From Spirochaetota bacterium (lineage in GTDB: Bacteria > Spirochaetota > Spirochaetia > Treponematales > UBA12059), in contig JAKQKE010000209.1 of the NCBI GenBank assembly GCA_029560805.1, forward strand, positions 1 to 40,079: a stretch of 40,079 nucleotides of DNA, in the 5' to 3' direction. Under the pieces are notes generated by a model. It was not told where the DNA came from. It saw only the letters and a program-made list of their open reading frames with translations, and did no database searches. Position numbers and translations under genes: made by a program. Position 1 is the first letter of the stretch; the number at the start of each line of letters is the position of its first letter. Below, piece after piece: positions 1 through 40,079 of this stretch.

Positions 1-888
1 ACCTTCGCGAGCGCCACCGACGGCAACCACGGCCGCGGCATTGCCTGGGCCGCCCAGAAGCTCGGCCACCCCTGCGTGATCTACGTGCACGCCGAGACGA
101 GCCGACGCCGGATCGACGCGATACGCGGCTACGGCGCCACCGTCAAGATCATCGAGGGCACCTACGACGACGCGGTCAGGCAGATAGCCGTCGACAGCGC
201 CAAGTACGGCTGGGAGATCATCAGCGACACTAGTTGGGACGGCTACACGGCCGTGCCGACCTGGATCATGCAGGGCTATACCACCATGCTCGCCGAGGCC
301 CAGGAGCAGTTCAGCGCCCAGGGCGTCGTCAAGCCGACGCACATCTTCGTGCAGGCCGGCGTCGGCGCCCTAGCCGCGGCGGTCACCGGCTACTACCACA
401 ACCTATTCGGGCCCGACGCGCCGGTCTGCGTCGTCGTCGAGCCAGACAACGCGGCCTGCCTCTTCCATAGCGCCGAGGTAGACGACGGCAAGCCCCACTC
501 GGTGGGCGGCGCCCTCGACACCATCATGGCCGGCCTGGCCTGCGGCGAGCCCAGCCCGATAGCCTGGGACGTGCTCAGGGAGACCGTCGACGCCTTCGTG
601 ACCGTGCCCGACTACGTCGCGGCCAAGGGCATGCGCATCTACGCGACGCCGCTCAAGGGCGACCCGTTCATCGTTTCGGGCGAGAGCGGCGCGGTGACCC
701 TCGGCGCCCTCGTCACCATCATGCAGGAGAAGGGCGCGAAGGCGCTCAAGGAGGCGCTCCGGCTCGACGAGGACAGCCAGGTGCTGCTCATCAATTCGGA
801 AGGCAACACCGACCCTGTCCAGTTCCGGCGCATCATCTGGGAGGGTAGCAACCCGGTGCCCAGGCAGCACTGGTCGGAACGGGATTAG
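1..888 (+). CDS. dpaL: Diaminopropionate ammonia-lyase (PLP enzyme), 5'-truncated by window edge
   Basis: The frame is open from base 1 (TFASATDGNHGRG...) to the TAG at 886-888, so 295 C-terminal residues of a protein of roughly 400 are present and the start lies outside the window. ATDGNHGRG is the phosphate-proximal motif of fold-type II PLP enzymes. SGESGAV and the C-terminal LLINSEGNTDP are characteristic of 2,3-diaminopropionate ammonia-lyase (YgeX/DpaL family), which converts diaminopropionate to pyruvate and ammonia in the cytosol. The PLP-binding lysine should lie upstream of base 1 and cannot be checked. A threonine/serine dehydratase-like relative is the alternative, but the ESGAV and EGNTDP motifs favour DpaL. 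No intrinsic terminator is visible after the stop before the tyrS leader begins. Confidence 0.85.
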   Translation, partial: TFASATDGNHGRGIAWAAQKLGHPCVIYVHAETSRRRIDAIRGYGATVKIIEGTYDDAVRQIAVDSAKYGWEIISDTSWDGYTAVPTWIMQGYTTMLAEAQEQFSAQGVVKPTHIFVQAGVGALAAAVTGYYHNLFGPDAPVCVVVEPDNAACLFHSAEVDDGKPHSVGGALDTIMAGLACGEPSPIAWDVLRETVDAFVTVPDYVAAKGMRIYATPLKGDPFIVSGESGAVTLGALVTIMQEKGAKALKEALRLDEDSQVLLINSEGNTDPVQFRRIIWEGSNPVPRQHWSERD

Positions 889-919
889 ACCGGGCCTAGC
901 CGCTGAACTAGCGCCGTGC

Positions 920-925
920 TACAGT
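920..925 (+). promoter_or_regulatory. Putative -10 box of a leaderless tyrS-leader transcript
   Basis: TACAGT lies exactly 6 nt before the ATG of the Tyr-rich leader peptide, so transcription would start at or next to the A of that ATG. There is no Shine-Dalgarno in front of the ATG. The -35 region (TAGCCG at 897-902, 17-nt spacer) is weak. The same layout recurs before other genes in this window, which supports the call. Confidence 0.5.
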
Positions 926-931
926 GACGCC

Positions 932-1012
932 ATGGACGCAATGAACGTTAACGCTATCTATTATTACCGCTCGTACTCGACGCGACTCCCACGAGGGATC
1001 TCGCGAGGCTAG
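932..1012 (+). CDS. Tyr-rich 26-residue leader peptide of tyrS attenuator
   Basis: A 26-codon frame runs from ATG 932 to TAG 1010-1012 in the gap between dpaL and tyrS. It contains a run of three Tyr codons (TAT TAT TAC, 959-967) and a fourth Tyr codon at 974-976, within the string AIYYYRSY. Four Tyr codons within six, placed 25 nt before an intrinsic terminator that precedes the tyrosyl-tRNA synthetase gene, is the classic arrangement of a ribosome-mediated attenuator. Ribosome stalling at Tyr codons when charged tRNA-Tyr is scarce would favour readthrough into tyrS. The start has no Shine-Dalgarno but sits 6 nt after a -10-like TACAGT, consistent with a leaderless mRNA. An in-frame ATG at 941 is an alternative start. 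The peptide itself probably has no function after synthesis. Confidence 0.75.
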   Translation: MDAMNVNAIYYYRSYSTRLPRGISRG

Positions 1013-1042
1013 CGGTAGTCCATACGCCGCGATAGCCCGCGG
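981..1042 (+). promoter_or_regulatory. Attenuator: pause and antiterminator pairings before tyrS
   Basis: Hand folding gives mutually exclusive helices. Hairpin 1:2 pairs CGCGA 981-985 with TCGCG 1001-1005, with an inner TCCC 987-990 / GGGA 995-998, and starts 4 nt after the last Tyr codon. The alternative antiterminator 2:3 pairs 1001-1010 with 1034-1042 (GGCT/AGCC and CGCG/CGCG around a bulged A1006), which occupies the 5' arm of the terminator at 1037-1046. A ribosome stalled at Tyr15 (974-976) would cover strand 1 and release strand 2 for the antiterminator. Further complementarities (965-971 with 1011-1017; 932-937 with 1018-1023; 953-958 with 1031-1036) may stabilise the terminating form. 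This is inference from complementarity only. Confidence 0.6.
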
Positions 1043-1078
1043 CCGGTTCCCCGAGGGGGTGCCGGCCGCGGTTTTTTT
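1037..1078 (+). terminator. Intrinsic terminator of the tyrS attenuator
   Basis: A perfect 10-bp GC stem (CCGCGGCCGG 1037-1046 with its complement 1062-1071) encloses a loop containing a CCCC/GGGG extension and is followed directly by seven T (1072-1078). It lies between the leader peptide and tyrS, 70 nt before the tyrS start, so it can only control readthrough into tyrS. Confidence 0.9.
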
Positions 1079-1147
1079 ATCATCCGTGGCTGGCGCCCCG
1101 ACGAGGCCGACCCGCGCTCATTCGCGACGATCCACGAGGAGGCATAC

Positions 1148-2368
1148 ATGGACGCGAAGAAGGTAGCTGAACGCCAGCTCAGGCTGCTCGAACGGGGTTG
1201 CGACGAGATCGTCCCCCGGGAAGCGCTACTCGAGAAGCTCGAGCGTAGCGTCGAGACAGGCAGGCCGCTACGGGTCAAGCTGGGCATAGACCCGACCGGT
1301 AACGCCGTGCACATCGGGCACATGGTACCCATGGGCAAGCTCAGGCAGTTCCAGGACCTCGGGCATATGGCCGTGCTGATCATCGGCGACTACACCGCCT
1401 CGATCGGCGACCCGACCGGGCGCAATGCCGAGCGGCCGCCGCTGTCGCTGGAGCGCGTGCGCCTGAACGCCGAGCGCTACGCTGAGCAGATCTTCCGCGT
1501 CGTCGACGGGCGGAAGGCGGAGCTCCGCTGGCAGAGCGAGTGGTACGGGTCGCTGTCGCTCGCCGAGCTCCTGGGCCTCGCCGGATCCTTCAGCCTGGCC
1601 CAGCTCCTAGCCCATGAGACCTTCCGAAAGCGCTACGACGATGGAGCGCGCGTCGGGCTCCACGAGCTACTCTACCCGGTCCTCCAGGCCTACGACTCGG
1701 TGATGGTCGGGGCAGATGTGGAGCTAGGCGGCACCGACCAGAAGTTCAACGTCCTCGCCGGTAGGGAGCTGCAGCGGGACCGGGGCCTCGACGCCCAGTG
1801 CGCGATGCTGATGCCGCTCTTGCCGGGTATCGACGGCCGCAAGATGTCAAAGTCGCTCGGTAACGACATAGGGGTCGACGCCGGGCCGGACGAGCAGTTC
1901 GCCCGCGTCATGGCGATACGCGACGAAGCCATGGACGCCTACCGGGAGCTCGTGCTGCTCGGCACGCCCGAGGACAGCGCCGAGGCAGCGTCAAGGCTGG
2001 CGGCCGGAGAGAACCCGATGCGCCTCAAGCTCGAGCTGGCGTCCGGTATAGTGGAGCGCTTCAACGGCCAGGGTTCGGGGCGGGCGGCGCGAGCGGCCTG
2101 GGAGCGGCGCTTCTCGAGGCGCGAGGCGCCCGACGACGTTCCGCTCTACGCATGCGACCGCGCGACCGACCTGCGCTCGCTGATGCGCGACGCGGGCCTC
2201 GCCTCGTCGTCGAGCGAAGCGGCCAGGCTCGTGGCCGAGGGCGCCGTCTACTCGGGCGATACGCGACTGTCCGACCCGGGCTTCCGCATCGACCCGGACG
2301 AGCTACCCGAGGAGGGGCTCACGATACGGGTCGGCAGGCGCCGCTACCTCAGGGTGGTGCGGGGCTAG
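1148..2368 (+). CDS. tyrS: Tyrosyl-tRNA synthetase
   Basis: This 406-residue class I synthetase charges tRNA-Tyr in the cytosol. It carries the HIGH motif at residues 55-58 (VHIGHM) and KMSKS at 232-236 (RKMSKSLGN). The C-terminal ~65 residues have the SxxEAARLVxxGAV pattern of an S4 RNA-binding domain. A true KMSKS rather than KFGKT, with this length, points to the TyrS2/TyrZ-type bacterial subgroup. ATG 1148 is chosen because GAGGAGG (from 1136) is well placed before it. The gene sits downstream of the Tyr leader peptide and terminator, so its expression is probably attenuated in response to charged tRNA-Tyr. It is convergent with the phzF-like gene, with 53 nt between the stops and no clear terminator. 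Confidence 0.96.
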   Translation: MDAKKVAERQLRLLERGCDEIVPREALLEKLERSVETGRPLRVKLGIDPTGNAVHIGHMVPMGKLRQFQDLGHMAVLIIGDYTASIGDPTGRNAERPPLSLERVRLNAERYAEQIFRVVDGRKAELRWQSEWYGSLSLAELLGLAGSFSLAQLLAHETFRKRYDDGARVGLHELLYPVLQAYDSVMVGADVELGGTDQKFNVLAGRELQRDRGLDAQCAMLMPLLPGIDGRKMSKSLGNDIGVDAGPDEQFARVMAIRDEAMDAYRELVLLGTPEDSAEAASRLAAGENPMRLKLELASGIVERFNGQGSGRAARAAWERRFSRREAPDDVPLYACDRATDLRSLMRDAGLASSSSEAARLVAEGAVYSGDTRLSDPGFRIDPDELPEEGLTIRVGRRRYLRVVRG

Positions 2369-2421
2369 CCGCCGGGATCGGACTCGGAGACGGTTGGCGG
2401 TCGGCCCGCGAGGCAGGAGGG

Positions 2422-3318
2422 CTACGACAGCGTGGCCTCGAAAGCCACGTGGGCGCGGCCGCCTATCGTCACGCGAACGGGCTCGCCGTCCTCGCAAAAG
2501 ACGGCCACGTCCATATAGCCCTTGCGGTCCATCGCCTCGCCCTGCTTGATCCTGAAGCTATAACCGTCGGCTAGCGCTGGGATGCGGCCATAGCGGGTCA
2601 GATAGGCGCCCAGCGGGCCGTTGGCGTTGCCCGTGACCGGGTCCTCGCGTATGCCGATCGCCGGCGCGAACATCCGGCCGCTCGCCAGCACGCCCGGCTC
2701 CCCCGAGTCGAGCGAGAACGCGTAGAAGCCGTTGCAGCCGATGCGCCCGCTCAGGGCCGCGAGCGCGGAGTCGTCCGGTTCGAGCGCGTCGAGCCTAGCC
2801 CGGCCCGCGAGCGGTACCATCACCTTGCCGTGGCCGGTGGATACGATCCGGATCGGCAGCCCCGGCTCGAGGTCCGCCGGTCCGACGCCGAGGCCGGCCA
2901 GCAGGGCCGTCCTATCGTCTCCCTCGAGGACTGGGCCGAACTCGATCGCGCCCTGGGTCATCACGACCCGCAGGTCGTCGCCCTCCGGCAGCACCTCCAC
3001 GGGCAGGATCCCCGCCTTAGTCCTCATCCGAACGACGCCGCCACGGTAGCCGCGCTCGAGCGCGCGCACGTAGTGGGCCGCCACCGTCGCGTGGCCGCAG
3101 ACCGGGACCTCCCGCGTCGGCGTGAAGAAGCGGATCTCGACGTCGTAGCCGTCGCCGGGCTCCTCGAACACGAAGGCCGTCTCGGACGCGTTGATCTCGC
3201 GGGCGACGCGGCGCATCGTCGTCTCGTCGAGTCCGCGCGTGTCCGGCACCACGCCGGCCGGGTTCCCCTCGAGCGCGCGCGTCGCGAACGAGTCCACCTG
3301 GTAGAAGCGTATGCCCAT
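2422..3318 (-). CDS. PhzF family isomerase/epimerase
   Basis: This 298-residue protein matches the PhzF fold (two diaminopimelate-epimerase-like halves). The N-terminal FYQVDSFATRALEGNPAGVV, the catalytic-Glu segment INASETAFV (Glu46), REVPVCGHATVAAHYV and the C-terminal DPVTGNANGPLGAYL are hallmark motifs. Family members isomerise small acids in phenazine synthesis, but most genomic copies have no known substrate and there are no phenazine genes here. It starts only 3 nt after the DUF523 stop, so the two are co-transcribed and probably coupled. It is the last gene of a five-gene minus-strand run starting at 4826. Confidence 0.88.
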   Translation of the reverse strand: MGIRFYQVDSFATRALEGNPAGVVPDTRGLDETTMRRVAREINASETAFVFEEPGDGYDVEIRFFTPTREVPVCGHATVAAHYVRALERGYRGGVVRMRTKAGILPVEVLPEGDDLRVVMTQGAIEFGPVLEGDDRTALLAGLGVGPADLEPGLPIRIVSTGHGKVMVPLAGRARLDALEPDDSALAALSGRIGCNGFYAFSLDSGEPGVLASGRMFAPAIGIREDPVTGNANGPLGAYLTRYGRIPALADGYSFRIKQGEAMDRKGYMDVAVFCEDGEPVRVTIGGRAHVAFEATLS

Positions 3319-3321
3319 GCG

Positions 3322-3783
3322 CTAGTTCTCCTCCGCGACGGTTGATACGCCGATAGCGGCGGCCACCTCGCCAGCGGCCGACTCGTCGTACACCGCGATC
3401 CCATTGGCCTTGAGCAGCGCGGCCGTCACCCCGTCGCCAGGCACGAGCCGACCCGTGAACGTGCCGTCGTAGACGCGGCCGCAGCCGCAGGACGGCGAGC
3501 GCGACTTGAGGACGGCGGATCGGCAATCGAAGGCCCTCGCGATGGCAAGCGTTTCCTCGGCGCCCCGACGATACTCCCTCGTCACGTCGCGGCCGCCCTT
3601 GGCGAACACGCGGCCGTCCCGCAACTCGGACGGCTCGCGCGGCGTCGATAGGCCGCCGAGCTGCTCCGGGCAGACCGGGATGGCCATCCCCTCCCTGAAC
3701 AGGCGCGACATCGCCGGGTGCTCGGCCGATTCGAGGTTCCATTTGCATCGAAGGCCCGCGAGGCAGGCGCTGACGAGTATCAT
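3322..3783 (-). CDS. DUF523 family protein
   Basis: This 153-residue protein opens with ILVSACLAGLRCKW and contains VCPEQLGGLSTPR and KSRSPSCGCGRVYDG, the conserved Cys-containing blocks of the DUF523 family (about 150 residues, function unknown, sometimes found fused to DUF1722). The conserved Cys and Gly residues suggest metal or Fe-S chemistry, but this is inference. The start is preceded by a GGGGGA-type ribosome binding site. It lies 37 nt after the Nudix stop and 3 nt before the phzF-like gene in the same operon. Confidence 0.85.
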   Translation of the reverse strand: MILVSACLAGLRCKWNLESAEHPAMSRLFREGMAIPVCPEQLGGLSTPREPSELRDGRVFAKGGRDVTREYRRGAEETLAIARAFDCRSAVLKSRSPSCGCGRVYDGTFTGRLVPGDGVTAALLKANGIAVYDESAAGEVAAAIGVSTVAEEN

Positions 3784-3820
3784 CGATCATCCCCCAATCG
3801 GCGCTGCGCTCGATGCGCCG

Positions 3821-4270
3821 CTAATTGACGTCGCCCCAGTACAGCTCGGCGCAACCGTCGCGCAGACGCCCGGGCAGCACCCGCGGATAGATCCGCTCGC
3901 TACCGGCCCCGACGAGAGGCACCCAGGCTATGCCGTCCTGCCCCTCGTCGACATGCGAGGCAAGGGCCGAGTCGGGCGCACCGAGTAGCTCGCACTCGAA
4001 CATGAACTCGACCTGGTGCGCGTCGTCGGTCGCCGCGAACTCGTGGTTACGCCCGATGTACTCCCGAATATAGCGCAGAACCCCGACCCTGACCGCGGCG
4101 CCCAGCTCCTCGAGGCATTCGCGCCTGAGCGTCTCGGGGAACGTCTCGCCCTTCTCCTGCCCGCCGCCGGGAAGCAGGTAATACGCGCCGTACTCGTCGC
4201 GCTTGCGGACGCAGAGCAGGCTTCCGTCCTTGATAATCAACGCCTTTACCGAATTCCTGACCGGGTACAT
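3821..4270 (-). CDS. Nudix hydrolase
   Basis: This 149-residue protein has a complete Nudix box, GX5EX7REUXEEXGU, seen as GGQEKGE followed by RRECLEELGA at about residues 36-59. Nudix enzymes hydrolyse nucleoside diphosphates linked to another moiety in the cytosol. The N-terminal RNSVKALIIKDGSLLCVRKRD and the acidic H(Q)VEFMFECEL strand fit an MutT/ADP-ribose-pyrophosphatase-like core. The substrate cannot be told from sequence. It is 33 nt downstream of ybjQ and belongs to the same minus-strand gene run. The ATG at 4270 has GGAG upstream. Confidence 0.9.
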   Translation of the reverse strand: MYPVRNSVKALIIKDGSLLCVRKRDEYGAYYLLPGGGQEKGETFPETLRRECLEELGAAVRVGVLRYIREYIGRNHEFAATDDAHQVEFMFECELLGAPDSALASHVDEGQDGIAWVPLVGAGSERIYPRVLPGRLRDGCAELYWGDVN

Positions 4271-4303
4271 CGCCGTCTCCGCGCTATCGCGCTCCGGACT
4301 TCG

Positions 4304-4618
4304 TCACGCGCGATACTTGACCGCGGTACCGTACGCGATGACCTCGGCGGCGTTCTGCATGATAGAGGAGGACGCGTAGCGGATATTCACCACCGCGTCG
4401 GCGCCGAGCGACTCGGCTTCCTCGACCATCCGCTTCGTCGCCAGCGCCCTGGCCTCGTTCATCATCTCGTTGTACGCCCGCAGCTCGCCGCCGACCATCG
4501 ACTTGAAGGCCTGCAGAATATCCTTGCCGATATTCTTGGACTGGATAGTGCTACCCTTGACGAGCCCCAGCGTCTCGAGTTCCTTGCCGGAAATATAATC
4601 AGTATTTACTAAGGTCAT
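4304..4618 (-). CDS. YbjQ / UPF0145 family protein
   Basis: This 104-residue protein matches the YbjQ (DUF74/UPF0145) family. It has the DYISGKE start, a central GGELRAYNEMMNEARALATKRM helix, EAESLGADAVVNIRYASS and the C-terminal EVIAYGTAVKY. Members form small pentamer-like assemblies; the frequently used name 'heavy-metal-binding' is weakly founded. The start codon overlaps the 3' end of the upstream membrane protein gene by 20 nt, which implies translational coupling. GGAAGAGG in the upstream gene provides the ribosome binding site. Confidence 0.88.
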   Translation of the reverse strand: MTLVNTDYISGKELETLGLVKGSTIQSKNIGKDILQAFKSMVGGELRAYNEMMNEARALATKRMVEEAESLGADAVVNIRYASSSIMQNAAEVIAYGTAVKYRA

Positions 4619-4826
4619 CCTCTTCCCCCTTCCGGATCTCCTTGATCCTGTCGACCAGCGTCCAGATCAGTATACCCGATAGGAGAGCGGAAAATACTAC
4701 GATACCGACGCTCGCGAGCCTCGGGAGCTCCAGCTTGAGTATCAATAGCGCCACCGCCGCATAATACGCCACAAGACAGATCACGATCACCGCCGGCGCA
4801 ACCATCTTCCGTCCATGCTCGTTCAT
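4599..4826 (-). CDS. Small two-helix membrane protein
   Basis: This is a 75-residue protein with two predicted transmembrane segments (about residues 10-32 and 38-60) and a charged C-terminal tail, DRIKEIRKGEEDDLSKY, likely cytosolic. I recognise no named family. It overlaps and precedes ybjQ, so it may be a membrane partner of YbjQ; this is inferred from context only. GGAGG lies upstream of ATG 4826, and a TATAGT -10 box lies about 20 nt further up, making this the first gene of the 4826-2422 run. Confidence 0.7.
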   Translation of the reverse strand: MNEHGRKMVAPAVIVICLVAYYAAVALLILKLELPRLASVGIVVFSALLSGILIWTLVDRIKEIRKGEEDDLSKY

Positions 4827-4846
4827 ATCCGGCCTCCGTCGCCTAT

Positions 4847-4852
4847 ACTATA
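4847..4852 (-). promoter_or_regulatory. Putative -10 box for the 4826-2422 gene run
   Basis: On the minus strand TATAGT lies 20 nt before the ATG of the small membrane protein gene and upstream of its GGAGG. The -35 position falls inside the first structured repeat (4856-4919) and has no good match, so this promoter is tentative. Confidence 0.4.
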
Positions 4853-4855
4853 CAC

Positions 4856-4919
4856 AAACCCGCCCGGTACGATACGCCGCAGGACCGCGCCAGCGGCCCG
4901 AGCCGGCGTATCGTTCACC
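4856..4919. repeat. Structured intergenic repeat, copy 1
   Basis: A 64-nt unit starting AAACCCGCCCGG contains inverted arms ACGATACGCCG and CGGCGTATCGT enclosing an inner CCGC/GCGG hairpin. A second copy lies 105 nt further on. The element sits between the hydrogenase operon terminators and the next promoter. Confidence 0.7.
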
Positions 4920-4960
4920 GAACCGCCCCGCCAGCACCGGCCACACAACATACCGGCAGT

Positions 4961-5024
4961 AAACCCGCCCGGAACGATACGCCGCAGAATCGCGAAGCGA
5001 TCCGAGCCGGCGTAGCGTTCCGCC
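4961..5024. repeat. Structured intergenic repeat, copy 2
   Basis: This is the second copy of the unit at 4856. It has the same outer arms (ACGATACGCCG / CGGCGTAGCGT), but the inner hairpin is ATCGC-GAA-GCGAT instead of CCGC-GCCA-GCGG, so the inner stem is kept although both sides changed. Its end touches the T-run of the terminator at 5025-5060. Confidence 0.7.
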
Positions 5025-5060
5025 TAAAAATAAGAACGCCCGAGCCGCGAGGCTCGGGCG
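5025..5060 (-). terminator. Intrinsic terminator downstream of the hydrogenase operon (second)
   Basis: A perfect 10-bp stem (CGCCCGAGCC 5037-5046 / GGCTCGGGCG 5051-5060) with a 4-nt loop is followed, reading the minus strand, by TTCTTATTTTT. It backs up the terminator at 5077-5125. Confidence 0.8.
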
Positions 5061-5076
5061 AATCATAGAAACCCAG

Positions 5077-5125
5077 GACGTTAAGCCGTAAAAACCGCGA
5101 AGCGGTTTTTATCGGCTTAAACGTC
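5077..5125 (-). terminator. Intrinsic terminator downstream of the hydrogenase operon (first)
   Basis: This is a long near-perfect hairpin: GACG...AAGCCG...AAAAACCG pairs with CGGTTTTT...CGGCTT...CGTC around a CGAAG loop. It starts 6 nt after the hydA stop. The A/T-rich inner stem gives a U-run for either strand, so it may act in both directions. Confidence 0.75.
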
Positions 5126-5130
5126 CGCCG

Positions 5131-6897
5131 TTACTTGTACAGTTCCAGCTTCTTGTAGCTCGTGTGCAGGAGCTCGTGCGCCTTGTGCCCGTTGGGCTCG
5201 CCGAGGAACTCCTTGTACGCGTACTGGATAGCCGGGTTGTGGTGCGAGCAGCGCAGCGTGCTCTTCTCGTCGTCGGTGTACAGGCCAGCCATGCGCTTCT
5301 GCCTGACCTCGTCGGTCGCGCCGTAGGGCTGACCGCCGCCGCCGATACAACCGCCGCGGCAGGCCATCACCTCGATGAAGTGCCATGGAACATCCTTGCC
5401 CTCGGCCTTGGCCTTGCGGACCTCCTCGAGCACCGCGGCGATGTTGCCCATCTGGTGGGCCACCGCCACGCGGACCTCGATGCCCTTGATGTGGATGCGA
5501 GCTTCCTTGATGCCGGAGATGCCGCGGACGCCGGTGAAGTTGACGTCCTTGAGGTCTTCCTTGGTGACGAGGTAGTAGGCGGAACGGAGCGCCGCCTCCA
5601 TGACGCCGCCGGTCGTACCGAAGATCGTGCCGGCGCCGGTGTACGGACCGAGCGGGCTGTCGGCCTCTTCCTCGGGAAGATTCACGAGGTCGATGCCAGC
5701 CTGCTTGATCATGCGGGCCAGCTCGCGGGTCGTCAGCACGACGTCCACGTCCTTCTCGCCGGAGCTCCACATGTCGTCGTTGCGGCCGCACTCCCACTTC
5801 TTGGCGGTACAGGGCATGATCGATACCGAGTAGATCTTCTTCGGGTCAACCTTGGCCTGCTCGGCCCAGAAGGTCTTGATCATCGCGCCCATCATCTGCT
5901 GCGGGCTCTTCGCGGTGGAGAAATTCGGGATCATGTCGTCGTAGTACTTCTCCATGTAATCCACCCAGGCCGGGCAGCAGGAGGTGATCAGCGGCAACAT
6001 GCCCTTGTCCTTGCCAGCGGCGTAGTCGGTGAAGCGCTTAACGAACTCGGTGCCTTCCTCCATGATGGTCAGGTCGGCCGAGAAGTTCGTGTCGAACACC
6101 CTGTCGAAGCCGAGGCGGCGCAGCGCCGCGTAGATCTTCTTCGTGATGACGGCGCCGGGCTCGAGGCCGAATTCCTCGCCGAGCGCTACGCGGACGGCCG
6201 GGGCGATCTGGACCACGCAGGTCTTGGCGTCGTCGCCGCCCTTCATCAGCGCGTCCCAGACTTCCTTGGTCTGGTCGTTCTCGTAGATGGCGCCGACCGG
6301 GCAGTGCGCGGAGCACTGGCCGCACTTGATGCACGGGCCTTCGGCCAGCTTGACGTCGGCAGCGGGGGCGATGCGCGTGCTCTCGCCGCGACCGAGGAAC
6401 TCGATGGCCCAGACGTTCTGCATCTGCTGGCAGACCAGCACGCAGCGGCCGCAGCGCACGCACTTATCGGGGTTCAGGATCAGCGAGCCGGTCGAGGCGT
6501 CGATCGGCAGGTCGCGCAGGCGCTTCTCGAAGGGCTGCTCGCGGACGCCGAACTCGGCGGCCAGGGTCTGCAGCTCGCAGGAGCCATTGCGCGGACACTG
6601 GAGGCAGTCGTCCGGGTGGGTCGACAGGATCAGCTCGATCACCGTCTTGCGCACCTGGACTATCTCCGGGTCGTGGGTGATGACGCTCATGCCCTCCTCG
6701 ATCGGGGTGCAGCACGCGCGGAGCATCTTCGGGTTCTTCTCGACCTTGACGATGCAGATACCGCAGGCCGCCCACGGGGGAAGATCGTCGTTATAGCAGA
6801 GCGTGGGGATGCGTACGTTGACTTTCCTGGCCGCCTCGAGGATCGTGGTGCCCTCGGCGACCTGTACCGGTATTCCGTTTATCTTGGCGTTGACCAT
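5131..6897 (-). CDS. hydA: [FeFe]-hydrogenase catalytic subunit (HndD/HydA type)
   Basis: This 588-residue subunit reduces protons or oxidises H2 at an H-cluster. An N-terminal 2Fe-2S domain (C34, C45, C48, C62 region) is followed by the His-Cys cluster motif HPDDCLQCPRNGSC (94-107) and two 4Fe-4S sites (CVRCGRCVLVC 146-156; CIKCGQCSAHC 189-199). The H-cluster motifs are L1 TSCCPAW (305-311), L2 MPCTAKKWE (361-369) and L3 MACRGGCIGGGGQP (511-524), all intact. The C-terminal small-subunit domain is fused, as in HndD/HydA. It is the last gene of the five-gene operon, 12 nt after the NuoF-like gene, and works with it as an NAD(P)H- and probably ferredoxin-dependent cytosolic complex. Bifurcation is inferred from subunit composition. 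Confidence 0.95.
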   Translation of the reverse strand: MVNAKINGIPVQVAEGTTILEAARKVNVRIPTLCYNDDLPPWAACGICIVKVEKNPKMLRACCTPIEEGMSVITHDPEIVQVRKTVIELILSTHPDDCLQCPRNGSCELQTLAAEFGVREQPFEKRLRDLPIDASTGSLILNPDKCVRCGRCVLVCQQMQNVWAIEFLGRGESTRIAPAADVKLAEGPCIKCGQCSAHCPVGAIYENDQTKEVWDALMKGGDDAKTCVVQIAPAVRVALGEEFGLEPGAVITKKIYAALRRLGFDRVFDTNFSADLTIMEEGTEFVKRFTDYAAGKDKGMLPLITSCCPAWVDYMEKYYDDMIPNFSTAKSPQQMMGAMIKTFWAEQAKVDPKKIYSVSIMPCTAKKWECGRNDDMWSSGEKDVDVVLTTRELARMIKQAGIDLVNLPEEEADSPLGPYTGAGTIFGTTGGVMEAALRSAYYLVTKEDLKDVNFTGVRGISGIKEARIHIKGIEVRVAVAHQMGNIAAVLEEVRKAKAEGKDVPWHFIEVMACRGGCIGGGGQPYGATDEVRQKRMAGLYTDDEKSTLRCSHHNPAIQYAYKEFLGEPNGHKAHELLHTSYKKLELYK

Positions 6898-6909
6898 GGG
6901 GCCTACTCC

Positions 6910-8697
6910 TTATTTCTTCACGACGGCGCTGAACTTGCAGGCCTTGAAGCACTCGCCGCACTTGATGCACTTCGATGCGTCGATGGTGAATTTCTGCGTC
7001 TTGTCGCCGGTGATGCAGTTGACCGGGCACTTGCGGGCGCAGAGCCCGCAACCGATGCACTTGCTCTTGTCTATGCTGTAGACGACGAGATCCTTGCACT
7101 TGCCGGCGCGGCACTTCCGGTCGACGATATGCTCGACATACTCGTCCCTGAAGCGCTTGATGCTCGCGAGCGTCGGGTTCGGCGCGGTCTGGCCGAGCCC
7201 GCAGAGGGCGGCTTTCTTCATCGCCAGGCCGATCTTCTCGAGCTTGTCGAGGTCATCGAGCGTGCCCTGGCCCTTGGTGATCTTGACGAGTAGGGCGTGC
7301 ATCTGGTTCGTGCCGATGCGGCAGGGCGAGCACTTACCGCAGGACTCGTCGACGCAGAACTCCATGTAGAACCTGGACACGTCGACCATGCAGTCGTCCT
7401 CGTCCATGACGATGAGTCCGCCGGAGCCCATCATCGAGCCGAGGGAGGTCAGGCTCTCGTAGTCGATCGGGGTGTCGAGGAATTCAGCGGTGATGATGCC
7501 GCCGGACGGTCCGCCGGTCTGGGCGCCCTTGAACTTCTTGCCGCCCTTGATGCCGCCGCCGATGTCGAAGATGATCTCGCGGAGCGTCGTGCCCATCGGG
7601 ACCTCGACGAGGCCGGAGTTGTTCACCTTGCCCGTGAGCGCGAACACCTTGGTGCCCTTGCTGGTCTCGGTGCCGATCTTGGCGAACCATTCGGCGCCCT
7701 TGGTGATGATGACCGGGATGTTGGCCCAGGTCTCGACGTTGTTGATGATCGTCGGCTTGCCCCAGAGGCCCTTGACCGCCGGGAACGGCGGGCGCGGGAT
7801 CGGCATGCCGCGGTTACCCTCGAGCGACTGCAGCAGGGCCGTCTCCTCGCCGCAGACGAAGGCGCCCGCGCCGAGGCGGATCTCGATATCGAACGAGAAG
7901 CCGGTGCCGAGGATGTTGTCCCCGAGGAGGCCGTACTCGCGGGCCTGCTTCAGCGCTATCTTGAGCCGCTCGATGGCGAGCGGGTACTCGGCGCGGATGT
8001 AGACGAAGCCCTTGGTCGAGCCGACGGTGTAGCCGCAGATCGTCATCGCCTCGATGACCGAGTGGGGGTCGCCCTCGATCGTCGAGCGGTCCATGTAGGC
8101 GCCCGGGTCGCCTTCGTCGGCGTTGCAGACCACGTACTTCTGGTCGGCCTGGACGCCCTTGGAGAACATCCACTTGCGCCAGGTCGGGAAGCCGGCGCCG
8201 CCGCGCCCGCGGAGGCCGGAAATCTTAAGCTGCTCGATCACGTCGTCCGGCTTCATCGACGACAGAACCTTCTCGAGAGCGGCGTAGCCGTCGCGGGCGA
8301 TATACTCGTCGATGTTCTCCGGATTGATCACGCCGCAGTTGCGCAGGACGATGCGGAACTGCTTCTGGTAGAACTGGATGTCCTCGACCTTGATGCGGTC
8401 CTTCTGCCTGTCGTCCTTGTAGAGCAGGCGCGCGACCTCGCGGCCCTTGACCACCTGCTCGGCGATGATCTCGCGCGCGTCCTCGGGCTTGACCTCGACG
8501 TAGAACGACTCGGAGGGCAGGACCTTGACGATCGGGCCCTTCTCGCAGAAACCGAAGCAGCCGGTCTTGACGATCTGGACGTCGTCCTTGACGCCCAGCG
8601 CCTCGGCGCTGGCGATGAGTTCCTTGTAGATGTCGTCGGCGCGGCTGGATTCGCATCCGGTGCCGCCGCAGACCAGTATGAAGTTCTTGTACGCCAT
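6910..8697 (-). CDS. hydB: NADH-binding hydrogenase subunit, NuoF-like (HndC/HydB type)
   Basis: This 595-residue flavoprotein subunit links NAD(H) to the hydrogenase. The domains in order are: an N-terminal thioredoxin-like 2Fe-2S module (CGGTGCESS...KTGCFGFC, residues about 10-55); a NuoF core with the FMN/NADH loop GRGGAGFPTWRKW (about 175-187) and NADEGDPGAYMDR; an SLBB-type segment; the N3-like 4Fe-4S motif ESCGKCSPCR...CGLGQTAPNP; and a C-terminal two-cluster ferredoxin domain (CIGCGLCARKC, CIKCGECFKAC). This is the full domain set of bifurcating-type HydB/HndC rather than plain NuoF (about 430 residues). It is flanked by the 2Fe-2S protein (16 nt upstream) and hydA (12 nt downstream). 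Confidence 0.95.
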   Translation of the reverse strand: MAYKNFILVCGGTGCESSRADDIYKELIASAEALGVKDDVQIVKTGCFGFCEKGPIVKVLPSESFYVEVKPEDAREIIAEQVVKGREVARLLYKDDRQKDRIKVEDIQFYQKQFRIVLRNCGVINPENIDEYIARDGYAALEKVLSSMKPDDVIEQLKISGLRGRGGAGFPTWRKWMFSKGVQADQKYVVCNADEGDPGAYMDRSTIEGDPHSVIEAMTICGYTVGSTKGFVYIRAEYPLAIERLKIALKQAREYGLLGDNILGTGFSFDIEIRLGAGAFVCGEETALLQSLEGNRGMPIPRPPFPAVKGLWGKPTIINNVETWANIPVIITKGAEWFAKIGTETSKGTKVFALTGKVNNSGLVEVPMGTTLREIIFDIGGGIKGGKKFKGAQTGGPSGGIITAEFLDTPIDYESLTSLGSMMGSGGLIVMDEDDCMVDVSRFYMEFCVDESCGKCSPCRIGTNQMHALLVKITKGQGTLDDLDKLEKIGLAMKKAALCGLGQTAPNPTLASIKRFRDEYVEHIVDRKCRAGKCKDLVVYSIDKSKCIGCGLCARKCPVNCITGDKTQKFTIDASKCIKCGECFKACKFSAVVKK

Positions 8698-8713
8698 GAT
8701 TTCGGCCTCCGCC

Positions 8714-9109
8714 CTATTTCTTGACGATATCGACCGCGGGCCGGTCGTAGATGTGGTTCTCGACGAGCGTCTTGCCGACGACGTGCTTGACGACGATATC
8801 GCGGGCGGTGGCCGCGTCGACCCTGCCGTAGATCGTGGCCGGCATGCCGGGCATCACGACCTCGACCGTCGGCTCGACGTGGCAGAGGCCCATGCAGCCG
8901 GTCTGCCTGATGATCACGTCGCCGGACAGCTTGTTCTCGTCGATCGCCTTGACGATCTCGTCGAAGCTCTGCTTCGCGCCGGCGGCGATACCGCAGGTGC
9001 CCATGCCGACGATGATCTGTATGCTCTTTCCTTCGACGTCGCGTTTCTGCATATCGCCCTTCTTCTCCTCGCGGAGCTTCCGGAGCTGTTCAAGGGTCAT
9101 CTTTGCCAT
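8714..9109 (-). CDS. Thioredoxin-like 2Fe-2S hydrogenase subunit (HndB/HydD type)
   Basis: This 131-residue protein starts MAKMTLEQLRKLREEKK at ATG 9109, preceded by AAGGAAG. Longer upstream in-frame readings are ruled out because they run through the GHKL gene in another frame. The pattern VGMGTCGIAAGA...RQTGCMGLCHVEP supplies the four Cys of a thioredoxin-fold 2Fe-2S ferredoxin. In Desulfovibrio the equivalent subunit is HndB, and a similar small protein is encoded in the Acetobacterium hyd operon. It probably relays electrons or stabilises the complex. It lies 17 nt after the ATPase gene and 16 nt before the NuoF-like gene. Confidence 0.9.
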   Translation of the reverse strand: MAKMTLEQLRKLREEKKGDMQKRDVEGKSIQIIVGMGTCGIAAGAKQSFDEIVKAIDENKLSGDVIIRQTGCMGLCHVEPTVEVVMPGMPATIYGRVDAATARDIVVKHVVGKTLVENHIYDRPAVDIVKK

Positions 9110-9126
9110 ATGAATGCTTCCTTTCG

Positions 9127-9666
9127 TCACGAGGCCTCGTGAGAGGCCAGGAATTCTCGGACCGCTACCAACGCGCTCGCGTCGTCCAGGGGCCCTGCGG
9201 CCTCGAGTATCTCGGACCGCCTGATCTCGTAGTCGACGCCGCGGGCCGGGGCCCGTCGCCGTATCACCAACTCGTAGTCGCCGTCGAAGCACATCGCCGA
9301 TAGGAAAAGGCCGGGTAGATCCCCGAGCGGCGGCGTATCGACGCCGTCTACCGGGAAGCCGAACGAGACGCGCGTACCCGAACCCTTGCGGGAGGAGATC
9401 CGGAAGTCGCCCCCGGCCTGCTCCGTCGCCTGGATGAGGAACGGTAGCCCTAGGCCGACCTTCCTCCTGGCGTGCTTGGTCCCGTCGGTATAGAACGGGT
9501 CCTTGGCGCGCTCGAGCTCGCGTTCGTCCATGCCCTTGCCGTCGTCCTCGACCGTCGCCTCGATGGATCCGCCCGATTCGACGACGTCGATACCGACGTT
9601 CGCCGCTCCGGCCTCCACAGAATTCTGCACGAGGTCGAGCAGAAAGTCGCAGACGGCGAAGTGCAC
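9127..9666 (-). CDS. GHKL ATPase domain protein in the hydrogenase operon
   Basis: This 179-residue protein consists of a histidine-kinase-type ATPase fold: N-box DLVQNSVEAGA, G1 DDGKGMDE, G2 GLGLPFL and a closing GSGTRVSFGFP. There is no dimerisation/phosphoacceptor (DHp) domain and no transmembrane segment. The extra C-terminal ~65 residues are unassigned. GTG 9666 lies 6 nt after the NuoE-like stop, so translation is probably coupled. Similar small ATPase genes are known between the nuoE-like and 2Fe-2S genes in several anaerobes' hydrogenase operons (for example the extra gene of the Acetobacterium hyd cluster), but I know of no established role. Anti-sigma-factor-like or assembly roles are guesses. 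Confidence 0.85.
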   Translation of the reverse strand: MHFAVCDFLLDLVQNSVEAGAANVGIDVVESGGSIEATVEDDGKGMDERELERAKDPFYTDGTKHARRKVGLGLPFLIQATEQAGGDFRISSRKGSGTRVSFGFPVDGVDTPPLGDLPGLFLSAMCFDGDYELVIRRRAPARGVDYEIRRSEILEAAGPLDDASALVAVREFLASHEAS

Positions 9667-9672
9667 GGGCGC

Positions 9673-10152
9673 CTAGCCGAGGCTCTTGTACTTGGCGATG
9701 ATCTCGGGGACCTGGTCCTTGGTCAGCTTGCCGTAGACCTCGTCTCCGACCATGAGCACGGGCGCCAGGCCGCAGCAGCCGACGCACCTGACCGCGTCGA
9801 TCGAGAAGAGCCCATCCTCGGTGACCTCGTGGCCCTTGATGCCCAGGATGCTCTCCGCCTCGTCGACGAGGCCCTGGCCTCCCTTGAGGTAGCAGGCGGT
9901 GCCGAGGCAGATTGACATGCGGTACTTGCCGGGCTTGGTGGTCTTGAAGTAGTGATAGAACGTGATCACGCCGTAGATCTTAGCTAAGGGCATGCTCAGG
10001 TCCCTCGACAGCCGTTCCGCCGCTTCGCGCGGAATGTAGCTGAACTCCTGTTGGACTCGATGAAGGATCATGATCAAGTTACCAGGCTTGTCCTTCCACG
10101 TTTCCACGAAGCTCTGGAGTTCTTTCGAGAACTCGATTTGAGCCACAGCCAT
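9673..10152 (-). CDS. hydC: NuoE-like 2Fe-2S hydrogenase subunit (HndA/HydC type)
   Basis: This 159-residue subunit is the first gene of the operon. ATG 10152 is chosen because AAGGGGGGAA is ideally placed upstream; the frame is open further up but only through the promoter region. The N-terminal helical bundle (LIMILHRVQQEFSYIPREAAERLS, then IYGVITFYHYF) and the thioredoxin-fold 2Fe-2S site SICLGTACYLKGG...VRCVGCCGLAPV are diagnostic of the 24-kDa NuoE family. It transfers electrons between the NuoF-like flavin site and the rest of the complex. The next gene begins 6 nt after the stop. Confidence 0.95.
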   Translation of the reverse strand: MAVAQIEFSKELQSFVETWKDKPGNLIMILHRVQQEFSYIPREAAERLSRDLSMPLAKIYGVITFYHYFKTTKPGKYRMSICLGTACYLKGGQGLVDEAESILGIKGHEVTEDGLFSIDAVRCVGCCGLAPVLMVGDEVYGKLTKDQVPEIIAKYKSLG

Positions 10153-10170
10153 TATATTCCCCCCTTGTTG

Positions 10171-10190
10171 ATCGATATATATATATCGAT
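10171..10190. promoter_or_regulatory. 20-bp perfect AT palindrome in hyd operon leader
   Basis: ATCGATATATATATATCGAT is a perfect 20-bp palindrome, with GTT/AAC outside it extending the symmetry loosely. It starts 15 nt downstream of the -10 box and ends 8 nt before the ribosome binding site, so a protein bound here would act as a roadblock. It does not match the Rex, Fnr or Crp consensus known to me. Confidence 0.5.
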
Positions 10191-10204
10191 AGTAACAGCG
10201 GTTA

Positions 10205-10233
10205 ATTGTACCCGGTCGTCCCATAAACTTCAA
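10205..10233 (-). promoter_or_regulatory. Sigma-70-type promoter of the hydrogenase operon
   Basis: On the minus strand TTGAAG (10228-10233) and TACAAT (10205-10210) are separated by exactly 17 nt. Transcription would start near 10198, giving a leader of about 46 nt that contains the AT palindrome and a strong Shine-Dalgarno. Confidence 0.7.
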
Positions 10234-10420
10234 TCGGGTATGGTCCTAGAAACGCCAAAAAGCACTTAAAATTTTAGTATTTAATCTCGAAATTTCATAT
10301 AGCGAAATATACCAAAGCGAAGAAGCGTGAAACGCGGACGAGAGCCGCGGCGTTCCAGAGGCTGTCCGAGGGCTGATGGCGATGGAAAAGAACGGGGTCT
10401 GCTGTTATTATAGGAGCATG
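10234..10420. other. Divergent intergenic region, hyd operon / cyclase
   Basis: This 187-nt gap separates the hyd promoter from the cyclase gene. Its left half is AT-rich (about 10252-10312), unlike its surroundings. A candidate -10 box TATTAT (10406-10411) with TGGAAA (10383-10388) 17 nt upstream points toward the cyclase; it also precedes AGGAG (10412-10416). No gene is supported here: minus-strand frames across it are by-products of the GC-rich cyclase gene. Confidence 0.5.
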
Positions 10421-11989
10421 ATGGCAAAAAGTCTAAGCGCTTCCGCCGGGGTAATGCTCCCGGCCGAGTCGCCATGGTTGCTGGCCTTTTGGGCGGCGTT
10501 GCTCGCGTTTGCCCTGGCCCTAGGCGTTTATCGGAAGCAGACGCGCGTCTACGTCGCCGCGGCGTCGTTCTTCGCGGCCATGGCGGCGTCGCAGCTACGC
10601 GCCATGGCACCAGGACTGTCGGGCTCGCTCGAGGCCGCGCTCGGGATCCTATCCGTCGCGGCGCTCGGCGCGTCGAGGGCGGCCCTGGCCAACGCGGCCG
10701 ACAAAGCCTGCGACGGCCTGACTCGCCGTTCATGGCGTTTCGCTTCCTACGCCGCGGCCGGGCTCGTGATCGCGATCGCCGTGGCCGATTCCCTGCTCGG
10801 CCCATCGTTGGACGCGACCCTCCAGACCGGCTGCGTCGCGGTTCTGGCCGCCCACGCCACGCTTACCATCCCCTTCGTCGTCGCGGCGGCCAAGGAATCG
10901 CCGGCCGCCGTCCGGCTACTCGGCGGGGCCATACCCTGGGCTATCGCCTGGCTGGCCGCCGCCGTCCTGGCCCTGGCGCGCGCAATCGGCCTGGATCTCG
11001 GCGTTTCCCTCGACGGCTACGCCCCGATAGCTTTGGCGGCGGCCGACGGCTTGGCCGGCGCCGCCCTGATGCTCGCCGCGATGATGGAGCTGGCCAAGCC
11101 GGCGCCGGAGGATACCGCCCTCGACGAGTACGCCGCCAAGATGGACGCATCCATCAAGCGCTTCATCCCCGTGGAATTCCTCGAGCACTTGGAAATACAG
11201 GACTTCTTTGACCTGAAGCTCGGCGACCATGTACGTAAGGACATGACGATATTCTTCTCGGACATCCGCGCCTTCACCGAGCTATCGGAGCAGCTGACGC
11301 CGGAAGAGAGCTTCGCCTTCATCAATTCGTACCTGTCCCGCGTGGTGCCCGTCATCAACGCCCACGACGGCTTCATCGATAAGTACATGGGCGACGGCAT
11401 CATGGCGCTGTTCGCCAAGAACGGCGGCGCCGACCAGGCCGTCGAGAGCGCCGTGGAGATGCAGGCCAAGATGATCGAGTACAACGGCCACCGGGCGAAC
11501 ATGAATTATAGGCCGATCTCGATGGGCATAGGCATCCACACGGGGCCGCTGATGCTCGGCGTCGTCGGCGTCTCCGACCGGATGGAGGGCACAGTCATCT
11601 CCGACGCTGTCAACCTATCGTCGCGCCTTCAGAGCATAGCCAAGGCCTTCAATATACCGCTCGTCATCAGCGAACGCACCTTCATGCAGCTCGACGACCC
11701 GGGGCGCTACAAGTACCGCTTTATCGGCAAGGTGCGCGTCAAGGGAAAGGACGCCCCCGTCTCGGTCTTCGAGATCTTCGACGGGCTACCCGAGGAGCTG
11801 TTCGAGCGCAAGATGAAGTCGAACACCTTCTTCGAGCAGGGCATGATGGCCTACTACCAGAAGGACTACTCGCAGGGCGTCTTCTACTTCAAGCGCGCCC
11901 TGGAGTCGGTGCCCGACGACGGCGCCTCCCGCTTCTACCTGGAAACCTGCCTGCGTAAGGCCATGTCGCCGAAGCCAACTGAGAAATGA
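10421..11989 (+). CDS. Membrane-bound class III adenylate/guanylate cyclase
   Basis: This 522-residue protein has about seven hydrophobic segments in the first ~220 residues, then a class III cyclase domain (about 250-440) and a short C-terminal TPR-like helix pair (FEQGMMAYYQKDYSQGVFYFKRALE). The two metal-binding Asp are present in FFSDIRAF and DKYMGDGIMALF, as are the GIHTGPLMLGVVG strand and the DAVNLSSRLQ helix carrying the Asn/Arg transition-state residues. It should make cAMP (or cGMP) at the inner membrane in response to a signal sensed by the 7TM region. ATG 10421 is 4 nt after AGGAG; the adjacent ATG 10418 is equally possible and would sit 6 nt after the TATTAT -10 box. The stop lies 11 nt before the GH42 start, suggesting co-transcription. 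Confidence 0.88.
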   Translation: MAKSLSASAGVMLPAESPWLLAFWAALLAFALALGVYRKQTRVYVAAASFFAAMAASQLRAMAPGLSGSLEAALGILSVAALGASRAALANAADKACDGLTRRSWRFASYAAAGLVIAIAVADSLLGPSLDATLQTGCVAVLAAHATLTIPFVVAAAKESPAAVRLLGGAIPWAIAWLAAAVLALARAIGLDLGVSLDGYAPIALAAADGLAGAALMLAAMMELAKPAPEDTALDEYAAKMDASIKRFIPVEFLEHLEIQDFFDLKLGDHVRKDMTIFFSDIRAFTELSEQLTPEESFAFINSYLSRVVPVINAHDGFIDKYMGDGIMALFAKNGGADQAVESAVEMQAKMIEYNGHRANMNYRPISMGIGIHTGPLMLGVVGVSDRMEGTVISDAVNLSSRLQSIAKAFNIPLVISERTFMQLDDPGRYKYRFIGKVRVKGKDAPVSVFEIFDGLPEELFERKMKSNTFFEQGMMAYYQKDYSQGVFYFKRALESVPDDGASRFYLETCLRKAMSPKPTEK

Positions 11990-12000
11990 TGGGGGATACG

Positions 12001-13998
12001 ATGAACCAACCTGGGCTCGAATTCGGCGTCGACTGGTATCCGGAACATTGGGACGAGAACCGTTGGAGAACCGACGTCGAGCGCATGGCCGGCTACGGCT
12101 TCTCGTGCGTCCGGCTGATGGAATTCGCCTGGACCATCGTCGAGCCGGAGCCCGGGCGCTTCGACTTCTCGCTGTTCGACCGGGCCATAGGCTTATTGGC
12201 GGAGGCCGGGCTCAAGGCGATCGTCGGGACGCCGACCGCGACCCCTCCCCATTGGCTGTCGGATCGCCCGGTCTTCCGGGTATCGCCGACCGGTGCGTCC
12301 CACGCCTACGGCACCAGGCGCAACCTGTGCTACAACGCGCCCGAGTATCGGGAGGCGTCCCGGAGGGTCGTCGCGGCGATCGCGAAACGCTACGGCGGCG
12401 ACACGCGGGTGGCCGGTTTCCAGATTGACAACGAGATAGGCCACGAGACGTCGGATCGCTGCGTCTGCGAGCATTGTCGCCACGAGTGGCCGCATTGGCT
12501 CGAGCGGCGCTACGGCGACATCGCTAGCCTGAATCGCGCCTGGGGCGCCGTATTCTGGAATACGAGCTACGCGAGCTTCGACCAGGTACCCATGGCGTCC
12601 ATCCAGCCATCGACGATACAGAACCCGGCCCTGGTGCTCGACTACGACCGCTTCAGCTCCGACTCGGCCGTCAGCTTCGCGAGGGAGCAGACCGACGCCC
12701 TGCGCGCCGCTTCGTCCCCCGGTCAATGGGTCACGACGAACCTGTTCCCGCCGCCCCTGTCCAACGCGATCGATATGGAAGCGCTGACGGACGGCATGGA
12801 CTTCGCCTCGTGGGATAACTACCCGGTCTGGGGCGACCAGGATGAGCCGCTACCGTGGCAGTTCAACGCGACCGCCCAGGCCTACGTCCGAGGACTACGG
12901 GACAACGTCCCGTTCACGGTGATGGAGGAGATGTCAGGCTTCCAGGGCCACGTCTGCCTCGGTCACCTGCCTCCGGAACGCCAGGTCGCTCTTTGGGCCG
13001 TCCAGGCCGTCGCCCGCGGCGCGAACCGCGTCGTATTCTTCCGCTGGCGCACCGCTCCCTTCGGACAGGAGCAGCTGTGCCACGGCCTCGTCGACGGCGA
13101 CGACCGGGAGACGGAGCGGCTACGGGTGATCGCCGCGACCATGCGCCGCGCCAAGGCCGAGTTGTCGTCTCTGGCTTCGGTCCCGGTCGAGAGTCCCGTC
13201 TGCCTAGCGTATTCCAAGGACGACGCGAGAGTCCTGCGGGAGCAATACCTGTCCAAGGGGCTACTCCTTCGCGTCTCTCCGACGGTCCAGGCTGGCTACG
13301 ACAAGGAGCTCGCCTCGTGGTACGCGCCGTTCCCGACGCTCGGAGTCGGCGCCGACGCGGCCCCGATAGGATCGCTCGAGCCCGAGCGCTACCGCGTCAT
13401 ATCGCTACCGCTCTACCAGATGGCCGACTCCGCAGTGGTCGACCGGCTCGGCCATTGGGTCGAAAGCGGCGGTAGCCTGGTCCTCGGCTATCGAGCCGGC
13501 GCCCGGGACGCCCTCGACCATAACGTCGAGGCGACCCTACCGGGCCTGTTCGCCGAGCTGGCGGGCATCAGGGTGCCACGCTTCGAGTCGCTCAACGAGA
13601 CGAGCGCCGCCCTGCGCGTCGGCGTCGTGCCAGGCCGCGGCGGCGTCTGGGCCGACATCATCGAGCCGGACGGCGCCGAGACGGTGGCCGTCTGGACCGA
13701 CCGTTCAAAGTTCTATCGTGGCAGCCCGGCCGTCACCGTCAACCGGGTCGGCAAGGGCCTCGTCTGGTACCTCGGCACCAGCCCGAACCCGATAGCGATG
13801 CTGGCCCTGTACCGGCGTATCCTCAAGGCCGCCGGCCTGTGCCCGCGTTTCGCCGGCGCAGACGTAGAGGCTATCGAGCGCCGCGACACCGACGGTAAGA
13901 CGTGGCGACTGGTCTTGAACCATTCGCCGAGGCGCAGACGAGCCTACGGGGCGACGCTCGAACCCTGGGGCTGGGTCAAGTTGCCCGTCAGCGAATAG
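12001..13998 (+). CDS. GH42 beta-galactosidase
   Basis: This 665-residue glycosidase of family 42 has no signal peptide, so it is cytosolic. GVDWYPEHWDENRW opens the TIM barrel. The acid/base is Glu145 in QIDNEIG and the nucleophile is Glu309 in TVMEEMSG. Cys110 together with CVCEHC (Cys154, 156, 159) forms the structural zinc site described for Thermus A4 beta-galactosidase. A central glutamine-amidotransferase-like trimerisation domain (about 390-600) and a small C-terminal beta domain follow. It cleaves terminal beta-galactosides. ATG 12001 follows GGGGGA by 4 nt; an in-frame ATG at 11986 overlapping the cyclase stop is less likely. The link with the cyclase gene suggests, but does not prove, shared control. 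Confidence 0.93.
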   Translation: MNQPGLEFGVDWYPEHWDENRWRTDVERMAGYGFSCVRLMEFAWTIVEPEPGRFDFSLFDRAIGLLAEAGLKAIVGTPTATPPHWLSDRPVFRVSPTGASHAYGTRRNLCYNAPEYREASRRVVAAIAKRYGGDTRVAGFQIDNEIGHETSDRCVCEHCRHEWPHWLERRYGDIASLNRAWGAVFWNTSYASFDQVPMASIQPSTIQNPALVLDYDRFSSDSAVSFAREQTDALRAASSPGQWVTTNLFPPPLSNAIDMEALTDGMDFASWDNYPVWGDQDEPLPWQFNATAQAYVRGLRDNVPFTVMEEMSGFQGHVCLGHLPPERQVALWAVQAVARGANRVVFFRWRTAPFGQEQLCHGLVDGDDRETERLRVIAATMRRAKAELSSLASVPVESPVCLAYSKDDARVLREQYLSKGLLLRVSPTVQAGYDKELASWYAPFPTLGVGADAAPIGSLEPERYRVISLPLYQMADSAVVDRLGHWVESGGSLVLGYRAGARDALDHNVEATLPGLFAELAGIRVPRFESLNETSAALRVGVVPGRGGVWADIIEPDGAETVAVWTDRSKFYRGSPAVTVNRVGKGLVWYLGTSPNPIAMLALYRRILKAAGLCPRFAGADVEAIERRDTDGKTWRLVLNHSPRRRRAYGATLEPWGWVKLPVSE

Positions 13999-14019
13999 AC
14001 GGAATAAAACGGATTTGCC

Positions 14020-14153
14020 GAGGCGACGAAGAGGAAAAAGGATACGAGATACGAAAGGGGAAGTCTGAAGAAAGAGCTTTAAGGCTTTTGGTCCTTTCAA
14101 AGCTTTTCTCTTTCTCTCCTCTAATACTCGTATCCTCTTCACCGCCTTAGGCG
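14020..14153. repeat. Long imperfect inverted repeat between convergent genes
   Basis: This 169-nt gap (13999-14167) has a purine-rich left half and a pyrimidine-rich right half that form an imperfect palindrome. GAAGAGG...GGATACGAG (14028-14047) pairs with CTCGTATCCTCTTC (14127-14140), and inner AGAAAGAG pairs with CTCTTTCT. The RNA would be one long hairpin on either strand, probably a shared terminator for the GH42 gene and the lipoprotein gene. No coding sequence is supported. Confidence 0.55.
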
Positions 14154-14167
14154 TTTAGATCTATCGT

Positions 14168-15652
14168 TTACGGCAGATTGGCCATCAGATCCTTGGCCAC
14201 GCCGTCCCTGGCCACCTGGAGCAGGGCCGAGCGTTTTGCACTCGCCTCGTCGGCGGCGACCGAGACGGCGGTCTTCTCGCCGCTATACAGGATGGCCCCG
14301 GTGGCGAAGTCGACACAGCGCACCGTCATCCTCGCGGTAGCCTGCCACATCGAGCCATCCTTCTCGGAGCGCTCTATCCTAGCCGCGCCGTAGATCAGCC
14401 TAGAGAGTCCGGCCCCGTACGCGGCCTTGGCCGCCTTGAGGATGGCCGCATCGTCGAAGGACGCGATCATCGCGGCGCTGAGCGGGGCTAAGCCTGCCTT
14501 GAACTTTTCCTTGGCCAGAGTCTCGAAGAGACCGCCCTGGGCAATGGTCGTGCCGAGGGGCTGGCCGTCGTCGCCGAGGTCCACGATCACGACGCCGGTC
14601 GGCACCGTCTTGGCGGCCGACGATACGACGTAGTCGAAGGTCACGGAGCGTCGGGCCAGCTCGTCCGCTATGGCCGCGACGTAGGCGTCATAGGCCGCGG
14701 GCACGCGTTCGAGCAGCTCGCTCGTCGAATCAAGGTTCAGCGAAAAGCGCAGGCTCGCCTTGCCGACGAAGTCGGGCGGCGGCGGGGCGAAGGACACCAC
14801 GCCATCGGCGTCGGTCATGGCGCGCTCGGTCCTGGTCACGACGCGTCCGGAGCTCTGCCTTCGCTGGTAGGCGACGTACACCTCGGCGCCAGGTATGCCC
14901 GGGGCGGAGTCGCCCTCGCCGAAGACGAGCCTGGCCTTGAACGGCTTCGCGTAGTCCTTGCCGAGACCGGCCGCGGTCGGCGCGTCGACGGCGACGAAGC
15001 GCAGCTTGGCGAGCACGGCGCGCGCCTTGTTGGCGTTGCGCTCCAGCTTGATGGCGGCGTTATCGATATCGGAGCCGGAGGCAGCGACGACGGCCTCGAC
15101 GTAGCTCTTGACCGCGTCGAAATAGCGCCCGGCCGTAACCGCGGAGTCTCCGGCCGCCTCGGGCTTGGCGACAGCGTCGACCTTCTCCTTGAAGACGGCC
15201 GCGATGCGGGCCTTCTCCTTGTTCAGGTCGGCGGTAACGTATTGGGCGAGCACGTAGACGGTGACCATCGAGCCGTCCCGCACGACGTAGCGGTCCTTGA
15301 TCGAGAAGCCGGCGACTTTGCCCTGACCGGTCTGCTTGACGACGCTACGGACCTCGGCCGAGTAGGAATCGAGCGTTCCCTTCGCCTCTCCGGTGGTCTC
15401 GACACTGATATCGACACCCATGTACCGGGTTATCTGCGAGATCAGGCCCAGGGCCGCGTCTTCCGTGGCGAGGGCTATATCCCCGGCGCCGTCCGAGGAG
15501 GACGCGACGAAATACGTATAGCTCGAGTCCGGCGGCGGGGTCGTCAGCGTCCAATCGGGAGCCGGAGCGGCCTTGGGAGACGAGACGCATGAAACGGCTA
15601 ACAGGGCAACCGTCGCGATCGCCGCCAGGCTTGCATATAATCCTCTCTGCAT
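14168..15652 (-). CDS. LPP20-like lipoprotein with C-terminal CsgG-like region
   Basis: This 494-residue exported lipoprotein has the signal LYASLAAIATVALLAVSC, with lipobox LAVSC and acylated Cys22. Residues ~33-150 (PDW...ATEDAALGLISQITRYMGVDISVETT...VKQTGQGKVAGFSIKDRYV) resemble the LPP20 domain that recurs in spirochaete lipoproteins. A middle segment has a Gly/Pro-rich beta-sandwich look (PGAEVYVAY...TDADGVVSFAPPPPDFVGKASLRF). The C-terminal ~150 residues (TVPTGVVIVDLGDDGQPLG... to the end) resemble CsgG/FlgT-like secretin-associated folds. GGAGG precedes ATG 15652, and TATACT (15679-15684) is a likely -10. It is the downstream member of a lipoprotein cluster. Confidence 0.75.
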   Translation of the reverse strand: MQRGLYASLAAIATVALLAVSCVSSPKAAPAPDWTLTTPPPDSSYTYFVASSSDGAGDIALATEDAALGLISQITRYMGVDISVETTGEAKGTLDSYSAEVRSVVKQTGQGKVAGFSIKDRYVVRDGSMVTVYVLAQYVTADLNKEKARIAAVFKEKVDAVAKPEAAGDSAVTAGRYFDAVKSYVEAVVAASGSDIDNAAIKLERNANKARAVLAKLRFVAVDAPTAAGLGKDYAKPFKARLVFGEGDSAPGIPGAEVYVAYQRRQSSGRVVTRTERAMTDADGVVSFAPPPPDFVGKASLRFSLNLDSTSELLERVPAAYDAYVAAIADELARRSVTFDYVVSSAAKTVPTGVVIVDLGDDGQPLGTTIAQGGLFETLAKEKFKAGLAPLSAAMIASFDDAAILKAAKAAYGAGLSRLIYGAARIERSEKDGSMWQATARMTVRCVDFATGAILYSGEKTAVSVAADEASAKRSALLQVARDGVAKDLMANLP

Positions 15653-15678
15653 GGAATCCTCCTGTTTAACTTTTAGTC

Positions 15679-15684
15679 AGTATA
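15679..15684 (-). promoter_or_regulatory. Putative -10 box for the LPP20-like lipoprotein gene
   Basis: Reading the minus strand, TATACT lies 26 nt before ATG 15652 and follows the terminator of the upstream gene (15741-15775). This implies separate transcription. No convincing -35 is seen. Confidence 0.4.
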
Positions 15685-15740
15685 GATGAAATTAGGTCGT
15701 TCCGGTAGATAACCCAAACGGTACGTTAACGGCGCCGACT

Positions 15741-15775
15741 AAAAAAGGCATCCCCAGCCTAAGCCGAGGATGCCT
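15741..15775 (-). terminator. Intrinsic terminator after the 223-residue lipoprotein gene
   Basis: On the minus strand AGGCATCC...GGATGCCT forms an 8-bp stem, with a loop containing TCGGCTTAGGC, and is followed by six T. It starts 17 nt after the stop of the gene at 15793. Confidence 0.85.
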
Positions 15776-15792
15776 CAGATCGAGCGTCCGGT

Positions 15793-16464
15793 TTAGAACC
15801 CTTCGTAGAAGGCGCTCTGGACGGCGTCGATGGCCCGCTGCTTCTCGGGGGTCTTGGCGGCGGCGGCCTCGGCGTCGTTGAGGTACTTGTCGAGCTGATC
15901 CTGCAGCACCTTCTGATCGATGGAGTAGATCTTGATCACGCGGTAGATGCGGCGATCGACCTCGCTCTTGCTCTTGGCGCCGGGCTTGTAGTACTGGAGG
16001 TACACCCACCAGTCAGGACCGGCCATCAGGCCAGAGAACCTGGCTTCGGAGACGAGCTTGACCACGTTCTCGAAGTATTCCTCGAGCTGGTCGCGGTCGC
16101 CTACCTGGGCGCCGGCGAACTTCTGCTGCACGCGCGTGGACAGGTAGCGGGCGATCTGCACCGGCGCGTCCATGTTGTCCATCGCGGTCAGGACGCCCTG
16201 CTTGCTCGCGCCCTCGGCGTCGAGCACGATGACGTACTTGCCCTTGTACTCGGCGAGCTTCTCGACGCCGCTGGCGCCGCTCTCGATATAGGCCATCGTC
16301 CAGGCCGGCACGTTGGCGCCGAGCGCCGTACCCTTGTGCTCCAGGATGTCCGGGGTCAGGACCTTCTCGTCGATCTTGGGCTGATCGACGGCCGGCTGGC
16401 TGGCGCAGGACGCGACGGTGAACAGGGCCGCGGCTACCAGCAACGCGATACAAATCTTCTTCAC
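15793..16464 (-). CDS. Lipoprotein of unknown function
   Basis: This 223-residue lipoprotein has the signal KKICIALLVAAALFTVASC with lipobox TVASC (Cys20). The mature protein begins with an Ala/Gln linker and contains VPAWTMAYIESGASGVEKLAEYKGKYVIV and a long amphipathic region ending in QLDKYLNDAEAAAAKTPEKQ. The pattern PxW...GK(Y)V followed by an ARYLSTRVQQKF helix resembles the LPP20-type proteins beside it, so all three may be related. GTG 16464 is chosen because AAGGAGG precedes it by 6 nt. It lies 102 nt after the 353-residue lipoprotein gene, possibly in one transcript. Confidence 0.7.
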   Translation of the reverse strand: MKKICIALLVAAALFTVASCASQPAVDQPKIDEKVLTPDILEHKGTALGANVPAWTMAYIESGASGVEKLAEYKGKYVIVLDAEGASKQGVLTAMDNMDAPVQIARYLSTRVQQKFAGAQVGDRDQLEEYFENVVKLVSEARFSGLMAGPDWWVYLQYYKPGAKSKSEVDRRIYRVIKIYSIDQKVLQDQLDKYLNDAEAAAAKTPEKQRAIDAVQSAFYEGF

Positions 16465-16566
16465 GATAACCTCCTTAAAGGTCTTTCACTGATCAGGAGC
16501 CTCGGCCCTCGAGGGACCGGCTCCCAGAATCCTATCGTCAAGGGGACGAGCCCCTCGTGACCGCTC

Positions 16567-17628
16567 TCAAAGGCCGCTATTGAAGGTAAAGGCCTTGCCT
16601 CGACTATAGAGCAGGTAGAGGTCGAGCATACCGGCCTTGTCGGCGGCGTCATACATGGCGTCCTCTATCTTATCGCGCGATTTGAAACTATACAGGGCCA
16701 GCTTGGTCTCGGCGGGCGAATACGAAATCTGCTCCACCTCGCGGACGACACGCGACAGCGCCCTGCGCAAGGTGCTTATCTGCCGCGAATCGGGGGTATT
16801 CTGGATGACGACCTCGTACCGGATGCCCCTGGACATCGAGTTCTTGACCAGAACCTTGGTCTGCTCCGTCATTTTTGGCATCGCCGACCAGACGGATGCG
16901 GCCACCGCGTTGGCGACCGCGGCGTCGGACGACACGGTGCTCATGACCTGCGGGCTCTGGAAGGCGACCGAGCCGAGCAGCTGGGCCGTCGAGGTATCGT
17001 AGATCTTCATCGAGCCCTGGGCCGTGGCGTAGAATTTGCCACCCGATGACGACGGAGTCGACGAGAACGAGACCTCGACGTAGACGTCGGCGTTGTACTT
17101 CTGGGCCAAGTACTGGATCAGGTCTATGGAGCCGCCGGTCTCGGACTGGTAGGCGGCCTGCTGATCCTTCTTGTTCTTCTCGATCTGGTCAAAATCGACC
17201 ACAGACAGCCCGAGCTTCTCGAGCAGGTACCGGTTGGCTTGATTGACGGCGACCTTGGCGTTGCGTTCGTCGATGCCGGCAGCCTCGTCGTAGTAGACCA
17301 TGTACTGGAGACGGGCCAGGTAGTTGTTCAGGAAGGCTTCCTCCTCGGGGGTCATCACCCCGGGGGCCGGAGGCGGCACGTCGACGGCGTCGCCCGAGGC
17401 GGAACCCGTGGTCGCGGCGGCCGAGGAACCGGCGGCGCCGCCAGTCGATCCGCCTTGAGAGCCGCCCTGCACGAGCTCGACGGCCCTATCCTTATAAGCC
17501 TGCGACGTACTCCCGTCGGACGAGCCTTGCTGGGCCGACGCGGGCGGGGGCTCTCGAGCCGGCTCCGGAGCGCTGACGCATGACATGGCTATGGCGGCGC
17601 AGACGATGACGATACACGATGTTCTCAT
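16567..17628 (-). CDS. Lipoprotein of unknown function with low-complexity linker
   Basis: This 353-residue lipoprotein has the signal MRTSCIVIVCAAIAMSC with lipobox IAMSC (Cys17). A Ser/Gly/Ala/Pro-rich linker follows to about residue 95. The folded part (about 100-353) contains ANRYLLEKLGLSVVDFDQIEKNKKDQ, YNADVYVEVSFSS, GSMKIYDTSTAQLLGSVAFQSP and a C-terminal second repeat-like half. This alternation of helix and strand resembles CsgG/LPP20-type periplasmic assembly proteins. ATG 17628 is preceded by GGAAGGG; a TTG 15 nt upstream is less likely. TATAGT at 17657-17662 may be its -10. Confidence 0.68.
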   Translation of the reverse strand: MRTSCIVIVCAAIAMSCVSAPEPAREPPPASAQQGSSDGSTSQAYKDRAVELVQGGSQGGSTGGAAGSSAAATTGSASGDAVDVPPPAPGVMTPEEEAFLNNYLARLQYMVYYDEAAGIDERNAKVAVNQANRYLLEKLGLSVVDFDQIEKNKKDQQAAYQSETGGSIDLIQYLAQKYNADVYVEVSFSSTPSSSGGKFYATAQGSMKIYDTSTAQLLGSVAFQSPQVMSTVSSDAAVANAVAASVWSAMPKMTEQTKVLVKNSMSRGIRYEVVIQNTPDSRQISTLRRALSRVVREVEQISYSPAETKLALYSFKSRDKIEDAMYDAADKAGMLDLYLLYSRGKAFTFNSGL

Positions 17629-17742
17629 ACGGCCCTTCCACAAATACGGTAAGGTTACTATAGCGCGCTCGCCGCGCTAAAACAGCACGGTACCAATGGT
17701 AGTCAATTACTAGAAATATTCAAGGCTCGGGGAAGAAAAGGG

Positions 17743-19770
17743 TTACAGATTCGCCAGGACCGACGGCGTCTCGACGGCGATGGATAGCCTGCCAGTCGGA
17801 GTAGCCTCGGCGCGAGAGTCGAGCATGGATAGGCCCTCGGCCGCAGAGTCGCGGCGGACGGACGATACCATGGCAGGGTCGAAGGCCGAGACCGACACGG
17901 CGGCCAGGGTCGCCGACGTATTCACAGCAGGCCACAGGCGCCATCCAGAAGCGCCGTCGAGACGAGCGTCCACGAGTACCGAGGCGCCGTCGGAGCCGAA
18001 GACCTTGACGCCGTCCGCGGACTGGGCGACCGATATATGGTAGCGCGCCACGCCGGGCCTGACACGGAACGGCGCTTCCGAGGACCTGGTCGCCACGGAC
18101 AAGCCGGTATCCGCGCCACGTAGCGTTATGCTCCCTGCTGACGAAACGGCCAGCTCCCCACCGCCCTCGAGCGTCACGGCGGATATGAACGCGCCCGCCT
18201 CGAGGTCGACGCGCAGCGCTGAGCCTTTCGAGGCCGGGGGCGAGCCGAAAATCGACAGGCTCGAGCCGGCGCCCAGCGTTAGCCGGCGGGCCTCCAGCTT
18301 CGCGGCCCCTTCGACGGCGAAGCCCGCCTCGAGCTCGGAGCCCTCGAAACCGGTCGCCGCGATGTACGCGTCGCCGCGGGCGGCCCGCTCCGACAGGCGG
18401 AACGCCGGGTAGGCGCCGCGCAGCACGCGTAGCTCATCGTATACGGCTATGAACCCGCCCGGCCCGGCCACGGAGCAGGCGCCGGGAACGGATGAGAACA
18501 GCTCGCTTCGAAGCAGGCTTTCGCCAACGGGCGTATCGTCGATGTAGAAGCGGATAGCGGCGCCGCCCTCGGCAGGCGATACGTCTATCGCGAGCCGACT
18601 CAGGCTCGAGCCTAGCTTCGAGTCGGCCCGTACCAACGCCTGACCGATCGCGACGTATGGATAACCGGTATCGACGCCGATGACCAAGCCCTGGCCCGAG
18701 TCCAGGACTGCGGATAGCAGGGTGCCGGTACCCTCGGCCAGGCCATCATCGGCCTTGCCGAGCGTGAACGCGGCGGAGAACGCCGCGAGGCTTCCGTTAG
18801 GCGCGTCCACGGGCAGTATCGCCGACTCGGACGACAGGCCGAGCCCGTCGCCGAGCAGGTACCCATATCCGAGCGGATGGGTCTCGAGATACGGTGAACC
18901 GATAGTTGCCGGCTCGACCGCCCGTGGCCTCGTGCCAGAATCGGACAGGTCGCCGTCGAAGGCGAATAGCGACCACGCCTCGCGATCGGCGAGTGGATCG
19001 GGCGCGGCCGAGGAGAGCGCGAGCCTGATCTCGGCTTTGGCGAGTGCGGGAGGCGTCGACCCGGCGATGGGCCTGAAGGGGAAGAGCTCGACCTTCGCCT
19101 CGTAGACGCCGTTGACCATAGGCGCACGCCAAGCCAGCCTGTCGGCCCGTTCGGATAGGTAGCCGACCGCTAGTACTTTCCCGTCGACCACCCATCGAAT
19201 CCAGGGGTCCTGGCCGGACGGGAGCGATCCGGTCAGGCGTAGCAGCGACACCTTGCCGCGCTCGACGCCGCCTGGATACACCTCGAGCCCGACCGGCCCG
19301 AGCGATCCGGAATAGACGAGGGCGTAGGTAGAATAGGTCGACAGCGCCTGGCCGCGCGAGTCGAGTACCCGGGCGCGTAGCTCGTAGTACCCCTCGGGCA
19401 GGCCCGACGGAATGGAAAACGGGTCGAGTTCGCCGAACAGGTCGTCGACCCGTACCGCGTTGCCCGAAGCGACCGGAGACGGGGAGAACGCGATGGAGGC
19501 CGCCTCGTCGCCGTCGGCGTCGTAGAGCGAGATGGAGATCGACGACGCCTCGGGAGCGCCGGGTAGTCTGGAGACGGAGATATCGATAGGCACGAGGGAC
19601 GATAGCGATGCGCCGTCAGTAAGGGCTTCGCCATCGGTAGACAGGCGTATCTCGAACATCGAATCGAGCTCTTCGTCGGTGAACAAGGCCGAGCCCGCGT
19701 CGCACGCCATCACCGCGACGCAGATAGACAGAGGCACTAGGAATCGGAGGAACGCCCTATTCGCGCGCAT
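17743..19770 (-). CDS. Large lipoprotein with LamG-like region
   Basis: This 675-residue lipoprotein has the signal MRANRAFLRFLVPLSICVAVMAC with a Cys at the end of VMAC. The N-terminal part (about 30-250) has two Ig-like beta-sandwich stretches. From about 265 to 450 the sequence runs SLFAFDGDLSDSG...GYLLGDGLGLSS...FSAAFTLGK...FIAVYDELRVLRGAYP, the pattern of a LamG/concanavalin-like lectin domain. The rest is beta-rich. It is probably surface-exposed or periplasmic; the ligand is unknown. ATG 19770 is chosen over an in-frame TTG at 19800 because only this start gives a clean signal peptide and the TTG overlaps the -10 box. No partner gene is evident. Confidence 0.68.
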   Translation of the reverse strand: MRANRAFLRFLVPLSICVAVMACDAGSALFTDEELDSMFEIRLSTDGEALTDGASLSSLVPIDISVSRLPGAPEASSISISLYDADGDEAASIAFSPSPVASGNAVRVDDLFGELDPFSIPSGLPEGYYELRARVLDSRGQALSTYSTYALVYSGSLGPVGLEVYPGGVERGKVSLLRLTGSLPSGQDPWIRWVVDGKVLAVGYLSERADRLAWRAPMVNGVYEAKVELFPFRPIAGSTPPALAKAEIRLALSSAAPDPLADREAWSLFAFDGDLSDSGTRPRAVEPATIGSPYLETHPLGYGYLLGDGLGLSSESAILPVDAPNGSLAAFSAAFTLGKADDGLAEGTGTLLSAVLDSGQGLVIGVDTGYPYVAIGQALVRADSKLGSSLSRLAIDVSPAEGGAAIRFYIDDTPVGESLLRSELFSSVPGACSVAGPGGFIAVYDELRVLRGAYPAFRLSERAARGDAYIAATGFEGSELEAGFAVEGAAKLEARRLTLGAGSSLSIFGSPPASKGSALRVDLEAGAFISAVTLEGGGELAVSSAGSITLRGADTGLSVATRSSEAPFRVRPGVARYHISVAQSADGVKVFGSDGASVLVDARLDGASGWRLWPAVNTSATLAAVSVSAFDPAMVSSVRRDSAAEGLSMLDSRAEATPTGRLSIAVETPSVLANL

Positions 19771-19787
19771 GCAATTATCCAAGCTTG

Positions 19788-19816
19788 AGTATAGCACCAA
19801 AGGCAGTTCTAAACAA
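19788..19816 (-). promoter_or_regulatory. Promoter of the LamG-like lipoprotein gene
   Basis: On the minus strand TTGTTT (19811-19816) and TATACT (19788-19793) are 17 nt apart. Transcription would start about 11 nt before ATG 19770, with no room for a good Shine-Dalgarno. Confidence 0.55.
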
Positions 19817-19822
19817 GAAATG

Positions 19823-21055
19823 TTAGAAATCGACGACGCCTTTGCCAGCGCGTTCGACGATAGGAGTGGAGAGGCGCGACGACCATCGGTTCAGGTCCCG
19901 CAGGCGGGCGGACGCCTCCTCTGGCGTCGCCGCGCGGGGATAGTAAGCGCCTCGCGCGATGGTCAGCGGCTCGATCTCGACGCGCAGGATCCTGCCGCCC
20001 TCGAGCACGAGGCGCAGTGCGGCGGTCTCGTAGGTCGCTTCGGCCGCCATGTCGAAAACGAAGTTGCCGAGCGAGTAGGCTATCAGGCCATGCTTGTAAC
20101 GCTCGATCGGCTGGAGCACATGGGGGTGATGGCCGAGCACCGCCGTGGCGCCGGCGTCGATGACAGCTCGGCCGAGCCCGCGCTGGAACGCGTTCGGCGC
20201 GCGCTGGTGCTCGTCGCCCCAGTGGAGCGATACGAACACGTAGTCGGGGCGTATCACGTCCTTGACGCGCGCTACGTCCTCGAGGATGTGCTCCTCGAGG
20301 GCATGGGCCACTCCGTGGCCCACAGAGTGGCCCGCTCCGTGGGCGGTCGCCTCGACGCCGAGTCCTTCCGGGCCGTGGAGCCGCGCCTCGGCCCTGGTCG
20401 CCGCGACGGCCGCACGCAGGCTTTCGGCGCCCCGAACGCTCCACCAGCCCTCCGCGTAGGCCAGGAAGGCGAAACGGACGCCGTCCCGCTCTAGCACGGC
20501 CGCGCGCCTGGCCTCCTCGAGGTCGCGGCCGGCGCCACAGCGGGCGATGCCGAGCAGGTCGACATACGCGAGCGTCTCGTCGACCGCTCGCGGCCCGTAG
20601 TCGTTCATATGGTTGTTGGCCAGGGACAGCACGTCGAAGCCGGCCCAGGCGACTCCGAACAGCGTGGCGGGATCGGCGCGGAAGGTCACGTTCGGTGGCT
20701 TGCCGGGATACGGCTCGCCCAGGTACGAGACCGGCGTCTCCAGATTGGCGAAGGCCACGTCGGCTCCCGAGACGAGATCGCGGACGCCCTCGAACAGGTA
20801 GCGGAAACCGTACTCGGCCGCTCGCTTACCCGGCGTCCTGGCGAGCAGGATGTCGCCGCAGGCCAGGACGGTCATCCTGCGGGCGCTCGGCGGCGGAGCG
20901 GCGGCGCCGGGATCGTTCGGGCTCGCGACGCCCGATAGCGGCGGAGCGGCGGCCGATACGGCGGGACCCGGGCCGGCCGCCGCCTCGGGCGCTCGGCCGC
21001 ACGAGGCGAGCAACGCTCCGGCCAACGCCGCGGCCAGGACCGCCGGGCCTATCAC
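19823..21055 (-). CDS. CapA-family metallophosphoesterase-like lipoprotein
   Basis: This 410-residue lipoprotein has the signal AVLAAALAGALLASC (Cys19) and a Pro/Ala-rich linker to about 60. The CapA/PgsA fold is shown by TVLACGDILLART, DVAFANLETPVS, DVLSLANNHMNDYG, YVFVSLHWGDEHQ, AVLGHHPHVLQPIE and LIAYSLGNFVFD, the calcineurin-like metal-site blocks. CapA proteins act in poly-gamma-glutamate capsule synthesis or as cell-wall-associated phosphoesterases; the substrate here is unknown. Between two core strands lies a His/Gly-rich insertion (HGAGHSVGHGVAHALEEH, about 237-254). GTG 21055 overlaps the nadE TGA (GTGA), so translation is coupled to nadE. Confidence 0.82.
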   Translation of the reverse strand: MIGPAVLAAALAGALLASCGRAPEAAAGPGPAVSAAAPPLSGVASPNDPGAAAPPPSARRMTVLACGDILLARTPGKRAAEYGFRYLFEGVRDLVSGADVAFANLETPVSYLGEPYPGKPPNVTFRADPATLFGVAWAGFDVLSLANNHMNDYGPRAVDETLAYVDLLGIARCGAGRDLEEARRAAVLERDGVRFAFLAYAEGWWSVRGAESLRAAVAATRAEARLHGPEGLGVEATAHGAGHSVGHGVAHALEEHILEDVARVKDVIRPDYVFVSLHWGDEHQRAPNAFQRGLGRAVIDAGATAVLGHHPHVLQPIERYKHGLIAYSLGNFVFDMAAEATYETAALRLVLEGGRILRVEIEPLTIARGAYYPRAATPEEASARLRDLNRWSSRLSTPIVERAGKGVVDF

Positions 21056-22710
21056 CGAGGCCTTGCCTCGGATACGATGCGCGCGATGGGCATACGCCGC
21101 CCCATACCGAAGGCCCGCGGAGACACCTTGACGACCGGGGCCGCCTGTCTGCGCTTATACTCGGCGCGCGCCGTCATCGATACGACCCTTCGGACGAGCC
21201 CTTCGTCGAAGCCGAGCGCGACGATGGCGTCCACGGCCAGGTCATCCTCGATATAGAGCCTGAGCACCGCATCGAGCAGCTCGTAAGGCGGTAGCGAGTC
21301 CTGGTCGAGCTGGTTGGGCCGGAGCTCGGCGGACGGGGGCTTGTCGATGATGGCGCGGGGCAGGAGCCCCTCGCGCGCATAGACGCTCTCGCACAGCTCG
21401 AAAACCTCGGTCTTGAGCAGATCCCCTATCGGAGCCAGGGCGCCGCACATATCGCCGTACAGCGTGCAATAGCCGACGGCCAGCTCGCTCTTGTTACCGG
21501 TCGTCAGGAGCATCGAATCGAATTTGTTGGACCAAGCCATCAGGATGTCGCCCCGGACGCGCGCCTGCAGGTTCTCCTCGGTCAGGCCGAACGGCAGGCC
21601 CGCGAAGTGCGGCTCCATCGTCGCCAGGAAACTCGAGAACGGCCCCTCTATAGGTATCGTCTCCAGGCGGCAGCGCAGGTTGGCCGCGAGCTCGACGCTG
21701 TCGTCTATGGAGCCGGTCGACGAGAAGCGCGACGGCATGGCGATGCAGGTCAGATTCTCCGGCCCGATAGCCTTGGCGGCCAGCACCGCGACAATGGCCG
21801 AGTCAATGCCGCCGGACAGGCCGAGGTGGGCCTTCTTGAAGCCGCACTTGCGCATGTAGCCGCGGATACCCTCGACGAGGACGCGCTCGGCCTCCTCCCA
21901 CCGGTCCGGGAAGGCGGCGATCGTGGCCTCGTCGGCACATTCGTCGGTATCGACGGCGAGTATGCCCTCACCGAAGACCCCGAGCGCGACGAGGCGGCCT
22001 GTGCGGTCGACGAGGAAGGACCGGCCGTCGAAGACGAGCGAGTCGTCGGCACCGGCCATGTTGCAGTAGGCGACCGGAACCGAGCCTGTCCTGGCCAGGT
22101 CGGAGCAGAGTCCGACGCGCAGGGCCGACTTATCCAGCTGGAACGGAGAGGCGGACGGCACGACGATCAGGTCGGCGCCGGCGTCGAGCAGCTCTCGCGG
22201 CGGATCCACAGGGTAGCGCATACCGGGGACCGGGGCGGTCTCCCGCCATAGGTCCTCGCAGATGGCGAAACCGACCGCGACGCCGCGATGGCGCCAGAGC
22301 CGACGCTCGGAGGCCGGCTCGAAATAGCGCGCCTCGTCGAATACGTCATAGGTGGGCAGCAGGGTCTTGGCCTGCTCGAAGACCACCTCGCCGTCGAGGA
22401 CGACCGACAGCGCGTTGCGCAGCGGCCTGCCGAGGCCCGAGCGGTTGCGGCCTATATGGCCGACAGCCACCGCGACGCCCCGCGGCAACGCCTTCTGGAG
22501 CCGGCGAAAGGCCGCCTCGTCGCGTTCGGCGAAGCTCGGCTGATCGAGCAAATCCATCGGCGGGTAGCCGCAAAGGCTCATCTCGGGGAATACGACGAGG
22601 TCCGGCGGCGTCGGGGACGAGGCGGCGACCCGCGCGGCCGCGGCGATGCGCTCGACGTTGCCGTCGAAGTCGCCGATGACCGCGTCGATCTGGCATAGCG
22701 CAAGCTTCAT
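21052..22710 (-). CDS. nadE: Glutamine-dependent NAD(+) synthetase
   Basis: This 552-residue two-domain enzyme makes NAD from deamido-NAD, ATP and glutamine. The N-terminal nitrilase-like glutaminase domain has the Glu43 (FPEMSLCGYPP), Lys115 (EQAKTLLPTYDVF) and Cys151 (GFAICEDLW) triad. The C-terminal synthetase has the PP-loop LSGGIDSA at 298-305, TGNKSELAVGYCTLYGDM and KPPSAEL. ATG 22710 (MKLALCQIDAVIGDF) is chosen because it matches the family N-terminus and follows GGAG. Longer in-frame readings would run across the promoter of the divergent gene. It overlaps the CapA-like gene by 4 nt, and the two form an operon. Confidence 0.95.
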   Translation of the reverse strand: MKLALCQIDAVIGDFDGNVERIAAAARVAASSPTPPDLVVFPEMSLCGYPPMDLLDQPSFAERDEAAFRRLQKALPRGVAVAVGHIGRNRSGLGRPLRNALSVVLDGEVVFEQAKTLLPTYDVFDEARYFEPASERRLWRHRGVAVGFAICEDLWRETAPVPGMRYPVDPPRELLDAGADLIVVPSASPFQLDKSALRVGLCSDLARTGSVPVAYCNMAGADDSLVFDGRSFLVDRTGRLVALGVFGEGILAVDTDECADEATIAAFPDRWEEAERVLVEGIRGYMRKCGFKKAHLGLSGGIDSAIVAVLAAKAIGPENLTCIAMPSRFSSTGSIDDSVELAANLRCRLETIPIEGPFSSFLATMEPHFAGLPFGLTEENLQARVRGDILMAWSNKFDSMLLTTGNKSELAVGYCTLYGDMCGALAPIGDLLKTEVFELCESVYAREGLLPRAIIDKPPSAELRPNQLDQDSLPPYELLDAVLRLYIEDDLAVDAIVALGFDEGLVRRVVSMTARAEYKRRQAAPVVKVSPRAFGMGRRMPIARIVSEARPR

Positions 22711-22749
22711 GGGAACTCCGTTCAAGGCGGCTCGGACGAAGACGCTACC

Positions 22750-22778
22750 TTGCGTCCGCTCGCCGCCCATAGTACACT
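22750..22778 (+). promoter_or_regulatory. Promoter for the SDR-like gene and pfk (leaderless)
   Basis: TTGCGT (22750-22755) and TACACT (22773-22778) are 17 nt apart. The -10 ends exactly 6 nt before GTG 22785, so +1 would be the G of the start codon. No Shine-Dalgarno is present. It is divergent from nadE. Confidence 0.65.
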
Positions 22779-22784
22779 GCGCCC

Positions 22785-23423
22785 GTGAAAAAGACAACGT
22801 TGGCGGTCCCGGCGGGGACGGAGCGCGTCAAGGCGTTCGCCGCCGAGGCCAAGGTATCCGGGCGAGCCGTCGCGTCCCTGCGGCTCGTCGAGCCTGGCGA
22901 ACCGGCCTCCGGCGACGAGCCGGGAGACGGCGCGGACGTGATCGACTGGAACCCGCTGTCGTTCGCTTCGGCCAGGGCGGCCGTGCTCGAGGCGGAGACG
23001 GCCTTCGGGGGCAGGCTCGACGAGCTGGTGATCTTCGCCGACCCGCCGGCCGACGCCGCCGGCATAGTCGACCAGACACCGGCGTCCATAGAGCGAGCCG
23101 CCATGGAGTGGGCCGCCGGCTACGCCGAGCTCATCCGCGAGGCCGCCAAGCGCCTCGATGAGCGCGGCGGGGGGACGATAGCCCTCATCGTCGCGCAGGC
23201 CGAGCGCGGCCCGATAGGCTCGATGGCGGCCGGGGCCCTGCTCGGGCTGGCCGAGGGTCTCGTACGTTCCGCGCCGGGCAAGGTGCGCTTCGTCGGCGCC
23301 AAGGACGAGTCCGACCAGGCGGACCTCCTGGCCAGACAGGTGGTCAAGACGCTCGACGAGGAGCCTCGCGAGACGCGCCGCCTACTCCGCCTCGGCGGCC
23401 GAGGGAGCCTGTTCAGCCGCTGA
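22785..23423 (+). CDS. Degenerate SDR-like protein upstream of pfk
   Basis: I do not recognise a named family for this 212-residue protein. The middle (ELVIFADPP...IERAAMEWAAGYAELIREAAKRLDERGGGTIALIVAQ) follows the helix-strand pattern of the dimer-forming helix and the strand before the Ser of short-chain dehydrogenases. GSMAAGALLGLAEGLVRSA resembles their active-site helix, but the Tyr-x-x-x-Lys pair and the N-terminal TGxxxGxG loop are absent. It is therefore probably a non-catalytic Rossmann-like protein. GTG 22785 has no Shine-Dalgarno but sits 6 nt after a -10 box. It precedes the phosphofructokinase gene by 41 nt on the same strand, suggesting an operon. Confidence 0.6.
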   Translation: MKKTTLAVPAGTERVKAFAAEAKVSGRAVASLRLVEPGEPASGDEPGDGADVIDWNPLSFASARAAVLEAETAFGGRLDELVIFADPPADAAGIVDQTPASIERAAMEWAAGYAELIREAAKRLDERGGGTIALIVAQAERGPIGSMAAGALLGLAEGLVRSAPGKVRFVGAKDESDQADLLARQVVKTLDEEPRETRRLLRLGGRGSLFSR

Positions 23424-23464
23424 CCCGAACGCGCAGCCGTCGGGGCCGTATCGAGGAGGAAGCC

Positions 23465-24574
23465 ATGTCGAGGATCGCGGTACGGCGCTTCGGGATACTG
23501 ACGAGCGGGGGCGATTGCCCCGGCCTGAACGCCGCGATCCGCGGCGTCGCCAAGGCGGCCTCCGGCGTCTACGGCATGGAAATAGTCGGGATATCGAACG
23601 GTTACCGAGGCCTGATCGAAGGCGACGCCCGAGACCTGGCGCCGGACGACTTCTCGGGCATCCTGACGCGAGGCGGCACCATACTCGGTTCGTCCCGCGA
23701 GAAGCCGTTCAAGCCTTCCGACGACGCTGGCGAGCTCAAGGACTCAGAGGTTGGCCACGACAAGCCCGAGCTGATTCTCGAGAACTACGCCCGCCTCAGC
23801 CTGGACGCGCTGGTCGTGCTCGGAGGCAACGGTACGAACACCACGGCCCACCTGCTAGCCAAGCAGGGCCTCAACGTGGTCGGCCTGCCCAAGACCATAG
23901 ACAACGACATCTGGGGTACCGATGTGACCTTCGGCTTCCATTCGGCCGTCGACATAGCCACGGAGGCCATCGACCGCCTCCACTCGACGGCCCACTCGCA
24001 CAATAGGGTGATGGTGATCGAACTGATGGGCCACAAGGCCGGTTGGCTGGCCCTGTACGCCGGCGTGGCCGGAGGCGGCGATGTGATCCTGATACCGGAG
24101 CTACCCTACGACCCGGCCTCCGTGGCGCGCGACATCGAGGCCAGGCGCGCCGAAGGCAAGCAGTTCTCCATCGTCGTCGTCGCGGAGGGAGCCATGTCCA
24201 GGGAGGAGGCGGCTATGCCGAAGAAGGAGCGTAAGCGCCTACGCGAGGGCATGCCCTACCCGAGCATCGGCTATCGGGTGGCCGCGGAGATCCAGGCGGC
24301 CACCGGCATGGAGACCCGCGTGACGGTACTCGGGTATCTGCAGCGCGGCGGCACGCCGAGCCCCTACGACCGCGTGTTGGCGACCAGTTTCGGAACCGCG
24401 GCCGCCGAACTGCTCGCGCGCGGCCGCTTTGGCCGCATGGTCGCGATGCGCGACTCCGGAGTCACCTCGGTGCCGCTGTCGGAGGTGGCCGACAAGACCA
24501 AGACGATCCCGGCCGACCACTACATGATAGGCACCGCGCGCCTCGTCGGAACCTGCTTCGGCGACGCGCGCTAG
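23465..24574 (+). CDS. 6-phosphofructokinase, GGNGT/PKTIDND subtype
   Basis: This 369-residue enzyme phosphorylates fructose 6-phosphate in glycolysis. It has ILTSGGDCPGLNAAIRG (10-27), NGYRGL, LTRGGTILGSSR, LGGNGTN (119-125), GLPKTIDNDI (140-149), MGHKAGWLAL and LGYLQRGGTPSPYDR. Gly at the position equivalent to E. coli Gly104 predicts ATP rather than pyrophosphate, while Lys143 (equivalent to E. coli Gly124) is typical of PPi or mixed group III enzymes. Asn122 replaces the usual Asp of GGDG. The phosphoryl donor is therefore uncertain. AGGAGG before ATG 23465 fixes the start. It is probably co-transcribed with the SDR-like gene. Confidence 0.93.
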   Translation: MSRIAVRRFGILTSGGDCPGLNAAIRGVAKAASGVYGMEIVGISNGYRGLIEGDARDLAPDDFSGILTRGGTILGSSREKPFKPSDDAGELKDSEVGHDKPELILENYARLSLDALVVLGGNGTNTTAHLLAKQGLNVVGLPKTIDNDIWGTDVTFGFHSAVDIATEAIDRLHSTAHSHNRVMVIELMGHKAGWLALYAGVAGGGDVILIPELPYDPASVARDIEARRAEGKQFSIVVVAEGAMSREEAAMPKKERKRLREGMPYPSIGYRVAAEIQAATGMETRVTVLGYLQRGGTPSPYDRVLATSFGTAAAELLARGRFGRMVAMRDSGVTSVPLSEVADKTKTIPADHYMIGTARLVGTCFGDAR

Positions 24575-24605
24575 GGCGGGCCGGCCGAAGCTATCACGCC
24601 CGCCC
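24574..24605. terminator. Possible shared hairpin between convergent pfk and lgt
   Basis: GGGCGGG (24574-24580) pairs with CCCGCCC (24599-24605) across a loop that includes the self-complementary GGCCGGCC. There is no T-run on either strand, so intrinsic termination is doubtful. The gap is only 37 nt. Confidence 0.3.
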
Positions 24606-24611
24606 GGCCGC

Positions 24612-25634
24612 TCAGCGCTTCCTGAGCTTCTTCTTGGCGCTGTCGAGCCTGGCCCGCTCCGCCTCGGCGGCCGCCAGCAGCGACGACTCGCGCTTAGCCC
24701 GCCGGCCGACTATCGCGATGAAGGCCAGTCCGCCCACGATCATCATGAAGCAGAGCAACTGCCCCATCGAGAAGTTGAGCGGCGTGGTGAACAGGTGAAT
24801 GGACGCGTCGGGGTCGCCCAGCTTGACGATGTAGCCGAGGTCGGCGTCGGGCTCCCTGAAGTACTCGATGACGAAGCGGACGAGGCCGTAGCCGACCAGG
24901 TAGGCGCCGACGGCGAAGCCCTTGAACGGCTTGCGCGGACGCACGATGAACCACAGCACGAGCCAGAGGACGACGCCCTCGAACAGCGCTTCGTAGAGCT
25001 GCGACGGGTGCCTAGGCAGGTTGACCATCGCGCCATCGAGCGCCAGGCCCGCCTTCTCGGCCACCTCACGGACCCAGGGCAGGCTCGTCGGGAAGCGCTT
25101 GGCCCGCGGGAAGACCATCGCCCACGGCGCGGAGCTGACCTTGCCCCATAGCTCGCCGTTGATGAAGTTGCCCAGACGGCCGAAGGTATAGCCGAGCGGC
25201 ACCGAGACAGCGACCATATCGGCCCACTCGAGGAAATCCAGCCGCAAGCGCTTCGAGTAGATCAGAATGCCGACGATCAGGCCGACCATGCCGCCGTGGA
25301 ACGACATGCCCATGAAGCCGGTAAACTTGCCGCCCTCGCCGAAGGGCCAGAAGATCAGCCAAGGCTTGCTCCAGTACAGGCCGCTCGTATCGTAGAGCAG
25401 GGTGCCGAACAGCCTGGCCCCGAGGATCAGCCCGACGATGCCGGCCAGAAAGAAACCGGAGATATCGTCGTCGGAATAGCCGAGGCGCCTCGTCCTGACC
25501 TGACGCTTGAACAGCAGGTAGGTGACGCCGAAGGCGACGAGGTACATGAGCCCGTACCAGCGCAGCGGGAACTGCGGCAGGAACGGCAGTATCTCGGGTC
25601 GGATCCACGACGGAAACTGAACTGCGGCGAGCAT
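24612..25634 (-). CDS. lgt: Prolipoprotein diacylglyceryl transferase
   Basis: This 340-residue inner-membrane enzyme transfers diacylglycerol from phosphatidylglycerol to the lipobox Cys of prolipoproteins. About seven transmembrane helices are visible. The Lgt signature appears as TFGRLGNFINGELWG, with HGGMVG, RHPSQLYEALFEG and YFREPD as further conserved blocks. A charged Ala/Lys/Arg-rich C-terminal tail of about 30 residues ends the protein. ATG 25634 is chosen because GGAGG lies 5 nt before it; a GTG at 25646 would contain that site. Several prolipoprotein genes lie in the same window, which fits its role. The promoter at 25667-25696 serves it. Confidence 0.95.
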   Translation of the reverse strand: MLAAVQFPSWIRPEILPFLPQFPLRWYGLMYLVAFGVTYLLFKRQVRTRRLGYSDDDISGFFLAGIVGLILGARLFGTLLYDTSGLYWSKPWLIFWPFGEGGKFTGFMGMSFHGGMVGLIVGILIYSKRLRLDFLEWADMVAVSVPLGYTFGRLGNFINGELWGKVSSAPWAMVFPRAKRFPTSLPWVREVAEKAGLALDGAMVNLPRHPSQLYEALFEGVVLWLVLWFIVRPRKPFKGFAVGAYLVGYGLVRFVIEYFREPDADLGYIVKLGDPDASIHLFTTPLNFSMGQLLCFMMIVGGLAFIAIVGRRAKRESSLLAAAEAERARLDSAKKKLRKR

Positions 25635-25666
25635 CGGTACCTCCACGGTCTGCTTGGCTTGCTGGT

Positions 25667-25696
25667 ACTATACCCGGGCGGGCGGCCCGGGCGCAA
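25667..25696 (-). promoter_or_regulatory. Promoter of lgt
   Basis: On the minus strand TTGCGC (25691-25696) and TATAGT (25667-25672) are 18 nt apart. The predicted start is about 26 nt before ATG 25634, leaving room for GGAGG. Confidence 0.6.
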
Positions 25697-25715
25697 CGGC
25701 CGCGACGCCGCTAGC

Positions 25716-25763
25716 GCGGCGACGCTACTGCGGCGACGACGCTACTGCGGCGACGACGCTACT
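25716..25763. repeat. 17-bp tandem repeat across the end of the FapA-like gene
   Basis: Three head-to-tail units, GCGGCGACGCTACT (14 bp) then GCGGCGACGACGCTACT twice (25730-25746, 25747-25763). The last unit contains the stop codon of the FapA-like gene (25759-25761). The array fills most of the gap before the lgt promoter. Confidence 0.8.
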
Positions 25764-28700
25764 TGAGCGGCCGCTCGACGACGCGGCCGAGCTGGGGGTC
25801 AAAGGAAAAGGCCACCTTCTGCTTGGCCTGCTTGACCTCGTGAAAGCGGTTATGGCTCTCGATGACCACCCCCGCGAACACCGTGCCCCGGACGACGATC
25901 TCGCTCGGGAAGTGCTCCTCGAATTTTTCCCTGAGCTCGAAGACCCGGAGCGATCGCTGTTCGAGCAACTTGACGAGCCGGAGCTTATCCTGGCGGACCT
26001 TATCGAGGCTCCCGCCGTCGGCCTCGAGCTCGCGCATCCGCTTATCGGTCTGGAGAATCAGCGCCTTGACTCTCTCGATCTCCCGCTCCTCCGCCTCGAT
26101 CGCGTCCTTGACGAGATAGTCCTGGCCAAAGGACACCTGGGTGCGCGCACCGTTGGCCGAGCCGAGGTTCTGCACCTCGACTCCCTTCCTGGCCCGGCAG
26201 ATCCCGCCGATCAAGTGGCCGCGCTCGCCGAGCAACTTGAGGAGGCCGTTGGTCTTGACGTTACAGAGGAGGGCGGAATTTTTAAGCGTAATGTCCTCGA
26301 CGGCCAGGAGCATGGCCTGCTCGGCGAACGACGCCTCGAGGCTCTTGCGGGCGCGTATCGTTCCGCGCTTGGCGCCTTTTACGCCCTCGCCTATTTTAAC
26401 CGAGCCATCGGCGGAGACGAGGGCCGCCTCTACGGCGCCGGTCACCGTGACATCGCCCCCGGCCACCACGGCATAGCCGGTCAGCACCGTACCGGCTATG
26501 GCCACCGGGCCGGGGAACTTGATGTTGCCGGTGGCCGGCCCGACGTCGCCCTTGACACGCTGCGCCGCCTCGATGGACAGGGCGTTCTTCTCGAAGCGCA
26601 GCTCGCCGCTCTTAGCGGCCTTGAGCAGTCGATCGCCGTTCTCCCTTCGCTCCTCGACTATCGAATCGTCGAAGCTCGGGGGATCGACAACGCTCGGGTC
26701 CTTGGGGGCGGGGATGATCCCACCGAGCACGTCGCGGCCGTCCTGGCCCTCGACGCCGATGGCCAGGAGCTCGAGCAGAGGCTGCCCCTCGACGACGACG
26801 GTAGAGCGATCCTGGTTCTTATAGTCGACGGATCCGTCGGTCCGCATGGTCAAGGCGGCGCCGCTGGCTATCCTAATTAGCCAGTTGAGGCGGTAGCCTC
26901 CGGCCGGCACCGGCGGGGCTCCCCGCGCTATGATCCGCGACGAAACGATTCGGCCCTCGCGGGCTTCGTTGAGCGCGGCGGCCAGTTCCTTCAGGTCGGC
27001 GCCCTCGGTCACGCCGGCCTGCGCGAGCGCTTCCTGGGCCAGCTCCAGGGTCAGCTCCCGGCCGAGCCCATAGCCCTTCTCGACGTCGACGGCCGCGGAC
27101 ATCGCGTCCTCGGCTATGGTCACGGCGACCTTGGCGTCGCGGTACGGCAGTACCCTGACGAGAATGGCCGAAGGCTTCGGGGGCTCCTTCGGAGCTGCGG
27201 CTGCCTCCGATCCGGGCTCGGAGTCTCCGGGACCGGAGGAGGGCTTCGCTTCGGCCACGGACGCAGTCTCGGCCTCTCCGTCGCCGATAAGGACCAGCCC
27301 GTCCTCCTCACCCTCTATCGACTCCTTGGAGAACCGGACGTAGTCGAAGGCCTTGACCAGCGGATCGTTACCGGGAGGAGCCGGAATAGCGTCTCCGTAT
27401 ACGTCGACGCCGGCCTGCCCGGGAGAGGGCTGGCTGAACCTGGCTATCTCCTGTCCCTTCTTGACCAGAGCGACGCGGCCGGCGGCCGAGAGCGGGAATT
27501 CGTCGAGCCTTTGGGCGTACTTGGATAGGAGAGGCGCCGCCTCGACGGCCTCGAGATACTCTTTGGCCTGGGGCACCGGCAGGAACGCGACACTATAGAT
27601 CAACGTCCTGTCTTTGCCCTTGGTCGGCTCCTTGCCGACGGCCAGGACGTAGTCCTCGAGTTCCGTCTCCTTGCCTCTATAGAACGCGACCACATCGGTC
27701 TTGAGCTTATCGATCTTGACGCCCTTGAGGCGACGCCCGGCCAGAGCCTCGCTGACCATCGTCAGCGATAGCGGTTTGCCTCGGCCCCGACCCTTGAGCA
27801 CCGTCAGCGTGGCTCTGAGCCTGTCGGGCGAAACGTCGACTCTCGCCGAGGCGTCGCGGTCACAGGACAAGCTGAAGCCGACGAGGGGCTGGCCGCTCCT
27901 CGTCGACCTGAGCAGCGCCGAGGCCGTCTCCTCGGCGCCTATCAGGGTTTCGGCGCCCAGGCCGAGGGCGTGGGCAGCCTCGAGTATCGCGGCGGCGTCG
28001 GGAGGCGGCAGGCGCTTGTCGCCGGGGGTATAGTCGAGCAGGGCGGTGGCTCCGTCGTCCGACAGCCGCACCGAGTAGTCCCCGGAGCCAAAGGGGATAA
28101 GGTCGGCCCAGCGCTCGCCGACCCGGACGAAACCGCCAACTTCGGCTTTCACTTCGTTCCTAACTCGGGAAAGGCCCTTGCCGAGGTAGAAGGCCGAGTC
28201 CTCGACCCGTGGCGCCGGGATCGGCTTGCCGTAGACGCTCTTGCCCGGCTTGCCCGGGCGGGGCGGCGCGAGGGCGGCCACCGTCGCTCCTTTAGGCGCC
28301 CAGAAGCTCATGATGACCCTCGTGTCGACAGCTATCGGCTCGCGCAGCTCGATCTTCTCGTAGTCGACGACCTTCTCCTCCTTCGGCGGCAGGAAAGGTA
28401 GCGCCGACGTTTTTTTGACGATCCGCTCCCTGGCTACGCGCTCGACCCTGACGCGGTACAGCTCCGGGGGCGGCGCGGCGGAGAGGGCCTCCGCCGCGAA
28501 AGGCAGGTACTCATCGGGCGTGCTCGGCTCCGCCCACTCGGCGGCCTCGGGCAATCCGGCCTCGGGCGCGTGTCCGGAGGCTACGGTCTCGGTCACGGGC
28601 GCCTTGGCAACCGCGAAGGTTTTAGCGATCTCGTCGAGCCTGCGGCCCTGGACGCCGGCGATCCTAGCCTCAGTCAGCTTCCTGGCCAGCCCATCGACGC

Positions 28701-28803
28701 CGTACTCCGGGCCGTCGGCCGAGGGCTCGAAACGGAACGAAGCCCGCAGCCCGAGCTCGTCCACGAGCAAGGTCGTCTCCCCTCGAAAGGTCGCTCCGGC
28801 CAT
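25759..28803 (-). CDS. FapA-like (DUF342) protein, very large
   Basis: This 1014-residue cytosolic protein is built around a FapA/DUF342 domain. The C-terminal third has the right-handed beta-helix pattern (VKGDVGPATGNIKFPGPVAIAGTVLTGYAVVAGGDVTVTGAVE...KSLEAS...) at about 740-900. A coiled coil (AEEREIERVKALILQTDKRM...) and RGTVFAGVVIESHN follow. Two upstream segments repeat the FapA N-terminal layout (PGKPGKSVYGKPIPAP, PGQAGVDVYGDAIPAPPG and GQDGRDVLGGIIPAPKDP), suggesting internal triplication. An acidic Glu/Ala/Pro linker lies at about 505-545. FapA proteins are usually 450-700 residues, so this is long. The function is unsettled: polymer-forming scaffolds or cell-surface and motility links have been proposed. 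It follows the MinD-like gene by 11 nt. Confidence 0.8.
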   Translation of the reverse strand: MAGATFRGETTLLVDELGLRASFRFEPSADGPEYGVDGLARKLTEARIAGVQGRRLDEIAKTFAVAKAPVTETVASGHAPEAGLPEAAEWAEPSTPDEYLPFAAEALSAAPPPELYRVRVERVARERIVKKTSALPFLPPKEEKVVDYEKIELREPIAVDTRVIMSFWAPKGATVAALAPPRPGKPGKSVYGKPIPAPRVEDSAFYLGKGLSRVRNEVKAEVGGFVRVGERWADLIPFGSGDYSVRLSDDGATALLDYTPGDKRLPPPDAAAILEAAHALGLGAETLIGAEETASALLRSTRSGQPLVGFSLSCDRDASARVDVSPDRLRATLTVLKGRGRGKPLSLTMVSEALAGRRLKGVKIDKLKTDVVAFYRGKETELEDYVLAVGKEPTKGKDRTLIYSVAFLPVPQAKEYLEAVEAAPLLSKYAQRLDEFPLSAAGRVALVKKGQEIARFSQPSPGQAGVDVYGDAIPAPPGNDPLVKAFDYVRFSKESIEGEEDGLVLIGDGEAETASVAEAKPSSGPGDSEPGSEAAAAPKEPPKPSAILVRVLPYRDAKVAVTIAEDAMSAAVDVEKGYGLGRELTLELAQEALAQAGVTEGADLKELAAALNEAREGRIVSSRIIARGAPPVPAGGYRLNWLIRIASGAALTMRTDGSVDYKNQDRSTVVVEGQPLLELLAIGVEGQDGRDVLGGIIPAPKDPSVVDPPSFDDSIVEERRENGDRLLKAAKSGELRFEKNALSIEAAQRVKGDVGPATGNIKFPGPVAIAGTVLTGYAVVAGGDVTVTGAVEAALVSADGSVKIGEGVKGAKRGTIRARKSLEASFAEQAMLLAVEDITLKNSALLCNVKTNGLLKLLGERGHLIGGICRARKGVEVQNLGSANGARTQVSFGQDYLVKDAIEAEEREIERVKALILQTDKRMRELEADGGSLDKVRQDKLRLVKLLEQRSLRVFELREKFEEHFPSEIVVRGTVFAGVVIESHNRFHEVKQAKQKVAFSFDPQLGRVVERPLK

Positions 28804-28814
28804 CGCTTCGGCTC

Positions 28815-29960
28815 CTAGGCCTTGAAGCCCTGAGCTAGGGCCTTCGCCATCTTGGCTTTGTAGAACTGATTCTCCTTACGTAACTGGCCGAGCTCGTATT
28901 GCTGCATACGTATCGTCTCGATCAGCTCGCCCTGGGTCAGCGCGCCGGACGACAGGAGCTCCTCGACATAGTCGAGCTTGGCGTCGAAGTCCGCCTCGGC
29001 CTCCGTATCGGCGGCGCCGTAGCTGTCGTCGAGGTACTCGGGGTCGAGGAAAGCGTCGTCGTCGTCCTCGGACGAGAGCAACTTGTCTGCCAGGCGGTAG
29101 ATAGCCTGCGACAGAATGGACTGCGGCTTATAGCGGATGATCGGTATGCGGCTACCGAGCGCCACGTCCTGCATGTCGTCGCGGTAGACGATGCCGAGGT
29201 GCTCGAGATCCATGCCGAGGTATTCGCGGCAGGATCGGCGGATCTTCTGGGCCTTCTCGGCGTCCTTCGGATCCTCGAGCATGTTGAGCACGAGCCTGGG
29301 CGACAGCTTCCTCATACGCATGTCGAAGGCGGCGCGGCTCGCGGGATCGAGCTCGGAGACGCGCCCGAGTATCTCGGGGATATAGGCCCTCTGGAGCGAG
29401 GCGCCGTCCTTCTTGAGCGACTCGAGCAGGGCGCGGGCCTTGGACTTGGGCTTGAAGCTGTCCCACATGAGCCTGAACACCGCGTTCTTCAGGAACAGGT
29501 ACGCGTTGAGGGTGGCCGTCAACGTCGGGGTCGTCACGACGATGCCGCGGCCGGACAGCAGGAAGAAGTCGAGGATATTGGCCCCGGTGCCGGCGCCGAG
29601 ATCGAGTATCAGGTAGTCGGCGTCCTCGACGGACAGGAGCCGCTTGGCCAGCTGCGTCTTCTGCCGGTACGCGATATTGGCCAGCCCGGGGATCTCCGCG
29701 TCGCCGGGGATGAAGCGCAGGTTCGGGTAGTCGGTATCGTAGATGATATCCTCGAAGCGTATCTTGGCGCCCGACAGGTAGGTGCCCAGGCCATGCGTAT
29801 AGGCCTTGAAGCCGAGTATCAGGTGCAGGTTCGACGCGCCGAGGTCGAGATCGGCCAGTACGACCCTGCGGCCGGCCTGGGCCAGGGCGATAGCCAGGTT
29901 GGCTGAGACGAGGGACTTGCCAACGCCGCCCTTGCCGCTCGCTACGGGTATGATACGCAT
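28815..29960 (-). CDS. MinD/ParA-type ATPase, FlhG-like
   Basis: This 381-residue protein starts MRIIPVASGKGGVGKS at ATG 29960, whose A is shared with the stop of the upstream gene (TGATG), so translation is coupled. It has a deviant Walker A GKGGVGKS (residues 9-16), switch I region DLDLGASNLHLILG, and Walker B/switch II YLILDLGAGTGANILDFF. The FlhG/MinD-like core runs to about 290. The C-terminal ~90 residues are acidic (SSEDDDDAFLDPEYLDD) and end in a coiled coil (QQYELGQLRKENQFYKAKMAK). Such ATPases position polar structures such as flagella. Its pairing with a FapA-like gene is reminiscent of spirochaete genomes. The exact cargo is unknown. Confidence 0.88.
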   Translation of the reverse strand: MRIIPVASGKGGVGKSLVSANLAIALAQAGRRVVLADLDLGASNLHLILGFKAYTHGLGTYLSGAKIRFEDIIYDTDYPNLRFIPGDAEIPGLANIAYRQKTQLAKRLLSVEDADYLILDLGAGTGANILDFFLLSGRGIVVTTPTLTATLNAYLFLKNAVFRLMWDSFKPKSKARALLESLKKDGASLQRAYIPEILGRVSELDPASRAAFDMRMRKLSPRLVLNMLEDPKDAEKAQKIRRSCREYLGMDLEHLGIVYRDDMQDVALGSRIPIIRYKPQSILSQAIYRLADKLLSSEDDDDAFLDPEYLDDSYGAADTEAEADFDAKLDYVEELLSSGALTQGELIETIRMQQYELGQLRKENQFYKAKMAKALAQGFKA

Positions 29961-30406
29961 CAGTCCGGCTCCACGCGCTCTGGCTCGGCGTTCGGCGGCA
30001 TGGGCGGTGGAACCGATTCGCTTCGGCCTCGGTCCACGGCCGGGACCAGGAGCGGCAAGGCGGACAGCGCGTCCCACGCGGCTATCCCGACGAGGAGGTA
30101 GGCGGCGACCGACTCGGACTGACCCGCGGCGCCGAGTCTGAGCATCCCGGGTAACGCCACGAGGCCGCCGAACAGGCTCAGGGCCTTACCTACGACCAGG
30201 AGCGGCTTGAAGCCGGCGTATCGCTCCGTATCGAGCCCTAGGAACAGGAAGGCAGCCGCGAACAGCGCGTTCGGAGCCGCGGCTATCCTGAGCGCGGGGC
30301 CTGCCGCTGGGGCGGCCGAGCAGAATACCCGGACGGCGTGGACGAGCGCGAAATACCTGGCGAGTTCCAAGCCCGAGAACGCAAGGAAGAGTGGTGACCG
30401 CTTCAT
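29960..30406 (-). CDS. Small membrane protein upstream of the MinD-like gene
   Basis: This 148-residue protein starts MKRSPLFLAFSGLELARYFAL at ATG 30406 and has about four hydrophobic segments (FLAFSGLELARYFALVHAVRVF; LRIAAAPNALFAAAFLFLGL; LLVVGKALSLFGGLVALPGML; VAAYLLVGIAAWDALSALPLLVPA), then a Pro/Glu-rich tail. I recognise no family. Longer in-frame readings upstream are rejected because they cross the promoter and are antisense to the nuclease gene. The stop overlaps the MinD-like start by one base, so it heads the operon (this gene, MinD-like, FapA-like) and may be the membrane anchor of that pair; this is inference. Confidence 0.65.
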   Translation of the reverse strand: MKRSPLFLAFSGLELARYFALVHAVRVFCSAAPAAGPALRIAAAPNALFAAAFLFLGLDTERYAGFKPLLVVGKALSLFGGLVALPGMLRLGAAGQSESVAAYLLVGIAAWDALSALPLLVPAVDRGRSESVPPPMPPNAEPERVEPD

Positions 30407-30417
30407 AATAGAATGGA

Positions 30418-30447
30418 AGTGTACTCGGCTGCTCGCCGAGTAGTCAA
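30418..30447 (-). promoter_or_regulatory. Promoter of the membrane protein/MinD/FapA operon with internal inverted repeat
   Basis: On the minus strand TTGACT (30442-30447) and TACACT (30418-30423) are 18 nt apart. The spacer holds a perfect inverted repeat ACTCGGC-N5-GCCGAGT (30423-30441), a likely operator. The -10 ends 11 nt before ATG 30406, giving a leader of about 5 nt. Confidence 0.65.
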
Positions 30448-30471
30448 GGAAGCTCGCGTCCCGGCCCGGGC

Positions 30472-30499
30472 GTGAAAAACCCGGAAGCCGTACTATACT
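30472..30499 (+). promoter_or_regulatory. Promoter of the bifunctional nuclease gene (near leaderless)
   Basis: GTGAAA (30472-30477) and TATACT (30494-30499) are 16 nt apart. The -10 ends 7 nt before ATG 30507, so the mRNA would begin at or one base before the start codon. No Shine-Dalgarno is present. Confidence 0.6.
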
Positions 30500-30506
30500 T
30501 TCCGGT

Positions 30507-30947
30507 ATGAGCGAAGAATTGGTGCGCGTCAGGATTCGGAGCGTCGAGATGCCATCGGAGGACGCCTCCCCCGTCGTAGTGCTCGAGGAAGCCTCTGGCG
30601 GCGGCGAGTTCTCGGTCGCGGTCGGCGCGGCCGAGGCGGGCGCGATACTGCTTGAGCTCGAGGGCATCGCCACGCCGCGACCGCTTACCCACGAGCTGAT
30701 GGTCCAGATCCTCAGGGAGCAAGGCCTGACGATACGTCGGATCGAGATCTACGGACTGTACGGAGCCGACGAGGACGGCTTCCTAGCCAGGCTCGAGTAC
30801 TCGAAGGGATTCCGTAGCTGGATCCGCGACGTGCGGCCTTCGGACGCGCTCGCCCTGGCGGTCGCCTCGGGAGCGCCGGTCTTCGCCCACCGCTCCTTGC
30901 TCTACGGCGCGTCTGACGACTGGCTGGAGGAAGCTCGCCGGGCTTAG
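30507..30947 (+). CDS. Bifunctional nuclease domain protein (BFN/DUF151)
   Basis: This 146-residue protein matches the BFN/DUF151 family. The strands FSVAVGAAEAGAILLELEGIATPRPLTHELMVQIL and the conserved DVRPSDALALAVASGAPVFA near the C-terminus are the family's two signature blocks. Members show RNase/DNase activity in plants and are widespread in bacteria and archaea; the bacterial role is not settled. The start has no ribosome binding site but lies 7 nt after a TATACT -10 box. It is divergent from the membrane protein/MinD/FapA operon, with the inverted repeat of that promoter lying between them. Confidence 0.87.
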   Translation: MSEELVRVRIRSVEMPSEDASPVVVLEEASGGGEFSVAVGAAEAGAILLELEGIATPRPLTHELMVQILREQGLTIRRIEIYGLYGADEDGFLARLEYSKGFRSWIRDVRPSDALALAVASGAPVFAHRSLLYGASDDWLEEARRA

Positions 30948-30998
30948 CCTTCATCGCCGGGGACCAATAAGGTTCGTAACACCAGGGGCCGCTCACGC

Positions 30999-31027
30999 TT
31001 GTCGCCGAGCCCATCCTGCCGTAGAAT
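30999..31027 (+). promoter_or_regulatory. Promoter of the conserved 551-residue gene (near leaderless)
   Basis: TTGTCG (30999-31004) and TAGAAT (31022-31027) are exactly 17 nt apart. ATG 31036 lies 8 nt after the -10, so the leader is about 2 nt. ATG 31030 would lie before the predicted +1. Confidence 0.6.
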
Positions 31028-31035
31028 AGATGGCC

Positions 31036-32691
31036 ATGGGCATCCTACAGGCAATCCTATCGTTCTTCCGCGGCCTCCTCGGTCTCGAGATAGGCGCGAA
31101 AGGCGAGCTGAAGCGCATCTACTCGGTCATCTCGCCGATCAAGCCGCCGTATTACCGCTTCAAGAACAATCTCGTCATGACCGGCTTCGCGCAGGATCTG
31201 TACCTGTTCTGCCAGGCGATCAAACCGCTCATGGATCTGGCCGACCGGACCCTGGCCCATCCGGACCTGCGCGTCTCCAGACGCTATTTCGACTACCTCG
31301 TCGACCTCGAGCTGCCGCCCCAGGAGCTTGAGAAGAAGGAGAGCTTCGCCTACGACGGCATGAAGGCCCGCATCGAGAACGCCGTCAGGGACGACGAGGA
31401 ACAGGAAGCCGTGGCCAAGGACTTCCAGCATTTCCTCAAAAGCCTCGAAGCGCTGTCGGACGGTCCTCTCAACACCGACCTGCACGAGGTCGAGCGCTTC
31501 ATCGAGGTCTGCAGGCACGACTGGGAGCGCACCCTCGGCTTCTTCGATCCCGGCGCCAGTCTTGACGACTCCCGCTACCGACCCGATTTCCAGCCCTGCG
31601 CCGGAGAGCAGGTCCTGCCCGAACTCATCGACGCCTACTACCTGCTCATCGGCTTCTCCTTCTCGGAGAACCTGCTCCGGAAGACGATGAAGGTCTTCGA
31701 GCGGCACGCGCCGGCGACCGCCGCCAGCCAGGCCGGCAAGATAACCAAGCTATTCTCGACCTTGAACAAGATACTCTCGTACCGCCTATCCAGCGATAAC
31801 CTGCTCGCCCTGATCAGGCTGACCAAGCGCGACGCCATCTACGAGCCCGATACCAAGCGGCAGAGGACGGACCATATCGAGGAATACCGCAAGCGCGTCG
31901 TCACGCAGTACGAGCGCGACCGGGAAAGGCTGCTCCGCGAGCGCCACGAGAACGCCGTATCCCTGGATATTCGCGAGCTGTTCGGCGGCACCGAGGTGCT
32001 CGTCCTCGACGGCTATAACGAGGAGGTCGACTCCTACCTGCGGCGAGAGAGCCCGAACGGCTTTACCCACGTCAAACCGATGGGCATCCTCAAGACCTTC
32101 GTCAAGGGCGTCTTCGAGACGCAGATCAAGGAGACGGTCAAGAAAGTCCTCGTCGAGGGCTATTTCGATAATAAGAATTTCCAGAACAGCCTGGCCAACA
32201 TCCTGTTCCAGTGCGACAGGACCGGCCCGCGGGTCGAGGCCTTCGAGGAGGGCCTCAAGAGCAACGCCCGAGTCAGCGTCGCGGCGGTCAAGCGCTACGT
32301 CGAAGAGATGCGCCACGGCAAGGACATCATGCCCTTCCTGACCAAGCTGGTCGACGAGATCAACTATAAGGCCCGGGAGATCTGCGAGGACGAGACGGGC
32401 CTGTTCCAGATGCTGGCCGAAACCCTCGGCGAGCTGCTGGCCGACTATAAAAAGCCGAGCCCCGACCTCGTCACCAACATCAGGAGCCTCGGGGGCGTAC
32501 GCAACAAGGAGCTCCTGGCCACCCTATCCGAGGGCAAGCGCAAGGCCGAGACCTTCGTGCGGGTCATGCGCAACTTCGCCTTCGTCAAGACACGGGATGG
32601 CCTGCCGCCGGCGCCTGGAGCGCTCAGCGCGATACGTTCCGACGCTCCGGGCCGGGTCGAAGAAGCCGTCGAGGTGGAACCGCTTCCCTAG
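31036..32691 (+). CDS. Conserved spirochaete-type cytosolic protein
   Basis: This 551-residue protein has no signal peptide and no transmembrane segment. It is highly charged and mainly helical, with recognisable stretches such as ILSFFRGLLGLEIGAKGELKRIYS, PYYRFKNNLVMTGFAQDLYLFCQAIKPL and EYRKRVVTQYERDRERLLRE. I recall similar proteins in Treponema (probably the Pfam family DUF5312), but cannot verify this here. The function is unknown. ATG 31036 is preferred over ATG 31030 because the -10 TAGAAT at 31022-31027 puts transcription start between them. Its 3' end overlaps the convergent gene at 32688 by a few bases, so no terminator separates them. Confidence 0.72.
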   Translation: MGILQAILSFFRGLLGLEIGAKGELKRIYSVISPIKPPYYRFKNNLVMTGFAQDLYLFCQAIKPLMDLADRTLAHPDLRVSRRYFDYLVDLELPPQELEKKESFAYDGMKARIENAVRDDEEQEAVAKDFQHFLKSLEALSDGPLNTDLHEVERFIEVCRHDWERTLGFFDPGASLDDSRYRPDFQPCAGEQVLPELIDAYYLLIGFSFSENLLRKTMKVFERHAPATAASQAGKITKLFSTLNKILSYRLSSDNLLALIRLTKRDAIYEPDTKRQRTDHIEEYRKRVVTQYERDRERLLRERHENAVSLDIRELFGGTEVLVLDGYNEEVDSYLRRESPNGFTHVKPMGILKTFVKGVFETQIKETVKKVLVEGYFDNKNFQNSLANILFQCDRTGPRVEAFEEGLKSNARVSVAAVKRYVEEMRHGKDIMPFLTKLVDEINYKAREICEDETGLFQMLAETLGELLADYKKPSPDLVTNIRSLGGVRNKELLATLSEGKRKAETFVRVMRNFAFVKTRDGLPPAPGALSAIRSDAPGRVEEAVEVEPLP

Positions 32692-33506
32692 CGGCCGCTC
32701 GGCGCGGCGGCGTCCATGATGCCGGAGAACCACGCGAAGGCCGCGGCCGCCCGGTTCGCGAAGGATCGCTCGAGACTGCCCCGGACCCCCGGTACCACGG
32801 CGGCCTTGGCGCTCGAGGCGACGTAGAATAGCAGCCCCTCGTCGACCTGGATGACCAAAACCCGTACGACCACGTCGCCCGGCCCCGCCACGGGGACGAG
32901 TCCTAGCCGCATCCCGGTCAGGTTCGACGACGACTGCGCCACATAGCCATCGCCGGCAGACAGCTCGACGCGGTAACGGTTCTCGCCGAAGGTCGTATCA
33001 CGCTGGAGCGCATAGAGCGTCTCGCCGCCGGCCGGCAGTGCCTGGAGCCGGGTGTCGGTGAGCGCCCGATCCGAGTTCGGGCCGGCCAGCAGGGTGGAGC
33101 GCTCGTAGAGCGTGCGCGTCCGGCCTCGGCTGGCCGAGTAGTACTGGATACCCTCGAGGCTCCCGATCGACCTGAGGGCGTTATAGACCAACAGGACCTC
33201 GTCAGCCGTCGTCGGGCCGCGCCTCAGCCACAGGAATACCGCCTCGACGACCACGTCGGGGGCTTCGGAACGGATAGCGCCGCGGATAAGGTCGGCGGCG
33301 GGATGCAGCGGTAGCAGCGACAGCGCCGGGTCGGCGCCGGACGACGAGGCGCGAGGCTCCTCGCCCCGGAGCAGGGCGGAAGCCGTATCCGGCAGGGCCA
33401 CGGAGGCGAGGGGCGCGGCGAACGCGGTGGACGCCCCGAGCGCGACGATCACGGAAGCGAGCGCCCGGAAGGCACGGCGCGGCGACCGAGACGATAGGGG
33501 ATTCAT
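32688..33506 (-). CDS. Secreted protein of unknown function
   Basis: This 272-residue protein has a cleavable-type signal (FRALASVIVALGASTAFAAP, AxA cleavage near residue 30). The mature part includes VLLVYNALRSIGSLEGIQYYSASRGRTRTLYERSTLL, FGENRYRVELSAGDGYVAQSSSNLTGMRLGLVPVAGPG and a C-terminal RGSLERSFANRAAAAFAWFSGIM. I have seen this layout in spirochaete periplasmic proteins (possibly DUF6675), but the assignment is uncertain and no function is known. ATG 33506 lacks a ribosome binding site and lies exactly 6 nt after TATAGT. Confidence 0.65.
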   Translation of the reverse strand: MNPLSSRSPRRAFRALASVIVALGASTAFAAPLASVALPDTASALLRGEEPRASSSGADPALSLLPLHPAADLIRGAIRSEAPDVVVEAVFLWLRRGPTTADEVLLVYNALRSIGSLEGIQYYSASRGRTRTLYERSTLLAGPNSDRALTDTRLQALPAGGETLYALQRDTTFGENRYRVELSAGDGYVAQSSSNLTGMRLGLVPVAGPGDVVVRVLVIQVDEGLLFYVASSAKAAVVPGVRGSLERSFANRAAAAFAWFSGIMDAAAPSGR

Positions 33507-33512
33507 GCACTT

Positions 33513-33518
33513 ACTATA
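33513..33518 (-). promoter_or_regulatory. -10 box 6 nt before the start of the secreted protein gene
   Basis: On the minus strand TATAGT ends exactly 6 nt before ATG 33506, implying a leaderless mRNA. No clear -35 is visible. Confidence 0.5.
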
Positions 33519-33658
33519 GCGCGAATCCAGCCAGACCGTATACGCGACCAGCGCGCTTTATTTTTAGGCTCGATTACGCTATAACGGAGCGTACGCGACG
33601 CTCACCCCACCTCGTCGCGCGGCTGTCGGGCCGCGTCGATGCCTCGAAAGGCTACTTA

Positions 33659-35311
33659 ATGAATGTTGTCGTTGTACTGATAGAACTGGTCGGATCGCTC
33701 GGATTATTCCTCTACGGCATGCGCATACTGTCCGACGGCATCCAGCGAGCCGCCGGCGACCGGCTCAAGCGCGCCCTCAACCTGATGACCGGCACCACCT
33801 TCAAGGCCCTCTTGACCGGAGCCGGGCTGACCGCATTGATCCAATCGTCGTCGGTGACGACGGTCATGGTCGTCTCCTTCGTCAACGCCGGGCTTCTGAC
33901 CGTCGCCCAGGCCGCCGGCGTCATCTTCGGCGCGAACATCGGAACGACGATCACGGCCTGGATCGTGTCGCTGATCGGCTTCGACTTCCATATCTCGGCG
34001 CTCGCCCTGCCGATGGTCGGCGCCGGCTTCATCATGATGACCCTGCCGAAACGCAAGTCCAGACTACGCGACTACGGCGAGGCGGCGCTCGGTTTCGGGC
34101 TCCTGTTCATGGGGCTGGACTTCTTGGCGCACGCGATCCCGAGGCCCTCGGCCGACGTGATCCGCTTCCTCGAGGGATTGTCCGGCATGGGCGTGCTGTC
34201 GATCCTGATAGCCGTGGCGACCGGCACGGTACTGACCATTCTGATACACTCATCGAGCGCCTCGACGGCCATCGTGATCACGCTCGCCGTGGAGGGTGTC
34301 ATCGGCTTCGAGATGGCCGCGGGGCTGGTCCTCGGATGCAACATCGGCACCACGATCGACGCGTTCCTCGCCTCGATCGGGGCCAAGGCGAACGCGAGAC
34401 GCGCGGCCTGGTTGCACATCCTGTTCAACGTGCTCGGATCGCTCTGGGCCGTGATCCTATTCAAGCCATTCCTAGCCCTCGTCAACCTGATGGCCGGGGG
34501 CTCCACCGTGGCCCAGCACATTGCGATGATGCATACGGTCTTCAACGTGATCAACGCGGCGGTCTTCGCGCCCTTCGCCAAGCAACTGTCCGAACTGGTA
34601 ACCAGGTTCGTCAAGGCCAAGCCCGGCGAGGACGACCTGCCGCAGAAACTCGAGTACGTGGCCGCCCCGCTCGTCGATAGCCCGGAGCTCAACCTGATCC
34701 GGGCGCAGAAGGAGATCTCGGACATGGCCGGCCTATGCGGCTCGATGTTCGTCCGTTGGCGCGAGCTGCTGCGCGACGGGACCGAGGATGTCTCCGACGA
34801 GGTGGAGCGCTTCCGCGGCCTGGAGGACTACGCCGACCAGATGCGCGACGAACTGTCGAGATTCCTACTCGAGTGCGCCGGACACGAGGTGAGCGCCGAC
34901 AGACAGCGCGACATTGGCAAGATGATGCGCATCGTCGTCGACCTGGAGGACATCACCGATGACTGTTTCAGCCTCGTGCTGTTGCTGGACAAGGCCCGCT
35001 CGCGCGGGCTCGTCGTCGACGCGGAGGAGATAGCGAGCCTGGGGCCCTATACTCTGCTCGTCGAGAACTTCCTGCGCTTCGTCAAGGACAACATCAACGG
35101 CGCTATCAGCGCGGAGCAGCTCGCCATAGCCCAGGACCTGGAGAACAGTATCGACGACTTCCGTACGACGCTCAAGAAGAAGGCGCGCAAGCGGCTCAAA
35201 TCCGGCGAGAACGTGAAGGCCGAGCTCCTATTCATGGACATGGTCAGGCACATAGAGAAGATAGGCGACCATGCGTTCGGCGTGGCCCACGCCCTGAGGA
35301 CCAGGAGCTAG
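33659..35311 (+). CDS. Na/Pi cotransporter family protein with PhoU-like domain
   Basis: This 550-residue inner-membrane protein has the inverted repeat architecture of Na/Pi-cotransporter II. GLFLYGMRILSDGIQRAAG opens the first half; the QSSS motif occurs as TALIQSSSVTTVMVVSFVNAGLL and its partner as TILIHSSSASTAIVITLAVEG. GANIGTTITAWIVS and GCNIGTTIDAFLAS are the paired family motifs. About eight or nine membrane helices are followed by a cytosolic PhoU-like helical domain (about 345-550) with DMVRHIEKIGDHAFGVAHAL at the end. It probably imports or exports phosphate, coupled to sodium. AAAGG lies upstream of ATG 33659. A TATAAC (33580-33585) is a possible -10. Confidence 0.9.
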   Translation: MNVVVVLIELVGSLGLFLYGMRILSDGIQRAAGDRLKRALNLMTGTTFKALLTGAGLTALIQSSSVTTVMVVSFVNAGLLTVAQAAGVIFGANIGTTITAWIVSLIGFDFHISALALPMVGAGFIMMTLPKRKSRLRDYGEAALGFGLLFMGLDFLAHAIPRPSADVIRFLEGLSGMGVLSILIAVATGTVLTILIHSSSASTAIVITLAVEGVIGFEMAAGLVLGCNIGTTIDAFLASIGAKANARRAAWLHILFNVLGSLWAVILFKPFLALVNLMAGGSTVAQHIAMMHTVFNVINAAVFAPFAKQLSELVTRFVKAKPGEDDLPQKLEYVAAPLVDSPELNLIRAQKEISDMAGLCGSMFVRWRELLRDGTEDVSDEVERFRGLEDYADQMRDELSRFLLECAGHEVSADRQRDIGKMMRIVVDLEDITDDCFSLVLLLDKARSRGLVVDAEEIASLGPYTLLVENFLRFVKDNINGAISAEQLAIAQDLENSIDDFRTTLKKKARKRLKSGENVKAELLFMDMVRHIEKIGDHAFGVAHALRTRS

Positions 35312-35314
35312 GCG

Positions 35315-35362
35315 AGCGACGATCGCATCGAGAGCGACGATCGCATCGAGAGCGACGATCGC
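35315..35362. repeat. 18-bp tandem repeat upstream of the GDPD promoter
   Basis: AGCGACGATCGCATCGAG occurs at 35315-35332 and 35333-35350, and a third partial copy (AGCGACGATCGC) at 35351-35362. Each holds GCGACGATCGC, which is close to a palindrome. The array starts 4 nt after the Na/Pi cotransporter stop and ends directly before the -35 region of the next gene. Confidence 0.8.
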
Positions 35363-35364
35363 GC

Positions 35365-35392
35365 TTGCGGGCTGCCGGTTCGGTCGTATACT
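35365..35392 (+). promoter_or_regulatory. Promoter of the GDPD gene (leaderless)
   Basis: TTGCGG (35365-35370) and TATACT (35387-35392) are 16 nt apart. The -10 ends exactly 6 nt before ATG 35399. No Shine-Dalgarno is present. The 18-bp repeats lie immediately upstream. Confidence 0.65.
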
Positions 35393-35398
35393 GTCCGC

Positions 35399-36373
35399 AT
35401 GAAAACGCATAGAGCTACGACGAAATGGCTCATCCTCGCGGTGATGGGCGCGCTCGCCATCGCGTGGCTGATTATCGGCCTGTGGCCCAGGTCCGGCATG
35501 GCCGCGCCACCACTCTGGCGGGCCCACGCCGACGGCGCTCCGCTCGTGCTGGCGCATCAGGGCGGAGCGATGGAGCGGCCGTCGTCGAGCGACCTGGCCT
35601 TCGAGCGCGCCTCCGAGATTGGCGTCGACGCGTTCGAGCTCGATGTGGTGCTCACGGCCGACGGCGTCCTGGCGGTTATCCACGATACAACCCTCGACCG
35701 TACGACCGACGGCGTCGGGCCGGTCGGTGACAGAACCTACGCCGAGATACGCTTCCTCGACGCCGGCTACGGCCTCCTGGGTGAGGACGGCGAGGTCGTG
35801 CGCGACCCTGCCAGGAACCCCTACATAGGCATCGGGGCCTACGTGCCGTCGCTCGAGGAGCTGTTCCGCGAGTACCCCTCCATGCCCATGCTGATAGAAA
35901 TAAAGGACTTAGGCGACCGGGGCTTGGCCTCTGCGAGGGAGCTCAGGCGGCTGATAGACGCCTACGGGCGCGCGACCACCACGATGGTCGCCTGCAACGA
36001 CGAGGAACCCCTCCTGGAGTTCGACTCGCTACCCGGTGAACGGGTCGCTCGGGCCGCGTCCAAGCCCGAGGCGTACCGCTTCTACGCCCGGCACGCGCTC
36101 GGGCTGAACGCGCTCAACAACCGGGCTCCGCACGAGGCGATGAGCCTGTCGCTGACGAGCGGGCTCGGCCCATTCACGATCGACCTGACGGCCGAGCGCC
36201 TGCGCCGGGACTGCGTAGCCAGGGGACTCTCGACGATGTACTGGACGGTGAACGACGTGGCGACGATGGAACGCCTACTATCGATGGCCACGTCGACGGG
36301 CGGGATCGACGGCATCATCACCGACCGGCCGAGCGAGCTCCTGGCCGCCCTCAGCCGGCGCGGCATCAGGTAG
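35399..36373 (+). CDS. Glycerophosphodiester phosphodiesterase, membrane-anchored
   Basis: This 324-residue protein has an N-terminal signal anchor (WLILAVMGALAIAWLIIGLW, about 10-29), so the catalytic domain is probably periplasmic. The GDPD core is shown by LVLAHQGGAMERPSSSDLAF, FELDVVLTADGVLAVIHDTTLDRTTDGVG (catalytic Glu/Asp/His), LIEIKDLG and MYWTVNDVATMERLLSMATSTGGIDGIITDRP. It hydrolyses glycerophosphodiesters to glycerol 3-phosphate and an alcohol. The start has no ribosome binding site and lies 6 nt after TATACT. It follows the Na/Pi transporter on the same strand, so both may serve phosphate supply, but it has its own promoter. Confidence 0.92.
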   Translation: MKTHRATTKWLILAVMGALAIAWLIIGLWPRSGMAAPPLWRAHADGAPLVLAHQGGAMERPSSSDLAFERASEIGVDAFELDVVLTADGVLAVIHDTTLDRTTDGVGPVGDRTYAEIRFLDAGYGLLGEDGEVVRDPARNPYIGIGAYVPSLEELFREYPSMPMLIEIKDLGDRGLASARELRRLIDAYGRATTTMVACNDEEPLLEFDSLPGERVARAASKPEAYRFYARHALGLNALNNRAPHEAMSLSLTSGLGPFTIDLTAERLRRDCVARGLSTMYWTVNDVATMERLLSMATSTGGIDGIITDRPSELLAALSRRGIR

Positions 36374-36381
36374 CGTCGCTA

Positions 36382-37047
36382 TCATGTACCGGCGCCGCCG
36401 TCGATAGCCTCGGCCAGGCCGTAGACGTCCTCGACGCCGTCGACGAGCGCGGCGCCCATGCCCAGCTCGAGCGGTACGGCGAGGTCGACGTCGTAGCGGT
36501 CGCCGACCGAAATGCAGGCGCCAGGCTCGGCGCCGGCAAGTCGGGCGGCTAGCAGGTAGGGCTCGGCCGCCGGCTTGGAGCGCATGGTATCGTCGAGGCC
36601 GACGACAGCCGAGAATAGGCCGTGGACGCCGAGGGCCTCGAGCGTCGCCTCTCCTACCGACCTGGGGTTGTTGGTGACGGCGACGAGCGCCGAGCCGTAG
36701 CGGTCGCGGAGCCCGGAGAGGGCGGCGACGAGCGCAGGGTCGACTGACAGGAAGCGTTCGGGGCGTATCAGGCGCCGCCGCCACTCGACGCCAGTCCCTA
36801 TGTCGACCCCGAGGGCGGCCATCGCGTTGCCGAGGCTGGTGGAGGCGCGGCCTTCGGCGTCGGCCAGAGCGGCCCGCGTACGCTCGACCAGGGCCGCGAC
36901 CTCGTCGTATGGCTCGCCCCGGATGCGGGCCAGCTCACGCACCAGGACCTCGATCTGAAAGCGGCCGTACTCGCGATCCGTGTACAGCGTGCCGTCGATA
37001 TCGAAGAGGAACGCGTCGATACGCTCGGGAACGCGATAGAGCCTCAA
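36382..37047 (-). CDS. HAD family hydrolase (phosphoglycolate-phosphatase-like)
   Basis: This 221-residue phosphatase has motif I FLFDIDGTLYTD (nucleophile and acid Asp), motif II VAVTNNPRS, motif III Lys in RSKPAAEPYLLAA and motif IV CISVGDRYDVDLAVPLELGM, with a helical cap between I and II. It resembles Gph/PpaX-type phosphatases; the substrate is unknown. TTG 37047 (reading MRLYRVPERIDAFLFD) is chosen because it lies 2 nt after the TGA of the PRPP synthetase gene and no ATG or GTG fits before motif I. Translation is probably coupled to prs. The stop is 8 nt from the convergent GDPD stop. Confidence 0.82.
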   Translation of the reverse strand: MRLYRVPERIDAFLFDIDGTLYTDREYGRFQIEVLVRELARIRGEPYDEVAALVERTRAALADAEGRASTSLGNAMAALGVDIGTGVEWRRRLIRPERFLSVDPALVAALSGLRDRYGSALVAVTNNPRSVGEATLEALGVHGLFSAVVGLDDTMRSKPAAEPYLLAARLAGAEPGACISVGDRYDVDLAVPLELGMGAALVDGVEDVYGLAEAIDGGAGT

Positions 37048-37049
37048 AG

Positions 37050-38321
37050 TCAGAGCGGGAGCGTCGGCTGGTGGGCGGCCTGCGCGGCCATCGCCTTCTT
37101 GATCTTCTTGGCGATGATCTCGCGGTTGTCGAGCATCGGCGACAGGCTCCGGTTGTGGTGCAGCAGCGATATGATCTGCGCGAACAGCGTGGTCACGTCG
37201 GCCTCGATGTACCACTCCTTCTTGAGGAGCTGGCCGTGGTGCACGGCGTTCGTTCCGATTATCCGGTAGAACAGACCCTCGCGGTAGGCCTTGTCGAAGT
37301 CGTCGATCGCGTTTGCCGAGAACAGCGGTAGCGATACGGCGCAGATCACCTTCGTGGCGCCCTGGTCCTTGAGGTAGCGCATAGCCTTGAGCAGCGTGCC
37401 ACCGGTGCCGAGCATATCGTCGGCCATGAACACGATCTTGCCGTGGATGTCGCCGAGCAGCTTCATCTCGGTGATGTTGGAGTCGGTCGCGTCCTTGGTG
37501 ACCTTGGAGTAGTCGCGTTCCTTGTACAGCATGGCGAGCGGCTTCTGCAGCGTGCTCGCGTAAAATTTGTTGCGGTCGACCGCGCCGGTGTCCGGGGAGA
37601 GCACGACCAGGTTCTCGTCGCTGACATCGACGATGCCGGCCAGCTTCTCGATGACCTGATAGGAAGCGTGCAGGTTTTCGAGGCGCAGCTTGTTGAAGCA
37701 GTTCTCTATCTCGCGGGAGTGGATGTCGAGGGTGATGATGCGCTGGACGCCGTAGTTCTCGAAGATCTGCCCGAGCCGCGCGGCGGTCAAGCCCTCGCGG
37801 CCCTTCTTCTTGTGCTGCCTGGAGTACGGATAGGCGGGCATGACCAGGGTGATGCGCTCGGCGCCGGCCTGGATAGCCGCGTCTATCGTGACGAGGGTGT
37901 TCATCACGTGGTCGTTGACCGACAGCTCGCGCTCGTCCCGGCCATCATTGAACCTGCAGGGCTGGCGGTTCTCGACGTCCTGGAAGATATACAGGTCCTT
38001 GCCGCGTATGGAATCAAGGATCTCGGTCTTGATCTCGCCGTTGGCGAACCACGTATAGCGCGCGTTGACCTTGAACCTCGGCGCCCGGTACTCGTTGACG
38101 TTGCCCGGGATGCATAGCATCGACGAGTAGACATCGTTCGCGAAGTTGATCTTCCGCGTCACGAGTTCCTTAGAAATGTGGTATCGGTCGGCCATCACCT
38201 GGACCTTGCGCTCGAAACGGTGCCGATAGATGGTGGACAGCCGCTTAAGGACCTGCTCGGCGAAGCGCTCGCCGCCTGGACAGGCCAAGAGCCCGAGTTT
38301 GGTTGGGTCGGAATAATTCAT
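37050..38321 (-). CDS. prs: Ribose-phosphate pyrophosphokinase, long form
   Basis: This 423-residue enzyme makes PRPP from ribose 5-phosphate and ATP in the cytosol. The core motifs are present: FANGEIKTEI (flag-like start), LVMPAYPYSRQHKKKGREGLTAARLGQIFENYG, ITLDIHSREIENCF, VVLSPDTGAVDRNKFYA, and the PRPP loop IVFMADDMLGTGGTLLKAM. It is about 100 residues longer than the usual ~315, with extra sequence before the flag region (about 30-95) and near the DGRDERELSVND segment. This long type is found in spirochaetes as far as I recall. ATG 38321 follows AAAGG. The promoter at 38351-38379 is clear. The HAD gene follows, 2 nt after the stop. Confidence 0.92.
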   Translation of the reverse strand: MNYSDPTKLGLLACPGGERFAEQVLKRLSTIYRHRFERKVQVMADRYHISKELVTRKINFANDVYSSMLCIPGNVNEYRAPRFKVNARYTWFANGEIKTEILDSIRGKDLYIFQDVENRQPCRFNDGRDERELSVNDHVMNTLVTIDAAIQAGAERITLVMPAYPYSRQHKKKGREGLTAARLGQIFENYGVQRIITLDIHSREIENCFNKLRLENLHASYQVIEKLAGIVDVSDENLVVLSPDTGAVDRNKFYASTLQKPLAMLYKERDYSKVTKDATDSNITEMKLLGDIHGKIVFMADDMLGTGGTLLKAMRYLKDQGATKVICAVSLPLFSANAIDDFDKAYREGLFYRIIGTNAVHHGQLLKKEWYIEADVTTLFAQIISLLHHNRSLSPMLDNREIIAKKIKKAMAAQAAHQPTLPL

Positions 38322-38350
38322 GCGCGCGCCTTTGCCGGAGGAGTTATTCC

Positions 38351-38379
38351 AAGATACCCGTGGGCCCACGTTTGGTCAA
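38351..38379 (-). promoter_or_regulatory. Promoter of prs
   Basis: On the minus strand TTGACC (38374-38379) and TATCTT (38351-38356) are exactly 17 nt apart. The predicted start is about 23 nt before ATG 38321. Confidence 0.65.
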
Positions 38380-38400
38380 GGCGAGAGCGGTGCACGGCCT

Positions 38401-38442
38401 ATAGAAACGGGGGCCCGAGGCCTCACCGGCCCCGGGCCCCCG
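38401..38442 (-). terminator. Intrinsic terminator after the Gly/Met-rich secreted protein gene
   Basis: CGGGGGCCCGAGGCC (38408-38422) pairs with GGCCCCGGGCCCCCG (38428-38442) around a 5-nt loop with one mismatch. Reading the minus strand it is followed by TTTCTAT. The T-run is weak but the stem is very stable. The adjacent CGATCGCC/GGCGATCG hairpin (38441-38459) lies between it and the stop at 38471. Confidence 0.7.
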
Positions 38443-38470
38443 ATCGCCTTAGGCGATCGATAGCGGACGA

Positions 38471-38911
38471 TTACCAGCGGCCGCGACCGGGCTGGCCAGC
38501 TCCGCGACCGTAGCCCTGGCCTCCCATCATGCCGCCGCCGAAGCCGCCCATCCCGCCGAACTGTGACAGGTCGTAGCTCCTCGAGCCTATCGTCAGCTTC
38601 GTGGCCTGGAAGAAGAAGCTACTGGTCGCGTAGGGGACGGCCGTCTCGTAGCCCTCGAGCTTGACCGTCGCGCCTTCCTTGAGGCCGTCGACGAAGCCGT
38701 AGAGCAGCTGCGGGAGGCGTACAAAATAGGTCGTTCCCTTGACCACGATGGCGGGATGGCCCTGGACGAGCTCGAGCTTGCCCTCGACGGTCTTGATCTC
38801 CTGTGGCGGCTGGGCCTGCATCGCGGGGACTTGCGCCCTGCCGAAGCCCTGGGCGGAGACGGCGCCGATGGCGACGAGCGCCATCATGCCTACAATCACG
38901 ATCTTCTTCAT
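38471..38911 (-). CDS. Secreted small protein with Gly/Met-rich tail
   Basis: This 146-residue protein has a cleavable signal peptide (MKKIVIVGMMALVAIGAVSAQG, cleavage after VSA). A Gln/Pro/Met-rich stretch follows, then a beta-rich core (TVEGKLELVQGHPAIVVKGTTYFVRLPQLLYGFVDGLKEGATVKLEGYETAVP) that looks like a small OB- or SH3-like barrel. The tail contains GGMGGFGGGMMGGQGYGRG and ends in RGRW. I recognise no family. The Met/Gly-rich tail could bind metal or interact with the envelope; this is a guess. AAGGAG precedes ATG 38911. A consensus sigma-54 promoter lies about 60 nt upstream, so expression is probably activator-dependent. Confidence 0.7.
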   Translation of the reverse strand: MKKIVIVGMMALVAIGAVSAQGFGRAQVPAMQAQPPQEIKTVEGKLELVQGHPAIVVKGTTYFVRLPQLLYGFVDGLKEGATVKLEGYETAVPYATSSFFFQATKLTIGSRSYDLSQFGGMGGFGGGMMGGQGYGRGAGQPGRGRW

Positions 38912-38981
38912 ATCGAACTCCTTGCTGGTTCTCGATGTCGTTGGCCTAGGGCCACGGCCGACCTCGTCGACGCTTATTATT

Positions 38982-38999
38982 TAGCAAGGATCGTGCCAA
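38982..38999 (-). promoter_or_regulatory. Consensus sigma-54 (-24/-12) promoter
   Basis: On the minus strand the sequence is TTGGCACGATCCTTGCTA, matching TGGCACG-N4-TTGCW at every fixed base, with the invariant GG and GC separated by 10 nt. Transcription would start near 38972, about 60 nt before the ATG at 38911, which has AAGGAG in front of it. The -24 element lies in the right arm of a GTGCCA-N4-TGGCAC inverted repeat (38993-39008). Confidence 0.8.
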
Positions 39000-39008
39000 A
39001 TATGGCAC

Positions 39009-39106
39009 CCAACTTGTGCATTCTCTTTAATTCATTATTCTACATATATTTATCTATAAACGATCGTACTGCCGACAACGCCAACACCTATGGCTTTAGA
39101 GAGCGA
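39009..39106. other. AT-rich spacer between sigma-54 promoter and upstream palindrome
   Basis: The stretch at about 39018-39062 is markedly AT-rich compared with the rest of the window (for example TTCTACATATATTTATCTAT). It has no coding capacity on either strand. Its position between a sigma-54 promoter and a candidate enhancer is where DNA bending (for example by IHF or HU) is usually needed. No clean IHF consensus was seen. Confidence 0.4.
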
Positions 39107-39123
39107 CGTGAAATTATTTCACG
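39107..39123. promoter_or_regulatory. Candidate enhancer/operator palindrome
   Basis: CGTGAAATTATTTCACG is a 17-bp perfect inverted repeat (8-bp arms, one central base). Its centre is about 143 bp upstream of the predicted sigma-54 start, a normal distance for an activator site. It also lies 9 nt past the histidine kinase stop. A terminator role is unlikely because no T-run follows. Confidence 0.5.
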
Positions 39124-39131
39124 ATTCGTAC

Positions 39132-40079
39132 TTACGCGACGGGAAATACGAGCTCGAAGCGAGTGCCATGGCCGAGCTCGCTATCGACGAGCAGGCTACC
39201 GCCCATCGCTTCCACGAAGCGTTTACTGATGGCTAGCCCGAAGCCCTTGCCCTGCTCGCCGGAGGTACCAAGGGTCAGCTTGGTGCGGCCGGGCACGAAG
39301 AGCTTGGCGACCTGGTCCGGGGTCATGCCGACGCCGGAATCCTCGATGACCACCGAGAGGCTCGCCTTATGGCCGAAGGCGGCGGCCGCGGAGTCGGCCG
39401 CCTGTCTAGACGGCCCGATAGTCGCCTTAATAGCTCCGCCCTGCCTCGAATACTTGATCGCGTTCGATAATAGGTTCCGAAGCGCGGTCGCGAGCGCCCG
39501 CCGGTCGGCCACGACCAAGCCATCGGATAGGCCGGCCTCTATGGACACGCCCTTGAGCTCGGCAGTCGGGCCTAGATCCGCAATCGCCTCGCCGAGCACC
39601 TCCCCGAGGCTGACCGGGACCGGCTGAAGCTTGATGCGCCCGGAAGCGCACATGGCCCACTCGAGCAGCGAGTCCAGGAGGCCGGAAATGCGGTCCAGGC
39701 CCTCGGCCAACGTGACGATGCTGTCGCGCTTAACGTTGAGATCACCGTCGAAGTCGACGAGATGGCTCCGCACGTAACGAGTGGCGCTCCAGACCGGAGC
39801 GCGCAGGTCGTGGGCTATGACGCTGATCAGCGCGTCTTTCGTCTCGATGGTCTCGAGCAGCTCCTCGTTACGCTTCCGTATCTCCCGCTCCCGTAACCCC
39901 AGCTGACGCTCGGCGTGGGCGGACGACAGGAGGAAGTACCCGAACATATTCATGAAGCCTATCAGCAACGCCGACAGGTGCGAGGCCGCGCCTATCGATC
40001 CATCGAGCGCGATCGTGCGCGGCGGTTCCCAGACGACAGTCCGAATGCCGCGACCCGCGCTCGAAACGCTGACGATGAT
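39132..40079 (-). CDS. Sensor histidine kinase, 5'-truncated by window edge
   Basis: The frame is open to the window end, so the N-terminus is missing; at least 315 residues are present. The N-terminal part seen includes one hydrophobic segment (HLSALLIGFMNMFGYFLLSSAHA), then a short coiled coil (ERQLGLREREIRKRNEELLETIETKDAL). The HisKA domain has the phosphoacceptor in VIAHDLRAPVWSATRYV. The HATPase domain has the N-box LRNLLSNAIKYS, G1 DSGVGM and G2 GKGFGLAISKRFVEAMGG, and ends VFPVA. It is an inner-membrane HisKA-type kinase. The signal and the response regulator are not visible. Starts inside the visible part (for example TTG 39968) are unlikely because coding continues upstream through VWEPPRTIALDG. 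Confidence 0.88.
   Translation of the reverse strand: MIVSVSSAGRGIRTVVWEPPRTIALDGSIGAASHLSALLIGFMNMFGYFLLSSAHAERQLGLREREIRKRNEELLETIETKDALISVIAHDLRAPVWSATRYVRSHLVDFDGDLNVKRDSIVTLAEGLDRISGLLDSLLEWAMCASGRIKLQPVPVSLGEVLGEAIADLGPTAELKGVSIEAGLSDGLVVADRRALATALRNLLSNAIKYSRQGGAIKATIGPSRQAADSAAAAFGHKASLSVVIEDSGVGMTPDQVAKLFVPGRTKLTLGTSGEQGKGFGLAISKRFVEAMGGSLLVDSELGHGTRFELVFPVA

Follow-up and report, generated by a model that had tools for sequence, protein, structure and literature searches.

The window analyzed here is a stretch of 40,079 nucleotides, contig 56 of a 3.33-Mb draft genome, and all its features described below lie on the forward strand. Near its start, a truncated dpaL gene ends at position 888 and is followed, after a gap of 43 nt, by a small open reading frame (ORF) of 26 codons at positions 932 to 1012, which encodes MDAMNVNAIYYYRSYSTRLPRGISRG and stops with TAG at 1010 to 1012. 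Codons 10, 11, 12, and 15 of this ORF are Tyr codons (959 to 967 and 974 to 976, spanning 959 to 976). Another 24 nt separate the stop codon from the first arm of an intrinsic terminator at 1037 to 1078, which was identified by folding and covariation. Its 10-bp outer stem is formed by CCGCGGCCGG (1037 to 1046) and CCGGCCGCGG (1062 to 1071), enclosing an inner CCCC/GGGG stem, and it is followed by a run of seven T residues (1072 to 1078); the folding energy of the hairpin is about -36 kcal/mol. Downstream lie the Shine-Dalgarno sequence GAGGAGG (1136 to 1142) and a gene encoding a tyrosyl-tRNA synthetase of 406 amino acids, tyrS (1148 to 2368; TIGR00234, 294.8 bits with a cutoff of 113.8). A sequence-only reading of this DNA had described the same order of a 26-codon frame with Tyr at codons 10, 11, 12, and 15, a terminator, and tyrS, and its coordinates proved right. 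The same genome holds a second tyrS on contig 63, which is 33% identical to the window gene and has an ordinary start without a leader. We therefore regard the window gene as an auxiliary copy and the other one as the housekeeping synthetase.

The Tyr-codon ORF and the terminator are unlikely to stand together by chance, because the pattern TAYTAYTAYNNNNNNTAY has a single match in the 3.33-Mb genome, in the leader at 932 to 1012, because a scan of the window found a leader-like ORF with a terminator at this locus only, and because the design recurs at all 14 auxiliary tyrS loci described below. In the genome-wide pattern search, the reversed control pattern had nine matches. The leader-plus-terminator region folds 4.1 standard deviations below dinucleotide shuffles.

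An extended -10 promoter element, TGCTACAGT, is located at 917 to 925. It is identical in a genome of the same genus (G015), amid otherwise diverged sequence. The -35 element of the window is weak (TAGCCG), and TTGACN is found in several relatives, often 17 to 18 nt upstream of the -10 box. At 14/14 loci the best predicted -10 box ends 6 to 9 nt upstream of the leader start codon, so that the leader mRNA is probably leaderless, as the sequence-only reading had proposed. With a start site assumed 6 to 8 nt past the -10 box, the 5' end would fall on the leader start codon or at most about 3 nt before it. That transcription probably begins at or just before this codon rests on promoter consensus and comparison, with no mapped start site.

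Auxiliary tyrS genes with Tyr-codon leaders

We searched for relatives of the locus in 294 genomes of the order and then in one genus more densely. G015, the closest relative and a member of the same genus, keeps the promoter, a leader encoding VDSKRAHVSYYYRSYSSRLPRGGSRG up to its stop codon, the terminator, and the tyrS Shine-Dalgarno sequence at 81% DNA identity. The searches gave six further members of the window clade, five of them from a different genus and the sixth from a third family, with the leaders MKRFNLRNQYYRPYSLHLLRGGMRY, MNAVSTAKKYYYRYCASTLIGGVAKE, MKLSMTVNQYYRLYSLYLLCGGIRY, MKNVMTVNKYYYRYNGSFLPGGGMKG, MTNSICNNQYYSRYLMYLLRGGIRY, and MNRTFPVSSYYYRLMEFARGGTVTARS. A second clade of auxiliary TyrS proteins, 36 to 39% identical, comprises the loci L004, L005, L006, L007, L008, and L119, whose leaders are MNDAACLFLHYYPRPKGPDRG, MTTRMPASAQYYYYSSRRAYRD, MIIFRQSKVFYYYFSAPPITGK, MDNILPMHLFYYSSRPPHRV, MDALPLMQACYYQSQPPHHREP, and MRSDARSYYRRSSSSVDRARGRE. 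All 14 loci of the two clades in the order have the design of a leader with a YY pair, a terminator, and tyrS. The leaders span 20 to 27 codons; YY is present in every one of them, and the rest of the peptide diverges. The position of the start codon, the length of the frame, and the Tyr codons are kept across the relatives, with TAC and TAT interchanged; translation of the leader is inferred from sequence alone, without ribosome profiling. All window-clade leaders have their first Tyr pair at codon 10, and five of the six second-clade leaders have it at codon 11 (codon 8 in L119).

In G015, the tyrS gene itself (L112, on contig 151) lacks 26 bp between two AGCTCCT repeats about 0.45 kb into the gene, which breaks the frame. 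Either the gene has decayed or the assembly contains an error.

In a tree of 54 TyrS proteins, both auxiliary clades are monophyletic and they are not sisters. The switch upstream of them has thus either arisen twice or persisted while the enzyme was exchanged. An automatic scan for a YY leader followed by a terminator picked out every auxiliary locus of the two clades found by then. It gave no hit at about 60 other tyrS loci from these searches, within the order and phylum, nor at 80 more distant tyrS relatives from other phyla, and a wider origin of the leader was rejected on these grounds. Second tyrS genes of the order also form a third, small and separate clade (L117 and L118, in genomes G044 and G077), which showed neither a Tyr leader nor the frameshift described below. 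A T-box or any other known Rfam leader was rejected as well, as neither the window nor 16 sources with related tyrS loci gave an Rfam match.

These comparisons bear on whether the hairpin is merely the ordinary 3' terminator of dpaL, with a Tyr-codon ORF standing by coincidence in a gap as short as that after position 888. This reading can practically be dismissed. A dpaL gene precedes the leader in the same genus only; the 12 other related loci carry the leader and the terminator without dpaL in the available DNA. At every locus a promoter is predicted directly before the leader, and 14/14 retain the Tyr cluster. The sequence-only reading had placed the element in a dpaL-tyrS gap. It is now seen that the leader travels with tyrS, a second copy, and that the dpaL part of that picture does not hold beyond the genus. 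That reading would have fallen if related genomes had kept the terminator and lost the Tyr codons, and every relative in the two auxiliary clades keeps both.

Competing helices and ribosome position

Besides the terminator, two mutually exclusive pairings can be drawn from three strands. Strand 1 (965 to 971) covers the third Tyr codon and the Arg codon that follows it, and compensatory changes indicate that it pairs with 1011 to 1017. Strand 2 (1002 to 1017) pairs either with strand 1, through 1011 to 1017, or with strand 3 as an antiterminator. Strand 3 (1026 to 1041), supported by covariation, is common to the antiterminator and the terminator. In the antiterminator, 1002 to 1005 pair with 1038 to 1041 and 1012 to 1016 pair with 1026 to 1030.

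Covariation was analyzed in two alignments, A4 with seven sequences and A3 with five, all of them related, so that few events are available. Columns of A4 convert to window positions by adding 931 up to column 100 and 930 from column 102. In the terminator, 93.8% of the cells are paired and five pairs have two-sided changes. The Tyr-codon hairpin (965 to 971 with 1011 to 1017, plus inner pairs) has 81 to 87% of the cells paired and three two-sided pairs, and the antiterminator has 90 to 93% and three two-sided pairs; slid controls gave far lower pairing. At locus L115, bases 967 (the wobble base of the third Tyr codon), 1015, and 1027 are changed together. Base 1015 has 967 as its partner in one state and 1027 in the alternative state, and in L115 it covaries with both. 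Similarly, base 1040 covaries with 1003 in the antiterminator and with the 3' arm of the terminator. Covariation with two partners fits the prediction of mutually exclusive pairing, within the limits of few events in related genomes.

The comparison also modifies the structures first folded by hand. The antiterminator suggested in the sequence-only reading, 1001 to 1010 with 1034 to 1042, remains possible and is extended by the conserved helix of 1012 to 1016 with 1026 to 1030. The hairpin at 981 to 1005 which that reading had taken to block the antiterminator is part of the picture, but the conserved Tyr-codon hairpin is that of 965 to 971 with 1011 to 1017 instead. Conservation of the helices with compensatory changes, which the same reading had named as the check to be made, was found for all three helices in five to seven related sequences.

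Could the leader act through its peptide, as a TnaC-like nascent-peptide arrest sensor for free tyrosine or a drug, and not through codon hunger? Leaders of the window clade do share residues past the Tyr run (L..RGG). However, these residues are encoded by bases within the conserved hairpin, and the second-clade leaders do not have them. The peptides are unrelated apart from Tyr, and with the Tyr cluster as early as codon 10 the nascent chain would be short. We consider such an arrest very unlikely.

It is likewise highly improbable that control is mainly translational, by access to the tyrS start or by mRNA stability, with a hairpin that does not work as a terminator. The T runs are short or interrupted in L114, L166, and L119, as this explanation would have it, but most loci have T5 to T9, and in the window the tyrS Shine-Dalgarno sequence lies about 60 nt past the hairpin, outside the conserved helices.

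We folded the RNA downstream of a ribosome boundary, which was assumed to lie at the A-site codon plus 13 nt, up to the 5' arm of the terminator. At 14/14 loci, placing the ribosome at the best Tyr codon gave a stronger predicted antiterminator than placing it at the stop codon or leaving it out (Wilcoxon P = 6e-5); using the mean over the Tyr codons, the same contrast gave a P value of about 0.001. When the antiterminator was tested against shuffled spacers, no single locus was significant, and the combined P value was about 0.017 for the first 12 loci. The evidence for the putative antiterminator comes from the set of loci and from covariation, not from single-locus shuffles.

For the window alone, the predicted energy contrast is modest. 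The antiterminator energy (dG_anti) was -12.2 with the ribosome at Tyr15, -5 to -6 at Tyr10 to Tyr12, -10.2 at the stop codon, and -9.2 without a ribosome, so that Tyr10 to Tyr12 come out weaker than the stop and no-ribosome states. That the window ranks among the weaker loci is due to a local hairpin, 1026 to 1031 with 1038 to 1043, which occupies part of the terminator arm in most states, even with the ribosome at the stop codon. The hairpin has 6 bp (GCCGCG/CGCGGC) and overlaps the terminator in its 5' arm. L112 and L114 have similar hairpins, which may act as a pause site or as a second timer.

A Tyr-rich leader ORF, an intrinsic terminator, an antiterminator sharing a strand with it, and a competing hairpin over the control codons are among the features by which ribosome-mediated transcription attenuators are recognized, and at the sequence level the window shows these four. 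In the mechanism we propose, transcription would start at or beside the leader start codon and a ribosome would load on the leaderless 5' end. When Tyr-tRNA is plentiful, the ribosome would pass the Tyr codons to the stop at 1010 to 1012 and cover strand 2, the terminator would form, and tyrS would be off. When Tyr-tRNA is scarce, the ribosome would stall on the Tyr codons, and these codons belong to strand 1 of the hairpin. Strand 2 would then be available for strand 3, which is the terminator's 5' arm; pairing of the two would keep the terminator from forming, and tyrS would be transcribed. Without translation, strands 1 and 2 would pair and the terminator would form.

We consider it very likely that a ribosome-mediated transcription attenuator of this kind couples the auxiliary tyrS to the amount of charged tRNA-Tyr, although there are no expression or translation data. 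The attenuation first proposed in the sequence-only reading is supported by the relatives in both auxiliary clades, which keep the Tyr codons and the terminator, and by the compensatory changes in the helices. The leader, its Tyr codons, the terminator, the promoter position, and the covarying helices are seen in the sequence and by comparison; stalling, antitermination in vivo, and induction by a shortage of tyrosine or of tRNA charging are inferred. Against the attenuator, or limiting the case for it, stand the modest energy contrast of the window, covariation drawn from only five to seven related sequences, and the deletion in the G015 tyrS.

A putative frameshift site in the second clade

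All six second-clade tyrS genes (L004 to L008 and L119, from six genomes of six genera) start with ATG GGG TAC, with a Shine-Dalgarno sequence a few nucleotides upstream. The starts are at 1439 in L004, 1433 in L005, and 1424 in L119 on the forward strand and at 1472 in L006, 1457 in L007, and 1439 in L008 on the reverse complements. In all six genes frame 0 runs into a stop at codon 8, which is TGA, TAA, or TAG, and the codons leading up to it differ. The frame that encodes TyrS is the -1 frame (G GTA CGG AAC GAG ...), and divergence by codon position (0.15/0.06/0.44) shows this frame to be under coding constraint from GTA (codon 3) on. Near the beginning of the second-clade genes, no start codon was found in the -1 frame except TTG in L006 and, further upstream, ATG in L007, neither of them with a shared context; the ATG of ATG GGG TAC is the only plausible start.

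The slippery site G GGG UAC is invariant in the six genes. On it, the Gly-tRNA in the P site could move back by one base and pair again without a mismatch, with a Tyr codon waiting in the A site. The chance that UAY is kept at the A site in six genes by codon usage is 1.7e-7 as a product, uncorrected for shared ancestry. In the simplest reading, the -1 frame is apparently gained mostly when Tyr-tRNA is scarce. The dependence on Tyr is inferred, the rate is unmeasured, and a constitutive frameshift is not excluded.

The tyrS of the window itself does not have the AUG GGG UAC frameshift site. A pattern search of 393 genomes of the phylum gave one extra match to the site (L133, in genome G507), which is not in a tyrS and was rejected as a chance match, and a protein search added no close relatives to the frameshifted TyrS clade.

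A 2016 review (PMC5009743) pointed to starvation-specific products as a possible use of frameshifting at hungry codons, for which "no examples are known." The sister genes are a concrete candidate answer to the open question of whether cells use frameshifting at starved codons purposefully. If confirmed, this would be a first case in nature of hungry-codon frameshifting that serves regulation, with prfB as an analogue. Like the +1 programmed frameshift of prfB, it would be an early frameshift with an in-frame stop and feedback on a translation factor; unlike prfB, the sister tyrS genes would shift by -1, and the sensor would be a sense Tyr codon, not a stop. Taking the clades together, we lean toward the view that the auxiliary tyrS genes of the order form a Tyr-tRNA-sensing system of up to two layers, a leaderless Tyr-codon attenuator in both clades and, in the second clade only, a starvation-dependent -1 frameshift at AUG GGG UAC, right where tyrS begins, in which slipping into the TyrS frame would be limited to ribosomes held up at the hungry Tyr codon.

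Comparison with known systems

In the attenuators of Escherichia coli pheST and of the trp, his, leu, and thr operons of Proteobacteria, control codons in a short leader are combined with mutually exclusive helices and an intrinsic terminator. As in pheST, the target here is an aminoacyl-tRNA synthetase. The present case differs from these systems in its amino acid, Tyr, in its gene, an auxiliary tyrS, in an apparently leaderless leader, in its probable spirochaete host, and in the lack of a match to any Rfam leader family. The T-box of Bacillus tyrS is also a premature terminator upstream of tyrS which responds to the charging of tRNA-Tyr. A T-box reads the uncharged tRNA directly, and none is present at the window locus by the Rfam search.

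Among synthetase genes, classical attenuators have been described for pheST and, in Streptomyces, for trpS and leuS (PMC1262725), and leaderless ones for several Streptomyces synthetase genes (PMC8079986). The Streptomyces trpS, leuS, alaS, and thrS attenuators resemble ours in being leader-peptide attenuators before synthetase genes, several of them leaderless, but there is no Tyr or tyrS case among them. For tyrosine, no RNA regulatory structure was found in Actinobacteria, and T-boxes were named as its RNA-level control elsewhere (PMC1262725). We found no leader-peptide attenuator of tyrS in the literature searched, which included few subscription papers and is only weak evidence of absence.

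Since synthetase attenuators are known elsewhere, tyrosine control has been ascribed to T-boxes, and Rfam gives no match, we place the window element, on its sequence-level features, among the ribosome-mediated attenuators. The kind of mechanism is already known; the amino acid (Tyr), the gene (tyrS), and the phylum are new. Leader-peptide attenuation of tRNA synthetases is documented, in the literature searched, for pheST in gammaproteobacteria and for trpS, leuS, alaS, and thrS in Streptomyces; the locus would extend it to tyrosine and tyrS and to an order that is probably spirochaetal, with a leader that is apparently leaderless.

Follow-up and report, generated by a model that had tools for sequence, protein, structure and literature searches.

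A conserved sigma-54 promoter and a candidate activator site upstream of a small exported protein gene in a spirochaete genome

We propose that the window (the whole stretch of 40,079 nucleotides analysed here, contig C56 of a 3.33-Mb genome, G000) carries a transcription unit under sigma-54 control that encodes one small exported protein, with the activator encoded at C174:19930-21297 acting at an upstream dyad. Taken as a whole, this explanation appears likely from the comparisons made among related loci, in which the promoter, the dyad, the fold of the mRNA leader and the linkage to the activator gene all recur. Small-protein matches were found in 36 of the 59 genomes searched, across several families. 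Named relatives of the genome are metagenome assemblies of spirochaetes and, at greater distance, Gracilinema caldarium and Treponema sp. The features of the locus are the following:

39132 to beyond 40079, minus strand: orphan histidine kinase gene directly upstream of the promoter; counterpart at L074:6477-7910; multi-span membrane N-terminus (by eye)
39107..39123, no strand: putative activator-binding dyad CGTGAAATAATTTCACG, core GNGAAA-N3-TTTCNC at 39108-39122, from conservation
39021..39062, no strand: A+T-rich stretch, 81% A+T in a window of 35% A+T; possible bend region
38982..38999, minus strand: predicted sigma-54 promoter TTGGCACG-ATCC-TTGCTA, from consensus match and conservation; predicted +1 at about 38972
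38957..38971, minus strand: predicted 5'-terminal stem-loop of the transcript; hairpin about 2-6 nt from the predicted +1 in nearly all of 25 leaders
38939..38956, minus strand: second leader stem-loop, with two-sided compensatory changes at all 7 consensus pairs
38915..38931, minus strand: GAAC-N9-GTTC, whose loop holds the Shine-Dalgarno AGGAG; sequence conserved, no covariation
38471..38911, minus strand: open reading frame of 146 aa for the small exported protein, with a signal peptide, a core of OB-fold type at about residues 37-111 and a tail rich in Gly, Met and Arg
38408..38442, minus strand: terminator-like hairpin 3' of the gene; 1 found versus 0.5 expected by shuffling

In the proposed mechanism, a membrane histidine kinase, likely that at C227:19088-20410, would sense an extracytoplasmic signal and phosphorylate the NtrC-type activator (bEBP), which would bind the dyad, loop across the A+T-rich DNA and remodel the sigma-54 RNA polymerase held at 38999-38982. 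The transcript would start near 38972 with a probably stabilising 5' stem-loop and end at the hairpin 38442-38408, and its product would be an exported OB-fold protein. Phosphorylation, looping, mRNA stabilisation and a role in the envelope are the steps that we infer.

The -24/-12 promoter and its conservation

The minus strand at 38999-38982 reads TTGGCACGATCCTTGCTA, which agrees with TGGCACG-N4-TTGCW at 12 of the 12 scored positions and keeps the GG-N10-GC spacing. A sequence-only reading of this DNA had claimed such a full-consensus -24/-12 element, with coordinates that prove correct on direct reading of the sequence, and had set two refutation tests beforehand: absence of rpoN from the genome, and loss of the -24/-12 bases upstream of orthologues. 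The rpoN gene is present in this genome and in all 59 genomes searched; therefore, its presence does not discriminate. Of 30 genomes, 27 keep the -24/-12 element at no fewer than 10 of 12 positions upstream of the small gene, 12 of them at 12/12. The claim thus withstands both tests. The same reading had called for a search for bEBP genes, and 13 strong-scoring sigma-54 activators were found (Sigma54_activat profile, E < 1e-50); five proteins of greater length match the profile more weakly and probably represent AAA+ ATPases of other kinds.

A single consensus match is weak, as about 1-3 would be expected by chance in 3.3 Mb by our estimate, and transcription of the gene might then begin at a sigma-70 promoter or at that of the kinase. 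We consider this extremely improbable: 27 of 30 orthologue leaders carry the element, against 1 of 30 for the opposite strand and 0.4% after shuffling, and a scan upstream of the gene found no sigma-70-like site. In the genus alignment, the conserved islands are the -24/-12 element and the Shine-Dalgarno region. The flanking kinase and prs genes are retained in G003, G004 and G007 and were not found outside the genus; because the promoter persists where these neighbours are gone, promoter and gene travel together. On these comparisons, a sigma-54 promoter for the small gene is almost certain.

An inverted repeat, GTGCCA-AATA-TGGCAC, is also present at 38993-39008 and had earlier been taken for a possible repressor site. 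We rejected it as an operator, as it is lost in the 88%-identical orthologue of G003 and in other members of the genus. The orthologue promoter of G054 (L086:9704-9721) reads TTGGCATGGTTTTTGTTA, with the -12 GC changed to GT.

The genome holds 8 exact TGGCAC-N5-TTGCW sites, each ahead of a correctly oriented open reading frame, and the unscored seventh position is G at 8 of 8. The seven further sites precede genes for two TAXI-type transporter binding proteins, a secreted protein, an RpoS-like sigma factor, Hsp20, a fatty-acid-transporter-like membrane protein and, at greater distance, a hemolysin III-like protein; apart from the sigma factor, these names were given by inspection. In near-duplicate loci on contigs C7 and C12 (L032, L033), a perfect -24/-12 and a gene for a TAXI-type solute-binding protein come after a bEBP gene, and L033 has overlapping TCGGCA/TGCCGA dyads upstream. 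The Hsp20 gene (by eye; L037, C166:17964) has a perfect -24/-12 with TGTTTC-N5-GAAACA upstream, and a membrane transporter gene on C301 (short-chain fatty-acid type by eye; L039) adjoins a bEBP gene and carries CCACGCAAGAATTTGCGTGG about 100 bp upstream of a perfect -24/-12. The RpoS-like sigma-70 gene (C102:27500-28380; L036, L088, L170) has a perfect -24/-12 25 bp before its start, and the element stands at 10 or more of 12 positions upstream of 22 of the 23 RpoS-like orthologues examined; a sigma-54-to-sigma-70 cascade may thus be conserved across the order. As a candidate target of the C174-type bEBP, this gene has no dyad upstream, despite its conserved -24/-12.

The upstream dyad, its candidate activator and the probable sensor kinase

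The sequence at 39107-39123 is a perfect 8+1+8 palindrome with its centre 143 bp upstream of the predicted +1. Direct reading thus bears out the earlier description of a 17-bp perfect palindrome at about that distance from the start, as well as that of an AT-rich stretch between palindrome and promoter (39021-39062), which may serve in bending. The sigma-54 enhancer-like layout that had been suggested also finds support in conservation, as in the orthologous loci about 123-251 bp separate the dyad copies from the -24 box downstream. Enhancers are usually doubled, and the dyad often is, for example in G031, G053, G033 and G028.

The consensus GNGAAA-N3-TTTCNC was suggested by comparison within the genus and thus derives partly from the sequences on which it was then scored; across 29 orthologues it is perfect in 12 and has one mismatch in 11, where shuffles expect 0.008 and 0.2. 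To control for this bias, every one of the 1024 dyads of this form was scored on equal terms and counted by genus, because kinship inflates counts of genomes. GNGAAA ranks first on both counts, perfect in 7 of 15 genera and within one mismatch in 13 of 15, whereas the runners-up reach at most 1 genus perfect and at most 4 within one mismatch. The dyad starts 8 bp past the kinase stop codon and shows some compensatory changes in its arms (GTG/CAC to GGG/CCC between G000 and G007), as might be expected if it acted in the upstream kinase transcript as a hairpin or terminator, or served as a site for a repressor. However, no T-run follows the dyad, a terminator scan found none there, and the same dyad occurs in genomes with other neighbours, at 123 to 251 bp from the -24 box and far from repressing positions; we therefore consider such a role very improbable. 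That the dyad is an activator site is, on its conservation, highly probable.

The dyad occurs once in this genome, at the small-gene locus, and once in G007, which supports the earlier suggestion of dedicated sigma-54 control. Other genomes hold several extra copies, at about the control rate; thus, the case for one target is strongest within the genus.

The candidate activator, C174:19930-21297, which the sequence-only reading could not identify, is an NtrC-type response regulator with REC, Sigma54_activat and Fis HTH domains. It falls short of the NCBIfam equivalog cut-offs for both AtoC (428 of 714 bits) and NtrC (418 of 558.6 bits). Small gene, bEBP and kinase lie on three separate contigs in this genome. 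An orthologue of the C174 type adjoins the small gene in five other genomes or loci (G041, G034, G048, L112 and L116). G041 has the small gene and a kinase-bEBP pair in divergent orientation, with back-to-back -24/-12 sites; G034 (L152:4534-8639) repeats this layout, back-to-back sites included, and adds an RpoS-like sigma gene after the pair, so that its -24/-12 sites number three; and in G048, a kinase-bEBP pair is adjacent to the small gene. Across the genomes, 30 have both gene and bEBP, 6 the gene only, 1 the bEBP only and 22 neither (Fisher 1.4e-9, a test that ignores shared ancestry, at a bEBP cut-off of 1e-120 chosen after the match list had been seen). The 6 gene-bearing genomes lacking a strong bEBP match include G008, which is 67% complete, and G005, of the same genus as the window, has neither.

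Dyad and DNA-binding domain also mostly vary together. Among the 23 genomes whose bEBP has the HTH 'REkTA-ELGITRRTLLNK', 19 have the dyad within one mismatch, and with the type 'NRTkAAeiLGvSRKTILNK' (G034, G057, G054) it is absent. There are exceptions: G048 has an NRTkAA-type HTH yet carries, 94 bp before its promoter, a dyad with one mismatch; G014, G019 and G021 show the dyad only at 2 mismatches, and G017 shows no match, though their HTH is of the RRTL type. Moreover, G013 carries a perfect dyad, GGGAAAAGATTTCCC (L160:2033-2047), 41 bp before the orthologue's ATG, although both the -24/-12 and a strong match to the C174-type bEBP are missing from this genome.

A genuine sigma-54 promoter might be served by a different member of the set of 13 bEBPs, such as a partner of the neighbouring histidine kinase; the gene of this kinase lies directly upstream of the promoter and is retained beside it in G003, G004 and G007. 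Yet no bEBP gene adjoins that kinase in these three genomes, the kinase neighbourhood is gone outside the genus where promoter and dyad persist, and the bEBPs found next to the small gene all belong to the C174 type. Such an alternative is improbable in our view, and the C174 bEBP is very likely, from linkage and co-occurrence, the activator of the small gene.

For the sensor, the kinase of the G041 pair was used as a query. Its best match in this genome is C227:19088-20410 (3.6e-45), where a second matching stretch takes in the N-terminal part, and this kinase is the probable partner of the C174 bEBP. The kinase in the window matches the G041 kinase at 7e-9 and over the catalytic part only, so it is probably not the partner; the weak match and a synteny kept only within the genus (G003, G004, G007) led us to reject it as the cognate sensor.

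The mRNA leader and the exported product

The leader of 60-70 nt, which the sequence-only reading had not mentioned, has three helices common to 14 family members. Its covariation score is 0.462 versus 0.189 in shuffled alignments (0 of 500 as high), and slid controls stay at or below 0.145. Over 25 orthologue leaders, the 5' hairpin has a mean z of -1.9, with 13 of 25 below p 0.05, and its position is consistent with the predicted start site. Of nine leaders behind other sigma-54 promoters in the genome, most show no such hairpin. An Rfam search with the leader gave no match. A 5'-terminal stem-loop usually slows mRNA decay, and that of the small-gene mRNA probably has such a stabilising effect. 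From the hairpin at 38408-38442, the unit is probably monocistronic.

The product of 38471-38911 begins MKKIVIVGMMALVAIGAVSAQG and comprises an export signal (judged by eye), the core and the Gly/Met/Arg-rich tail. It had been described as a small exported protein of unknown family; indeed, it has no family in Pfam or NCBIfam, and a PDB sequence search gave no match. AlphaFold2 predicts disordered ends on either side of a six-stranded core, which is modelled with confidence (pLDDT about 90). Structure comparison returned OB-folds broadly (SSB, PriB, aminoacyl-tRNA synthetase domains and YgiW) at Z of 6.9 or less, so that the OB-fold class is fairly secure for the model, with no closer kinship implied by such scores. 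None of 28 family members matches the Pfam BOF profile (E up to 5). In G057, a YgiW/BOF-like exported protein (by eye; L156:4565-4912) is encoded about 1.7 kb from the small gene.

Related systems and what the circuit may mean

Four known systems invite comparison. ZraSR-zraP of enteric bacteria pairs a membrane kinase with a sigma-54-dependent NtrC-type regulator, and divergent sigma-54 promoters serve the kinase-regulator genes and the gene of a small periplasmic protein (PMC4987338). The arrangement here resembles it in having an NtrC-type regulator with a membrane kinase, divergent promoters (in G041 and G034) and a single main effector, but the effector is a predicted OB-fold unrelated to ZraP, the genes are dispersed in this genome, and there is no evidence for zinc. 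ZraP is an alpha-helical zinc chaperone; the AlphaFold2 model here is all-beta. In V. cholerae, SipA/VCA0732 (YgiW/VisP, BOF proteins) is under a PhoPQ-like two-component system (PMC5636140). Both systems have a small exported or periplasmic OB-fold protein as the main target of a two-component system; however, the present family lacks a Pfam BOF match, YgiW is merely one of many OB-folds at Z of about 6, and the Vibrio system is PhoPQ-like rather than sigma-54-dependent.

By the membership tests applied, the circuit is neither ZraSR-zraP nor BOF: the bEBP scores 356 bits against an equivalog cut-off of 760 for ZraR, and the G041 kinase 89 against 479 for ZraS. Since these cut-offs are missed and BOF does not match, an envelope-stress role is an analogy and not a result. 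The nutrient, metal or envelope stress role suggested by the sequence-only reading likewise stays conjectural. Our best guess by that analogy is an envelope-protective or ligand-binding role under stress, like that of ZraP or SipA/YgiW; envelope stress itself is a possible, if somewhat doubtful, setting.

Among spirochaetes, Borrelia has the sigma-54 system Rrp2-RpoN-RpoS with an NtrC-like response regulator (PMC4014564, PMC12655853). The RpoS-like sigma gene of G034, with its own -24/-12 and adjoining the bEBP, recalls this arrangement; the differences are the 13 bEBPs, the specific conserved dyad and the secreted-protein target found here, and an RpoS-like gene that lacks the dyad. In Leptospira, EbpA-RpoN controls two putative lipoproteins and amtB and is needed under nitrogen limitation and in water (PMC12655853). 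This is likewise a spirochaete sigma-54 system controlling envelope proteins, but EbpA has GAF domains and not a receiver. In the literature searched, we found little on sigma-54 control in spirochaetes outside Borrelia and Leptospira.

Sequence comparison alone thus yields, for one circuit kept across several families of the order, a target with its promoter, enhancer motif and RNA leader, together with the activator and the kinase that likely control it. Tentatively, and with rather more doubt than confidence, we suggest that this may be an order-wide spirochaete envelope-response circuit, in which one kinase and one bEBP would be largely dedicated to one unnamed secreted OB-fold family, with its own enhancer code, GNGAAA-N3-TTTCNC, a stabilising 5' RNA and, in some lineages, coupling to a sigma-54-driven RpoS-like sigma factor. 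If true, the RpoN-to-RpoS-like cascade would be wider in spirochaetes than Borrelia. Each link gives a testable prediction, and the circuit can be tested in cultured relatives. Fold and regulator together would provide a first handle on an exported protein family that is unnamed in Pfam and NCBIfam.
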